54,167 bases of DNA from an uncultured Clostridia bacterium. GTDB lineage: Bacteria > Bacillota > Clostridia > TANB77 > CAG-508. Every line of letters begins with the position of its first letter. The first letter of the stretch is position 1. Positions 1 through 54,167 of the stretch are shown one piece after another. The DNA is taken from assembly GCA_947589645.1 (NCBI GenBank), contig CANQCG010000006.1, positions 1 to 54,167 on the forward strand, given 5' to 3'. The position numbers were made by a program, and so were the translations under genes. The notes under the pieces were generated by a model. It had not been told where the DNA came from. It worked only from the letters and a program-made list of their open reading frames with translations, and searched no databases.

Positions 1-852
1 ATTTATATAACTGGTTCAAATGCTTTTTTATTAAGTAGTGATTTAGCAACATTATTTACAGGAAGAACTTTTAGCTTTGAAATATATCCATTTTCATTTA
101 AAGAATATCTACAATATTATAAATACAAAGATATTCAAGAAGCATTTGATAATTATGTAAAAGAAGGTGGAATGTCAGGTTCGTATGTGTACAAAACACA
201 AATTGATAAATATAAATATATAGAAGATGTTTTTAATACTTTAATATTAAGAGATATAAAGCAAAAATATAATATAAGAAATATAGATATACTAAACAAC
301 TTAAGTAATTATTTAATAGACAATATTTCTAATTTAACTTCTTCAAATAATATAACTAATTATTTGAATAGTAATAAAATTGAAATAACGGATAAAACAA
401 TTAAAAATTATATTGATTATTTGTGCAATTCTTTTGCTTTTTATAAAATAAAAAGATATGATATAAAAGGTAAAAAGTATTTGTCTACTCAAGACAAATA
501 CTATCTAGCAGATCATTCTATAAAATATGCAACTCTTGGAACTTCAAATATGGATTATGGAAGAACATATGAAAATATCGTTGCAATAGAACTTTTAAGA
601 AGGGGTTATGAGTTATATGTTGGAACTCTATATAAAAAGGAAATTGATTTTATTGCCCAAAAGCGTAATGAAAAAATTTATATTCAGGTAGCAGACAATA
701 TAGATTATCAAGATACATTAAATAGAGAAGCTGAACCACTTTTACAAATAAAAGATGCCTATCCTAAAATTATAATAGCAAGAACAAAACACGAAAATTA
801 TCAATACGAAGGTATACAAATATATGATATTGCTAATTGGCTTGCAAAATAG
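1..852 (+). CDS. Orphan AAA ATPase with DUF4143 C-terminal domain (3' part only)
   Basis: The reading frame is open from the first base of the window, so the gene starts upstream and only the last 283 codons are seen. The visible N-terminal part reads ITGSNAFLLSSDLATLFTGR followed by a PFSFKEYL motif. This is the sensor-like segment typical of bacterial ATPases of the AAA_14/DUF4143 family. The C-terminal 100 residues (GRTYENIVAIELLRRGYELYVG, then KEIDFIAQ) look like the nuclease-fold DUF4143 domain. The Walker motifs lie outside the window. Members are usually single genes of unknown role, often strain-variable. The family call is fairly safe; no function can be given. Confidence 0.8.
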   Translation: MYITGSNAFLLSSDLATLFTGRTFSFEIYPFSFKEYLQYYKYKDIQEAFDNYVKEGGMSGSYVYKTQIDKYKYIEDVFNTLILRDIKQKYNIRNIDILNNLSNYLIDNISNLTSSNNITNYLNSNKIEITDKTIKNYIDYLCNSFAFYKIKRYDIKGKKYLSTQDKYYLADHSIKYATLGTSNMDYGRTYENIVAIELLRRGYELYVGTLYKKEIDFIAQKRNEKIYIQVADNIDYQDTLNREAEPLLQIKDAYPKIIIARTKHENYQYEGIQIYDIANWLAK

Positions 853-1552
853 TAAAAATAGGAGTTAAAATTTAAATATGATAAAATTAAAATCTTAATA
901 TGAGTCAATATAAAATTAAAAAAATTTGTTAGAGTAGGAGAGAGGGCAGTTTTGAAAAATAGATATCTTAAATTAAATAAAAATTAATAAAATTTCAAAA
1001 TTAAGATTTTGAAAAATTTATTTTACGAACATTAAATTTCAAAACCGAACATTTGTTATAATTAAAATTTTAGAAATTTAAATGTAATTTTATAAAATTT
1101 TAAAAATAAATTTCTATTTATAATATTATATAATAATTTCATTTTATAAAGCTTCAAAATCAATTTTAAGACATTTTTATATTTAACTCATAAAGTTATC
1201 ATCTGAAATTTAATTTGAATATTTAAAAATTATTACTAATATGATATAAATTTACTAAAATATTGTAAAATTAATGATTTTTGAAAAATGCTGAAAAATG
1301 GCCAAAAAAACGACGCACAAGAATCGATTTTAAGGCGTTTTTAAAAAAAGGTAATATAACTTGTTGTCTATAAATTTGGACAAAATACTGAAATATAAGG
1401 ATTTCATGAATTTTTGAAAAAATATTATAAGAATGAGTTTGTTGAGTAAGAAAACCTGTAAAAGCCTTAAATTTAGCGAGATAGGACATCATTTCAAAAA
1501 AGTCCTATTTCTATTTGCGCAAAACTTTGATTTTGTGCAGTGTTATAATAAA
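853..1552. other. AT-rich intergenic stretch without a convincing gene
   Basis: About 700 bp with almost only A and T up to position 1270. A 73-codon open frame lies on the minus strand at 1271-1492, but it has no ribosome binding site and no recognisable domain. A short motif recurs imperfectly: AATCAATTTTAAGACATTTTT near 1158 and AATCGATTTTAAGGCGTTTTT near 1322. The stretch may be a decayed gene or simply spacer. Confidence 0.5.
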
Positions 1553-1580
1553 GATTAAAGAGGAAACATATGTCTCCTCT
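1553..1580 (-). terminator. Rho-independent terminator after aspartokinase gene
   Basis: On the minus strand AGAGGAGAC-ATAT-GTTTCCTCT forms a 9-bp stem (one G-U pair) with a 4-base loop, followed by TTTAAT. It lies 15-40 bases beyond the stop codon of the aspartokinase gene. Confidence 0.75.
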
Positions 1581-1594
1581 ATTCTATATTTTAT

Positions 1595-2569
1595 CTAAAT
1601 TTGTTCAATAATCTCTTTATGCAATTCTTGTAAAATTGTATTATCAACTACAGTTTTAAAAACTATAGCAATCTTTGTTCTTGTAATATCTATATTTAAA
1701 ATATCTAAATTATTTTTCTCTATTATATTCATTATTTTTTTATAAATTTCATTATTTGACATAAAGCCATTCCCTATTATAGATAACCTGGAAATTTCTT
1801 TTTTTACAATATTCTTAACTACTGTTCCTTCTATCTGAGTTTTATTTGATATTAATGTACCTGGTTCATCATTAAAAGTAGACTTAGCAATTATTGGGAT
1901 GTTATACTTCTCTCCTATTTCAACGCATCTATTATGAAGAACTTTTGCTCCCTCACTTGATATTTCTAACATTTCATCATATGAAATTTCATCGATTTTT
2001 TTAGTATTTGTGACTTTATTAGGATCTGATGTATAAATACCGTCTACATCTGAGTAAATATAACAGCTTTTTGAATTTAAAGCTGCAGCTAATGCCACTG
2101 CAGTAGTATCTGAGCCTCCTCTTCCTAAGGTTGTAACATCATTTTTAGAATTAACACCTTGAAAACCTGCAACTATTACTATTTTTCCATTATCTAATTC
2201 TTGATTTATGCGTGATGTGTTTATGCTTTTTATAATTGCACTTTGATTTATATCGTCAGTTACAATTCCTGCCTGCCAACCTGTTAATGAGATTGCATTG
2301 TAATTTTTAGCTAATAGAAGCATAGCAAGTTTTGATGCAGTTATTTGTTCACCAATACTTACAAGTGCATCTAATTCCCTTGGGTTTGGACAAATAGATA
2401 AACTTTTGGCCTCCGAAATTAAATGGTCTGTAGTTTTGCCTTGAGCAGAAACTACAGCAACTATTTTGTTATTATTATTATATAAATTAATTATTTTTTG
2501 AGCTACTAAATTAAGCTTTTCATCATTAGCAACTGAACTTCCTCCAAACTTTAATATTATAGTATTCAT
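1595..2569 (-). CDS. lysC: Aspartokinase, short form with apparently one ACT domain
   Basis: Aspartate kinase phosphorylates L-aspartate, the first step to lysine, threonine, methionine and diaminopimelate. The start ATG at 2569 (MNTIILKFGGSSVA) is preceded by AGAAGG at a good distance; a longer frame starting at 2602 lacks such a site. Visible motifs are KFGGSSVA at the N-terminus, the GFQG and TLGRGGSDTTAVALA segment, and YSDVDGIYTSDPNKV. The protein is 324 residues against about 400-450 for usual enzymes. After the kinase domain only about 70 residues remain, and these resemble the second ACT domain (ISRLSIIGNGF). The first, usually effector-binding, ACT domain seems to be missing, so feedback control may differ. 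Confidence 0.9.
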   Translation of the reverse strand: MNTIILKFGGSSVANDEKLNLVAQKIINLYNNNNKIVAVVSAQGKTTDHLISEAKSLSICPNPRELDALVSIGEQITASKLAMLLLAKNYNAISLTGWQAGIVTDDINQSAIIKSINTSRINQELDNGKIVIVAGFQGVNSKNDVTTLGRGGSDTTAVALAAALNSKSCYIYSDVDGIYTSDPNKVTNTKKIDEISYDEMLEISSEGAKVLHNRCVEIGEKYNIPIIAKSTFNDEPGTLISNKTQIEGTVVKNIVKKEISRLSIIGNGFMSNNEIYKKIMNIIEKNNLDILNIDITRTKIAIVFKTVVDNTILQELHKEIIEQI

Positions 2570-2602
2570 TATGATTACCTTCTTTTTTCTTATGAGAAAC
2601 AT

Positions 2603-2618
2603 TGTTTAAATTTAAACA
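2603..2618. promoter_or_regulatory. 16-bp perfect palindrome in aspartokinase leader
   Basis: TGTTTAAATTTAAACA is a perfect inverted repeat lying between the predicted promoter and the start codon of the aspartokinase gene. Its position just downstream of the -10 box suits a repressor site, but the site is AT-rich and no regulator is known. Confidence 0.35.
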
Positions 2619-2631
2619 TAGTCGATATTAT

Positions 2632-2660
2632 ATTATATTAAAATTATAAAAAGAAGTTAA
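2632..2660 (-). promoter_or_regulatory. Predicted promoter of aspartokinase gene
   Basis: On the minus strand TTAACT, a 17-base spacer and a perfect TATAAT box form a sigma-A-type promoter about 65 bases upstream of the start codon. The -35 box is weak, and in AT-rich DNA chance matches are common. Confidence 0.45.
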
Positions 2661-2666
2661 ATTTTT

Positions 2667-3089
2667 TTACTCAATAGGTTTTTGTAATTCTATTTTTTTA
2701 ATTTGTTGCTCGAAATTTCCTAGTAAAGTTATATTTACTAGATATTGTCCCCTTGCTTCCAAAAATCCTATGATTTGTTCAACAGAAGATACAACATTAT
2801 TATTTTCATCTAAAGCCATAATTAACACAGATTCGTATTGTAAATCTCTGTTAGAGGTGTTTTCAATTTTAAAGTCTATATTTGTAGATTCTGCTTTTTC
2901 CTCATAACTTATTTCTACATCTTTAATAATCATGTCATTATATTCACTACTTATTGTTATGTTACTTTTACCCTTACTCTTTTTTGAAGGTTTGGTATTA
3001 CTTGCAATAGCTATTATAATTAGCATAATTATAGCAAGTAGTATTAATGATACTATAGCTACTCGTGTGATATTAAGTTTCTTTTTCAT
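2667..3089 (-). CDS. Small membrane-anchored extracytoplasmic protein
   Basis: A 140-residue protein with a basic N-terminus, one strong membrane helix at about residues 8-29 (VAIVSLILLAIIMLIIIAIA), a Lys/Ser-rich linker and an outside domain of about 90 residues. The outside part (DMIIKDVEISYEEKAESTNI, then KIENTSNRDLQYESVLIMAL) has the beta-sandwich pattern of FxLYD-type or related immunoglobulin-like domains. The gene begins 22 bases after the end of prfB and is probably cotranscribed with it. No role can be assigned. Confidence 0.6.
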   Translation of the reverse strand: MKKKLNITRVAIVSLILLAIIMLIIIAIASNTKPSKKSKGKSNITISSEYNDMIIKDVEISYEEKAESTNIDFKIENTSNRDLQYESVLIMALDENNNVVSSVEQIIGFLEARGQYLVNITLLGNFEQQIKKIELQKPIE

Positions 3090-3111
3090 TTTATCACGCC
3101 CCCATATCTTA

Positions 3112-4216
3112 TTAATTTATATTATTTTTTAAGCAAGCTTCTATAAAACCATCTATTTCACCATTCATAACGGCTTCAACATTTCCAACTTCGTAATTTG
3201 TTCTATGATCTTTTACTAAAGTGTATGGGCAAAATACATAAGAACGTATTTGACTTCCCCATGCAATATCTCTTTGTTCGCCCTTTAATTCCTGTATTGT
3301 TTCCTTTTGCTCTCTTTCTTTTAAATCTAATAATTTTGATTTTAACATTTTCATTGCAGTATCTTTATTTTGAAATTGTGAACGTTCGGTTTGGCAAGCT
3401 ACTACTATTCCAGTTGGAATATGTGTTAATCTTACGGCTGATGAGGTTTTGTTTATATGTTGTCCACCTGCACCAGAGGCCCTGTATACATCCATTTTTA
3501 TATCTTCAGGGTTTATATCTAATTCTATGTCATCTGTTATTTCTGGTAATACTTCTAAAGAAGCAAATGAGGTATGTCTTCTTCCTCCTGCATCAAATGG
3601 AGAGATTCTAACTAGACGATGTACTCCTTTTTCACATTTTAGGTATCCATACGCATTTTCGCCAATTATTTCAAAGGTTACACTTTTAAGGCCTGCCTCA
3701 TCACCCTCTAAATAATCAAGTTCTTGTACTTCAAATCCATTTTTAGTTGCCCATCTTGTATACATTCTGTATAGCATTTCTGCCCAGTCTTGTGATTCTG
3801 TTCCACCTGCTCCAGGGTGTAAAGTTAAAATCGCATTATTTTTATCATATTTGCCTGATAAAAGTGTTGAAAGCTCAAATTTCTCTAGATCTTTTTGAAG
3901 TGTCAAAGTATTTTTTAATATGTCAGCCGCCATTTGCTCATCATTTTCCACAGTTACTAATTCAGTTAGTTCTTGTAAACTTTTTATTTCATTTTTGAGC
4001 CTATGGTATGTGTTACATTTATTTTTTAAAGATTTAATTTTAGAAAGAATTGAAGAACTTTTTGTACTATCGTTCCAAAAACCTTCCTTAATTGTTTCTT
4101 TTTCTAAGATAGATAATTCACTTTCTAGTTTGGAAATGTCAAAGTGAATCACCTAAACTTTGTAATTTTTCTTTCATTGATTGTAATAATCGAGTATTTT
4201 CATCTAATTCGACCAA
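3112..4216 (-). CDS. prfB: Peptide chain release factor 2, made by programmed +1 frameshift
   Basis: RF2 recognises UAA and UGA stop codons and releases the finished protein. The main frame (from 4140 down) holds the SPF anticodon-like tripeptide (RISPFDAGG) and the GGQ motif (GAGGQHINKTSSAVR). The first 25 codons lie in another frame, starting at TTG 4216 (MVELDENTRLL) or possibly GTG 4225. They end at an in-frame TGA in CTT-TGA-C at 4144-4138. The TTG is favoured because AGGAAGTGA lies 5 bases ahead of it. Joined, the protein is about 367 residues, normal for RF2. The dGTPase-like gene ends its upstream neighbour 32 bases away. Confidence 0.95.
4138..4156 (-). promoter_or_regulatory. RF2 programmed +1 frameshift site
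   Basis: The minus strand reads TTTAGGTGATTCACTTTGAC. CTT-TGA-C is the classic slippery site, with the SD-like AGGTGA a few bases upstream acting as stimulator. Slow reading of UGA when RF2 is scarce lets the ribosome slip +1 into the long frame, giving autoregulation. This mechanism is established for prfB of most bacteria. Confidence 0.93.
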
Positions 4217-4248
4217 ACTATTCACTTCCTTCTATACGATGTAATTTT

Positions 4249-5424
4249 TCAAAATCTGATTATTTTATTATACATATCAATAGCATAATTATCTGTCATT
4301 CCTGAAATATACAAGATGATAGCTTTATAATAATCTTTTTCATCTTGAATATTAAATATTACATCATTTTTATTTTCCGCGTTTCTTTCTAAATTCCAAT
4401 AATTTTTTAGCCAATCATTAAAATCGTTCAGCAAATCGGGACATATCTTTTCTGCTTTTGACATATTCTTATATGATTCCTTTAGCAAATCATATATAGT
4501 ATTTAGTATTAATTTAAAGTAATGAGTAGATTTTAATAATTTATCTGATAAATAAATTTTTTTATAATTAAACTTTTTTAAGTTATTAACCATTTCGAAT
4601 GTCTTATTTGAAAAGCATAAGCCATCATCACTATTAGAGTTCATACATAAATCATATATTAAATCACTAATTATATTTGTATTATTTATAACTGAATTGC
4701 AATTTAAAATATTATATAATTCTTTAAGATTTTTGTCTAAAATGCCTAAGGTTATAGCATCTGCGATGTCTCTTCCTAAATAAGATATTTTATCAGCAAC
4801 TTTAACAACGCATCCTTCCCATGTGTAAGGTGCAAATTGGTTAGTCTTTTTATATTTTGCTAAATCAATATATTCGTCACGTGGTTTTAGATTATTTTGA
4901 TCTATTTCGCCACAATGAGAAATGATTCCATCTCTTACCGCATATGTTAAGTTCATGTTTTGCTTATTACCTTCTATGTCTTCTAACAATTCTATTTTGT
5001 CGACCATTTGTAGCCCATTTTTTTCATGCCAAAAACTTTCTCCAATATCTCTTTTTGAAATTTCTGATAAAAAGCTTTCGCCTTGATGCCCAAATGGACT
5101 ATGCCCTATGTCATGTGCAGTTGCAATTGCTCTTGTAAGGTCAGTATTTAATCCTAAATTTTTTGCAATGGTATAACTTATAGATTCTACATGTACAACA
5201 TGTTCTATTCTAGTGCAGATATGGTCATTTTGAGGAGAGAAAAATACTTGAGTTTTATTCTTCAGTCTTCTATATCCCATGCTATGTATAATTCTTGTAT
5301 AATCTCTTTCAAATTCTGTACGTGTATCATTACTTCTTGTATATAGTGTTTTTTCTCTTTTTATTGCATGTTGCCATTTTGGACTATTTTCAGTTGTAGC
5401 TAAGTTTGATAAATTATTGTTCAT
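4249..5424 (-). CDS. dgt: dGTPase-like HD-domain triphosphohydrolase
   Basis: A 391-residue HD-superfamily protein of the dGTPase type, which hydrolyses deoxynucleoside triphosphates to the nucleoside and tripolyphosphate. Visible motifs: MGYRRLKNKTQVF near residue 50, TRIEHVVHV with the first metal histidine (about residue 75), and ATAHDIGHSPFGHQGE with the H-D pair at about 104-105. WEGCVVKVADKISYLGRDI supplies the last aspartate. The start is preceded by AGGAGTAAAAT. It sits just upstream of prfB in the same direction. Nucleotide preference cannot be read from the sequence; the gene name is by family likeness. Confidence 0.88.
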   Translation of the reverse strand: MNNNLSNLATTENSPKWQHAIKREKTLYTRSNDTRTEFERDYTRIIHSMGYRRLKNKTQVFFSPQNDHICTRIEHVVHVESISYTIAKNLGLNTDLTRAIATAHDIGHSPFGHQGESFLSEISKRDIGESFWHEKNGLQMVDKIELLEDIEGNKQNMNLTYAVRDGIISHCGEIDQNNLKPRDEYIDLAKYKKTNQFAPYTWEGCVVKVADKISYLGRDIADAITLGILDKNLKELYNILNCNSVINNTNIISDLIYDLCMNSNSDDGLCFSNKTFEMVNNLKKFNYKKIYLSDKLLKSTHYFKLILNTIYDLLKESYKNMSKAEKICPDLLNDFNDWLKNYWNLERNAENKNDVIFNIQDEKDYYKAIILYISGMTDNYAIDMYNKIIRF

Positions 5425-5481
5425 ATTTTACTCCTCAAGTAACAATTTATATATATAGTATATATAGTATTTATTTTATTA

Positions 5482-6357
5482 TTAGTATGCATAATAATTT
5501 ACACCTAATTGTTGTAATCTAGCTATTCTATCATTAGAATTTGGATGTGTTGAATTTAAAGCTTTCAAAAATCCATTTTCAGATGCAATATCAATATTTA
5601 GTTTATCCAATGCTTTTGCTAAATTATTTCCATACCCTATTTTATATGCAAACTCATCAGCAACATATTCATTTATTCTCATTGACATGTACATAAATAA
5701 CATACAAAATTTTGTCCATAGCCAAATTAATGATGCTGACATTATTCCTGTTATAAATACAATTATTGATCCAAATGTACTTCTCATATTGATGGCAAAT
5801 AATGAACATATCGCTATAATTATCCATGCAATTATTTTTAATCCTATCAAAATTACTGAAATAAATAAATTTGATCCTCCTATAAGAAGTTGTATTTCTG
5901 AATGCCTATTAGCTAAATGTCCTAATTCATGTGCTAGTACTCCCATTATTTCTTCATCAGATAATTGAAACAATCCAGAGGTAACACAAATTGTTCTTCT
6001 TCCAATTGCATAAGCATTTGGAGATGAATCATATATTACTTTTAGTTTAATCGAATTAACCATTTTAGGGGCTTCTTTTTTTGCTTTATTATATACAATC
6101 TCAAGTAATGGTACTATTCTTATTTTCATATCTGTTCTTTTCATTTTTCTGCCACCAGCCATTAATACCATTATCCATTCTCCTATTGGCGATAATGAAA
6201 TTACTATTCCAGCTACATACCCTACAATTATCCATTCTATATATGAAAAATCTTCAAAACCATTTGTAAAGAAATATGTAATTAATCCTAAATTTAAACA
6301 GCAAAACAATATTGTTCCTATATTTGAAATTCTAAATATTTTTTTTATTAAATCCAT
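5482..6357 (-). CDS. HtpX-like M48 integral membrane zinc protease
   Basis: A 291-residue membrane protease of family M48. Zinc motif HELGH at about residues 143-147 (VLAHELGHLANRHSE), with the third ligand region at NEYVADEFAYKIG. Membrane segments are seen at about residues 10-30, 42-64, 162-185 and 193-220. HtpX-type enzymes cut damaged or misassembled membrane proteins, with the active site facing the cytoplasm. The start codon lies 4 bases after the stop codon of the FtsK-type ATPase gene, and its ribosome binding site (AAGAGG) lies inside the last ATPase codons. The two are therefore very probably translationally coupled, and this protease may belong to the ubiquitin-like/secretion operon. 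Confidence 0.88.
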   Translation of the reverse strand: MDLIKKIFRISNIGTILFCCLNLGLITYFFTNGFEDFSYIEWIIVGYVAGIVISLSPIGEWIMVLMAGGRKMKRTDMKIRIVPLLEIVYNKAKKEAPKMVNSIKLKVIYDSSPNAYAIGRRTICVTSGLFQLSDEEIMGVLAHELGHLANRHSEIQLLIGGSNLFISVILIGLKIIAWIIIAICSLFAINMRSTFGSIIVFITGIMSASLIWLWTKFCMLFMYMSMRINEYVADEFAYKIGYGNNLAKALDKLNIDIASENGFLKALNSTHPNSNDRIARLQQLGVNYYAY

Positions 6358-6361
6358 AGTT

Positions 6362-9300
6362 TTACCTCTTTAATAATTTATCCAAAAATTCTTCCAATTC
6401 TTTTTTCTTTGGAAATATATAAGGTTTTAATTGAAATGTACTTTTCAAAGAATCTGTGTAATATACGGTATTGTCTTTTAAAGATTTTAAAGAAACACCA
6501 TCAATCAAAGAATCTGCATCAGAATCGTTTAGTGCAAATACATATCTTTCTGGAAATTTGTTAAGAACATTTTCACCATAATACATACATTCTTTTACAC
6601 TTTGGAATTCTAAAGATGTTATAATAAAATTAATTCCATAAGCTGAGCCATCATCAATTAATTTTATAAATTTTGCACTAACATTCTCATCACTTGAAGA
6701 ACTGCTATCAAATCCAAAATCAAATGCATTACTGCTCATAAAATCATTGTCATCATTTTCTTGGATTTCTTCTGTTTCTTCTAAATAATCACTTTCATTT
6801 ACGTTTTCACCTTTTATAATATTTTTTAAAACATCTAAATATTGAAAGTTTTTAATTAATACAACTAATTGTTTATCAGTTATATTTTTCTTAGCATCTA
6901 AATAAAAGTCATATGCTTCTTTAATAAATTTAATAATATCTGCTCTTGTTTGTGCAATTTTAAATCTTTCTCCAAATCTACTAAATTCAGTATAATAAGA
7001 ATCCTCAGGTATGTTTCCATCTAGTATTAAATCTCCATCTATATATAATAATTTAGTTTTTTCATTTAACAATACTCCTAATGTATATAGATTTATAATA
7101 TTTTCGTTCATTTTCTCATTTGCACCACAGATTAATGTATTGTGTTTACGTTTTTTATCAAATATTGCTGATAATGGGTCAGCGACTTTAATTAATGTTC
7201 CTATTTTTATTGAAATTGGTAATTTATCTGTCATTTCTACTGGTAAAACAGCCATTAAATCAGTTGTTTTACTTCCTTCAAATGATTGCATATTATACTC
7301 ACAATCAGCAAATTTTGCTGCAATCAAATTCAAATATTTTTCTTGTGTTTTATCATCACAAAATGCTGCTCTTAATCCAATATTATCTTGTTCTGTATAT
7401 TCTTCATTAAGTACAGCTGTTCCAATAGGTCCTCTCATCATATCTAATGCTTTTGTATCGTTTCTGTCTGTAAACAAATATCTAGCATCATATTCACCAC
7501 ATTTTAGACCTATTCTTATTCTCATTTGTTCAATAGTTCCACTATCTAATGATAAATCTGAAATAATTTTAGTTGATTGTGTTGCCATTAATAAATGAAT
7601 TCCATATGAACGACCTTCTGTTACTATTCTCTTTGTTAGTTCTGCGCAATGATTTGCTACTTTACGGTTTGTTGAATCATTAAATAAAATTTGAAATTCA
7701 TCCATAATTACTAGTATTTTAGGCATAGCATTTCCAGATAATTTTACATATTCTGATAATTTAGAGGCATTTACAGATTTAAATTTTTCACTTCGTCTTT
7801 CAATTTCTGAAACTAGGTCTTCTAAAATACTCTCCCCAAATTCTTGCATTGCGTCTAAAGCAAGTAGTTTAATATGAGGTAAACGATAAGAATCATATAT
7901 TTTGAACTCTGTACCTCCTTTAAAGTCCATCAAATATAAATTCAATAAATCTGGTGTATAGTGTAACATTGCACTCATTATTAATGTATGTAATAATGTT
8001 GATTTTCCAGAACCAGTAGCACCAGCGACTAGAGCATGATGTGAAGAGCCTTTTCCAAATACTATTGGGATTATTGATTCTCCATCACCAATTCCTATAG
8101 GTATACTTAAGTCTTTATCAGTATTTCTTGAGAATAATTCTTTGTCTAATATGTCTTCAAATGAGAAACCTTTTCCTTTTATCTTTATACTTACTTCTTT
8201 GTATTTTTTTATAAATTCACTTATAGTTAAATTATCTAAAGGTTCTTTTATTGTAACTGGTAAGTTAAATGGTTCTATATAATAGTTTTTATCTGCAATT
8301 TCTATTATAGAGGAATATGTTTTCATTTTATTTAACATATCATCTATTCCATTATAAGAAGAATAGTCTACATCTTTGTTATATCCTATTAAAGTATAAA
8401 TACCACACTTTCCCCCATTTTTTAATATATTTAATAAAAGTTCTATATTTCTACTTTCAAATCCGGAAGGGAAATCATATATTACAAGCAATTTACATGG
8501 TTCTGCTCTATTAGGATTATTTTGATTATAATCTAATAAGTTTTTATATTTATTTGATAATTTATTTTGAATTAAATCATCAATCTTTATATTTATTTTT
8601 TGTAAAAATTCTGTAATATCTTCTTTGTTTGTATAAATTTTTTCATCAAATGCATCTACACAGTCTTTTTTAAAGTCTAAAAATTGTTGTATACTTCCAC
8701 CCTTTTGCTCACAATCCATAATGCTCACATTTATCTTTGCTACAGGGAACATAGATAGTGTTGACCAAATTATATGGTTTGCAAAATCTAGCATTTTATT
8801 TCTAGTTGACTCTGTATATGTAGTTAAAAAGTTACAAGAAGCTCCACAATCCATAAATAATGGTAATGCAATTTTTCCGTTTTCATCTCTAAATTCTTTT
8901 TGAATTTGTTCATACCCAAAACTATCAATAAATAAATCTGATGGATAATGTGTTATTCCGATAGGAATTTTTCTTAAATATATTGCACTTTCATCAGGCG
9001 AAGTTCCAAATTTTTCATTATATTCTGAAATTGCTGTTTTGATGTTATCTATATTTTCTTGTAAATCTTCATCTGTTTTACTTTCCATAAGATTTCTTAT
9101 GTCTTGTGGTAAAGCAATTCCTTTATTTTTAATACCATCATTTATTAAAATATATTTTGAGAAGAAGTTTCCAAACTCTGGTTTTGATGGCATTGGTAAA
9201 CTTACAAATGGTATTGTTGCATACTCAAAACTATTTGAAGTTTGTTGTATATTAATACAATTTTCTTTTATTTTCTTTATACTATCTTGTAATTCTTTTG

Positions 9301-10744
9301 AGCTTGAATTTTGATCTATAGTTGATTTTCCAGCTATTATTACATAAATTCCACACCTTTGGCCATATAAAATTATATTTTTCAATGCAGATAAAGCTTG
9401 TTCATCTAAACCGTTTGGAAAATCAAATATAGTAAGAATTTCTATTTTATAGTTATAATCTTTATTCTCACTTTTATATTCAAATATATTTTTATATTCT
9501 GTTCCTAATATATCTTGTGATATGTAATCTACTTTTTCATTAAGTGAATATATTTTTTTGATTGCAGAATCTAAACTTGTGTAAAATTTATCTTCAAAAA
9601 GTTCTGGTAATTTCTTTTTAGCATCAAAATATGTTGATACACTATTTCCATGATTCTCGCAATCTATAACACTAAATGTTAAATTCATGACTGGTACAGT
9701 AGATAAAAATGAAAACATCATTCCTTGAACCATTTGTTGTAATGCCATTTTTCCATCTTCTGCTTTTTCAATAAAGATATCAAAAGGTTCAACTGTTGAA
9801 GAAATTAAGGGAAATCTTATTTTATCATCTATTATAAGTAATTTACACTTTTCTGTGATAAAAGATATTAAAGTATTTGATTGTACAAATTCTTTAATAG
9901 GAAAATCGATATATCCTAAATATAGAATATCATTCTTAATTTGATTTGATGTGTTTACTTTTATAAATGATTTTTTATATTCTTCAATTACATCTGCCAT
10001 AAATCTTATTGTTTCTTCTGGTAAAATTACATTAAATTTACTTTCAATATCATTAGAAAGATTGTTTAATATATTCATGTATTCTGTTTCTTGTTTTTCT
10101 TTAAATGCATTTTGTGAATTAATCATCTCTTGTTTTTGCAAGCTATGTTTATCCTTCATTTCTGTAATTGTTTCTTCTGCTGCCATATTTAAATTATTTT
10201 TCATCTCTTCAATAAAATCTTTTACTGTATTTTGAAGGATTATTAATTCTTCATAGTCTTTCTTTCTTTTACTTGAAAACATAAAATTTAAACTATTTAA
10301 AATGGATGGTAACATTTCTTCAGAATATTTTTTACTAATTGATGCAAATTGATCTTTAATGTCTTTTAATATTTCAAAATAGTCCATATTGTCAGAAAAT
10401 TTATCAGTTTTTTTATCTGATAATTCTTCTAATTTTTTTTGTTTCGTTTTTACATAATATTTATCTACAGAAGATAATTTTTTATCCATTTGTGTAATTT
10501 GCTGTTCAATCCTTTTTGCATCATCAATCATAGCTTTTGAATTTTTTTCTAATGATGTAATAGCTTGCTGACAGTCTTTGTCAAATTTTTGATTTTCATA
10601 ATTATATTTATCAAGCATTTGAGCTACCTTAGAGTTATAGTCATTTTGAGATTTTATAATTTTATCATCCATTTCCCCTAAGAATAGAATGAACTCATTA
10701 ATTATAGAAATTATCTTTTTATATGAAATCGATTTTATATCCAT
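6362..10744 (-). CDS. FtsK/SpoIIIE-type multi-domain ATPase, type VII-secretion-like, without visible membrane anchor
   Basis: A 1460-residue ATPase. The ATG at 10744 is preceded by AAAGGA; a TTG 15 bases upstream would overlap that site. Residues 1-210 are predicted coiled coil. Two tandem related segments follow (about 260-560 and 590-850), each with SV(I)DCE or SIMDCE then a FDFP/YDFP strand and a GIY(V/T)-type end, but no Walker A: degenerate FtsK-like domains. The one good ATPase domain has Walker A AGATGSGKST at about 905 and Walker B ILVIMDEF at about 1010. A fourth degenerate domain ends the protein. This chain of ATPase domains resembles EssC/EccC of type VII secretion. The forkhead-associated domains and the two membrane helices of EssC are not seen. 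It is the likely motor for the small WXG100-like proteins encoded upstream. Confidence 0.8.
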   Translation of the reverse strand: MDIKSISYKKIISIINEFILFLGEMDDKIIKSQNDYNSKVAQMLDKYNYENQKFDKDCQQAITSLEKNSKAMIDDAKRIEQQITQMDKKLSSVDKYYVKTKQKKLEELSDKKTDKFSDNMDYFEILKDIKDQFASISKKYSEEMLPSILNSLNFMFSSKRKKDYEELIILQNTVKDFIEEMKNNLNMAAEETITEMKDKHSLQKQEMINSQNAFKEKQETEYMNILNNLSNDIESKFNVILPEETIRFMADVIEEYKKSFIKVNTSNQIKNDILYLGYIDFPIKEFVQSNTLISFITEKCKLLIIDDKIRFPLISSTVEPFDIFIEKAEDGKMALQQMVQGMMFSFLSTVPVMNLTFSVIDCENHGNSVSTYFDAKKKLPELFEDKFYTSLDSAIKKIYSLNEKVDYISQDILGTEYKNIFEYKSENKDYNYKIEILTIFDFPNGLDEQALSALKNIILYGQRCGIYVIIAGKSTIDQNSSSKELQDSIKKIKENCINIQQTSNSFEYATIPFVSLPMPSKPEFGNFFSKYILINDGIKNKGIALPQDIRNLMESKTDEDLQENIDNIKTAISEYNEKFGTSPDESAIYLRKIPIGITHYPSDLFIDSFGYEQIQKEFRDENGKIALPLFMDCGASCNFLTTYTESTRNKMLDFANHIIWSTLSMFPVAKINVSIMDCEQKGGSIQQFLDFKKDCVDAFDEKIYTNKEDITEFLQKINIKIDDLIQNKLSNKYKNLLDYNQNNPNRAEPCKLLVIYDFPSGFESRNIELLLNILKNGGKCGIYTLIGYNKDVDYSSYNGIDDMLNKMKTYSSIIEIADKNYYIEPFNLPVTIKEPLDNLTISEFIKKYKEVSIKIKGKGFSFEDILDKELFSRNTDKDLSIPIGIGDGESIIPIVFGKGSSHHALVAGATGSGKSTLLHTLIMSAMLHYTPDLLNLYLMDFKGGTEFKIYDSYRLPHIKLLALDAMQEFGESILEDLVSEIERRSEKFKSVNASKLSEYVKLSGNAMPKILVIMDEFQILFNDSTNRKVANHCAELTKRIVTEGRSYGIHLLMATQSTKIISDLSLDSGTIEQMRIRIGLKCGEYDARYLFTDRNDTKALDMMRGPIGTAVLNEEYTEQDNIGLRAAFCDDKTQEKYLNLIAAKFADCEYNMQSFEGSKTTDLMAVLPVEMTDKLPISIKIGTLIKVADPLSAIFDKKRKHNTLICGANEKMNENIINLYTLGVLLNEKTKLLYIDGDLILDGNIPEDSYYTEFSRFGERFKIAQTRADIIKFIKEAYDFYLDAKKNITDKQLVVLIKNFQYLDVLKNIIKGENVNESDYLEETEEIQENDDNDFMSSNAFDFGFDSSSSSDENVSAKFIKLIDDGSAYGINFIITSLEFQSVKECMYYGENVLNKFPERYVFALNDSDADSLIDGVSLKSLKDNTVYYTDSLKSTFQLKPYIFPKKKELEEFLDKLLKR

Positions 10745-10763
10745 TTTTATTCCTTTCAACTAT

Positions 10764-11915
10764 TTATTTTTCTTCTAATTCATATTTACATGTACATTTA
10801 TCTCTACAATCCTTTTTGCCGAATCCAACTACTAATGAAGTTGTAACTTGTAATGGATAGCTAAATATTTCAAGCATTTCTCCTCCTATTTCAGGATTAT
10901 TTGTATTGCAAACAATTGTATATTGTTTTAAATTATTAAGTAATCGTGGTATGTAATCTTTATTGTTACTATTCAAAATATCTATTATTAATTTAATTCC
11001 AATAGTTGTTATAAAGTTAATGTCAACAGATATGCCAGGTTCAAATTTTACTGCTTCAATATCCTCTTTATTTGAATAAACATGATGGTTAGCTTGTACA
11101 CGTGAAGACATATTAGACCCTGCTCCTAAAGCACATTCATAACAAGGCATTCCTTTATTTGGTATATGATAAAATATTTCTCCGGCACAAGCTCTTTCCC
11201 AAAATCCTAGAGAAATAAAATATGATGAATAGTAAATACTAATACGATTTGCATAAACATCAGCAGCTCTATTGTCTGCACATCCAACAAATATTGTTTC
11301 TTCAGGTTTACAAAATTCATCAAGTGTAGCTTTTGGTAAATTTTCTACAACTCCCTCAAAACTTATTACATTAACTTTTGGATTAATATTTTTTAATTTT
11401 CGAGTTAATGCATTTATTTTTAAATCTCCTACATCTTCTATTCCACATTGATGTCTGCATATATTATGATATTCCATAACATCTGGATCAACTAGTAAAA
11501 AATTTCCTACTCCAGATTTAGCAAGTTCCATTGCAACTAAACTTCCAACTGAGCCACATCCTAAAATAACTGCACGTTTTTTAGCCATTACATCAGTTTC
11601 TAATATTCCTTTATTTCTTGAAAAAATATTTTGATATAAACTATATACTTCTACCTTTATTTTCTTTCCATTACTATAAAAGTCTATAATATCACCATTA
11701 TATATAGCACATAAATTATTATTATTAGGTTTACTTCCCTCAGGTAAAATATCACATAAGAAATCTCCCCTATTTTTTATCTCTTCTGGAAAAATGTTAA
11801 ATATATTAGTATCTTTAAAATATTTTCCATAAAGTTTGTTTGATGTTTTATCTTTTAATTGCTCGTCTGATATAAATACTACTTTTTCAATTTCATCACC
11901 AAAAAAATTATCCAT
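10764..11915 (-). CDS. ThiF/E1-like ubiquitin-activating-type adenylyltransferase
   Basis: A 383-residue member of the ThiF/MoeB/E1 superfamily, whose enzymes adenylate the C-terminus of a ubiquitin-like protein. The first 110 residues form an extra N-terminal domain that I do not recognise. The adenylation domain shows GCGSVGS at 119-125, LLVDPDVMEYHNICRHQ with the conserved Arg at about 154, DLKINAL with Lys at about 166, and VGCADN with Asp at about 214. CxxC at 258-261 and cysteines at 370, 374 and 376 could bind zinc. C243 (FWERACAGE) is a possible transfer cysteine, but this is a guess. Its start lies 2 bases after the stop of the JAMM gene, so the genes are cotranslated. Partner modifier unknown. 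Confidence 0.85.
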   Translation of the reverse strand: MDNFFGDEIEKVVFISDEQLKDKTSNKLYGKYFKDTNIFNIFPEEIKNRGDFLCDILPEGSKPNNNNLCAIYNGDIIDFYSNGKKIKVEVYSLYQNIFSRNKGILETDVMAKKRAVILGCGSVGSLVAMELAKSGVGNFLLVDPDVMEYHNICRHQCGIEDVGDLKINALTRKLKNINPKVNVISFEGVVENLPKATLDEFCKPEETIFVGCADNRAADVYANRISIYYSSYFISLGFWERACAGEIFYHIPNKGMPCYECALGAGSNMSSRVQANHHVYSNKEDIEAVKFEPGISVDINFITTIGIKLIIDILNSNNKDYIPRLLNNLKQYTIVCNTNNPEIGGEMLEIFSYPLQVTTSLVVGFGKKDCRDKCTCKYELEEK

Positions 11916-11917
11916 TA

Positions 11918-12496
11918 CTACAAATTTCCTCCATTTTCTTCATTGTTATTTTTTAAAATTTCTTTTATGATATCATCTTTATATAAAATACTATACATTT
12001 TATTTTTAAGTCTTTGTTCTGATTTTAATTTTAAATATTCTGGTGGAATAAATTCATCTCCAACTTTATATTGTATTTTTGTATATTTACATGGCTGATC
12101 TACATGATACATTGTGAATCTAAATTCCGGATCTACATTTACTAATCCTGAAATTGCACCTTCAGGTCTCATTCTCGCATATTTTGCATTTGTTCCATCA
12201 TCAGTATGTGAAAATACATCGAAAGAACCAGGATGTCTATGCCATAATCCTATAAGATTTAAAGGCTTATCATATAATTTAGCAATTTTATTTATTAAGT
12301 GTTCTGTATATTTTTGATCATATTCAAAATATGTAACTTTAAAAATCGAATTTGGTCCTGGATCTATTGTTTCTATTATATACCAAGTATCATTTTCTAT
12401 AGTTCCTAAAAATAGCCCTCCAGTTTCTGTTTTTATTTTTTCAGCTGTTTCAGCTAAAACTGCCGTAAAAGCTCTATTAGAAAAAATTACTTCCAT
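11918..12496 (-). CDS. JAMM/JAB-domain metalloprotease (deubiquitinase-like)
   Basis: A 192-residue JAB/MPN+ protein. The full JAMM zinc signature is present: Glu25 in TETGGLFLG, then HRHPGSFDVFSHTD with His86, His88, Ser96 and Asp99, spaced H-x-H-x7-S-x2-D. Such enzymes remove ubiquitin-like proteins from targets or trim their C-termini. The gene lies directly upstream of the E1-like gene with a 2-base gap and downstream of the E2-like gene. This is the usual set (E2, JAB, E1) of predicted bacterial ubiquitin-like pathways. An intact catalytic site argues for an active isopeptidase. Confidence 0.88.
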   Translation of the reverse strand: MEVIFSNRAFTAVLAETAEKIKTETGGLFLGTIENDTWYIIETIDPGPNSIFKVTYFEYDQKYTEHLINKIAKLYDKPLNLIGLWHRHPGSFDVFSHTDDGTNAKYARMRPEGAISGLVNVDPEFRFTMYHVDQPCKYTKIQYKVGDEFIPPEYLKLKSEQRLKNKMYSILYKDDIIKEILKNNNEENGGNL

Positions 12497-12509
12497 GTTA
12501 GTTCCTCTT

Positions 12510-12537
12510 TTCCTATTTTATATAATATTGTTTATTT
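12510..12537 (-). promoter_or_regulatory. Possible internal promoter for the JAMM-E1-ATPase genes
   Basis: Downstream of the hairpin at 12546-12580 the minus strand reads TTACTT, a 17-base spacer and TAAAAT, ending about 25 bases before the JAMM start codon. Position is good but the -35 box is poor and the region is very AT-rich. Confidence 0.3.
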
Positions 12538-12545
12538 AAGTAAAA

Positions 12546-12580
12546 GAAGTGTTTATTCTATGCTTTTAGATAAACACTTC
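12546..12580 (-). terminator. Hairpin with T-rich tail between E2-like and JAMM genes
   Basis: GAAGTGTTTAT and ATAAACACTTC form a perfect 11-bp stem, 7 bases after the stop codon of the E2-like gene. On the minus strand it is followed by TTTTACTT. It should end or reduce transcription between the two halves of the cluster, or act as a processing site. Confidence 0.6.
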
Positions 12581-12586
12581 ATAATA

Positions 12587-13102
12587 TTAATAATTGCCTT
12601 CTAAAGCAACATCATCACTTATCTCACCATTTAACCACATCTCACATAATACAATCCATTTACAAGCCCAACTAAGTGCAGATGCTGCAGAAGTTGATCT
12701 ATTTTGTCCGGCTTTAAAATATTTAGGGTCTGCTGTACAAATAAAATATTCTTCGTTTCTTCCAAAATTGCTTCTATATATGTGTGGTAATCCTAAACCT
12801 AGTCCTGCTTCTGGTCTAATTGGCAAATTACGTGCAATATCTTTTAATCTTGGAGATACAGGTAAAATTTGAATTGATCCCCCATATTCACCATCAGCAG
12901 TATATGGATGATTGTTTTTGTAAATTAACATTAAATCCCATACCATACCATTAGGACCAGTTGGTTGAACTTTTCCTCTCCAATATAATCTTCCAGAACC
13001 ATCTTGTAATTGGTTTATTTTAAAAGATGGAAAAAACTTTCTCATAGCAGCAACTTCTGCTTTGTATAGTTCTGGGTCACTTTCATACCAATAAAATGCC
13101 AT
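12587..13102 (-). CDS. E2-like (UBC-fold) protein
   Basis: A 171-residue protein whose order of motifs resembles a ubiquitin-conjugating E2. There is a helical start, then strands (GRLYWRGKVQPTG, VWDLMLIYKNNHPYT), a proline-rich stretch (IQILPVSP), LPHIYRSN with His107, and EEYFICTADP with Cys122. The last places a cysteine where the E2 active site is expected. A Trp-rich final helix (SALSWACKWIVLCEMWL) follows. In E2s the cysteine carries the modifier received from E1. Its neighbours are JAMM and E1-like genes, which strongly supports the call. AGGAGG precedes the ATG. The fold assignment rests on motif order and context, not on a search. Confidence 0.62.
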   Translation of the reverse strand: MAFYWYESDPELYKAEVAAMRKFFPSFKINQLQDGSGRLYWRGKVQPTGPNGMVWDLMLIYKNNHPYTADGEYGGSIQILPVSPRLKDIARNLPIRPEAGLGLGLPHIYRSNFGRNEEYFICTADPKYFKAGQNRSTSAASALSWACKWIVLCEMWLNGEISDDVALEGNY

Positions 13103-13118
13103 TTTATTTTCCTCCTTT

Positions 13119-13289
13119 TTATGCTAATTTTCCTTCTGGAACAGATATTGCTGGGGTATCACTATTTTCTGCTTCATCTTTAAATTCAACTTCTCCTGTT
13201 GGAGTTACTACTACTTCCCCATTTGTTCTTAATGCTTCAGCTAAAGCTCTACGACGTTGAGCAATAGCATTATTATCATTTTCATCCAT
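13119..13289 (-). CDS. 56-residue acidic protein between E2-like and zinc-finger genes
   Basis: ATG at 13289 with AGGAGGAAG eight bases upstream, stop at 13119; 56 codons. The protein starts MDENDNNAIAQRRRALAEAL, a likely helix with three arginines, then VVVTPTGEVEFKDEAE and an apparently disordered tail ending VPEGKLA. It is tightly packed, 16 bases from the E2-like gene and 32 from the zinc-finger gene, so it is almost certainly a real operon member. No family is recognised. It is too short for a full beta-grasp ubiquitin fold. It could be a small disordered modifier or an adaptor, but that is speculation. Confidence 0.7.
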   Translation of the reverse strand: MDENDNNAIAQRRRALAEALRTNGEVVVTPTGEVEFKDEAENSDTPAISVPEGKLA

Positions 13290-13321
13290 TTTATATCTTC
13301 CTCCTATTATTATTTTATTAT

Positions 13322-14230
13322 TTATGCTGCAACAAAGTTTCTAATAATTTCTCCGTTTTCTGCTATTGTAGTTGTAGCTCTTCTTAACATTTGATCAGCT
13401 GCTTCTTCACCACTATCTCTAAGTACTCTTGCATATGAGTTATTATATAATTCGCTACCTTCTTGCATAAGTGTCTCTAAATCAACACCTCTATTTTTAA
13501 CAGCTACTTCCATATAAGCCATAAAGTCTTGTAATTGTTGTAATGCTTCCATATCTTGTTTAATTGCTTTTGATGCTTTTATTATATAAATTGTATAATT
13601 AATTAATTTAGCTATTGTTCTTATGGTACATTGTACTGCTACAATTAGAAATTTAAGAATTCCTGTTAAAAAGTTAAAAATTGCATTAGCTATACTACCA
13701 CCTGATGCTAATTCAAAAACACCTTTGAAAACTTCAACTAGTGCAGAACCAATTGGTTTTATTGCTACAAGTAAAGAACCACATATCATTGCAAATATTA
13801 ATGCCATAATAGGTCCATCAGATGCGCCCATCATTGCACCTATAACTACGCCAACGATTGTTAATATGTATTGGAACATTATCTTATTTTTATCTTTCTG
13901 TAATTTACGTTTGTCTTCTTCAACTAAAGCTTTGCAACAATCATAGCAAAGATTTTGTCCTGCATATTGACCTCCATCTACTGAGCAACTTTCAGCACAA
14001 TCCTTACATATACTCTTACCACATCTTACACAATGTGCAACTGCTGGTTCTGATGGGTGATGATAACATACTTCACCATCAATTTTTCCATTTGCTGGTG
14101 CTCTAAAAGTAGGTACTTCGTCTTCAGATGGTGGTGTAAATGTTGGTATTTCTTCTTCTGCTGGTCCTTTAAATGTAGGTATTTCTTCAACATTATTTTC
14201 TACTTCCTTATTTTCTTCTTTTATTTCCAT
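13322..14230 (-). CDS. B-box-type zinc-finger membrane protein with repeated PTF motifs
   Basis: A 302-residue protein. Residues about 16-50 hold three tandem 11-residue repeats (EEIPTFKGPAE, EEIPTFTPPSE, DEVPTFRAPAN). A B-box-like treble-clef zinc finger follows at about 55-105: CYHHPSEPAVAHCVRCGKSI, then CKDCAESC and CYDCC. Then come hydrophobic segments at about 117-137 (QYILTIVGVVIGAMMGA), 142-160 (IMALIFAMICGSLLVAI) and about 185-222. The C-terminal 80 residues are soluble and helical. RING and B-box fingers are known from predicted prokaryotic ubiquitin-like operons, where an E3 or recruiting role is proposed. Here it may anchor the pathway at the membrane. AGGAGG precedes the start. 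Confidence 0.72.
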   Translation of the reverse strand: MEIKEENKEVENNVEEIPTFKGPAEEEIPTFTPPSEDEVPTFRAPANGKIDGEVCYHHPSEPAVAHCVRCGKSICKDCAESCSVDGGQYAGQNLCYDCCKALVEEDKRKLQKDKNKIMFQYILTIVGVVIGAMMGASDGPIMALIFAMICGSLLVAIKPIGSALVEVFKGVFELASGGSIANAIFNFLTGILKFLIVAVQCTIRTIAKLINYTIYIIKASKAIKQDMEALQQLQDFMAYMEVAVKNRGVDLETLMQEGSELYNNSYARVLRDSGEEAADQMLRRATTTIAENGEIIRNFVAA

Positions 14231-14245
14231 TGTAATTCCTCCTAT

Positions 14246-14512
14246 TTAAAAAGATATTTTATTATATTTTTCTACTATTTTAATTAGTTTTTCTACTTTA
14301 TCTCTAGTTTTCTTTAATGTAGGCATTGGCTCTAATAATTTTGTATTTAATTCTTTAATAGCTTTTAAGAATTGTGTACCTTTTTCATCTGACCAATCTA
14401 CTTTATTCATAAATTGTGTTAATTTATCATTTAAAGCAAAAATTTCTTTTGCACCATTATTTATAAGATCTTTCATATCTGTTAAATCTTTAACTGATGT
14501 ATTAACAGCCAT
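14246..14512 (-). CDS. WXG100-like small helical protein (A)
   Basis: An 88-residue all-helical protein starting MAVNTSVKDLT; AAAGGAGG precedes this ATG, so a longer frame beginning at TTG 14530 is rejected. A tryptophan turn (KVDWSDEKGTQF) sits between two helices, like the W-x-G bend of WXG100/ESAT-6 proteins, which are exported as helical hairpins by type VII systems. The glycine is replaced (WSD). It is encoded next to a second such protein and in the same cluster as an EssC-like ATPase. Family call by size, shape and context. Confidence 0.62.
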   Translation of the reverse strand: MAVNTSVKDLTDMKDLINNGAKEIFALNDKLTQFMNKVDWSDEKGTQFLKAIKELNTKLLEPMPTLKKTRDKVEKLIKIVEKYNKISF

Positions 14513-14530
14513 TTTATTTCCTCCTTTCAA

Positions 14531-14815
14531 TTAAACAATTGGTGTATCATATTCTATGATGTATTCTCTTATTTTCTTAAGAGTTTGTTCTATGCCAACT
14601 ATATCTAATCTTGCTGTACGTAATGATGTAAGACTTTCATCAACTGATTTTTTAACTTCTTTATATCTATCATCATTCCAATTTTTTCCTATTTGAGTGC
14701 TTTTATCATTCATATTTTTAATTAATTTTGCAGATTTATTTAGAACACTATTACAAATGTCCAAAGCCTCATCTACTGTCTCTTTGCTAATTTCCATTTT
14801 TTTATTGTCTGCCAT
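14531..14815 (-). CDS. WXG100-like small helical protein (B)
   Basis: A 94-residue helical protein (MADNKKMEISKETVDEALD) with a tryptophan turn (IGKNWNDDRYKEVKK) midway between two long helices, again W-x-D rather than W-x-G. AAAGGAGAT lies ahead of the ATG. It lies 18 bases upstream of the start of protein A, suggesting the two are made in equal amounts and may pair, as ESAT-6/CFP-10 type proteins do. Likely a secreted substrate or structural partner of the FtsK-type ATPase. Confidence 0.62.
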   Translation of the reverse strand: MADNKKMEISKETVDEALDICNSVLNKSAKLIKNMNDKSTQIGKNWNDDRYKEVKKSVDESLTSLRTARLDIVGIEQTLKKIREYIIEYDTPIV

Positions 14816-14871
14816 ATTTTTTCATCTCCTTTCAAACTTTAAAAATAATAATATATATATAAAATTAAAAA

Positions 14872-15615
14872 CTATGTATTTAAATACTCTTGCACATAAG
14901 ATATACATTTTTCTATACCAGAAAGAGTATTTGAACTATGATCTAATACCTTGTGCTTAAATTCTTTTGAAGTTTCTTCTAATTCTTCTAGACTATCATT
15001 TAGCTTTTTGCCAGATTCTTTTAAATTTTCTAATTTATCCATAGATTTTGCAAGCTCTTTTTTTGCAAGTTGTAGTTCATACTTTTTTTGTGATAATGTA
15101 TTTTGCAATTTTTCTAATGTAGTTTCTTGTTTATCTATATTTATTCTAGTCTGCCTTCTTTCACTTGCTAATGTATTATTATTTCTTTCTTTTTCAAAAA
15201 TTTGGCTTTGTACTTGATTAATACTATTCAAAATACTTTGTTTTGATTCATCATCTTGGCAATTTTGAAAACTAGCTTCTAATGATTGTTTTGTTGCTCT
15301 TAATCTCGTAAGATCATTATTATTTTTAAGTATAGTGTTTTCTATACTTTGCAGTTTTATTTCTAAAGAAGATATTTCTCTTTTAGTATTTGATATTCCA
15401 TTTTCTGTTTTATCTATTTCGTTTGATACTTTTTTAACAGTTGTTTCGTTTTCTATAACTTTTGTTTTTTGCTTATTAACTGTTTCTTCGCATTCTTCTT
15501 TTAATTTTTCTATGTTCTTTTTTTGTTGCTTTGCTGTTTTTTCAACATTATTTCTAAATTCTATTAGCGATTCTTGGACTATATTTAATCCTTTTTCACT
15601 TACTTGCATTTGCAT
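14872..15615 (-). CDS. Long coiled-coil protein of the secretion-like cluster
   Basis: A 247-residue protein almost wholly of heptad repeats (from about residue 15 to 225), rich in Lys, Glu, Gln and Asn, with no signal peptide or membrane helix. GGGGAAG precedes the ATG. It lies between two WXG100-like genes and so probably takes part in the same machine, perhaps as scaffold or as a long helical substrate. The N-terminus of the FtsK-type ATPase is also coiled coil, so direct contact is possible. No family recognised. Confidence 0.65.
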   Translation of the reverse strand: MQMQVSEKGLNIVQESLIEFRNNVEKTAKQQKKNIEKLKEECEETVNKQKTKVIENETTVKKVSNEIDKTENGISNTKREISSLEIKLQSIENTILKNNNDLTRLRATKQSLEASFQNCQDDESKQSILNSINQVQSQIFEKERNNNTLASERRQTRINIDKQETTLEKLQNTLSQKKYELQLAKKELAKSMDKLENLKESGKKLNDSLEELEETSKEFKHKVLDHSSNTLSGIEKCISYVQEYLNT

Positions 15616-15642
15616 AATTTCTTCCCCTATTATATATTATTT

Positions 15643-15867
15643 TTATGAATTATTATAAGATGAAAAATTTTTAATTGCTTTTTTACACTTTTCCCCAGCA
15701 TTAATTAATTCTTTTGAATCGTTGGCAATTTCTTGTATCGACTTATATAATTGTTTAAATTTTTCGTCTTTCCATTCAACATTTGCCTTATTTATTTTTT
15801 CACTTAAATTTTTTACATATGACCTAAAATCTTCTATATCTTGTAAAACTAAATCTGAATTTTCCAT
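15643..15867 (-). CDS. WXG100-like small helical protein (C), first gene of operon
   Basis: A 74-residue helical protein with the central turn ANVEWKDEKFKQLYKS, the same W-x-D-x pattern as the two other small proteins of this cluster. AGAGGAAG lies 3 bases before the ATG. It is the promoter-proximal gene, about 35 bases downstream of the predicted start of transcription, so it is likely made in high amount. Confidence 0.62.
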   Translation of the reverse strand: MENSDLVLQDIEDFRSYVKNLSEKINKANVEWKDEKFKQLYKSIQEIANDSKELINAGEKCKKAIKNFSSYNNS

Positions 15868-15909
15868 AAACTTCCTCTAATTTTGATTTAAATTTTTATT
15901 AATATACAT

Positions 15910-15938
15910 ATTTTATCATCTTTTTGCTTTATAATCAA
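15910..15938 (-). promoter_or_regulatory. Predicted promoter of the WXG100/ubiquitin-like operon
   Basis: On the minus strand TTGATT, a 17-base spacer and TAAAAT lie about 43 bases upstream of the first small gene and just downstream of the secA terminator. No operator repeat is evident. Confidence 0.6.
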
Positions 15939-15963
15939 TACTTTTTCAAATAATATTGTTTTT

Positions 15964-16011
15964 TGTAGCAAAAAAAGAAGTGCATCCATTTTGTTTTTGG
16001 ATACACTCCTT
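15964..16011 (-). terminator. Strong terminator after secA
   Basis: AAGGAGTGTATCC and GGATGCACTTCTT form a 13-bp stem with two G-U pairs and an 11-base loop, followed on the minus strand by a run of T. It separates secA from the downstream secretion-like operon. Confidence 0.9.
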
Positions 16012-16049
16012 ATAAAGTATTATATTATTGATTTCTACCACAGCAATTT

Positions 16050-18809
16050 TTATATTTCTTGCCTGAGCCGGCATGGGCAAGGATCATTTCTGCCAACCTT
16101 AGGGCCTTGATTTACAACAGTTCTATTATTTTCACCATTTGCAGTACTTTGAGACCTTTGCACACTATCTAAGCTATTTAATGGTTGCAAAGCAGCACCT
16201 GTTATTCTAACGGCTTGCTCCCTTTTTGCTTCTTCTTGTTTACGCAAATTCATTAACATTTTTACTACATCAAGCTTAATATCTTCAACCATTTCGTCAA
16301 ACATATCAAAACCTTCGATTCTGTATTGTACAACAGGATCCTTTTGACCATAAGCACGAAGACCAATACCATCTTTTAATTCATCCATACTGTCTATATG
16401 ATCCATCCATTTTTGGTCTACTACTTTAAGCATTACTACTCTTTCAAGTTCTCTTAAGGCTTCACTTCCAATTTCTTGCTCTTTAGCTTGATATTGGTTA
16501 TGTGCTTTTTCTTTTAAATCTTCTATTATACTATTTGCATTTTTAGAATTTTGTTTTATAAATTCTTTAGTTGCTTCATAAACTTCTGGTCCAAATGTAT
16601 TTCTTATTTCAGTACATAATGCTGATATATTCATTTCTTCATTACTATTTTCTGTGCTATATGCTAAAACTGTACTTTCTGCAACTGAATCAATCATTTT
16701 TGAGATGTTATCACTAATGTTTTCTCCATCTAATACTTGTCTTCTTTGTTTATAGATAATTTCTCTTTGAACATTCATAACATCATCATATTTTAATACA
16801 TTTTTTCTAGTTGTAAAGTTACGACCTTCAACTCTTTTTTGAGCTGTTTCAACTGAATTAGATATTACTTTAGAATCTATTGGCATATTTTCGTCAACAC
16901 CTAAAGAGTTAAATACTTTAGTTATTGCATCTCCACCAAATATTTTCATTAAATCGTCATCTAGACCTATATAGAATTTAGATTGTCCTGGATCTCCTTG
17001 ACGTCCACTACGACCACGTAACTGATTATCAATTCTTCTTGATTCATGTCGTTCTGTACCTATTATTTTTAAACCGCCTGCTTCAATTACCTTTTTCTTT
17101 TCTTCTTTTATTTGTTCATTAAATTTATTTTCTAAATTTCTAAAGGTTTCTCTTGCTTGCAATATATCTTGATTATCTGTTTCATAATAAGTGTTAGCTT
17201 CTTCTATTAATTCTTCTGGTACTTTATTTTTACGCATTTCTTGCTTTGCTAAAAACTCACTATTACCGCCAAGCATAATATCAGTACCACGTCCTGCCAT
17301 GTTTGTTGCTATTGTTACAGCTCCAAATTTACCAGCTTGTGCAATGATTTCCGCTTCTTTTTCATGAAATTTTGCATTTAATACCTCATGCTTAATTCCT
17401 TCTTTTGATAATATTTTGCTTAATTTTTCAGATTTCTCAATAGAAACAGTACCAACAAGTACTGGCTGACCTTTTTCATGACTTTCTTTAATACTATTTA
17501 CTATAGCATTAAATTTTGCTTTTTCATTTTTATAAATTACATCATTTTGATCAACTCTAATTAGTGGTTTATTTGTTGGAATTGATACAACATCTAAGTT
17601 GTATATTTCTTGGAATTCTTCCGCTTCTGTTAATGCAGTACCTGTCATTCCAGAAAGCTTTTCATACATTCTAAAGTAATTTTGGAATGTAATTGTAGCT
17701 AATGTTTTTGATTCATCTGCAATTTTTACATGTTCTTTTGCTTCGATTGCTTGGTGAAGACCATTATTATATCTTCTTCCATACATTATACGTCCTGTAA
17801 ATTCATCTACAATTAATACTTCCCCATCTTTTACAATGTAATCTATATCTTTTTTCATTATTCCATGTGCACGCAAAGCTTGGTTTACATGATGCACTAA
17901 AGTAGAGTTTTCGATGTCATTAAAGTTTTCTAATCTAAACTCATCTTCTGCTTTTTTAATACCTTTTTGAGTAAGTGATGCAGATTTTGCTTTTAAATCT
18001 ACTATGTAGTCATAGTTTTCATTATCTTCAGCTTGTTCTACATTTTTTACATCTTCTTCTACTAAAACTTTTGCACTTAATCTTCTTACAAAATCATCTG
18101 CTCTTTTATATAAATCTGAAGATTGATTTGCTCTACCAGATATTATAAGAGGAGTTCTTGCTTCATCTATTAAGATACTATCTATCTCGTCTACTATTGC
18201 ATATACTAAACCTCTTTGAACAAGTTGATTTTTGTAAATTACCATGTTGTCTCTTAAATAGTCAAAACCAAATTCATTATTTGTACCATAAGTTATGTCA
18301 CAGTTATATGCTTTTTGCTTTTGAACTGGATCCATACCAGATATTACAAGACCTACAGATAAACCTAAAAATTTATAAAGTTTGCCCATCCATTCGCTAT
18401 CTCTTTTTGCTAGATAGTCATTTACTGTAATTACATGTACGCCTCTTCCTGTTAAAGCATTTAAGTATACTGGTAATGTTGCAACTAGGGTTTTTCCTTC
18501 ACCTGTTTTCATTTCGGCAATTCTTCCTTGGTGCAAAACAATTCCACCTATTAATTGAACGTCGAAATGTCTCATTCCTAATACTCTTTTTGAAGCCTCT
18601 CGAACTGTTGCAAATGCTTCTGGTAATATATCATCTAATGTTTTACCATTTTTTAATTCTTCTTTAAATTTGTCAGTTTGTGCTCTTAATTCATGGTCAG
18701 ATAATTTTGATATTTGCTCCTCTAGACCATTTATTTTTGCTACTAGAGGCATTATTCTTTTTACTTCTTTTTCACTATATGATTTAAAAATTTTGTTAAA
18801 TATACTCAT
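16050..18809 (-). CDS. secA: SecA preprotein translocase ATPase, C-terminal zinc motif lost by frameshift
   Basis: SecA drives proteins through the SecYEG channel at the membrane. The start chosen is ATG 18809 ([18 protein letters not shown]), 8 bases after AAAGGA; an ATG 9 bases upstream abuts that site. Motifs include [19 protein letters not shown] (Walker A region), [20 protein letters not shown] (DEAD-like box), [14 protein letters not shown] and [10 protein letters not shown]. As read, the protein ends [12 protein letters not shown] instead of the usual [15 protein letters not shown]. Removing one C on the minus strand (plus-strand GG at 16070-16071) restores [15 protein letters not shown] with a stop at 16025. 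So there is either a true mutation or a sequencing error. Confidence 0.97.
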
Positions 18810-18840
18810 TGATAACATCCTTTCAACTGTATTTGTGCAT

Positions 18841-18869
18841 AATATATCATTATTTTGCTACTTTTTCAA
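18841..18869 (-). promoter_or_regulatory. Predicted secA promoter
   Basis: On the minus strand TTGAAA, a 17-base spacer and TATATT lie about 30 bases upstream of the secA start codon: a good sigma-A-type promoter. Confidence 0.7.
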
Positions 18870-18968
18870 TATGTTCAGAGAATTTTATATGAATAATTAA
18901 ATATTTGTATAGAATATATGAGAGTTTTAAACATATATTTTAATATAAATTAATTTTAGGAGTTTGCT

Positions 18969-19514
18969 ATGTTTATTTGTAATATAAAAGTTAATGGAAA
19001 TAAATTGTTTAAAATTATTTTAATTAGTTTTGGGGTTATTGCCTTGGTTATAGCCGGTTTCGCTTTTTATAAGGTCTATAAATCTATGCATGAGGTATTT
19101 ACAGTTTCTGATACTATTCCCCACTCCAATATAACAGAAATTGATCCTAAAAATTATACTAATATTTTAAAGGCAACTCACGAAAATATTGATTCTTATG
19201 TAGGTAAGAAAATTAGATTTTCTGGTTATATCTACAGAGTTTTAGATTTTAAAGATAACCAGTTTGTTATAGCAAGGGATATGATAGTCGATTCTCAAGC
19301 TTTTGTAGTTGGCTTTTTATGCGAATATAATGATATTAAAAAATTTGAAGATGGTGCTTGGGTAGAAATTGAAGGAACTATTACAAAGGGAAGTTATCAT
19401 AATCAAGCTATTCCTGTTATTAAAATTAATTCTGTAAATAAAATTAATAAACCAGAGGACCCTTATGTCGGTCCTCCGGAAAGTACATATATTCCAACAA
19501 GTAGTATGTTTTAA
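18969..19514 (+). CDS. Membrane-anchored protein with DUF1980 (YcgQ C-terminal)-like domain
   Basis: A 181-residue protein with one membrane helix at about residues 15-38 (IILISFGVIALVIAGFAFY). Outside it has an OB-like domain at about 70-165: GKKIRFSGYIYRVLDFKDNQ, FVIARDMIVDSQAFVVGFLC, then GAWVEIEGTITKGSY. This resembles the C-terminal half of TIGR03943/YcgQ proteins, which are normally made with a permease (YcgR). Here the domain stands alone with its own anchor, and no permease gene is adjacent. AGGAGT precedes the ATG. Divergent from secA. Function unknown. Confidence 0.6.
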   Translation: MFICNIKVNGNKLFKIILISFGVIALVIAGFAFYKVYKSMHEVFTVSDTIPHSNITEIDPKNYTNILKATHENIDSYVGKKIRFSGYIYRVLDFKDNQFVIARDMIVDSQAFVVGFLCEYNDIKKFEDGAWVEIEGTITKGSYHNQAIPVIKINSVNKINKPEDPYVGPPESTYIPTSSMF

Positions 19515-19527
19515 TTAGCATACTACT
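19500..19527. terminator. Hairpin spanning the stop codon, between convergent genes
   Basis: AGTAGTATG and CATACTACT form a 9-bp stem whose loop holds the TAA of the plus-strand gene. It lies between two convergent genes and may serve both, although the T tails are poor. Confidence 0.5.
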
Positions 19528-19529
19528 TA

Positions 19530-20627
19530 TTAATTTCTGTCAAATATTGTTTTTATTATTCCTTGGTCTATTAGAGTTGCAAAAATATTTTTAAATATTA
19601 TTAAAATAATAGGACCAACAAACATTCCGAATACTCCTAGAACTTTAAAACCTGTATACATCGCAATTAATGTAAAAATTGGATGTATTCCTATTTTATT
19701 GCTTACTATTTTAGGCTCTAAAAATTGTCTTACTACACTCATTATTAGCCATAATACAAAAATTGATATTCCAAGTGTAAAGTCTCCGTCTAGTGCTGAA
19801 ATTACTGCCCATGGCACCATAACAGTTCCTGACCCTAGTATTGGAAGAGCATCTACAAATGCTATTCCTAAAGCTATTAGAAGCGGATACTGAATATTAA
19901 GGCCTGCAAACATAAATATATATAGACCTACAAGAGATATTATAAATGATACAAATATTAATGTTAATTCAGCTTTTAAATAACCTCCTAATATTGATGT
20001 TATTTCTTTTAAATGAGTTCCTATCTTTTTAACCCATACTTTTGGCATATGATGTTCTGCCATATCTAACATATATATTTTATCTGTGCAAATGAAATAT
20101 AGTGCTAAAATTGTTATTACAAGATAAATTATGATTGTTGGGAGTGATGTAATTACATTTATTAAATTAGTTAATGCAGAAGTTGCCCATGCTGATAATT
20201 TGTACAATATGTCTCCAGCAGAAACTTGCAATATTCTTAATATTTCATTTGATAAATTAATTTTATCAAAATTAAACCAACTTATTAGCTCTTGTATTTG
20301 TATGTAAGCTTTTTCAAAATAATCATTTATTCCTTGCAATAGATTTGTAGATTCTAAAAAAAGTGTTGTTATTCCCCATGCTAAAGCTCCTATTATAATT
20401 CCAAAAGTTATTATAAACACAATTATGGAGCTAAATTTTCGAGTGGCTTTGAATTTTCTCATTATGAATCTTATAGCAGGCTCCATTATTGTAGAAATAA
20501 TAAAAGCAATAAGAAATGGCATATAAAATATAGCAAGTTTAAAGCTTAGATATATTCCTATCAATATTGCAATTACATATAATATTCTTTTGCCAACACT
20601 AGCCCAATAACCTGAATCCCACGCCAT
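19530..20627 (-). CDS. AI-2E family (YtvI/PerM-like) membrane permease
   Basis: A 365-residue membrane protein with about eight hydrophobic segments, a central amphipathic region (residues 100-150) and the typical end GIHPIFTLIAMYTGFKVLGV followed by FGMFVGPIILIIFKNIF. The pattern DALPILGSGTVMVPWAV at about residues 258-274 is characteristic of the AI-2E transporter family. In sporulating Firmicutes the close relative is YtvI. The substrate is unknown for most members. AGAGGTAATAAG precedes the ATG. Confidence 0.85.
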   Translation of the reverse strand: MAWDSGYWASVGKRILYVIAILIGIYLSFKLAIFYMPFLIAFIISTIMEPAIRFIMRKFKATRKFSSIIVFIITFGIIIGALAWGITTLFLESTNLLQGINDYFEKAYIQIQELISWFNFDKINLSNEILRILQVSAGDILYKLSAWATSALTNLINVITSLPTIIIYLVITILALYFICTDKIYMLDMAEHHMPKVWVKKIGTHLKEITSILGGYLKAELTLIFVSFIISLVGLYIFMFAGLNIQYPLLIALGIAFVDALPILGSGTVMVPWAVISALDGDFTLGISIFVLWLIMSVVRQFLEPKIVSNKIGIHPIFTLIAMYTGFKVLGVFGMFVGPIILIIFKNIFATLIDQGIIKTIFDRN

Positions 20628-20657
20628 TCTTATTACCTCTTACTTTTTAAATTTTTA

Positions 20658-21104
20658 CTAACAGCAGTTTTTTACTTGTCCATCACATTCGCAAATATTT
20701 GAAATAGTATTGCAAACTTCTTGTTTTCCTATTTCGCTATTGTTGTGTGCTAAATCTCCAAGTGTTAAAATTCCTATAATTTTATCGTTTTCAACTACAG
20801 GAATTCTTCTTATTTGATACTGAGACATCTTACATTCAGCATCATAAACATCATCATCTTGTGTGCAAGAGCAAATGTTTGTTGTCATTATTTCTGAAAC
20901 AGGAGTTGTTTTTGCGTCTTTACCACACACAACACCTCTTAAAACTATATCTCTGTCAGTAACTATACCTACTAAGCTGTTATTTGAATCACATACAGGT
21001 ACACAACCTATTTTGTTTGTCTGCATTAATTTTGCTATATCATATATGCTTGTCTCTGGTTTTGCAGCACAAACTTCATTACACATACATTCTTTTACCT
21101 TCAT
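20658..21104 (-). CDS. Two-CBS-domain protein with cysteine-rich tail
   Basis: A 148-residue protein made of two CBS domains (about residues 8-60 and 72-125). Both show the usual IVTDRDIVLRGV and MSQYQIRRIPVVENDKIIGI patterns. Such pairs bind adenine nucleotides or related ligands and act as regulatory modules. The last 25 residues hold four cysteines (CNTISNICECDGQVKNCC with the first Cys at about 131), and there are more cysteines at the start (KECMCNEVC), so metal binding or redox sensing is possible. RBS AGGCGGAAA precedes the ATG. Confidence 0.85.
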   Translation of the reverse strand: MKVKECMCNEVCAAKPETSIYDIAKLMQTNKIGCVPVCDSNNSLVGIVTDRDIVLRGVVCGKDAKTTPVSEIMTTNICSCTQDDDVYDAECKMSQYQIRRIPVVENDKIIGILTLGDLAHNNSEIGKQEVCNTISNICECDGQVKNCC

Positions 21105-21250
21105 TTTATTTTCCGCCTTTCAAAATATTATTTTAATTCTGCTAAAAATTTCGGCTCTTATATATTTTAAGCTAAAAAATAAAATATATGCATATAAAAA
21201 CGAATTTTATATGCATATAAATTGCAAAAATAATTTGATTTTTTTAAATT

Positions 21251-21880
21251 TTAATATCCAAAGATATTATAACCATCGTCATAGTTAGAATACATCTTGC
21301 TTGGGCTTTCGTAAACACCATATTGTTCAGAGCCGAATTTAAATTCATTTCCTGGATGAGTATTTTGTCTTGAAATTAATTCTTTTATTATAAGTATTTT
21401 TATTAAATCTCTTAATATATTGGTATTTGCAGATTGTACAGCCAGTTGGTCTTTAGATGTTGTATTTGCATTTGATGAAGCGGGCGAAGTATTTTTTGCG
21501 ACTGAATTAGTATTAGTGCTAGAGGTGGTTGCGTTTTTATTGCTTACACTACTTCCTTTTATATTATTTGTTAAATTAATATTAATTATTGTAGCATCTT
21601 CTGTTGTGAAATGACTATATATATCTTCTACCATTTCATCTAACGCTTTTTCTGTGAGAGGACTAGTATATCTCATACATGCAGACTCAATCATTGGATT
21701 TAACAGCTTATAAATTTCTGGATATAGCATAGTTAAATCGTTTTGCGAAGAATTAGTATTAGTTGGAAAACGATAATATGAATTTCTCATTACTTTATTA
21801 TTATTGTCAAAATTAACTTGATTTATAGGTGTTGTACCTAAAATACTATTTATGTAGTCTTGATAAACATTGTTATACAT
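21251..21880 (-). CDS. Uncharacterised clostridial protein with Thr/Asn/Ser-rich linker
   Basis: A 209-residue soluble protein. Residues 50-95 (MLYPEIYKLLNPMIESACMR, then LTEKALDEMVEDIYSHF) resemble a conserved helical segment I recall from uncharacterised proteins of spore-forming Clostridia. A low-complexity linker rich in Ser, Thr, Asn and Ala runs from about 105 to 150. A conserved-looking helix follows (NILRDLIKILIIKELISR), then a Tyr/Gly-rich tail. Downstream of murD and probably partly read through from it; its RBS lies in a hairpin. No function can be given. Confidence 0.6.
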   Translation of the reverse strand: MYNNVYQDYINSILGTTPINQVNFDNNNKVMRNSYYRFPTNTNSSQNDLTMLYPEIYKLLNPMIESACMRYTSPLTEKALDEMVEDIYSHFTTEDATIININLTNNIKGSSVSNKNATTSSTNTNSVAKNTSPASSNANTTSKDQLAVQSANTNILRDLIKILIIKELISRQNTHPGNEFKFGSEQYGVYESPSKMYSNYDDGYNIFGY

Positions 21881-21887
21881 AAAAAAA

Positions 21888-21925
21888 CCTCCTTACAAAC
21901 TTTACAATATACTATGTTTGTAAGG
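21888..21925 (-). promoter_or_regulatory. Hairpin overlapping the ribosome binding site, after murD
   Basis: CCTTACAAAC and GTTTGTAAGG form a perfect 10-bp stem around a 15-base loop, 10 bases beyond the murD stop. On the minus strand the 3' arm runs straight into AGGAGG and TTTTTT before the next ATG. It may act as the murD terminator and also shield the binding site of the following gene. Confidence 0.55.
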
Positions 21926-21935
21926 AAATTTTGTG

Positions 21936-23336
21936 CTATATTCCGTTTACTAAGTTTTTAAATTTTTCTCCCCTATCTGCAAAATCTTTGAACATATCAA
22001 AACTTGCACTAGCAGGTGAAAATAATACAATTTGCCCTGATTTTGCGTATTTCAAAGCCTTTTTAACTGTTTCTTCTAATGAATCACACATGTAAATATT
22101 TAAATTTTTGTTTTGCTTTTCTAGTTCTTCTTTAACTGCTTCATATATTTTGCCTGATGTTTGACCTAAAAGAATAAGTGTTTTTACTTTTTCTACAATT
22201 GGTTTTGCTATTGGCTTGTAATCTAAGTTTTTGTCATACCCTCCAGCAATTAGCACAATTTCTTCGTTAAAAGAATTTAAGCCTTCGATTGTCCTTGTAG
22301 GAGAAGAACTTGCTGAATCATTATACCATTTTACTCCATCTATTTCTCTAACTTGCTCTAATCTATGTTCTACACCTTGAAAATCTTTTATTGCTTCATA
22401 AGCCACATCACTATCAACTAGCGTTTGCGTTGCTGCAAATGCTGCACAAATATTTTCAAAATTATGAACTCCTCTTAATTTTATATCATTTACATTTAAT
22501 ATATGTTTACGAATTCCTTCGTTACATTCTTTTATAATGTTTTCGTCTACAATATAACCGTCATCTAATTTTGATTTGCTACTAAAATAAATTACTTTTC
22601 CTTTTGCTTCTTTGTTAAATTCTTTTGTTATTGCATTATCATAGTTAATTACTAAAATACCATCATTATTTTGGTATTTAAATATGTTCTTTTTAGCGTT
22701 TATATATTCTTCGTAGTCCTTGTGTATGTTTAAATGATTTGGAGAAATGTTTGTAACTACTGAAATGTCAGGGCTTATTTCCATTCCCATTAACTGAAAA
22801 CTACTTAATTCTAACACTACAATGTCTTCTGGTCTCATTTTTTCAATTTGCGTAAATAGAGGCTTTCCAATGTTTCCTCCTAAAAAACAATTATAACCTG
22901 CATGTGTTAAAATTTTATGTATTAAAGTGGTTGTAGTTGTTTTTCCATCACTTCCAGTTACTCCAATTACTTTTGATGGTGTTATTTTTAAAACAAGTTC
23001 TATTTCAGAGGTTACTATTGCCCCATTTTTTTCCGCTTCTACTAATTCTGGAACTGTTGGCAAACAGCTTGGTGATCTAAATATTAAGTCAAACCCTTTT
23101 AGCTTTTGCAAGTTATACTGTCCAAGCGAAAATTCAAAAGAATAATTTGTTATTTTGTCCATGGTTTCTTTTGGTATTTCATCTATTGTTTTTCTGTCAA
23201 ATACTGTTACTTTTGCATTTTTTTCGTATAAATAGTCAAGTAATGGTAAATTACTTACACCAAGTCCTATTACTGCTACTTTTCTGTTTTTTAAAAATTC
23301 GTTAAATTCTTTTAATTTTTTATTTTCAAATTCCAT
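21936..23336 (-). CDS. murD: UDP-N-acetylmuramoyl-L-alanine--D-glutamate ligase
   Basis: MurD adds D-glutamate to UDP-MurNAc-L-alanine in cytoplasmic peptidoglycan precursor synthesis. The protein has 466 residues, normal for the family. N-terminal Rossmann part VAVIGLGVSNLPLLDYL, ATP loop GVTGSDGKTTTTTLIH at about 128-143, SSFQLMGM, and NISPNHLNIHKDYEEYI in the central domain. C-terminal domain: WYNDSASSSPTRTIEGLNSF and FSPASASFDMFKDFADRGE. It is a single gene here, not in a large mur/dcw cluster. Confidence 0.97.
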   Translation of the reverse strand: MEFENKKLKEFNEFLKNRKVAVIGLGVSNLPLLDYLYEKNAKVTVFDRKTIDEIPKETMDKITNYSFEFSLGQYNLQKLKGFDLIFRSPSCLPTVPELVEAEKNGAIVTSEIELVLKITPSKVIGVTGSDGKTTTTTLIHKILTHAGYNCFLGGNIGKPLFTQIEKMRPEDIVVLELSSFQLMGMEISPDISVVTNISPNHLNIHKDYEEYINAKKNIFKYQNNDGILVINYDNAITKEFNKEAKGKVIYFSSKSKLDDGYIVDENIIKECNEGIRKHILNVNDIKLRGVHNFENICAAFAATQTLVDSDVAYEAIKDFQGVEHRLEQVREIDGVKWYNDSASSSPTRTIEGLNSFNEEIVLIAGGYDKNLDYKPIAKPIVEKVKTLILLGQTSGKIYEAVKEELEKQNKNLNIYMCDSLEETVKKALKYAKSGQIVLFSPASASFDMFKDFADRGEKFKNLVNGI

Positions 23337-23462
23337 AAACTGATTATTCCTTTCAGAAGTTTTTATATGAATTTAAATTTTCTTTGCAAATATTGCAAGT
23401 TTTAGAAAACTTTAATTTTATTTTTTTATATTGTATTCATTTTTTCTATTATTGACAAAAAC

Positions 23463-23491
23463 ATTATACAATATTTGTAAAAAAAATACAA
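23463..23491 (-). promoter_or_regulatory. Predicted murD promoter
   Basis: On the minus strand TTGTAT, a 17-base spacer and a perfect TATAAT, about 130 bases upstream of the murD start codon. A TTGACA on the plus strand (23452-23457) overlaps it but has no good partner box. Confidence 0.6.
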
Positions 23492-23559
23492 TTTTATGTG
23501 AATATTTATTATAGTTATTGTACAAAATATTATTGTAATAAAAACAGGAGGTGTTTTTT

Positions 23560-23655
23560 ATGTCAGAAAAAAATAATAAAAACAACAAGAATAACAGCAA
23601 CAATAATCAAAGCAACAACAATAATAACAACAATAGCCAAAACAACAATAGATAG
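23560..23655 (+). CDS. 31-residue asparagine-rich peptide
   Basis: ATG at 23560 follows a near-perfect AGGAGGTG site at 7 bases; the frame ends at TAG 23655 and a long hairpin follows directly. The peptide (MSEKNNKNNKNNSNNNQSNN and so on) has 18 Asn among 31 residues, with Lys, Ser, Gln and one Arg and no hydrophobic residue after the start Met. The strong binding site and the terminator support true expression. Composition recalls small spore-associated or low-complexity peptides, but no family is recognised. Confidence 0.6.
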   Translation: MSEKNNKNNKNNSNNNQSNNNNNNNSQNNNR

Positions 23656-23671
23656 TTTTTGAAATTGAATA

Positions 23672-23732
23672 AAAGGCGAGCCTTTGAGATTTTTTTTAAA
23701 TGTAAATTTTAAAAAATCTTTGGCTCGCTATT
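23672..23732. terminator. Long terminator hairpin between Asn-rich gene and uvrA
   Basis: GCGAGCC and GGCTCGC close a long imperfect stem whose inner arms are T-rich and A-rich. It lies between the converging Asn-rich peptide gene and uvrA and could stop both. A similar AAGCGAGCC start is seen in the hairpin near 31014. Confidence 0.7.
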
Positions 23733-23770
23733 CTTATTTTGATTAAAAAGTTTTTCCTTAATTATTTTTA

Positions 23771-26602
23771 TTAAGCATCAATATATCTTCCTTTTAAGAA
23801 TTGTCCTGTATAGCTTTTTTCGTTTTTGCAAATTTGTTCTGGAGTTCCACAGGCTATAACTTCTCCTCCATTATCTCCACCTTCTGGTCCTAAATCAATT
23901 ATATAGTCTGAAGTTTTGATTAAATCTAAATTGTGTTCTATTACTATAATTGTATTTCCTGTATCTACTAATCTTTGTAAAATATCAACTAATCTATGGA
24001 CATCTGCTATATGAAGACCTGTTGTTGGCTCGTCTAAAATATATAAAGTTTTTCCAGTTGCTCTTTTTGATAATTCAGTTGCAAGTTTTACTCTTTGAGC
24101 TTCTCCACCAGAAAGAGTAGTTGATGGTTGTCCAAGTTTTATATAGCCTAAACCTACATCATATAGTGTTTGTATTTTTTGCTTTATTTTTGGTATTTTA
24201 TCAAAAAATTCTAAAGCTTCTTCTACAGTCATATCTAATACTTCTGCTATGTCTTTTCCTTTATATTTAACCTCTAATGTTTCGTGATTATATCTTTTAC
24301 CTTTACAAGTTTCACAAGGTACATATATGTCTGGTAAGAAATGCATTTCGATTTTATGAACACCGTCACCATTACAACTTTCGCATCTTCCACCTGGTAC
24401 GTTAAAGCTAAATCTACCTTTATCATAGCCACGCACTTTTGCCTCATTTGTTTCTGCAAAAATGTCTCTTATTAAATCAAATGTTCCTGTATATGTTGCT
24501 GGGTTTGAACGAGGAGTTCTTCCTATTGGTGATTGATCGATATTTATTATTTTGTCAATGTTTTCTATACCTTTTACTTCTTTACATTTTCCGGGCTTTT
24601 CATTTGAGCCGTTTAGTGTTTTAGCTATTGTTTTATACAATACTTCATTTACAAGTGTACTTTTTCCTGAACCAGATACTCCTGTTACACAGGTAAATAC
24701 TCCAAGAGGAAATTTTACACTTATATTTTTTAAGTTGTTTTCTGTAGCACCACATACTTCTATTGCTTTTCCCTTTATAGGCTTTCTTCTTGTTTTTGGC
24801 ACTTTAATTTGCTTTCTTCCACTTAAATATTGACCTGTAATTGATTCTGGCACCTTTTTTATGTCTTCTGCAGTACCTTGAGCCATTATATTTCCACCAT
24901 GAACACCCGCTCCTGGTCCAATATCTATTATTTCGTCTGCAGCATACATTGTATCTTCATCATGTTCTACTACTAATAAGGTATTTCCTAAATCTCTTAA
25001 TTTTTTTAATGTTGCTAAAAGTTTTTCGTTGTCTCTTTGATGTAATCCTATACTAGGCTCATCTAATATATAAAGCACTCCTGTTAAGCCAGAGCCTATT
25101 TGTGTTGCTAAACGAATTCTTTGTGCTTCTCCTCCTGATAGTGTTCCACTGCTTCTTGAAAGTGTTAGATAATCTAGTCCTACATCAATTAAGAATTGTA
25201 GCCTTTTGTCTATTTCTTTTAAAATCATATCTGCTATCATTGCTTCTGTTTTGTTTAATTGTAAATTGTTTAAATATGCTTTTATTTTTCTAATAGACAT
25301 TTCTGTTAATTCATTAATGTTTTTGTCTCCAATTTTAATTGATAGTATTTCTTTTTTTAGTCTTGCTCCATTACATATAGGACATGGAGATTCACTCATG
25401 TAATATTCATAAAATTCTCTCATTCCCTGTGATTTTGTTTCTCTGTATCTTCTATCTAGTGTTGGTATTACGCCCTCAAATGGAGCTGTAAATTTACGCG
25501 TTCCAGCATATGATGTATATTCAAAATCGATTTTTTCATTTCCTGTTCCATATAATATTTTTTCTAGAAATTCTCTAGGTAAACTTTTTATTGGTTTTGA
25601 GATGTCTACTCCATAGCGTTTTGCTATGCTTTCAAAGTACATCTTTGCCATTGTTTCGCCTTTTTTCATTGTGCTTGCACCAAAAGCTTTTACACCATCA
25701 TATAAAGTTTTATTTTTGTCAGGAATTATTAAATCTTCATCCATTCTCATTAAGTAACCAATTCCTGTACATTCAGGACATGCTCCATACGGATTATTAA
25801 ATGAAAACATTCTTGGTGTTAATTCAGGAAAACTGAAGTTACAGTCTGGACATGCATAATTTGAGCTGTATAATACTTCCTTGTCTCCAACAATATCAAC
25901 TTTTACTAATTTATTTGCATATTTTAAGGCTGTTTCAACTGATTCGGTTAATCTACTTCTGATTTCTGATTTAATAACTAATCTATCTACTATTAAATCA
26001 ATGTCATGTTTTTTCTTTCTGTCTAGCTCAATGTCATCTGTTAATTCATAAACCTCACCATCGATTTTAGCTCTTACAAAACCTTGTTTTGCAAAGTCTT
26101 CTAATTGCTTTTGATATTCCCCTTTTCTTCCTCTTACAACAGGTGCCAAAATTTGTATTTTTGTACCTTCTGGTAATTCTAGAATATTATCAACTATTTG
26201 GTCAATTGTTTGCTTTTCAATTTTTTTACCACAGTTTGGACAATATGCTACACCAATTCTTGCATATAGCAAACGAATGTAATCATAAATTTCTGTTACT
26301 GTTCCTACTGTTGAACGAGGATTTTTTGATGTGGTTTTTTGGTCAATTGAAATTGCTGGTGAAAGTCCTTCTATTGATTCAACCTCTGGCTTTTCCATCA
26401 AGCCTAAAAATTGACGTGCATAAGATGATAAACTTTCTACATATCTTCTTTGACCCTCTGCATATAAAGTGTCAAATGCTAAAGAAGATTTTCCAGATCC
26501 TGAAAGACCTGTTATTACAACCAATTTGTTTCTTGGTATTTCTAAATTTATATTTTTTAAGTTGTGTTCTCTTGCTCCCTTTATAACTATTTTGTCATTC
26601 AT
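23771..26602 (-). CDS. uvrA: Excinuclease ABC subunit A
   Basis: UvrA finds bulky DNA lesions and loads UvrB for nucleotide excision repair. At 943 residues it has full length: first ABC part [20 protein letters not shown], the CPNCGKK zinc pair, and a second zinc module ([20 protein letters not shown], then CPEC). Signature [18 protein letters not shown], second Walker [18 protein letters not shown]-terminal zinc finger [19 protein letters not shown] then CETCKG, and [16 protein letters not shown] follow. The start codon has its ribosome binding site 26 bases away across a small hairpin. uvrB is not adjacent. Confidence 0.98.
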
Positions 26603-26635
26603 ATTGGTATTCTATGTTTTTGACATAGCTCCTTT
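26603..26635 (-). promoter_or_regulatory. Hairpin-bridged ribosome binding site of uvrA
   Basis: On the minus strand AAAGGAG (26635-26629) is followed at once by the hairpin CTATGT-CAAAA-ACATAG (26628-26612) and then 9 bases to the uvrA ATG. Folding would bring the site to a normal 9-base spacing. The same bases also spell a 4-codon frame, MSKT. Confidence 0.5.
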
Positions 26636-26759
26636 CTTAGTATTTCTTGTCTATTTTATCACTTTTTAGATGAATTATCAATATATTTATTTTCCAAAAA
26701 ATTCGAATTATGGAGATAGATAATTATTGTGAAAGAATTATAAAATTTAATATATCTTC

Positions 26760-26938
26760 TTGTGTGATTTAATGCTTTTCTAGTTATTAAATAGATAATG
26801 TTATGTAAAGTTTACGATTTCTGGAGTAAAAAAACATTAAATCACGAAGCTAAAATATATTTCGTTCAAAAAATAGGGCTTTTCTACAAGCTAGCATTAT
26901 AATTTTACATAAAAATAAAATGCTAGCTTGTAGAAAAG
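26760..26938. other. Structured intergenic region with two long inverted repeats
   Basis: In the 450-bp gap between uvrA and mscL, GTGATTTAATG (26764-26774) and CATTAAATCAC (26835-26845) are perfect 11-bp inverted arms, 60 bases apart. CTTCTT and GAAG extend them roughly. Then two perfect 20-bp arms, 26879-26898 and 26919-26938, enclose a 20-base loop. This could be a small RNA, a leader or a terminator pair. No known RNA family is recognised and strand is unclear. Confidence 0.45.
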
Positions 26939-26981
26939 GGATGTTTTTGCAAAAGAAATATATAAAACTTGCATTTTTTAT

Positions 26982-27029
26982 TTGCATGAATGCAATTTTA
27001 TTGACATTTTTGTCGAATTATCATATATT
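26982..27029 (+). promoter_or_regulatory. mscL promoter with upstream dyad
   Basis: TTGACA at 27001-27006, a 17-base spacer and TATATT at 27024-27029 form a strong sigma-A-type promoter. Directly upstream lies the dyad TTGCATGAATGCAA (26982-26995), with a further TTGCAT about 13 bases before it, a possible regulator site. Confidence 0.7.
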
Positions 27030-27055
27030 TATTACTGATAAGGAGTTGAGATAAA

Positions 27056-27490
27056 ATGTTAAAAGAGTTTAAAGAATTTGCATTAAGAGGAAATGTATTA
27101 GATTTAGCTGTTGGTGTAATAATTGGTGCAGCTTTTCAAAGTTTAGTAACTTCACTTACAACTAATATAATTTCACCTATTTTAGGATGTTTTTCAGAAG
27201 TAGATTTTTCTGGTTGGAAATTAACTATAGGAAATTTAAATCTTACTTATGGTGCTTTTATTACAGATGTAATTAATTTTATAATAATGGCATTTGTTGT
27301 ATTTCTTATAGTAAAATTTATGAATAAATTAGCAAGTCTAGGTAAACATGAGGAAGCGGTTCAAGAGCCTACTACAAAAATATGCCCTCATTGCTATAGT
27401 GAAATAAATATTCATGCGGATAGATGTCCATTTTGTACATCAGAACTTGAAATTGAAAATCATATCGAAAATGAAAATACCATATTTTAA
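27056..27490 (+). CDS. mscL: Large-conductance mechanosensitive channel with C-terminal zinc ribbon
   Basis: MscL opens under membrane tension to release solutes in osmotic downshock. The N-terminal 95 residues are typical: MLKEFKEFALRGNVLDLAVG, VIIGAAFQSLVTSL (first helix) and a second helix near 68-90 (VINFIIMAFVVFLIVKF). After a short linker the C-terminus carries two CxxC pairs, C110/C113 and C124/C127 (ICPHCYSEI and RCPFCTSE), a likely zinc ribbon. Canonical E. coli-type MscL ends in a helical bundle instead. AAGGAG lies 10 bases before the ATG. Its stop is 2 bases from the stop of the convergent BofA-like gene. Confidence 0.95.
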   Translation: MLKEFKEFALRGNVLDLAVGVIIGAAFQSLVTSLTTNIISPILGCFSEVDFSGWKLTIGNLNLTYGAFITDVINFIIMAFVVFLIVKFMNKLASLGKHEEAVQEPTTKICPHCYSEINIHADRCPFCTSELEIENHIENENTIF

Positions 27491-27492
27491 AA

Positions 27493-27747
27493 TCATATCA
27501 AAAGTGTTATTACCACAAGACATATTGCTCCAGGGATGCCCAGTATTCCAACCATAATTGCTGTTAAAGCATTAACTCCTATATGAAAAGCCCATATGCC
27601 TCCTATAAGATTAATTGCACAAATTAGTAAAGCTCCTAAAATTGAATTAAAAATTAATTTTGTAATCCATTTAATTGGTACAATAAAAATTTTTCCTATT
27701 ATAAATAAAAAGCATATGCATGCTAAAAAAACTATTATATTTGTCAT
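27493..27747 (-). CDS. BofA-like pro-sigma-K processing inhibitor family protein
   Basis: An 84-residue membrane protein of the BofA family. The ATG at 27747 (MTNIIVFLACIC) has AAAGGA nine bases upstream; a longer frame from 27819 lacks a site. Three hydrophobic segments and the end ALTAIMVGILGIPGAICLVV with NSILGALLICAINLIGG before it match the family. In Bacillus, BofA holds the SpoIVFB protease inactive in the outer forespore membrane. The gene lies next to a YaaL-like gene, the same pairing as in B. subtilis, which suggests a spore former or descendant. Confidence 0.8.
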   Translation of the reverse strand: MTNIIVFLACICFLFIIGKIFIVPIKWITKLIFNSILGALLICAINLIGGIWAFHIGVNALTAIMVGILGIPGAICLVVITLLI

Positions 27748-27826
27748 AATACTAGTAATCCTTTCAACGATTTTTTGATAAAAGACTATTAGTATATTTC
27801 TATGAAAAATATTGGACAAATATTAC

Positions 27827-28114
27827 TTAAACTACCTCATCATCTTGCATATATAATTTCATTTTTATTGCCTCAATCATATCTATTGAAATTCCTTTAT
27901 TTTTAGCAAACTTAATTAGATAGTCTAGTTTTGATTGATTAGCTTTTAATTGATAAGTATAATAATCTATCATATCTTCATCAGCATATTCGAAATTTTT
28001 ATTTAATTGATTTAATTCTTCTCTTGCATTTAAAATGCTCTTTATTAAATCTTCTCTTCTCTGCTTTTCAGATTTGTCTATAATTTTTCTTTCTCTTATA
28101 TATTCTTCTCTCAT
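27827..28114 (-). CDS. YaaL-like DUF2508 protein
   Basis: A 95-residue soluble helical protein. The pattern LIKSILNAREELNQLNKNFEYADEDM and YQLKANQSKLDYLIKFAKNKG fits the DUF2508/YaaL family. Genes of this family stand next to bofA in many Firmicutes, as here, about 80 bases upstream of the BofA-like start. No biochemical role is known. Confidence 0.75.
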   Translation of the reverse strand: MREEYIRERKIIDKSEKQRREDLIKSILNAREELNQLNKNFEYADEDMIDYYTYQLKANQSKLDYLIKFAKNKGISIDMIEAIKMKLYMQDDEVV

Positions 28115-28137
28115 TAAAAAATCTCCTTGATTAATAT

Positions 28138-28965
28138 TTATGCAATTAGCACATAAATTAAAACACCTATAGATTGAATTATAAATAAATTTAATATATT
28201 AGATGTAAATAGATTATTAGTTGCCTCAACTATGCCAGAAATCTCGTCATTTTCCTTTTTATGATGCTTTTGCGATTCTATAAATGTAATTAACTCTGGG
28301 ATGCTAGTAATTATTCCTAGCAAAATTCCTATAACTATTTCTGGAACTCCAAAGCTATAGCATAAGTTTTCTAAAGTTGTTCCTAGCAGATTACCTACAA
28401 CAAATAATAGAACTCCAGTTGCAATCAGTAAAATAATATATTTAATGCTTTTATACCATGCATGGTGCTTTCTTTCTACAACTTCTTCTTGATTAGTACT
28501 TAAATATAATTTGTGAGCATTGTTATTTATATATTTGAAGGCAATATACAAAATAACAAATATTACAACTGTAAAAATGTCCATTTCGATATTAGCTACA
28601 ATAAAAATAAAAGGCAGTAAAATTGTTAAAAGTACTAAAAATATATCAACTCTTACTGCTTGATTTCTAAAAGCTTTTTGATTTTTATTAATTATAATAG
28701 ATGAAATATATTGAAAAAAATTTATGATATTTGAGCTCAATATGTTATATATACTTGCCCCAATTAAGCCATTTATACTAGAAGCGGAAACTGTTAAAAG
28801 CTCTGGAACAGATGTTGCATAGCCTGCTACATCCCCTACTGCCTTTGCTCTTAAATTTAAATTTTCGGCTAATTTTCTAATAGTAGTAACTAAAATATAT
28901 TTTGAAATTAATACAATTGCTAAGGAATAAACTATGAACTTAACAGCTTCTGTTAATAATACCAA
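28138..28965 (-). CDS. CaCA-type sodium/calcium antiporter-like membrane protein
   Basis: A membrane protein of about 275 residues with some nine hydrophobic segments and both halves of the cation/Ca2+ exchanger repeat. The first is DVAGYATSVPELLTVSASSI with GLIGASIYNILSSNIIN. The second is VIGILLGIITSIPELITFIE. The T-S-x-P-E core in each half is the ion site of the family. Start: TTG 28965 is favoured because AGGTGA lies 5 bases upstream; GTG 28974 overlaps that site. The protein is shorter than typical exchangers (about 320). Ion specificity cannot be read. Confidence 0.82.
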   Translation of the reverse strand: MVLLTEAVKFIVYSLAIVLISKYILVTTIRKLAENLNLRAKAVGDVAGYATSVPELLTVSASSINGLIGASIYNILSSNIINFFQYISSIIINKNQKAFRNQAVRVDIFLVLLTILLPFIFIVANIEMDIFTVVIFVILYIAFKYINNNAHKLYLSTNQEEVVERKHHAWYKSIKYIILLIATGVLLFVVGNLLGTTLENLCYSFGVPEIVIGILLGIITSIPELITFIESQKHHKKENDEISGIVEATNNLFTSNILNLFIIQSIGVLIYVLIA

Positions 28966-28997
28966 TCTAATCACCTATACAAATTATTTCCAATTTA

Positions 28998-29026
28998 TTG
29001 ATATTTATTTATTTTTGTTATATAAT
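28998..29026 (+). promoter_or_regulatory. Predicted promoter of serS-ysxC
   Basis: TTGATA, a 17-base spacer and a perfect TATAAT. The leader is only about 80 bases and holds a small hairpin, ACAAAG-GGAG-CTTTGT (29052-29067), followed by AATTTTT. No T-box motif is visible, so a classic serine T-box is unlikely. Confidence 0.7.
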
Positions 29027-29112
29027 AATGGCAAAATTGCTTAAAATTCTAACAAAGGGAGCTTTGTAATTTTTAATATTCATAAGCAAAGTAAGAAAGG
29101 AATTGATTTTAC

Positions 29113-30399
29113 ATGATTGATATAAAATTTTTAAGAGAAAATCCAGATGTAGTTAAAGAAAATATTAAGAAAAAGTTTCAAGATCATAAATTGCCTTTAG
29201 TTGATGAAGTTTTAGAGTTAGATGTTAAAAATAGAGAAACTAAACTTCATGGCGATGAGCTTAGAAATCAAAGAAAGAATTTGAGTTCTCAAATTGGTGG
29301 GCTTATAAAAGATGGTAAAAATGACGAAGCGGAAAAAATAAAACTAGAAGTTTCTAAATTAAATGATGAACTTACTCAAAATGAAGAATTAGAGGCTCAT
29401 TATGCAGAAGAAATTAAAACAAGAATGATGAAAATTCCAAATATCATGCATGAGTCTGTTCCTATTGGTGAAGATGATAGTAAAAATGTTGAAGTTAAAA
29501 GATATGGCGAGCCAAAAGTTCCAGACTATGAAATTCCATATCATGGTGAAATTATGGAGGCTCTTGGAGGACTTGATTTAGATAGTGCTAGACGTGTTGC
29601 TGGAAATGGTTTTTATTACTTAGTTGGAAATATTGCTCGTCTTCATTCAGCAGTTTTAACTTATGCTAGAGATTTTATGATAAATAAAGGCTTTACTTAT
29701 TGTATACCTCCTTATATGATTCGTAGCGATGTTGTAACTGGAGTTATGAGCTTTGAAGAAATGGATGCTATGATGTACAAAATTGAAGGTGAAGATTTAT
29801 ATTTAATTGGAACTAGTGAACATTCTATGATAGGTAAATTTAAAGATCAAATTCTTAAAAAAGAAAATTTACCTTATACAATGACATCTTATTCTCCTTG
29901 TTTTAGAAAAGAAAAAGGTGCTCATGGTATCGAAGAACGTGGAGTTTATAGAATACATCAATTTGAAAAGCAAGAAATGATTGTTGTATGTGAACCTGAA
30001 CAAAGCTGGGAATGGTACGATAAAATGTGGTCATATACAGTTGAATTATTTAGAAGCATGGACATTCCTGTTCGTACTCTTGAATGTTGTAGTGGCGACT
30101 TAGCAGATTTAAAAGCTAAAAGTGTTGATGTTGAAGCTTGGTCACCTAGACAACAAAAATATTTTGAAGTTGGTAGTTGCTCTAACTTAACTGATGCTCA
30201 AGCTCGTAGATTAGGAATAAGAATTAAAGGTGAAAACGGAAATTATTTTGCTCATACTTTAAATAATACTGTTGTTGCCCCACCTCGTATGCTTATTGCT
30301 TTAATTGAAAATCATTATAATCAAGATGGTAGTATAACTATTCCAGAAGTTCTAAGACCTTATATGGGTGGTTTATCAAGAATTGACAAATTATGTTAA
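29113..30399 (+). CDS. serS: Seryl-tRNA synthetase
   Basis: Charges tRNA-Ser with serine. At 428 residues it is of normal length. The N-terminal tRNA-binding coiled-coil arm spans about residues 30-100 (MIDIKFLRENPDVVKENIKK is the usual start). Class II core motifs are seen: motif 2 SPCFRKEKGAHGIEERGVYR with HQFEKQEM, and motif 3 NTVVAPPRMLIALIENHYNQ followed by VLRPYMGG. GAAAGGA precedes the ATG. The ribosome assembly GTPase gene ysxC follows 16 bases later in the same operon. Confidence 0.98.
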   Translation: MIDIKFLRENPDVVKENIKKKFQDHKLPLVDEVLELDVKNRETKLHGDELRNQRKNLSSQIGGLIKDGKNDEAEKIKLEVSKLNDELTQNEELEAHYAEEIKTRMMKIPNIMHESVPIGEDDSKNVEVKRYGEPKVPDYEIPYHGEIMEALGGLDLDSARRVAGNGFYYLVGNIARLHSAVLTYARDFMINKGFTYCIPPYMIRSDVVTGVMSFEEMDAMMYKIEGEDLYLIGTSEHSMIGKFKDQILKKENLPYTMTSYSPCFRKEKGAHGIEERGVYRIHQFEKQEMIVVCEPEQSWEWYDKMWSYTVELFRSMDIPVRTLECCSGDLADLKAKSVDVEAWSPRQQKYFEVGSCSNLTDAQARRLGIRIKGENGNYFAHTLNNTVVAPPRMLIALIENHYNQDGSITIPEVLRPYMGGLSRIDKLC

Positions 30400-30415
30400 T
30401 TATAAGGAGTAATTT

Positions 30416-30997
30416 ATGATAGTAAAAGAGCCAAGATTTGAAATATCTGCTGTAAAACCTGCACAATATCCAAAAACAAATTTACCTGAAATTGTATTAG
30501 TCGGCAAGTCTAATGTAGGAAAATCTAGTTTTATAAATTGTATGATTAATAGAAAAAATTTAGCTAGAACCAGTAGTGAGCCAGGCAAAACTCGCCAAAT
30601 TAATTTTTATAATATAGATAATGCATTTTATTTTGTTGATTTACCAGGTTACGGTTTTAGCAAAATGTCTAAACAAGAGCAAGAACAAGTTGGTAAATTT
30701 ATTGAAGAATATTTATTTAAAAGAAAAGAAATTTCTTTAATTGTGTTTTTAGTTGATATTAGACATGAGCCTACTGAAAATGATAAATTAATGTATGATT
30801 ATATTATGCATAGCAAATTACCTTTTATTGTGTTAGCAAATAAAGCTGATAAAATAGCACCAACTAAGGTAAATAATAGCATTTTAGGCATTCAAAAAGT
30901 TTTAAATCCTATTGGAGATAATGTATTTCTTCCCTTCTCTTCTGAGAAAAAAATTTATACAGATGCAGTTTGGAAAGAAATTGAAAAATATATTTAG
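30416..30997 (+). CDS. ysxC: YihA/YsxC ribosome biogenesis GTPase
   Basis: A 193-residue TRAFAC-class GTPase needed in Firmicutes for late assembly of the 50S ribosomal subunit. G1 VGKSNVGKSSFINCM at about 30-44, G3 FVDLPGYGFSKMSK, G4 LANKADKI and a final SSEKKIYTDAVW segment match the family. AAGGAG precedes the ATG and the gene is 16 bases behind serS. It is followed by a terminator shared with the convergent gltX group. Confidence 0.96.
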   Translation: MIVKEPRFEISAVKPAQYPKTNLPEIVLVGKSNVGKSSFINCMINRKNLARTSSEPGKTRQINFYNIDNAFYFVDLPGYGFSKMSKQEQEQVGKFIEEYLFKRKEISLIVFLVDIRHEPTENDKLMYDYIMHSKLPFIVLANKADKIAPTKVNNSILGIQKVLNPIGDNVFLPFSSEKKIYTDAVWKEIEKYI

Positions 30998-31012
30998 ATT
31001 TTTGTAAAATTA

Positions 31013-31078
31013 AAAAGCGAGCCTAATAAAAGAACAGTATTTTAATTACTGCTCTTTTTTAGTCTTGCTACAATATTA
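31013..31078. terminator. Terminator between ysxC and the DUF951 gene
   Basis: AGAACAGTA (31031) and TACTGCTCT (31047) form a stem with one mismatch, followed by TTTTTT in the plus direction. Outer arms (AGCGAGCCTAATAAAAGA and TCTTTTTTAGTCTTGCT) can pair further, so the structure may serve both convergent operons. Confidence 0.75.
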
Positions 31079-31098
31079 TAGAAAATATTATTTGGCTT

Positions 31099-31284
31099 TT
31101 ATTCTGCCTTTTTTTCTATCTTGGTAATCATTTTTAATGCTTTAGGTCTTTCTATAGTTATTACATGCGCACATCCTTGGCATTTTAATTTAAAGTCTAC
31201 CCCTACTCTCATTATTTCCCATAATTTACTTCCGCAAGGATGAGGTTTTTTTGTTCTTACAATATCTCCTATTTGGTATTCCAT
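31099..31284 (-). CDS. DUF951 family small protein
   Basis: A 61-residue basic protein starting MEYQIGDIVRTKKPHPCGS. The start ATG at 31284 has AAAGGA 9 bases upstream; an ATG 9 bases earlier abuts that site. Cysteines in HPCGS and CQGC plus WEIMRVGVDFKLKCQGC and the IERPKAL tail are typical of DUF951, a conserved Firmicute family of unknown role with likely metal- or nucleic acid-binding character. It lies downstream of gltX in the same direction. Confidence 0.85.
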   Translation of the reverse strand: MEYQIGDIVRTKKPHPCGSKLWEIMRVGVDFKLKCQGCAHVITIERPKALKMITKIEKKAE

Positions 31285-31327
31285 ATTTATCATTCCTTTC
31301 TAGGTAATGTTTGAAATACTTAAAACA

Positions 31328-32974
31328 CTAGCTTAATTTTGCTATAGCTGATTTTAATCTATTTATAACTTTATCTTTACCCATAACCTGCATAATTTCA
31401 TACATATCTGGTGTATTTGTTCTACCTGTTAACGCAACTCTTAATACTGTACTAACATCTCCAACATGAGCTTTATACATTCCAGGGTTTTCCTTAAATG
31501 CTTTTACTTCGCTAGCATAACCTAGCTCACCAGATAAAGTCTTAATTTTATCAAACCAAGTTTGCTTGTCATCTGCTTCATTAAAATATTTTTCTATATA
31601 TAATTGTAATATTTTTTTAATATCTTCTGGCTCATTTATTACTTGATAAGGGTAATCTGTTATATCTATATCATACATATAGCTAATATTTTCTTTAACA
31701 TCTGACCATTTTGCAATATCTTTTCTTGGTTTTGCATTTTTTCTCTCTATACCAAATACTTTTAAAGCATATTCTTTATCTGATAAAAGTTCTTTTAGTT
31801 CTGCGTCATATTCATTTGCCCAATTATATGCTTCTTCATATACTTTTTCAGCTGTATATCTTGAAATTGTTGACTTTGAAACATCTAATAGTTTTACCAT
31901 ATCAAACAATGCTCCACTTACACTCATTTTATTTAATTGTAAATCAAAGTCTTCTATAGGTAAATTTGGATTTTGTCTTCTCCAATTTTCAAAGCTTGAA
32001 CTTGCAATATTTAATAAATATTCTTTAACTGCATCTGATGGTATTCCTTCTTTTTTGTAATAATCAACAGCTGCTTCTGGGTCTTTTCTTTTACTTAATT
32101 TACGCTTATTACCATTATCATTTTTCATTATTGGTGCTATATGAGCGTACTTAGGTGCTCTAAAACCTAACTCTTGGAATAATTGCAAATGTAATGGAAC
32201 AGATGATAACCATTCATCACTACGAACTACATGTGTTGTTCCCATTAGATGATCATCTACAGCATGAGCAAAATGATATGTTGGAAGACCATCTGATTTA
32301 ATTATTACAATATCTTGGTCATTTTCTGGAAAGTCAACATTTCCTTTTATTATATCATGATGTTTTATTTTTCTGTCTTCTCTTCCTGTTGATTTGAATC
32401 TAACTATGTAATTTTCGCCATTTTGAACTTTTTTTATCATTTCTTCAACTGTTAAATTCCTACAATTTGCCCAAACTCCGTAGTATCCTGTACGAATTTT
32501 TGCAGCCTCTTGCTTTGCTCTTATAGCTTCTAATTCTTCAGCAGAGCAAAAGCAAAGATATGCTTTACCTTGTGCTAATAAATATTTAGCATAAGCTTGA
32601 TATATTTCTTTTCTTAAAGATTGTTTATATGGTCCATAGTTTCCTAATTCTTCAGTAGCATTAATTTGACCTTCATCAGGAGACATATCAAAGTCTTGAA
32701 GTGAATTTACAATTCCAGTTATAGCATTTTCTACTTCTCTTTTTTGGTCTGTATCTTCAATTCTTAAGAAAAATACACCATCTGTTTGCTTTGCAGCTTT
32801 ACGTGCAACTAAAGCTTGATAAAGACCTCCTATATGAACAAAACCTGTAGGACTTGGAGCAAATCTTGTAACAATTGCACCTTCTGTTAAATTTCTTCTT
32901 GGATATTTTTCTTCATAAAAGCTTATGTCTTTAGCATCTGGAAAAACTAAATTTGCTAAATCTTGATAATTCAT
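31328..32974 (-). CDS. gltX: Glutamyl-tRNA synthetase
   Basis: Charges tRNA-Glu (and possibly tRNA-Gln for amidation, as in many Firmicutes). A 548-residue class I enzyme. The HIGH region is FAPSPTGFVHIGGLYQAL at about 38-55. LRIEDTDQKR is present, SDGLPTYHFAHAVDDHLMG lies in the core, and the KMSKS counterpart is KRKLSKRKD at about 290. The C-terminal anticodon-binding part has ALTGRTNTPDMYEIM. It is longer than the usual 480-500 residues, with extra residues in the C-terminal half. AGGAGGAAATAT precedes the ATG. Probably in one operon with rnj upstream. Confidence 0.96.
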   Translation of the reverse strand: MNYQDLANLVFPDAKDISFYEEKYPRRNLTEGAIVTRFAPSPTGFVHIGGLYQALVARKAAKQTDGVFFLRIEDTDQKREVENAITGIVNSLQDFDMSPDEGQINATEELGNYGPYKQSLRKEIYQAYAKYLLAQGKAYLCFCSAEELEAIRAKQEAAKIRTGYYGVWANCRNLTVEEMIKKVQNGENYIVRFKSTGREDRKIKHHDIIKGNVDFPENDQDIVIIKSDGLPTYHFAHAVDDHLMGTTHVVRSDEWLSSVPLHLQLFQELGFRAPKYAHIAPIMKNDNGNKRKLSKRKDPEAAVDYYKKEGIPSDAVKEYLLNIASSSFENWRRQNPNLPIEDFDLQLNKMSVSGALFDMVKLLDVSKSTISRYTAEKVYEEAYNWANEYDAELKELLSDKEYALKVFGIERKNAKPRKDIAKWSDVKENISYMYDIDITDYPYQVINEPEDIKKILQLYIEKYFNEADDKQTWFDKIKTLSGELGYASEVKAFKENPGMYKAHVGDVSTVLRVALTGRTNTPDMYEIMQVMGKDKVINRLKSAIAKLS

Positions 32975-33006
32975 ATATTTCCTCCTACTTTGTATAAAAG
33001 TTATAC

Positions 33007-34818
33007 TTATATTTCCATTATTATTGGTATTATCATTGGGTTTCTTTTTGTTTTTAGAAAGATATAATCTCTTAAATTGTCTTTTAAGGCTGTTTTTATT
33101 GTTGTCCAGTCTTTAATGCCGTGTTCTTCACATTTTGATACTTCGTTTCTTATAACTAATTTTACATCTTCCATTAGATTTTCTGATTCTCTAACATAAA
33201 CGAATCCTCTTGATATTACATCTGGACCTGCTACAACTTCTCCGGTTGAAGAATTTAATGTTAAAACTATTACAATTAAACCATCTTGAGATAAGTGTTG
33301 TCTGTCTCTTAATACAATGCTTCCTACATCTCCAATTCCTAAGCCATCTACTAAGATTTTTCCATTTGTTACCATTGTAGTAAATTTTGCTTCATATTCG
33401 TTTAATTCTAATGTTTTTCCATTTTCCATCATGAATATATCTTTTTTAGGTATTCCCATTAGTTCTGCTGTTTCGCTATGTGCTACAAGTTGATGATATT
33501 CCCCATGAACTGGAATAAAATATTTAGGTCTAGTAAGTGATAGTATTAATTTTTGTTCTTCTTGACAAGCATGGCCTGATACGTGAACATCTGTAAGAGC
33601 ACTATAAACTACTTCTGCTCCTATTTGCATTAAATTATCTATAACTTTTGAAACATATTTTTCATTTCCTGGTATAGGAGTTGCAGATATAATTACTAAG
33701 TCATTTTGAGTTATTTTTACTTTTTTATGCTCACCTGCAGCCATTCTAGTTAAAGCTGACATTGGCTCTCCTTGACTTCCTGTTGTAATTATAACTAGTT
33801 GTTCATCATTATAAGTTCCCATCATGTCTATATCTATAAATATATCATCTGGGCAATTAATATATCCTAATTCTCTTGCTGTATTTATTATATTTACCAT
33901 ACTTCTACCGCAAATAGCTATTTTTCTTCTAAATTTTACTGCTGAATTTACTATTTGCTGTATTCTGTGTACATTTGATGCAAAAGTTGCAACAACTATC
34001 CTCTTAGTGCAGTTTGTAAATAATTTGTCAAACACTTCTCCTACAAAGCCTTCTGACATTGTAAAGCCTTTTCTTTCAGCATTTGTACTGTCTGACATTA
34101 AAGCTAAAATTCCTTGATTTCCAAGTTCAGCTATTCTTCCAAAGTCCATTCTTTGTCCATCGATTGGTGTATAGTCAACTTTGAAATCTCCTGTATGTAA
34201 TATTGTTCCCACAGGTGTATTTATGGCAAGCATTACAGAGTCTGGTATGCTATGTGAACTTCTGATAAATTCTACTTTAAAGTATTTTCCAAGTTTAATG
34301 GTTTGTCCTTGCTCTACTGTATGCATCTCTGTACTTCTTAATAATTTGTGTTCTTCTAGTTTATTGTTTATTAATCCTACTGTTAATTTTGTTGCATAAA
34401 TAGGTACATTGATTTGTTTTAATAAGTATGGTATGCCTCCTATATGGTCTTCGTGTCCATGCGTAACTACTAAGCCTTTTATTTTTTCTTGATTTTTTAC
34501 TAGGTATGTTACATCTGGTATTACTAAGTCTACTCCTAGCATATCATCTTCTGGAAAAGTTAAACCACAGTCTACTACTATTATTTCGTCTTCGTATTCA
34601 AAAACTGTTATGTTTTTTCCTATTTCATGTAGCCCTCCTAATGGTATTATTTTTAATTTTGACTTTTTAAATATACTTGCATCTTGCCTTTTTTGAGTTG
34701 TTTCTGGAACTTTTTTTATTGGTTTTGTCCTTTTGTTGTATGGTCTTTTTTTACGCGTTTTTAACGCAGTGGTAGTGTTGTTTTCATTTGATTTTTTCTC
34801 TTGTTTTGCTTCTAGCAT
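33007..34818 (-). CDS. rnj: Ribonuclease J with basic N-terminal extension
   Basis: A 603-residue metallo-beta-lactamase/beta-CASP RNase that degrades and matures RNA from the 5' end (and internally) in Firmicutes. The first 50 residues (KTRKKRPYNKRTKPIKK and so on) form a Lys/Arg-rich tail not found in B. subtilis RNase J1, perhaps for RNA or ribosome contact. The catalytic core follows: IPLGGLHEIGKNITVFEY, VVTHGHEDHIGGIPYLL, and HTGDFKVDYTPIDGQ. The beta-CASP part has DSTNAERKGFTMSE and ISATPIPGNEKYVSKV, and the C-terminal part has HVSGHACQEEQKLI. GAAAGGAG precedes the ATG. Confidence 0.96.
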   Translation of the reverse strand: MLEAKQEKKSNENNTTTALKTRKKRPYNKRTKPIKKVPETTQKRQDASIFKKSKLKIIPLGGLHEIGKNITVFEYEDEIIVVDCGLTFPEDDMLGVDLVIPDVTYLVKNQEKIKGLVVTHGHEDHIGGIPYLLKQINVPIYATKLTVGLINNKLEEHKLLRSTEMHTVEQGQTIKLGKYFKVEFIRSSHSIPDSVMLAINTPVGTILHTGDFKVDYTPIDGQRMDFGRIAELGNQGILALMSDSTNAERKGFTMSEGFVGEVFDKLFTNCTKRIVVATFASNVHRIQQIVNSAVKFRRKIAICGRSMVNIINTARELGYINCPDDIFIDIDMMGTYNDEQLVIITTGSQGEPMSALTRMAAGEHKKVKITQNDLVIISATPIPGNEKYVSKVIDNLMQIGAEVVYSALTDVHVSGHACQEEQKLILSLTRPKYFIPVHGEYHQLVAHSETAELMGIPKKDIFMMENGKTLELNEYEAKFTTMVTNGKILVDGLGIGDVGSIVLRDRQHLSQDGLIVIVLTLNSSTGEVVAGPDVISRGFVYVRESENLMEDVKLVIRNEVSKCEEHGIKDWTTIKTALKDNLRDYIFLKTKRNPMIIPIIMEI

Positions 34819-35120
34819 TTATTTTCTCCTTTCAAATTCTGTTTTTAATTTTATTTAACGTATTTTACACACAAATTATAAATCTCGCATAGCGAGATTT
34901 GAATTTTTAATATTTAAACTCAAAATTAGCTTTAAGACTAATTTTTATTCATTAGTGTTATCTCCGTTCATTTTTACTTTTAAATTACAAATCTTCTCAT
35001 CAATACATTAAAACAAAATCTCTTCTTGTGCTAAATTGCACATCATATGTTAAATTATAACATATATTCTAAAACTTGTCAAAGTGTATTTCAATTATTG
35101 TATTTGGAGATATGTTACAA
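34819..35120 (-). promoter_or_regulatory. Leader and intergenic region upstream of rnj
   Basis: About 300 bases without a gene. Two clear hairpins lie in it: AAATCTCGC-ATA-GCGAGATTT (34880-34900) and AAAATTAG with CTAATTTT (34922-34945). If rnj is transcribed from beyond them, both would be in its 5' leader, where they could affect mRNA stability. RNase genes often control their own mRNA. No known riboswitch is recognised. Confidence 0.4.
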
Positions 35121-35160
35121 CAAAAGCCCATAACTACTTTATTGTAGAAAAGGGCTTTTG
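35121..35160 (-). terminator. Terminator after eno
   Basis: CAAAAGCCC and GGGCTTTTG form a 9-bp stem, with an inner CTAC/GTAG pairing, 11 bases past the eno stop codon. The minus-strand 3' arm ends GGGCTTTTGTTG. Confidence 0.8.
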
Positions 35161-35170
35161 CTATTCATAT

Positions 35171-36448
<1,278 letters not shown>

Positions 36449-36547
36449 CTACTTGCTTACTTAAATTAATTTAAGCTTTTTTGGTATTTTATCCAATTTT
36501 TAGCAACCTATTCGAGTTATACTTATAAATTTACTATAAACAGAAAT

Positions 36548-38179
36548 TTATGAAGCCTTTTTGTCTCTTAATTTTAAGGCATATTGTATAGATATTTCGT
36601 TTATGTCTCCTGATGATATTCTTGCAATTTCTTCTATGGTTTCTTCTTCATTTAATTGTTTTATATTTGTAGTTGTTCTTTCGCCTATTACATTTTTGCT
36701 TATAAAGTAGTTAAAATCTGCCTTTGCAGCAATAGAAGCTAAATGAGATATGCATAAAACTTGATGATTGCAACCAATATCACTTAATTTTTCTGCTACA
36801 GCATTTGCTGCTTTTCCGCTTATTCCTGTGTCTATTTCATCAAATACTAATACTGGTGTTTTATCAGCTTCAGATAATACCTTTTTAATTGCAAGCATTA
36901 TTCTTGACATTTCTCCTCCTGAAGCAATTTTTATTAGTTGTTTTTCATCTTCGCCTAAATTTGTTCTAATATAAATTTCTACTTGGTCTTTTCCGTTTTC
37001 AAAAAATTCTTCGTCTATATAATTTACATGAATATTAATTTTTGCATTTGGCATTTCTAAATCTTTTAAGACTTGATTTATTCTGTCACTTAATATTTTA
37101 CTGTTTTCTAATCTGATTGAATGTATAGATTCGGCTAAAGAATTCATCTGCTCTTTTAATTCTTGCAAAGTTTGTTTTAATTTTTGATTATATTCGTCTA
37201 AGTTTTCGATTCTTTCGATTTCTTTTGATATTTCTTCCTTATAATTTAAAATTTCTTGTATGTTGTTTCCATATTTTCTTTTTAAAGAATATATTAAGTC
37301 TAGTCTTTCTTCGGTTTTGTTTCTTTCTTCTTCATCAAAGTCTATTTCTTCTTTATAATTGCTTATATCTCTTGATAGTTCTTGTAATTCATAATATATG
37401 CTTTTTAAACTGTTGTTACAGTTTTGATATTTTTTATCTATTCCTTCAATTTTTTCTAATGCTCTTACAGCATAACTTATTGTGTCAATTGTCGTTTCTC
37501 CTAAGGCTTCTTGTGTTACACTTAAGTTTTCTACTATTTTTTCTGAGTTTTGCATTATCTTTCGCTTTTCGTCTAAATTTTCTTCTTCTCCGTCTTTTAA
37601 ATTAGCTTCATTAATTTCGTTTAACTGATATTTTAATAAATCTAATTTTCTTTGCTTTTCTTTTTCGTCTCCATAGTTTTGCTTTAATTCTTTTTTTATT
37701 TCTTTGTATTTGTTAAATGCGAGTAAATATTCTTGCTTTAAAGAGTAAATTTTATTACTAATAAAATTATCTAAATATTCTATGTGCGTTTTTGAGTCTA
37801 ATATTTTTTGATTATCATTTTGGCCATGAATTTCTATATAATTTTTCATAAAGTCTTTTAGTTCAGTTACTGTTACTAACCTACCATTTATTTTGCACAT
37901 GTTTCTTCCATTTGAAAAGATTTCTCTTGAAACTATTATATTGCCATCAATAGAGTTTGAATCTTCTGGCATATATAAGCAGATTTCTACAAATGAATGA
38001 TCCTCACCTTTTCTTATCATTTCTTTAGAAAACCTTCCACCTGATATAATGTCCAATGAGCCTATTATAAGTGATTTTCCTGCACCTGTTTCTCCAGTTA
38101 AAACATTTAGACCTCTATTTAAGTTAATCTCTAAATCATCGATTATTCCTATGTTTTTTATGTGTAAATTTGTTATCAT
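36548..38179 (-). CDS. recN: DNA repair protein RecN
   Basis: A 543-residue SMC-like ATPase that gathers DNA ends in double-strand break repair. Walker A is GETGAGKSLIIGSLDIISGG at about 30, a long coiled coil lies at about 160-360, and the C-terminal part has IASGGEMSRIMLAIKKVL (signature) and VLVFDEIDTGISGKAANAVA (Walker B). The chain ends at the usual length. Its promoter region carries a LexA-like box, in keeping with SOS control. AAAGGAG precedes the ATG. The feoB gene is divergent. Confidence 0.97.
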   Translation of the reverse strand: MITNLHIKNIGIIDDLEINLNRGLNVLTGETGAGKSLIIGSLDIISGGRFSKEMIRKGEDHSFVEICLYMPEDSNSIDGNIIVSREIFSNGRNMCKINGRLVTVTELKDFMKNYIEIHGQNDNQKILDSKTHIEYLDNFISNKIYSLKQEYLLAFNKYKEIKKELKQNYGDEKEKQRKLDLLKYQLNEINEANLKDGEEENLDEKRKIMQNSEKIVENLSVTQEALGETTIDTISYAVRALEKIEGIDKKYQNCNNSLKSIYYELQELSRDISNYKEEIDFDEEERNKTEERLDLIYSLKRKYGNNIQEILNYKEEISKEIERIENLDEYNQKLKQTLQELKEQMNSLAESIHSIRLENSKILSDRINQVLKDLEMPNAKINIHVNYIDEEFFENGKDQVEIYIRTNLGEDEKQLIKIASGGEMSRIMLAIKKVLSEADKTPVLVFDEIDTGISGKAANAVAEKLSDIGCNHQVLCISHLASIAAKADFNYFISKNVIGERTTTNIKQLNEEETIEEIARISSGDINEISIQYALKLRDKKAS

Positions 38180-38216
38180 ACTAGTTTCTCCTTTTCTAAT
38201 TAGAATTTTTACTTTA

Positions 38217-38229
38217 GAATGTTTGTTCG
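38217..38229 (-). promoter_or_regulatory. LexA-like box at recN promoter
   Basis: The minus strand reads CGAACAAACATTC, agreeing at most positions with the Firmicute LexA site CGAAC-N4-GTTCG. It starts 6 bases after the -10 box, so bound repressor would cover the transcription start. Confidence 0.5.
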
Positions 38230-38235
38230 CTTGCT

Positions 38236-38264
38236 ATTTTAATACCAAATATTTGTTTTGTCAA
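38236..38264 (-). promoter_or_regulatory. Predicted recN promoter
   Basis: Perfect TTGACA, a 17-base spacer and TAAAAT on the minus strand, about 57 bases upstream of the recN start codon. Confidence 0.75.
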
Positions 38265-38355
38265 TAACTTTTTTAAATTTTTTCAAAATTTTTTAAATTT
38301 AAAGTTTTTCACATATATTTGTTATTTTCATATTATATTTTGAGGTGATATATTT

Positions 38356-39735
38356 ATGGGTCTTACAGCTTCCTCAACTGGCTCTAAATTACTTAAAAAT
38401 GATTCAAATTCAAAATATAAATATGATTTTCGTATCGCTTTAGGTGGAAATCCTAATGTAGGAAAATCAACAATTTTTAATAGTCTTACTGGGATGCATC
38501 AACATACAGGAAATTGGGCTGGTAAAACAGTTGAGACTAGTTCAGGATCTTGCTCTTATTTAAATAAAAATTTGTTATTTGTAGATTTACCAGGTACATA
38601 TTCTATTATTTCAAATTCTGAAGAAGAAGAAATTGCAAGAGATTTTATTTGCTTTGAAAAGCCAGATGTTACAGTTATTGTAGTTGATGCTACATGCTTG
38701 GAAAGGCAACTTAATCTTGTTTATCAAACAATGGAAATTACCCAAAATTTAATTGTGTGCGTAAATTTATTAGATGAAGCAAAAAAGAAAGGGATTGAAG
38801 TCAATTTAGAGCTTCTTTCTAAAAAGCTTGGCGTACCTGTTGTGGGTGTAGTTGCTAGAAAAAAGAAAACTCTAAAAAATTTATTAGATACAATTTATAA
38901 AGTTTGTATGAAAAAAATAGAGCCTAAACCTATTTTAATGAAATACCCCGAAATAATTGAAGAGGCAATAAAAGATATTATAATGGTTTTAAAAAATTTA
39001 TATGAATTGCCTGATTACTTATATAGATGGGTTGCAGTTAAAATTCTTGATAATGATGGTGATATTTTAAAAACAATTCAAAAACGTTTTAATATTAATT
39101 TAAATGATGAAAAAATTATTGCTATCAAGAAAAATTGTTATGACAAAATTTCAAGTAAAAATACCTCTTCTTTTAGAGATACAATCGTTTCTAATATAAT
39201 TAAAAAAGCAGAAACCATATCTAAAGAGGTATGTACTTTTAATAAAAACAATGTCCTAACTCGTGATAGAAAAATAGATAAAATACTTACATCTAAGCGA
39301 TATGGCATCCCTATTATGCTTGTATTTTTAGCTCTTATTTTCTGGATTACAATTGTAGGTGCTAATTACCCTTCACAAGTTTTATTTAAGTTTTTCACTT
39401 TTATTCAAGAAAAACTTTTGATTAAAGCAACTACTTTTGGAATTCCTAAATGGATTTCAAATATGCTTATTTTAGGTGTTTATCAAACTGTTACTTGGAT
39501 TGTTTCGGTTATGCTACCTCCTATGGCTATCTTCTTCCCTTTGTTTACTATTTTAGAAGATTTAGGATATCTACCTCGTATTGCTTTTAATTTAGATAAA
39601 TTCTTTAAGAAGGCTGCTACCTCTGGTAAACAGATGATTACTATGTGCATGGGAGTGACAAAGTTGGATTTTTTTATAATCAGCCTTTTTGTTTTTCACT
39701 ATTTGACTGATTTGACTGATTTGCCTGAGTTTTAG
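38356..39735 (+). pseudogene. feoB: FeoB ferrous iron transporter, N-terminal part, cut by element insertion
   Basis: FeoB takes up Fe2+. Residues 1-433 are native: GTPase G1 LGGNPNVGKSTIFNSL at about 33, HTGNWAGKTVETSSG, G3 DLPGTYSI and G4 NLLDEAKKKG, then membrane helices from about residue 318. The native frame reaches the codons for MCMG at 39643-39654, then runs into the inserted element and gains 26 foreign residues (VTKLDFFIISLFVF and so on) before stopping. The rest of the gene resumes at 42522. Excision of the element would restore a 713-codon frame exactly. As it stands, the truncated protein has only the first core helices and is unlikely to transport iron. Confidence 0.93.
39643..39654 (+). 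repeat. Left attachment-site core of the feoB element
   Basis: ATGTGCATGGGA, encoding Met-Cys-Met-Gly of FeoB, identical to 42522-42533. The bases on both sides differ between the copies, so the repeat is exactly 12 bp. Confidence 0.9.
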
Positions 39736-41355
39736 GCTTACCTATGTTTATTATTTTACCTCCTGCAAGTATAATTTTTAGTTCTATATTTTGATTTTTA
39801 ACTTCTCCATGGTTTTCTATAACAATAATTTTGTCTAATAATTCCTCTATGTAATTTTCTAAATTCTCTTTTGTTATTTCTAATTCTTTTAAAATATTTT
39901 CCTTTAAAGTTTTTCTTTTGGATGTTTGCTCTTGTAGTTTTATTTTCTTACCCTCTAATTCTTTTAATTTTGACTTTGTTTGCAAAATTTGTTTTTCAAT
40001 GGTTAATGTTTTGTTTTTCAAATCTTTTTTGCTTAAAATGTCATCTAATGCCAAATCTAATAATTTATCTTTTTTCTTTTCTAGTAAATATAATTCATTT
40101 TGTAATTTTGTTTCTTGCATAGATTCTTCTTCAGTTTTAGAAACATTACTATATAAAGAAAGTAATTCTTCGCAAATTTCTTCTTTATAAATTTCATAAG
40201 TTTTAAATACTGATAGCAAAATGTTATATAAATCTTCTTCTTTAAAACAGGCAGGAACGCAATTTTTTTTGCCAGTTTTATGAAAGTCAGAACAGTACCA
40301 AAATGTCACATCTTCTTTATCTTTATAATGTCTTATTTTTCTTACAAAACCGCATTTATGCTTATCACAGTATAACTTACTAGATAAAGGATACATAGTT
40401 TGATGTTTTTGATACATTTTTGCTGATTTACTTCTAGCAAGTAATTTTTGATTTGCCTTTTCCCATAGTTCTTCAGAAATAATTGGCGGTACTTTTTCAT
40501 AATCCTTAAAAATTTTCCATTTAGACTGTTCATTAAAATTTCTTTTTTTACTTCTATAATCTACTACTGTTGAAAGTCCTCCTGTGTAATAACCCTTGTA
40601 TTTTGGATTTTGAATTATCTTTTTTAAAGTGTTTGGATGAATTGCATTTCCGATTTCGATTGTAATAACCTTTTTGCTGCAGAGCCAAAGATAATTTTTT
40701 AAGTCCTATTTTAGTATCATTTGCATAAGTATCAAAAATAGTTCTAATTAAAGGAGCTTCAGTTTCATCTATTACTAATTTTCCTTTATTTTTTTTATAA
40801 CCCCAAATATTATCTGTTCCTAAAACAGTTCCTTTATCTATTGCTCTTTTAAAACCAAACTTTGTCCTTTCTGATATTTTTCGAACTTCATCTTGTGCCA
40901 TACTAGACATAATAGTTAGCCTTAATTCCCCATCATTTGATGCAGTAATTATATTATCTGATAAAAAATACACGCAAACATCATATTCTAAAAGTTTTCT
41001 AGTATAAAACAAACTATCTATTGTATCACGAGAAAATCTGGATACTTCTTTTGCAACAATTAAATCAAATTTTTTATTTTTTCCATCTTCTATCATCTTC
41101 ATAAAGTTTTCTCTTTTTACTGAAGTCGTACCGCGTTATTCCTTCATCTACATAACCACAAATATATGTCCAATTTATATTTTTCTTAATATAATCTTCA
41201 AAAAAAGCAACTTGATTTTCCAAAGAATTAATTTGTTCTTCCTTTTCAGTTGAAACTCTAGCATAGTAACAAACTTTTAATGGCAAGTCAAAAATGGTTT
41301 TTCCATTTGCTAGGGCTTGTTTTATTTCGTATAATGTCAATAAATCTCCCCCCAT
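39680..41355 (-). pseudogene. Large serine recombinase, broken by two +1 frameshifts
   Basis: Site-specific recombinase that would insert and excise the element. The N-terminal part shows CYYARVSTEKEEQINSLENQ with the catalytic Ser. The middle part has EVSRFSRDTIDSL and MAQDEVRKISERTKFGFKRA. The C-terminal part has a zinc ribbon (CDKHKCGF, then WYCSDFHKTGKKNC) and a long coiled coil. The three parts lie in three frames. One extra base at 41133 (restoring DEGITGTTSVKRENFMKMIE) and one extra T at 40647-40649 (restoring RNRNAIHPNTLKKIIQNPKY) explain both shifts. Repaired, the protein has 557 residues, normal for the family. A TTG at 41340, preceded by GGGGGGAG, may be the true start. Confidence 0.9.
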
Positions 41356-41427
41356 CCTTTGACAAAATAAAATGTAGCTTATGCGATTAATTCAAGACTA
41401 AATTGGTTAAAATCAATCTTAAAAGAA

Positions 41428-41568
41428 TTATTTTTTAATTTCTTCAAATAAAAGTTTATCAATTTGTTTTGAAATTTGTTCATATGAAATTTTGCTTATT
41501 TCATTTTTCTTATATAATGCTTTATTAATAATAGCTTGAATTTTTAATTTAATGTATTTATCTTTCAT
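41428..41568 (-). CDS. 46-residue basic helical protein of the element
   Basis: ATG at 41568 has AGGTGG 5 bases upstream; the frame ends at TAA 41428. The protein (MKDKYIKLKIQAIINKALYK, then KNEISKISYEQISKQIDKLL) is helical, Lys/Ile-rich and without cysteines. Small basic genes upstream of the recombinase are common in such elements and sometimes act as accessory or directionality factors. That role here is only inferred from position and size. Confidence 0.6.
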   Translation of the reverse strand: MKDKYIKLKIQAIINKALYKKNEISKISYEQISKQIDKLLFEEIKK

Positions 41569-41671
41569 CGGTTCCACCTATATATAATTATTTAAAAAAA
41601 TTTCATATTAGTACAACAATCTCTCTATTTTTGTATAAAAAAGCGAACCTAAGATTTTTCTAACACATAAT

Positions 41672-41695
41672 AAAAAAGGGGAAATTATCCCCCTT
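41672..41695 (-). terminator. Terminator after element cargo gene
   Basis: AAGGGG and CCCCTT (minus strand: AAGGGGGATAATTTCCCCTT) form a short strong stem followed by TTTT, about 50 bases after the stop codon of the cargo gene. Confidence 0.8.
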
Positions 41696-41742
41696 AAGTT
41701 TAGATTTGTTTCGGTTTAAATAACTCGAAACAGTGTTCAGTG

Positions 41743-42390
41743 TTATGGAAGTACGTAGCGGAACGCATAAGGAGTGAACTGAAAGTGTGCAAATGTAGGA
41801 ACATAAAAGTTTTTGCAAATGTTTGAGGGTGGATCATAACGCTTGTTATCAATGCCACCACCAAAATATGCAGATTCTCCATTTATGAGTTTTATAACTC
41901 TTACACATGGAAGTTTATCAGGTTTTTTGATTAAATCATTAACTGATTCTCCATTACAAATTCTCATCTGCAACTCTAAATCACATATGACTTCATCACA
42001 CATTCCATTACCTATTTCGTTACACATATTTCGCATTTCCTCTTCAGTTTTACAATTCCAGTTATGCTGGAAGATATATGTGTCGATTAAATTAGGATAT
42101 TGGTCAGGATTATCATTCGCAATTTTATTAGACTTGTTAAATCTAGCCCAAAGCTTTTTACCTTCTGTTCCTTCTTGATTACACTTACAAAGAATTTTTT
42201 CCTTATTTTGTTCAATAACATTTCTGTTAATGTGAAACCACTCACCAACTCTCAATGTGGCTGGAACTTGTATTTTTGAATTTTCACCCCTCAAGAGTCT
42301 TTCGTAATCCATAACAAGATCTTCCAAGAGTATCATCCGCCCATCAGAAAGTTGAATGTTTAATTTCTCTGTCCCGAACACATTAAGCAT
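41743..42390 (-). CDS. Unknown 215-residue cargo protein of the feoB element
   Basis: The ATG at 42390 (MLNVFGTEKLNIQLSDGRMI) has AGGAGG 8 bases upstream, so the longer frame from 42471 is rejected. The protein is soluble, with seven cysteines, several in the middle (CKCNQEG, WNCKTEEEMRNMC, GMCDEVIC, MRICNGES). It ends with an aromatic-rich segment (YVPTFAHFQFTPYAFRYVLP). Codon and base use look less AT-rich than in the host genes around it. I do not recognise the family. It is the only sizeable passenger of the element, and its own promoter and terminator suggest that it is expressed. Confidence 0.7.
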   Translation of the reverse strand: MLNVFGTEKLNIQLSDGRMILLEDLVMDYERLLRGENSKIQVPATLRVGEWFHINRNVIEQNKEKILCKCNQEGTEGKKLWARFNKSNKIANDNPDQYPNLIDTYIFQHNWNCKTEEEMRNMCNEIGNGMCDEVICDLELQMRICNGESVNDLIKKPDKLPCVRVIKLINGESAYFGGGIDNKRYDPPSNICKNFYVPTFAHFQFTPYAFRYVLP

Positions 42391-42521
42391 AATTTTTTCC
42401 TCCTGCAATATAAAATAGTAAGCAAAAATGCTTCTAGTAACTATTTTATCATAATTTCTTGCATTTTTCAACTCTAGTGTACATTATCAATACTTTCTAA
42501 AACTACCATATTGTCGCTTCC

Positions 42522-42533
42522 ATGTGCATGGGA
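42522..42533 (+). repeat. Right attachment-site core of the feoB element
   Basis: Second perfect copy of ATGTGCATGGGA. Upstream bases (ATTGTCGCTTCC) belong to the element, downstream bases (TTTGGCTGTAATGC) to feoB. Confidence 0.9.
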
Positions 42534-43376
42534 TTTGGCTGTAATGCTTGTGGAGTAACAGGATGCAGAATTATTGATTCTCCTCGTGAAAGATTAATTG
42601 CTATTCTTACAAATAGTTTTGTGCCTTGTAATGGAAGATACCCTTTGCTTATAACGATTGCAAGTATATTTATTGTTGGTGGAATTTCTGGTTTTAGTGG
42701 CTCTATTATTTCTACTTTGGCTGTAGTGCTAGTTATATTACTTGGAATTTTACTTTCACTTTTAATATCTAAAATTTTATCTAAAACAATTTTAAAAGGA
42801 GTTCCTTCTTCATTTGTATTGGAGCTTCCTCCATATAGAAAACCACAATTTGGTAAAATTTTGGTGCGTTCAATTTTTGATAGAACATTATTTGTTTTAG
42901 GTAGAGCTATTGCAGTTGCTGCTCCAGCAGGTCTTGTTATTTGGCTATTTGCAAATATTGGTATTAACGGAATATCACTACTTACCCATATTGCTAATTT
43001 CTTAAATCCTTTTGCCAGACTTATGGGATTAGATGGTTATATTTTAACTGCTTTTATTTTTGGCATTCCTGCGAATGAAATCGTTTTACCAATTATACTT
43101 ATGTGCTATCTTGGAGGAAATTCACTTATAAATATTTCTGATACATTTGAAATAAGCACTATTCTTAGGGCTAATGGTTGGACTATTCTAACAGCAATTA
43201 ATGTTATGATATTTACAGTTTTACATTTTCCATGTACTACAACTCTACTTACTGTAAAAAAGGAAACTGGTAAATGGAAATGGGTATTATTAGCATTTGT
43301 CCTTCCTACTGTTTGTGGTATTGTTATTTGCATGCTTACAAATTTAATATATAATTTTACTACATTACTTATTTAA
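42522..43376 (+). pseudogene. feoB: FeoB, C-terminal membrane part, separated by the element
   Basis: Continues the FeoB core: MCMGFGCNACGVTGCRIIDS, then SPRERLIAILTNSFVPCNGR with the conserved cysteine, and membrane helices. It ends in the normal FeoB C-terminus (LRANGWTILTAINVMIFTVLHF, PCTTTLLTVKKETG). The ATG at 42522 lies in the 12-bp repeat and lacks a good ribosome binding site, so this half is probably not translated while the element is in place. No frame damage is seen in either feoB half, so loss of function would be reversible. Confidence 0.9.
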
Positions 43377-43397
43377 GAATATTGTACAATGCAATTG

Positions 43398-43436
43398 AAA
43401 ATGTCCTATAGTTTATTATAAACTATAGGACATTTT
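43398..43436. terminator. Bidirectional terminator between feoB and the beta-CASP gene
   Basis: Two perfect 18-base arms (43398-43415 and 43419-43436) with a 3-base loop; the arms end in AAAA and TTTT, so the hairpin works in both directions between convergent genes. Confidence 0.92.
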
Positions 43437-43463
43437 TGTATCTTAGAAGATACACAGAATTAA

Positions 43464-44879
43464 TTATTCAAATTTTGTCGATAAAGTTTTTACTAAACCA
43501 TAAGGGTCTACTCTAAAGAAATATTCTCTTCCAAGTAATCCCACTCTTTTAGTATCAACTTCTTTAAGAATTCTTTCTGCAAAAATGTTCTTGGTTTTGA
43601 TTTTTCCATGATTGACTAAAACTAATTTCAAATTGTTAAATTGTTTTAAAAATTCAATCATTTCGTCAGCTTTCGCATGTGCAGAATACTCTGTTGTGTA
43701 TTCTACATTTGCTATTTTCTTTGCAATCAAACCTCCTACTTCTACCACCTCGCCAAACTCAGTGCCTTTCAACCTGCTTCCTAGTGTTCCTTCAGCAGTA
43801 TATCCTGTGAACTGTATTAATGCATTTTTTCTGGCTATATATTCTGGTATATATGTCTGTGCAGGACCATATGTTCCCATTCCAGAAGTTGTAAGAATTA
43901 CCTTCTTATTTGTATCTGCTAATACAGCACTCCTAGTTAACTTATCAACAAATGTTAAATTCTCAGGTAGAAATTCTCTCATTTCATCCTTAACATCCAA
44001 GCCATCTTTAATGTATAAGTCAGTATATCTAATTGCCAATTTTCCATCAAAATAGATTGGTATTTGTAGATCAAGTTCGCCATTTTTCTGCATCGTTCTT
44101 AATTCATACAGTATTTCTTGAGCCCTTCCCAATGAAAATACTAATGCAACTACTGTTCCACCGTTATTTAAACATTTCTTAATGTTATCCTGAAAACATT
44201 TAGTAATTTCATTTGAATTCATATCTCCATAAGTTGATTCTTGAATTACCGTTAATGGTAAGTCTAAAATCCACTGTGGAATTGGATTAACATCAAAGAA
44301 AATATTTTTATTGTTATAATCTCCTGTAAACAATAAGTTAATATCTTCATATCCTGGGTAGCTAATCTGTACAAGAATAAGTGATGCTCCAATAAGATGT
44401 CCATTATTGAGAAATGTCACTTTTATATTCTCGTGGACCTGAATTGTTTCATCGTACTTGCATGGTTCCAAAAGTTCTAATGTTCTTGTTACATCTTCTT
44501 CTGAATATAAACATTTAACATTTTTTCTTTTTGATACCGAACTTAATACTTTGAAACTATCATTCAAAGCTAATGGTAATAATTTGCAAATTGTTTCGGT
44601 TGCATAGATTGGTTTATAAAAACCACTTTTAACCATATATGGTAATCTACCAATATGGTCGACATGAACATGCGTAACCAAACAAAAATCAACATTATCT
44701 GCATTAAATGGCAATACAGAATTTAACTCGTCATATTCTACCTCTTGGAATAAGCCGCAGTCTATGACAAACCGCACGGTTTCTCCATCAGGTTTTTTGA
44801 CTATCACAAGATTACATGAACCTGTAACCTCTTCGTGCATCGCCATAATATCTACATAGAACCGACAATTCTTTCCCAT
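43464..44879 (-). CDS. Metallo-beta-lactamase/beta-CASP hydrolase
   Basis: A 471-residue MBL-fold protein with beta-CASP and C-terminal RMMBL-like parts, the architecture of CPSF73-like nucleic acid hydrolases. HVHVDHIGRLPYMVKSG gives the HxHxDH metal motif at about residue 73. NNGHLIGASLI and LFTGDYNN follow. The beta-CASP part shows ESTYGDMNSNE, GGTVVALVFSLGRAQEILY and TTSGMGTYGPAQTYI, and the end has YSAHAKADEMIEFLK and VLVNHG. It is likely an RNA-processing or RNA-degrading enzyme distinct from the RNase J encoded at 33007. AGGAGGATTAATT precedes the ATG. Base use is a little richer in GC than its neighbours. Confidence 0.85.
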   Translation of the reverse strand: MGKNCRFYVDIMAMHEEVTGSCNLVIVKKPDGETVRFVIDCGLFQEVEYDELNSVLPFNADNVDFCLVTHVHVDHIGRLPYMVKSGFYKPIYATETICKLLPLALNDSFKVLSSVSKRKNVKCLYSEEDVTRTLELLEPCKYDETIQVHENIKVTFLNNGHLIGASLILVQISYPGYEDINLLFTGDYNNKNIFFDVNPIPQWILDLPLTVIQESTYGDMNSNEITKCFQDNIKKCLNNGGTVVALVFSLGRAQEILYELRTMQKNGELDLQIPIYFDGKLAIRYTDLYIKDGLDVKDEMREFLPENLTFVDKLTRSAVLADTNKKVILTTSGMGTYGPAQTYIPEYIARKNALIQFTGYTAEGTLGSRLKGTEFGEVVEVGGLIAKKIANVEYTTEYSAHAKADEMIEFLKQFNNLKLVLVNHGKIKTKNIFAERILKEVDTKRVGLLGREYFFRVDPYGLVKTLSTKFE

Positions 44880-45012
44880 AATTAATCCTCCTACATTAAA
44901 TTATTTTATTCAATGTGTAAAAACATACATTGTGGCTTAAGTTTATCACTTTTATCTTTTTATGTCAATTGTTATTAGAGGTATTTTTCAAATGTGAATT
45001 TATGGAGCACAA

Positions 45013-45044
45013 CAAAAAAGCAAGTGATTGTAAATTCACTTGCT
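45013..45044 (-). terminator. Terminator-like repeat, copy 1 (after XRE regulator gene)
   Basis: AGCAAGTGA and TCACTTGCT form a perfect 9-bp stem; the minus strand continues TTTTTTG. Located 17 bases after the regulator's stop codon. Nearly the same sequence recurs at 51241 and, less exactly, 53136. Confidence 0.85.
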
Positions 45045-45060
45045 CATATAAATTGTAAAT

Positions 45061-46212
45061 TTAATTAACAAATATTTTATTGAAAGTGCTTTTTATAAAT
45101 TCATTATCTGTCATTTTGTTTTCTAAATATTTATTAAAATTATCTTTATTTATTTCATTGCTTATTATATCATTATAATTAGGATATAGATTTTCAACTT
45201 GTTTTCTATTTACTTTATATGAATTACTACTAAAATTAAAAGTAATGTTTTGAACATTATCAATTAAAGAAAATATAGATACTGTATTATATAATAAACA
45301 TTTTTCTAAATATTGATTTTCATTTATATACCAGTCTGTAATATGATAGTCGACAGTTAATCCTAAATTTTCTGAATCTATTTCAAACACATATCCATAT
45401 TCTGAAAGAGGCAAACTATCTATTAAATGACTATCATTACTATTATTTCCTACATATTCATTTTTGAATTTTATAATGTTGTCTATTCCTGACTTATCTC
45501 TGTTAAATGGAGTTACAGGTACAGTTTCTTCTGTATAAAATTTTTTCGTATCAACTATATAATATTCATTTTTTGTATTTCTATTTATTCTATAAACATT
45601 ACAAAATGGTGCTTTATAAATAATCATATCATCAGTTGTTTTTATCAAGTAAGAAAATCTTGGTGCTACATTATTTAATTTTACATTTGCATAGTCTATT
45701 CCTAATAATATTATTAGTCCTAACACAAAATATCCTAAATTAAGAAATAACCTTTTTATATATGATTTTTTCTTATTAAGTTTAGAAAAACCTATTAAAG
45801 ATATAATTAGTCCCAATATAGAATAAATTGATCCCCAGCTACTTTCTGATGGAAATATAGTAAATGCAGTAAAAGTAAGTCCAAGTCCAAACATCATTAG
45901 AATTTCTGCAATTATTTTATTTTTTTCGTACACTTTTTTGTTTGTATAATCTATTGTACTGATAATATTTTCTTCTAATTTTTCTTGATAATGGTCTTCA
46001 TCTACTTTTTCGCCACTAATCAAATCATTTAATGTTACACCTAATTCTTCGCTTAATGGTTTAAGCAAAGATATATCTGGCATATAGTTTCCATTTTCCC
46101 ATCTTGAAATTGTTTTTGATGTGACGTTTAGCTTTTCTGCCAAGCCCTCCTGTGTTAATTTTTTTTCTTTTCTTTTTTCTGCGATAAATTTTCCAATTTT
46201 AATAATATCCAT
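45061..46212 (-). CDS. XRE-family DNA-binding protein with membrane helices and DUF4825-like outside domain
   Basis: A 383-residue one-component membrane regulator. The N-terminal helix-turn-helix (residues 3-65) reads IAEKRKEKKLTQEGLAEKLN, VTSKTISRWENGNYMPDISL. Four hydrophobic segments lie at about 100-180. The C-terminal 180 residues include IDNIIKFKNEYVGNNSNDSH, LIDSLPLSEYGYVFEI and GLTVDYHITDW, the pattern of DUF4825. So a signal outside the membrane could alter gene expression directly. Neighbours give no clear target. Confidence 0.8.
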   Translation of the reverse strand: MDIIKIGKFIAEKRKEKKLTQEGLAEKLNVTSKTISRWENGNYMPDISLLKPLSEELGVTLNDLISGEKVDEDHYQEKLEENIISTIDYTNKKVYEKNKIIAEILMMFGLGLTFTAFTIFPSESSWGSIYSILGLIISLIGFSKLNKKKSYIKRLFLNLGYFVLGLIILLGIDYANVKLNNVAPRFSYLIKTTDDMIIYKAPFCNVYRINRNTKNEYYIVDTKKFYTEETVPVTPFNRDKSGIDNIIKFKNEYVGNNSNDSHLIDSLPLSEYGYVFEIDSENLGLTVDYHITDWYINENQYLEKCLLYNTVSIFSLIDNVQNITFNFSSNSYKVNRKQVENLYPNYNDIISNEINKDNFNKYLENKMTDNEFIKSTFNKIFVN

Positions 46213-46351
46213 AATTTTTTCTCCTCTCGCTTTAAGAATAACAAAAAAGTATAAAAATTAACACCCCACAAATAGCGAATTGCTATTTTTTACTGGACAC
46301 AAATAGAGAGTTTTTATTTTAAGTTATTGTGGTTAATACCCTTTTTGCAAT

Positions 46352-47401
46352 TTATTTTTCAATTTTATTTATATAGTTGCTTAAATCCAATGGCATATAT
46401 CTCTGACTTCTAATTGCATTTATTCCAAAATCTTTTAATTTACTAAATGACAATTTTCCTTTTTCGTATCTTGTTAATAAATCTATTTTCATAGCTCTTT
46501 GTATTTTTAAATTTTCATCTTTATATTGATAAGGAATATTTACTTCTATTACTTTAAATTTATACATAATTGATGAATAAGGCTTGCCAACATATATATA
46601 AACAATATCATTTATTTTAATATCTGTGCTTTGCTTCCACATTATTGTATTATTTTCTTTTAATGCTTTATCTATATCAAAATATTTTGGATTTGCAGGC
46701 ACTATCCACTCATTTTTAGCACTATTTTTATTTATAACCATATATGAGTAACTTTTCTCTATCAAACTCATTATTTTTTCATCTGATATGGTATTATTTA
46801 GTATTATTGTAATCCAACTTTTCTTATTCATATGATATGCAGGATAAAATCCATCTTGTTTTAGTAAATGCTCTATTTCATTTGGCTCTAGCTTTATATC
46901 AATTATTTCTACTTCGCCAGTAGAGCTTTCACCTAATTTACTTTTGTCAAGATTCATTATTATGCCATACCATTTTTTACTATCTTTATTTCTAAAGGTG
47001 GCATAGCCAGGGAACTTTTCCCATTCAAATTCTGGCTCATCTCCATACTTTTCCTTTATTGCTTTTGTTATTCTATTTGATTGCTCATATATAAAGGCTT
47101 CTCTAGTAAAACAATTACTTCTAATATCTTTTAATAGATTTTTAAATTCATCTTTAACTTGTCCTACAAAAGAGCCTGTACTATCTTCTATTCGAAAATT
47201 AGTGTATTCATCCCCAAAAGATAAATCATAAACTTTACCTTTAACTATTCCATCATTATTTATTTCAATGTCTACTCTAAAAGTATTATTCATAATATTT
47301 TTTGAATATTTGTACAAAGACTTATCTTTTTTAAAACCATATTCAGATATTTTATTAAAATCAATCTTTGTTTTTCTAAATAATTCTTCTTCAATGGTCA
47401 T
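46352..47401 (-). CDS. YjbR/MmcQ-like protein fused to an EVE/PUA-like domain
   Basis: A 349-residue protein. The ATG at 47401 (MTIEEELFRKTKIDF) has AGGAGA upstream. Residues about 95-215 match the YjbR/MmcQ double-wing pattern: YGDEPEFEWEKFPGYATFRN, KKWYGIIMNL, then GFYPAYHMNKKSWITIILN and SYSYMVINKNS. The C-terminal 120 residues (WIVPANPKYFDIDKALKENN, IMWKQSTDIKINDIVYIYVG, MYKFKVIEVNI) look like an EVE/PUA-fold domain, which in other proteins binds modified bases. The pairing hints at DNA or RNA modification sensing; function unknown. Confidence 0.72.
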   Translation of the reverse strand: MTIEEELFRKTKIDFNKISEYGFKKDKSLYKYSKNIMNNTFRVDIEINNDGIVKGKVYDLSFGDEYTNFRIEDSTGSFVGQVKDEFKNLLKDIRSNCFTREAFIYEQSNRITKAIKEKYGDEPEFEWEKFPGYATFRNKDSKKWYGIIMNLDKSKLGESSTGEVEIIDIKLEPNEIEHLLKQDGFYPAYHMNKKSWITIILNNTISDEKIMSLIEKSYSYMVINKNSAKNEWIVPANPKYFDIDKALKENNTIMWKQSTDIKINDIVYIYVGKPYSSIMYKFKVIEVNIPYQYKDENLKIQRAMKIDLLTRYEKGKLSFSKLKDFGINAIRSQRYMPLDLSNYINKIEK

Positions 47402-47527
47402 TTTTATTCTCCTATGCAAATTTTTCTAATAATTATATATAATAAGTTATCAATTTTATAAATTGATATTTTTTGAAAATTGGTTTTGTTCGCTTGTATT
47501 TTGTCAAACAGTATTGTATAGTTATGA

Positions 47528-47995
47528 TTATAGGAAATTATTTATATCATCTTTTATTTCTATAAATCTATCTTCTAAATTATAAAAACTTCTTGTATCT
47601 TTATTAAATCTAACTAAAGTCCAATTTTTATTTTCAAGTATCATCTGCTCAAATGGAAATCTTATAATTCCAGGTGTATTAAACCCTACTCCAAATTCAA
47701 GTAATAATACATTTTTGTTCTTATTTCTATCTAAAAATTCACTATATCTTTTATTCTGCTTATACCAATTTTCATCTTGAACAAAGTAAGCATCTTTTCT
47801 TAAATTCATATCCATATTTTCTTTACAAATAGGACATTTCATAACTAAATTACTTGGTATTTTGCAATCATTTGTATTAACAAGCCACTTTTCTACTAAT
47901 TTTTCATTACTCCTGTTTCTTTATCAAGTAATAATGGATCTGCTACTGCTAATATTTTATTTGAATTTTCTCCATCATACTTAAAATTTCTATTT
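47528..47995 (-). pseudogene. C-terminal fragment of a Sir2-family NAD-dependent protein
   Basis: An open frame of 104 codons (47842 down) reads KCPICKENMDMNLRKDAYFV, then LLLEFGVGFNTPGIIRFPFE. This is the C-terminal third of Sir2-family deacylases or mono-ADP-ribosyltransferases found in Clostridia and Lachnospiraceae. Upstream, another frame reads KYDGENSNKILAVADPLLLD and KETGVM, and joins the first if one base is added in the T run at 47900-47904. The NAD-binding N-terminal two thirds are absent; the deoxyribosyltransferase-like gene ends where they should begin. So this is a truncated, frameshifted remnant. Confidence 0.75.
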
Positions 47996-48436
47996 TGAAA
48001 GCTGATTATACTTACTTAAAAATTCTTCTAATTCACTTTTACTTGAAAATATTTCTTCAAAAATATTATATAAAGTATCTGTTGCTTCATATTCTCCAAT
48101 TGCATAGCATTTTTTACCTAAACCATATGCAATTCCAGATTCTATATGTGCTGCTTTTCCCGCAGGTAAAACAAGCAGTAAATTTTTTGAACTCTTTTCC
48201 CCTTCTAAATCATTGTGAAACAAATTTAAAACGACATCACTCTTTAGTTCTAAAGATTCAAATTCTTTCTGCTTTTCTTCTGGTGTTTGTTTCTTATTAC
48301 CATATCCCCAATTATTTTCATTCTTTAAAAAGCAGTAATAAGAGATATTATATTTATCAAATAACTTACATATGTTTAATATATTTTCTTTATTTCTAGC
48401 TCTACCAGCTATAAAAAATTCATATTTATTATTCAT
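47990..48436 (-). CDS. Nucleoside 2-deoxyribosyltransferase-like protein
   Basis: A 148-residue Rossmann-like protein: KYEFFIAGRARNKENILNIC at the start, YYCFLKNENN, LELKSDVVLNLFHND in the middle, and LLVLPAGKAAHIESGIAYGL with GKKCYAIGEYE. The D-x-V and P-x-G-x-A-x-x-E-x-G-x-A pattern fits the nucleoside deoxyribosyltransferase/TIR-like fold family, which binds nucleosides or NAD-like compounds; the Glu of HIESG would be catalytic. It directly precedes a Sir2 remnant. A substrate cannot be named. Confidence 0.65.
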   Translation of the reverse strand: MNNKYEFFIAGRARNKENILNICKLFDKYNISYYCFLKNENNWGYGNKKQTPEEKQKEFESLELKSDVVLNLFHNDLEGEKSSKNLLLVLPAGKAAHIESGIAYGLGKKCYAIGEYEATDTLYNIFEEIFSSKSELEEFLSKYNQLSK

Positions 48437-48496
48437 TATAAATTGTCCTTTTTATTTATTTGGTTAATATAATTAAATTTCAAATGTTTATATAAA

Positions 48497-49111
48497 TTAC
48501 TTCTCGAATTTTATAGTTATGTTTTTATTCCCTAAATCTGACAAATTTTCAATATGTCCTATTTTTGTGTAGCTGTAAGAAGTATCAAATGATTTGTAAA
48601 ATACTACTAAGCAATTATTTCCGTATAACATTATATCCCCTTTTTCAATGTGCTCTGGCTTATAAGAATTAGTAGGCAATATATTGTCTAAATATATATA
48701 CTTTTCGTTTCCGTTTAATTCGTTCATATTATATTCTTGTGGTAATATATTTATAAAACTTTGAGCTGTTTCATTTTCCTCTAGTTTAGCATTATATGTT
48801 TTATTATCTATAACTACATTTATATTTAAGTTCATTTTAGCATCACTTTCTTTATTATTTTCTTCTTGTTTTACAGTAACTGGTGGAGCATATTTTTCCC
48901 ACCTATAAACTGTTACTTTTTCTCCATTAGTAAAAACATATGTATATACAAAAATTCCTTTATCAACATAATCTACATTTCCACCATCGCGATTATATCG
49001 TATTTTTATTAAAGGATTATTGTCAAAAATTTTTGCTTGAATTGTATCGGCTATTATAACAAATATTAAGATAGCAAAAATTATTAAAAATATTTTTATA
49101 CTCTTCTTCAT
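48497..49111 (-). CDS. Membrane-anchored cyclophilin-like fold protein
   Basis: A 204-residue protein with an N-terminal membrane helix or uncleaved signal (IFLIIFAILIFVIIADTI, residues 6-23). An outside linker domain is followed by a cyclophilin-like domain at about residues 95-190. It shows TAQSFINILPQEYNMNELNG, NEKYIYLDNILPTNSYKP, GDIMLYGNNCLVVFYKSF and SYSYTKIGHIEN. This pattern is characteristic of the Cyclophil_like family (PF18050 type), whose role is unsettled. True prolyl isomerase residues are not evident. RBS GGGAGG-like bases precede the ATG. Confidence 0.75.
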   Translation of the reverse strand: MKKSIKIFLIIFAILIFVIIADTIQAKIFDNNPLIKIRYNRDGGNVDYVDKGIFVYTYVFTNGEKVTVYRWEKYAPPVTVKQEENNKESDAKMNLNINVVIDNKTYNAKLEENETAQSFINILPQEYNMNELNGNEKYIYLDNILPTNSYKPEHIEKGDIMLYGNNCLVVFYKSFDTSYSYTKIGHIENLSDLGNKNITIKFEK

Positions 49112-49153
49112 AATTTTCCTCCCAAATACAAATCTTAATCTAATATAATATGA

Positions 49154-50026
49154 TTAATTTTTAATCCATTGCCCTATTATGCTTTCCGGAATGTTTAAGT
49201 TTCCTTCTCCTACTCCGATTTCTACCCCAGGTTTCTTACTACCATGATAATCACTACCACCACTGATAAATAGATTATTTTGTGAGCAATAATCAACTAA
49301 TATTTTACTTTTTTCTTCATCAGCTGATGGATGAAAACACTCGATTCCATCTAACTCTTTTACTTTTCGTATATTGTTAATAAAATCTAATATATTTTCA
49401 ATTTTATATTCAAATGGATGTGCTAAAAATGCTTTCCCTCCAGCTTCATGAATTGCATCTATTACTCTTTCATACTTAGGCGTAAAACAAGAATAATTCA
49501 TATAAAATTCACTATTAGAATTAACTAACCCTTTTCTATAAAAAACTTTAAAAGATTCTGCAAGTTCTCCAAGTTTATCAATATTTTCGTCATGACTTGT
49601 TATTTCTTTATATATTTGTCTTTCAATGTCAGTTCTTGTATCTAGTATTTTAATATTAGCTTTGTCATATACAATACCCAATTTGTCACATATATCTAGC
49701 AATTTATCATGTGATATTTGTCTTTGAATTTTGATTCTTTTTTCTGAGAAATATTCATTAAGAAATTGATTCATTATATTTTCATCAAAATCATATGCAA
49801 GAAGTTCTATTGTTTTATCTTCAATTACACAATATATTTCGGTTCCTTTTATTATTTTGCCTGTGAATATGTTATTTTCAATTAAATCTTTATCTTGGTA
49901 ACCGATACATGTATTGTGATCTGTAATAGAAATATATTTTAATTTTCTATCTTCACTCATTTGCAAAATTTCTTTAACTGTCTTATCTCCATCAGAATAC
50001 TTGGTGTGTATATGTAAATCAATCAC
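49154..50026 (-). CDS. PHP-domain phosphoesterase
   Basis: A 290-residue PHP protein. Metal motifs: DLHIHTKYSDGD with His5 and His7, ISITDHNT with Asp36 and His37, TEIYC with a Glu near 66, AFLAHPFEYK, and the C-terminal SGGSDYHGSKKPG. Such proteins hydrolyse phosphate esters; relatives act on 3',5'-bisphosphonucleotides or trim RNA 5' ends (RNase AM/YciV type). A substrate cannot be assigned here. AGGAGG lies upstream of the ATG. Confidence 0.85.
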   Translation of the reverse strand: MIDLHIHTKYSDGDKTVKEILQMSEDRKLKYISITDHNTCIGYQDKDLIENNIFTGKIIKGTEIYCVIEDKTIELLAYDFDENIMNQFLNEYFSEKRIKIQRQISHDKLLDICDKLGIVYDKANIKILDTRTDIERQIYKEITSHDENIDKLGELAESFKVFYRKGLVNSNSEFYMNYSCFTPKYERVIDAIHEAGGKAFLAHPFEYKIENILDFINNIRKVKELDGIECFHPSADEEKSKILVDYCSQNNLFISGGSDYHGSKKPGVEIGVGEGNLNIPESIIGQWIKN

Positions 50027-50053
50027 AGATGTTCCTCCTTATATAAATTGTAC

Positions 50054-51187
50054 TTAGCTATTTTTTCCATCAATTTTTCTTCTAAAAGATGTCAAAATGT
50101 TATTTACATATTCTTCTTTAAAATTTTCCTTTACTATTGAGAAAAATGCAGTTATTGTGGTCATTATCATCTTTTTATCTTCATTTTCTATGTGACTATA
50201 TGCTGATAATATTATTCTTGCATTTTTTATTAATGAGAGTCTTAAATCTTCTACTGTTTTAGCTTGTGTTGAGTTAATTATTTCAAATATAATGTGTATT
50301 ACCTGCTCTCTTGTATGTAAATCTAAACTATTTAACCAGTTTTTTATTGTTTTATCAATAAATTTACTTCCGTTTGTCACTTCATTTAATACTACGAAAT
50401 TGTTTCCCATTACTTGCCAAGAATACACATCATGCTCCATTACACCTTTTTGAATACTTTGTACTACAGTAACTTCTTCTTCGTGATTTAATAACATTCC
50501 AAATATTGAATCTTGAGGTATATATGTTATAACCTTTTCTATTGCATTTTTGTATTCTTCTGTATTTATTATATCTTCGTGAAACCCAGGGCCATCATCA
50601 TTATATACATTTATAATTCTGCTTTTAACTTCAGAATTTGCAAATATAGAAGCATATACAGCTAGATTTCCGCCTTTAGAATGTCCACCTAATCTTAATT
50701 TCTTGTTAGGATATTTTTGTGCTATATTTTCTAAATACTCTTTTGCATCTATTTGCGATTCCATATGACTTTTGAAACTCATATTAAAATCTTCTTTCCA
50801 CCCAATTAACGTATTATCAGTTCCTCTAAATGATACATAAATTGTATCATCTGGCAAAATTAATGTAACTACAGAAAATTGTTCTTCGATTGCAATTTCT
50901 ATTTTATTTATATTTTCTAAAGCTATTATTTCTCCAAATCTTTTACTCTTTCCCATCTCTATGAAAAGCTCTTCATCATCTTTCCATAATATTTCTAATT
51001 CTTCTTTGTTTGCTTTTTCAAACCTATCACTTAGTTCTTTTATTGATATTATTTCTTTTTCTTTCATTATACTGTCTAATGGAAAATACGAAAATCTATT
51101 TAATATTAAACTGTCTATTTCATTAAATTCTGATTCTGTTAAACTAAAATCGCCTCTCCATTTGACATAGTCAATAATATTTGCCAT
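50054..51187 (-). CDS. Mbeg1-like (DUF2974) alpha/beta hydrolase
   Basis: A 377-residue protein. MANIIDYVKWRGDFSLTESE FNEID is the usual start of DUF2974/Mbeg1-like proteins. IYVSFRGTDNTLIGWKEDFN, then LRLGGHSKGGNLAVYASIF gives the nucleophile elbow with Ser170. NVYNDDGPGFHEDI supplies the acid, and a His of LLNHEEEVTVV may complete the triad. Probably an esterase or lipase of unknown substrate; no signal peptide. RBS AGGAGGAAA lies upstream. Confidence 0.82.
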   Translation of the reverse strand: MANIIDYVKWRGDFSLTESEFNEIDSLILNRFSYFPLDSIMKEKEIISIKELSDRFEKANKEELEILWKDDEELFIEMGKSKRFGEIIALENINKIEIAIEEQFSVVTLILPDDTIYVSFRGTDNTLIGWKEDFNMSFKSHMESQIDAKEYLENIAQKYPNKKLRLGGHSKGGNLAVYASIFANSEVKSRIINVYNDDGPGFHEDIINTEEYKNAIEKVITYIPQDSIFGMLLNHEEEVTVVQSIQKGVMEHDVYSWQVMGNNFVVLNEVTNGSKFIDKTIKNWLNSLDLHTREQVIHIIFEIINSTQAKTVEDLRLSLIKNARIILSAYSHIENEDKKMIMTTITAFFSIVKENFKEEYVNNILTSFRRKIDGKNS

Positions 51188-51240
51188 GTTTTGCTATATT
51201 TCCTCCTTCACAAATTATATTATATCTAATGAAAGTATAA

Positions 51241-51275
51241 CAAAAAAGCAAGTGATTGTAAATAATCACTTACCT
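51241..51275 (-). terminator. Terminator-like repeat, copy 2 (after toxin gene)
   Basis: AAGTGATT and AATCACTT form an 8-bp stem with TTTTTTG after it on the minus strand. The flanks match copy 1 at 45010: both begin AACAAAAAAGCAAGTGATTG. Confidence 0.8.
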
Positions 51276-51290
51276 ATGTAATTTGTTTTT

Positions 51291-51599
51291 CTACTTATAA
51301 AACTTTTCTAATATTGCTATTGCCCTTTCTAAATTTTGCGATGTATGAATAACTGAAACAATTTGTATCTCGTCTTTCTTTACATAATAAACAATTCTAT
51401 GCTTTTTATAAAGAAGTTGCCTGAATTTAATATTATTTAAAATAAACATCACTTTTCCTAATTCGTTATTTGATAATAAATTGTTTGCAAAAGTAACTAA
51501 TTCAGTAATATATTTTTTTATATTATGAGTTTCTGCTTTTGATATTTTACTAAAATTTTGTAATTGTTGTATTGCTAACGGTGTCCATTTAATTACCAT
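51291..51599 (-). CDS. RelE/ParE-type toxin
   Basis: A 102-residue member of the RelE/ParE superfamily. VIKWTPLAIQQLQNFSKI starts the usual helical hairpin, then LGKVMFILNNIKFRQLLYKK and HRIVYYVKKDEIQIVSVIHT give the conserved beta-sheet with Arg and Tyr residues. Toxins of this superfamily cut mRNA on ribosomes or block gyrase; the sequence does not tell which. Its ATG overlaps the end of the small upstream gene (ATGGTAA), so the two are translated together, as expected for toxin and antitoxin. Confidence 0.85.
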   Translation of the reverse strand: MVIKWTPLAIQQLQNFSKISKAETHNIKKYITELVTFANNLLSNNELGKVMFILNNIKFRQLLYKKHRIVYYVKKDEIQIVSVIHTSQNLERAIAILEKFYK

Positions 51600-51763
51600 T
51601 TTGCTATCTCCTTTAATAATTGTTCTGTTGTTATACTTGTTCCATCTTCTGCTTGTTTATAACCTTTCATAATGCTACCAATTAAAAGCAATGCTTCTGC
51701 AATTTGTTCATCTGGAACATTATCAGGTAAATTTTGAATAACTTGTAATGCCAATTCTTTCAT
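51593..51763 (-). CDS. Antitoxin of the RelE/ParE pair (56 residues)
   Basis: ATG at 51763 with GAGGAGG upstream; 56 codons; stop TAA at 51593 overlaps the toxin start by 7 bases. The protein (MKELALQVIQNLPDNVPDEQ, IAEALLLIGSIMKGYKQAED) is a helical small acidic protein with a C-terminal tail (TTEQLLKEIAKW) that would wrap the toxin. No ribbon-helix-helix or other DNA-binding motif is clear. Identified by position, size and overlap. Confidence 0.78.
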   Translation of the reverse strand: MKELALQVIQNLPDNVPDEQIAEALLLIGSIMKGYKQAEDGTSITTEQLLKEIAKW

Positions 51764-51910
51764 TTTTTAATTCCTCCTCTTTTATTGTAAATAAAACTTT
51801 TTATTATTATACCATAATTTCATTTTCATTACTATATTAAATGTGCATATTTTTACATATGTAATATTATAATAAACATTTTGCTAATATTATATAATTA
51901 AATTTTGTAT

Positions 51911-52094
51911 TTAATTTTTATTTAACCATTCTAATAAAATTTCGAATTCGCCAAAATGATTTTTCATAAATTTATCTTGTTCCATGTAGACTACTTTCAC
52001 CAGATTTTGGGTGTCCTCTAGGAATTTCATCTCCTTTTAATATAGTTTCTCCTGTAAGATTTCTTTCTTCATCATATAAATCTCTTTTTTCCAT
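51911..52094 (-). pseudogene. Nudix hydrolase remnant
   Basis: The ATG at 52094 begins a frame of 40 codons, MEKRDLYDEERNLTGETILK then GDEIPRG, a common start of clostridial Nudix hydrolases. It soon leaves the family pattern and stops at 51972. In another frame a C-terminal-like end (DKFMKNHFGEFEILLEWLNK) runs to 51911. The Nudix box and most of the domain are missing, so a large internal deletion with frameshift is likely. Confidence 0.55.
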
Positions 52095-52114
52095 TAAAAG
52101 TTCTCCTATTTTTA

Positions 52115-52690
52115 TTATTTAATATTTTTGTTTCTAATATAATCTCCATCAAATTCATTTTCCAGCATGTCCATATGCAATTTATCGTAATACTTGCCAT
52201 TTAAAAATATTGCTTCTCTACTTTTTCCTGTATCTTTAAAGCCACATTTTAAATAACATTTATGTGCCCTTTCATTTACAGCAATAAGGTCTAATCTTAT
52301 ACTATGTAGATTCAAATATTTAAAGCCATATTCTAATAATAGTTTTATAGCTTCTGCACCATATGCATTGTTTCTATAATCTTCATCTCCTATGAATATT
52401 CCAAGTACAGCACTTCTTGCGATCCAATCAAAATGTTCTAAGCCTATTGTTCCAATTAATTTATCGTTGCTAATTTCAATAATATTAAAACTTCTATTTT
52501 CTCTATTTTTGGACATATTCTCAAGGAACTGTCTTTCTCCACTTAATGTTATTATCTGTGCACTTTTGCCAGTATAATCTGTTACTTGAAAATCATTCAT
52601 CCATTCAGTAAACTTTTGTATTTCTTCATCTGATACATCTTTTGGAGATAAATATATTCTATCTCCCATTAATTTTTTAAAGTATTGCAT
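52115..52690 (-). CDS. GNAT-family N-acetyltransferase (RimJ/RimL type)
   Basis: A 191-residue acetyltransferase. Start MQYFKKLMGDRIYLSPKDVS, then NIIEISNDKLIGTIGLEHFD and AVLGIFIGDEDYRNNAYGAE with the acetyl-CoA-binding loop. RAHKCYLKCGFKDTGKSREA is the usual motif B of the RimJ/RimL group. These enzymes move an acetyl group from acetyl-CoA to an amine on a protein or small molecule. The acceptor is unknown. Confidence 0.88.
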   Translation of the reverse strand: MQYFKKLMGDRIYLSPKDVSDEEIQKFTEWMNDFQVTDYTGKSAQIITLSGERQFLENMSKNRENRSFNIIEISNDKLIGTIGLEHFDWIARSAVLGIFIGDEDYRNNAYGAEAIKLLLEYGFKYLNLHSIRLDLIAVNERAHKCYLKCGFKDTGKSREAIFLNGKYYDKLHMDMLENEFDGDYIRNKNIK

Positions 52691-52747
52691 AATTTATTTC
52701 CTCCATATTTTTATTCTAATATTCATTTTTTAAATAAACTTTTTTCT

Positions 52748-53098
52748 TTATTGTACGTTTGTAAAGCTATGACTACTTAATGAAATTTTTATTCCTATAA
52801 CTCCGTATTTTTCCTCGTTTTCTGGTGAATAAATTTCATACATAGCTTTGACTTTGCTTTTTACTTCTTCTTCATCAGCATATAATTTTCTAAATAAATT
52901 TTCAAATGTTGTTTCTCTATATAATTCGACAACATCAACTAACAATTTTTCTTGTAAATCAGGCAATTTTGAAAATTCTATTTGGTCTCCTACTTTTATT
53001 TGTTGTCTTTTTTCATCAAATAACCTAAATTCTATTGTTTTAGTTCCATTTTTTATTCTTTCAAATGGACTTTCATTTAATTTCATTTTGTGTAACAT
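52748..53098 (-). CDS. ASCH-domain protein
   Basis: A 116-residue protein: MKLNESPFERIKNGTKTIEF RLFDE, then KVGDQIEFSKLPD and ENEEKYGVIGIKI. The pattern of an N-terminal residue set (PFERIKNGTKTIE) and the R-x-x-D/E loop fits ASCH domains, a PUA-related fold thought to bind RNA or modified nucleosides. GGAGAG precedes the ATG. A single gene between the GNAT gene and a terminator. Confidence 0.8.
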   Translation of the reverse strand: MLHKMKLNESPFERIKNGTKTIEFRLFDEKRQQIKVGDQIEFSKLPDLQEKLLVDVVELYRETTFENLFRKLYADEEEVKSKVKAMYEIYSPENEEKYGVIGIKISLSSHSFTNVQ

Positions 53099-53135
53099 AT
53101 ATTTCTCTCCTTTTTACTAAACTACCGATAGTATA

Positions 53136-53173
53136 TCAAAAAAGCAAGTCATTGTAAACACAATTACTTGCTT
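53136..53173 (-). terminator. Terminator-like repeat, copy 3 (after surface protein gene)
   Basis: AAGCAAGT and ACTTGCTT with inner ATTGT/ACAAT form a long hairpin followed by TTTTTTG on the minus strand. Related to copies 1 and 2 but with several changes. Confidence 0.8.
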
Positions 53174-53222
53174 ATGTAAATTATTTTTATAAATTGTTAT
53201 ATAATTATTGTATTTTAATTTT

Positions 53223-54167
53223 CTATTCGTCCGCTAAAGTTTTTTCATATTTTTCTTGGAATACTGAAGTTTTGATGCAGACAATTGGGCAATTACCAGT
53301 AGTTTTTCGACCATAGACCCAGTTTGCTTGAATACTCCCAACAGTGAAGCTTACTGTGCTAATTAAATCTTTACTATCACGTGATGGGGAAACAAGCCAC
53401 ATTTCTCTTCTATAAATGCCGTGATTTTGGCTCGTCTCAAAATCATCATGCCCCCATCCGCTATACCCATAACCAAGTGAATTGACGACAATGTTGATTT
53501 CTTTTCTTCCATCTTTAGCTACTTTGCCTGCCTCATTAAATGATTTTGCAAACAGTTCTATTGATGGTCCTCCTATTGCAAATATTGTATCATTATTTCC
53601 ATATTTTGACCATTGCTTTGAATCTGTTAAATAACCTACTGCTTTTATATTTCTATTTGTATTGCTTGATGTAAAACCTCCCTCATCTTTAAGCATTGGG
53701 TTTAACCCTTTTCCTACATCACTTACATCTGCTCCTGTGTTATCAGCATAACCTGCTGATATATATAAATTTTCTAGTGTATCGCTTATAGGAATCTGGT
53801 TATCTGATATTAAATATGTATAATGTTTATTTTGATAAAATAGTCTCCATGCTCCTGCTTCTTTTTGTGCTTCTGGGTTGCTACATTCATAACCCATAAC
53901 TTCATCGCCATATTTATCTGCATTTATTGCATTTCCTATGTAACTTTCTATATGTTGTTGTATTGTTAATTTTACTGGTATTGTAAGTGTTTCTCCTGCT
54001 TGTCCTATTTGTGTATCTATTTCATTAAGACTTTCATCTGTATTGTCCCACTTTAATGTTAATGTAAGCTTCCTTGTTCCGTTTTCTTCCGTGAATGCTT
54101 TATTGTTTGGAAGTGATATTGTTTTTCTCATAGTTGTTTGTGTTACTTCTGCTTTTGTTCCATCTAT
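53223..54167 (-). CDS. Large extracytoplasmic protein with DUF6273-like end (N-terminus outside window)
   Basis: The frame is open to the last base of the window; 314 codons of the C-terminal part are seen. Repeated-looking beta-rich segments (RKLTLTLKWDNTDESLNEID) are followed by WRLFYQNKHYTYLISDNQIP, FTSSNTNRNIKAVGYLTDSK, FAIGGPSIELFAKSFNE and a final block, REMWLVSPSRDSKDLISTVS, ending CPIVCIKTSVFQEKY. This order is familiar from large surface or pilin-like proteins of uncultured Clostridia, with the DUF6273-like W-L-x-S-P block. Likely outside the cell; role unknown. A terminator repeat follows the stop codon. Confidence 0.6.
   Translation of the reverse strand: MDGTKAEVTQTTMRKTISLPNNKAFTEENGTRKLTLTLKWDNTDESLNEIDTQIGQAGETLTIPVKLTIQQHIESYIGNAINADKYGDEVMGYECSNPEAQKEAGAWRLFYQNKHYTYLISDNQIPISDTLENLYISAGYADNTGADVSDVGKGLNPMLKDEGGFTSSNTNRNIKAVGYLTDSKQWSKYGNNDTIFAIGGPSIELFAKSFNEAGKVAKDGRKEINIVVNSLGYGYSGWGHDDFETSQNHGIYRREMWLVSPSRDSKDLISTVSFTVGSIQANWVYGRKTTGNCPIVCIKTSVFQEKYEKTLADE

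What the first reader, a model, noticed from the sequence alone, without database searches (positions are those of the whole stretch)
6362..15867. Ubiquitin-like E1, E2 and JAMM genes embedded in a type VII-secretion-like operon
Seen: WXG100-like genes, a coiled-coil gene, a B-box-type membrane protein gene, an E2-like gene with Cys122, a JAMM protease with complete H-x-H-x7-S-x2-D, an E1-like enzyme with GxGxxG, and an FtsK/EssC-like ATPase, all on one strand with tight spacing. Known: E1/E2/JAB operons in bacteria (Bil, Bub and others predicted by comparative genomics), and RING/B-box fingers and YukD-type ubiquitin folds near type VII systems. Inference: a pathway that tags or untags secretion substrates or the secretion motor. 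This exact gene set, with E2 and B-box protein and without a modifier, may be little described.
Basis: partly seen in the sequence, partly recalled or inferred. Interest (0 to 1): 0.88.

Follow-up and report, generated by a model that had tools for sequence, protein, structure and literature searches.

The report
Ubiquitin-type tagging built into toxin exporter

Summary
In detail: E1, E2, JAMM, B-box membrane protein, small WxD (WXG100-like) helical proteins and an EccC/EssC-type ATPase form one operon. Two things were missed. (1) A 56-aa gene (13119-13289, minus strand) sits between the B-box and E2 genes. It is present in all 24 close loci, under purifying selection (pN<pS in 276/276 pairs), and always contains P-x-G-K-L-A at or near its C-terminus. 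A divergent branch keeps it directly before E2, even where no B-box or WXG genes lie upstream; in one case it runs on into a 43-aa zinc ribbon. It is the probable modifier, and has no confident beta-grasp fold. (2) An M48 membrane protease directly follows the ATPase. Gene order is conserved across distant gut bacteria, on integrase-flanked elements in several. Most relatives also carry WXG-headed effectors with swappable toxin-like domains and matching putative immunity genes. Best reading: a T7SS-like polymorphic-toxin exporter with a built-in ubiquitin-type conjugation cascade using a tiny dedicated tag. That the tag is conjugated, and to what, is inferred. This gene set is absent from the 2024 survey of T7SS subtypes a-j and from the E1/E2/JAB operon classes I could read.

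The parts
15643..15867 (-). 74-aa helical protein with W-x-D hinge (WXG100-like), first gene of the operon
   Evidence: W32, D34 and F68 invariant in 21 sequences; same place in relatives
14872..15615 (-). 247-aa coiled-coil protein
   Evidence: coiled-coil profile matches; same place and size in relatives
14531..14815 (-). 94-aa WXG-like protein (W-N-D), related to the N-terminus of the effectors of relatives
   Evidence: phmmer grouping with the effector N-terminus
14246..14530 (-). 94-aa WXG-like protein; the likely start is the in-frame ATG at 14512
   Evidence: W46 and D48 invariant in 20 sequences; relative in L004 matches PF06013 at 1.5e-5
13322..14230 (-). 302-aa B-box-type zinc finger membrane protein; possible membrane dock or E3-like part; C-terminus ends in Ala-Ala
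   Evidence: C55,H58,C67,C70,C75,C78,C95,C98 invariant; hydrophobic segments; GEIIRxF motif then C-terminal Ala in 21 of 23 sequences
13119..13289 (-).
   Evidence: present in all 24 close loci and the three divergent ones, purifying selection, invariant P-x-GKLA, variable or absent tail
12587..13102 (-). E2-like (UBC fold) conjugating enzyme, Cys122
   Evidence: PADLOC E2 1.3e-9; model and structural match; alignment
11918..12496 (-). JAMM/JAB isopeptidase, 192 aa (about 335 aa with an extra C-terminal region in most relatives)
   Evidence: Pfam 1e-7; E, HxH, S, D invariant; Rpn11-like chains in PDB
10764..11915 (-). E1-like adenylating enzyme, 383 aa
   Evidence: Pfam ThiF 1.4e-27; CBASS E1-E2 profile 4e-26; MccB, UBA5, MoeB, Cap2 in PDB
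6362..10759 (-). EccC/EssC-type FtsK-HerA ATPase: N-terminal coiled coil, two degenerate domains, one active domain (Walker A GATGSGKS, Walker B VIMDE), one C-terminal domain; no transmembrane segment; likely start is the ATG at 10744
   Evidence: EssC 7.9e-34 and EccCa 1.9e-32 by NCBIfam; EccC 6e-33 in PDB; hydropathy and invariant residues; domain division by eye
5482..6357 (-).
   Evidence: Pfam 8e-25; H143-E144-x2-H147 invariant; after the ATPase (or its effector) in 12 of about 20 relatives with enough downstream sequence

Best explanation
The locus is a mobile, T7SS-like system for exporting polymorphic toxins, with its own ubiquitin-type conjugation cascade. A 56-aa operon-encoded peptide ending in P-x-G-K-L-A is the tag. 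Where it carries extra C-terminal residues, the JAMM protease trims them (inferred). The E1 adenylates the terminal alanine and passes the peptide to Cys122 of the E2 (inferred, by analogy with CBASS Cap2, which uses a C-terminal Gly or Ala on a protein that is not beta-grasp). The E2 joins it to a component or substrate of the exporter, perhaps docked by the membrane B-box protein acting like an E3 (inferred). The JAMM protease makes the mark reversible (inferred). The EccC-like ATPase moves WXG-like proteins and WXG-headed effectors, and the M48 membrane protease processes them or the apparatus, in the place the mycosin protease holds in T7SSa (inferred). Shown here: the genes, their catalytic residues, the conserved peptide, conserved gene order, effectors with swappable domains and paired small genes in relatives, and the mobile context. 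Not shown: conjugation itself, its target, and secretion. The window copy has no effector gene at the usual place.
For: Gene order from small WxD protein through ATPase conserved in 23 relatives at 73-95% E2 identity, as far as contigs reach. Peptide in every one of them; pN<pS in all 276 pairs, median ratio 0.32; GKLA kept while all four codons vary synonymously. Tail after GKLA is 0 residues in 13 of 24 loci and 3-4 variable residues in 11; in the divergent branch it is 0 (L066, L067) or a 43-aa zinc ribbon (L029), the pattern of a precursor cut at GKLA. In L029 and L066 the peptide precedes E2 with no B-box or WXG-like gene recognised upstream, tying it to the conjugation enzymes. E2 closest to a CBASS E2 in structure; E1 matches CBASS E1-E2 profiles. 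Cap2 uses a C-terminal Gly or Ala of a non-beta-grasp protein (PMC10097602). ATPase nearest to T7SS EccC. Effectors: WXG-like head with glutamine-deamidase papain toxin (PF15644, 1.8e-12), C39-like peptidase (1.7e-6) or HExxH domain; two toxin-domain clusters each match their own small downstream gene family, four loci each. Mobile context: serine recombinases and tyrosine integrase in L004 and L071, serine recombinase in L017; in a congener secA is directly followed by prfB, where the window has the operon plus dgt in between.
Against: No conjugate, thioester or secreted protein has been seen. The peptide model has low confidence (pLDDT 62, pTM 0.24) and is not a recognisable ubiquitin fold. 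The E1 has no cysteine that I could assign as catalytic; C258 and C261 align with the CYEC motif of MccB and look like zinc ligands. The ATPase lacks the transmembrane segments of T7SS motors; the operon has no recognisable EssA/EssB/EsaA/EccB/EccD-like gene and the genome no YukD. The window copy lacks an effector. M48 and effectors are not in every locus.
Confidence: 0.55

Rival explanations
1. The B-box membrane protein, not the 56-aa peptide, is what E1 and E2 activate: its C-terminal Ala-Ala is conjugated, so targets become attached to a membrane anchor, as CBASS Cap2 does with the C-terminus of its cyclase. The 56-aa peptide would be a regulator or chaperone.
For: 21 of 23 B-box proteins end exactly in Ala (mostly Ala-Ala) after a spacer of variable length from a conserved GEIIRxF motif; C-terminal Ala is accepted by Cap2 (PMC10097602).
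Against: Two loci (L007, L008) end in Val, while P-x-GKLA is invariant in all loci of both branches. The branch-2 loci L029 and L066 keep peptide and E2 with no B-box gene recognised upstream. A C-terminal Ala-Ala is also a common degradation signal (general knowledge).
Confidence: 0.15
2. The peptide is the precursor of a ribosomally made, modified peptide: the E1-like enzyme works like MccB of microcin C7, which adenylates the C-terminus of a short peptide, and the proteases mature it for export.
For: MccB is the best solved-structure match of the E1 (1.2e-12); two peptidases are encoded; a radical-SAM/SPASM-like gene lies downstream of the system in L067.
Against: An E2 with invariant cysteine and a JAMM isopeptidase accompany it. 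Precursor cores usually vary, while this C-terminus is invariant. The WXG-type effectors explain the exporter without it. The radical-SAM gene was seen at one locus only.
Confidence: 0.1
3. The system is an intracellular anti-phage or abortive-infection system: conjugation enzymes of CBASS type control toxins that act inside the same cell, and the ATPase is a nucleic-acid or protein pump as in SspH or HerA systems.
For: E1, E2 and JAMM match defence profiles; the ATPase also matches SspH (1e-24); several loci sit in mobile elements with recombinases.
Against: The ATPase matches T7SS EccC and EssC better than SspH. Effectors carry WXG-like heads and domain-specific small downstream genes, the mark of exported polymorphic toxins. 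No cyclase or nucleic-acid sensor was recognised.
Confidence: 0.1
4. The peptide is a non-covalent part of the exporter, doing what YukD/EsaB does in T7SSb, and E1, E2 and JAMM act on an unknown modifier encoded elsewhere.
For: T7SSb has a small ubiquitin-fold protein that lacks the Gly-Gly end needed for conjugation (PMC11217815); here YukD is absent from the genome and a small protein could take its place.
Against: The invariant residues cluster at the C-terminus (P-x-GKLA), and the tail beyond it varies or is absent. The gene lies next to E2 in both branches.
Confidence: 0.1

Closest known systems
Type VII secretion systems, subtypes a-j (Garrett, Higginson and Palmer 2024, PMC11217815)
   Same: EccC/EssC-type ATPase, several small helical WXG-like proteins encoded together, WXG-headed toxin-like proteins with paired small genes in relatives, a membrane-linked protease as in T7SSa
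   Different: ATPase has no transmembrane segment and starts with a coiled coil; no YukD-type protein; no recognisable EssA/EssB/EsaA or EccB/EccD; adds E1, E2, JAMM, B-box and a 56-aa peptide. JAB, ThiF, E1-like, B-box and M48 do not occur in the text of that survey
Type II CBASS Cap2/Cap3 (E1-E2 and JAB; PMC10097602)
   Same: Related E1, E2 and JAMM; conjugated C-terminus can be Gly or Ala; conjugated protein is not beta-grasp
   Different: No cyclase; E2 and E1 are separate proteins; a dedicated 56-aa peptide would take the place of the cyclase; export genes surround it
Bil (BilABCD), Bub and class 6d operons (PMC11354881, PMC13373217, PMC1779556)
   Same: E1, E2 and JAMM with an operon-encoded modifier in Bil and 6d; BilC processes BilA
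   Different: Those modifiers are ubiquitin-like proteins (BilA, the 6d Ub-like protein; Bub from memory); the peptide here is 56 aa with no confident fold and ends in GKLA; no exporter is described in those operons in the passages read
Pup / pupylation (from general knowledge)
   Same: A small, probably partly disordered protein tag with a short helix and a conserved C-terminus
   Different: Pup uses PafA and Dop ligases, not an E1-E2 relay and a JAMM protease
Burroughs, Iyer and Aravind 2011, prokaryotic RING, B-box and YukD-type conjugation operons (recalled; text not held here)
   Same: Predicted E1/E2/JAB operons, B-box proteins as partners of membrane peptidases, and YukD-like conjugation
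   Different: I could not check whether this gene set appears there; the 56-aa peptide is, to my knowledge, not described

Membership tests
Type VII secretion system (a-j) | EccC/EssC-family ATPase | tested here: met
   EssC 7.9e-34 and EccCa 1.9e-32, though far below the curated cut-offs; EccC 6e-33 in PDB
Type VII secretion system (a-j) | ATPase anchored by N-terminal transmembrane segments | tested here: not met
   no consistent hydrophobic segment in the ATPase of the window or of relatives; a simple hydropathy test
Type VII secretion system (a-j) | WXG100 protein | tested here: inconclusive
   PF06013 at 1.5e-5 in one relative, below its cut-off; motif is W-x-D
Type VII secretion system (a-j) | YukD/EsaB-type ubiquitin-fold protein (in all subtypes but d) | tested here: not met
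   PF08817 does not match anywhere in the genome; the control search found B. subtilis
Type II CBASS | cGAS-like cyclase in the operon | tested here: not met
   no such gene among the translated ORFs and Pfam scans
Type II CBASS | UBC-fold E2 with catalytic cysteine | tested here: met
   best structural match 8yjy_B, Z 9.0; Cys122 invariant; PADLOC 1.3e-9
Ubiquitin-type conjugation cascade (Bil/Bub-like) | E1 adenylation domain and JAMM isopeptidase with full active sites | tested here: met
   invariant GxGxxG, Asp and Arg residues in E1; E, HxH, S, D in JAMM; the E1 catalytic Cys was not assigned
Ubiquitin-type conjugation cascade (Bil/Bub-like) | beta-grasp modifier | tested here: inconclusive
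   56-aa peptide modelled at pLDDT 62 and pTM 0.24, helix then short strands, not the beta-grasp order
Ubiquitin-type conjugation cascade (Bil/Bub-like) | covalent conjugate formed | not testable with these tools
   needs biochemistry
Polymorphic toxin system | shared N-terminal delivery domain, exchangeable C-terminal toxin domains, cognate immunity genes | tested here: met
   in relatives: five C-terminal clusters under one WXG-like head and two matched small-gene families; not present in the window itself; toxicity and immunity are inferred

The most novel reading that the evidence does not exclude
A previously undescribed kind of protein export system in which a ubiquitin-type E1-E2-JAMM relay conjugates a dedicated 56-aa non-ubiquitin-fold tag (ending GKLA) to exporter parts or cargo, so that covalent tagging gates or drives toxin secretion; the tag is made as a precursor in some members, including one fused to a zinc ribbon.
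Probability: 0.45. Interest if true: 0.95.

Novelty: new variant of a known kind. Interest (0 to 1): 0.86.

Why it matters
If true, ubiquitin-type tagging serves protein secretion in bacteria, not only anti-phage defence and cofactor synthesis. It would add a T7SS-like class beyond the ten published subtypes and show that the E1-E2-JAMM relay can run with a tiny dedicated tag that is not a ubiquitin fold. That bears on how ubiquitin systems began. It also gives an experimental handle: one copy lies in the genome of a cultured strain, Faecalibacterium prausnitzii ATCC 27768 (L017).

Tried and rejected
Sequence searches of the PDB with the E2, alone or as a 25-row profile, found nothing; only defence profiles and structure comparison placed it. 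Foldseek alone was weak (best E 0.21), although most of its leading hits were E2 or UEV chains. The match in G167 (L003) was noise. Pfam and NCBIfam have no family for the peptide; a profile search with it over 398 phylum genomes gave only chance-level matches outside the window's own genome. A YukD gene elsewhere in the genome: none. An effector elsewhere in the window's genome: none; only the operon's own WXG-like gene appeared, at E 0.19. Branch-1 E2 on plasmids or in IMG/VR: none; the only plasmid hit was the E2 of a CBASS operon. Conserved acceptor lysine in the WXG-like or coiled-coil proteins: none invariant. A catalytic E1 cysteine could not be assigned. M48 was sought in the two divergent IMG/VR records and not found, which shows nothing as they are fragments. 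The 2011 Burroughs paper and the 2025 Gong paper were not held.

Full report
OBSERVATION. They lie between secA (16050-18818) and dgt-prfB (3112-5424). In a congener (G009), secA is directly followed by prfB and the aspartate kinase gene, so the operon together with dgt looks like an insertion. The E2 gene is absent from 58 other genomes of the genus and was found in 2 of 391 genomes drawn from the class, but 24 loci turned up among about 85,000 species. It is rare, patchy and conserved, as a transferred element would be. The loci are labelled Clostridia, Bacilli, Spirochaetes and Phycisphaerales; most are metagenome bins, so single taxon labels may be wrong, but one is a cultured Faecalibacterium prausnitzii (L017). 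Recombinases or integrases flank L004, L017 and L071.

THE ENZYMES ARE REAL. The E2 has no Pfam match but hits CBASS E2 profiles (1.3e-9). An AlphaFold2 model from 25 homologues (pLDDT 73, pTM 0.74) has the UBC layout and matches the E2 of a CBASS CdnG-E2 complex best (8yjy_B, Z 9.0 over 137 residues), ahead of Tsg101 UEV (8.5) and UFC1 (7.3). Z values of 7 to 9 alone would be weak; the agreement of profile, fold and invariant Cys122 is what carries the assignment. JAMM has its E, HxH, S and D residues invariant in 24 sequences, the B-box its seven Cys and one His, M48 its HExxH motif, and the ATPase its Walker A and B motifs. The ATPase is closest to T7SS EccC among solved structures (4nh0, 6e-33), then EccC5 and YukB, and only then FtsK. 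It has no consistent transmembrane segment. The E1 resembles MccB, UBA5, MoeB and Cap2; its CxxC at 258-261 aligns with the CYEC motif of MccB, and I could not assign a catalytic cysteine.

THE MISSING MODIFIER. In most loci a gap of about 207-320 bases separates the B-box gene from E2 (longer in L021, L024, L025 and L027), and in every one it encodes a peptide of 54-70 aa with its own likely ribosome-binding site. In the window it is 13119-13289, 56 aa, with AGGAGG upstream. Selection is at the protein level: pN<pS in all 276 pairs, median ratio 0.32. No Pfam or NCBIfam family covers it, and a profile search of 398 phylum genomes found no convincing copy outside the operon. Its best-kept part is the end: P-x-G-K-L-A is invariant, while all four GKLA codons vary synonymously. 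After GKLA, 13 of 24 close loci stop and 11 carry three or four variable residues.

A DIVERGENT BRANCH CONFIRMS IT. L029 (Acidaminobacter), L066 and L067 (IMG/VR) form a second branch; the L029 E2 is 42-48% identical to that of the window. Directly upstream of E2 lies the same peptide, ending exactly at GKLA in L066 and L067 and continuing into a 43-aa zinc ribbon in L029. In L029 no B-box or WXG-like gene was recognised in the 10 kb upstream, and L066 has recombinases and an HTH gene there instead. In L067 the order continues E2, JAMM, E1, 74-aa protein, shorter ATPase (28% identical over its last part), WxD protein, coiled coil and membrane protein. The peptide therefore travels with the conjugation enzymes, and the GKLA end looks like a precursor cleavage point, as in ubiquitin or BilA precursors. 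The fold prediction for the peptide is poor (pLDDT 62, pTM 0.24), a helix followed by short strands. That is not evidence for beta-grasp, and not proof against it. A C-terminal alanine suits the E1/E2 family: Cap2 joins its cyclase, which is not beta-grasp, through a C-terminal Gly or Ala (PMC10097602).

THE CARGO. In most relatives a gene follows the ATPase whose N-terminus is a WxD helical hairpin like the small proteins and whose C-terminus falls into five clusters: an HExxH metallopeptidase-like domain (degenerate in L007 and L008), a papain-fold glutamine deamidase toxin (PF15644, 1.8e-12), a C39-like peptidase (PF13529, 1.7e-6 in L023), a further putative papain-like domain, and a putative nuclease-like domain (the last two and the HExxH reading are by eye). 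The HExxH loci with intact motif (L009, L012, L013, L017) are followed by one small gene family, and four C39-cluster loci (L015, L020, L022, L023) by another, with no mixing. This is the pattern of polymorphic toxins with immunity proteins. In the window, L006, L021 and L025 the ATPase is followed directly by M48 with no effector, and the window's genome has none elsewhere.

MECHANISM. Shown: gene content, active sites, the conserved peptide, linkage and cargo pattern. Inferred: JAMM trims the peptide, E1 and E2 conjugate it through Ala56, the B-box protein docks the reaction at the membrane, the ATPase exports WxD proteins and effectors, and M48 processes. The target of conjugation is unknown; no lysine is invariant in the small helical or coiled-coil proteins. 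The chief rival is that the B-box C-terminus (Ala in 21 of 23) is itself the activated end. P-x-GKLA is more strictly conserved and persists next to E2 where no B-box gene lies upstream, so I prefer the peptide.

COMPARISON. The T7SS survey that defines subtypes c-j beside a and b (PMC11217815) contains no E1-like, JAB, ThiF, B-box or M48 term. Its ATPases are membrane-anchored, and all subtypes but d have a YukD-type protein, which is absent here. The 2006 catalogue of E1/E2/JAB operons (PMC1779556) lists YukD with FtsK-like ATPases, without E1 or E2, in a row separate from the E1/E2/JAB classes. Bil uses a ubiquitin-fold modifier (PMC11354881); Bub is described as ubiquitination-like (PMC13373217). 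The 2011 study of prokaryotic RING and B-box proteins could not be read; it may have touched a related operon, so the claim of novelty rests on the gene set with the peptide and cargo, not on the idea of E1/E2/JAB near secretion genes.

VERDICT. It works like a T7SS with a ubiquitin-type cascade; by strict tests it is not a member of T7SS a-j or of CBASS, and for Bil-like systems the beta-grasp test was inconclusive.

Noticed in passing
L021:9529-9759, L025 about 9553-9792, L027:6814-7092: In the three termite-associated loci a second small gene (VIKKK...RRK-L...) precedes the candidate modifier; it resembles the modifier's helix and hairpin but lacks the GKLA end.
   Followed up: partly
window 11918-12496; L013:1925-2950 and others: The JAMM protein is about 175-205 aa in the window, L006, L007, L008 and L011, but about 325-360 aa in most other loci, with a C-terminal region of unknown fold; the divergent L067 JAMM is also long (332 aa).
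   Followed up: partly
L007:9727-10731 and L008:16584-17468: The effectors nearest to the window's clade keep the metallopeptidase-like domain but have lost the HExxH motif, and no matching immunity gene was found: possibly a disarmed toxin reused as a structural part.
   Followed up: partly
L068:4072-5367 (contig of L067): A radical-SAM/SPASM-like gene lies downstream of the divergent system, next to Sel1-repeat and membrane-protein genes; its relation to the system is unknown.
   Followed up: no
L015, L016, L025, L067: Sel1-repeat proteins recur beside or inside the operon.
   Followed up: no
window 4249-5424: The dgt-like gene next to the operon was found in only 4 of 9 congeners searched, and is absent between secA and prfB in G009, so it may belong to the insertion.
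   Followed up: partly
L071 (MT836827.1, human faecal scaffold): A record deposited as phage carries E1, ATPase, effector and immunity gene of this system flanked by a serine recombinase and an integrase: probably an integrative element, with an effector almost identical to that of F. prausnitzii L017.
   Followed up: partly
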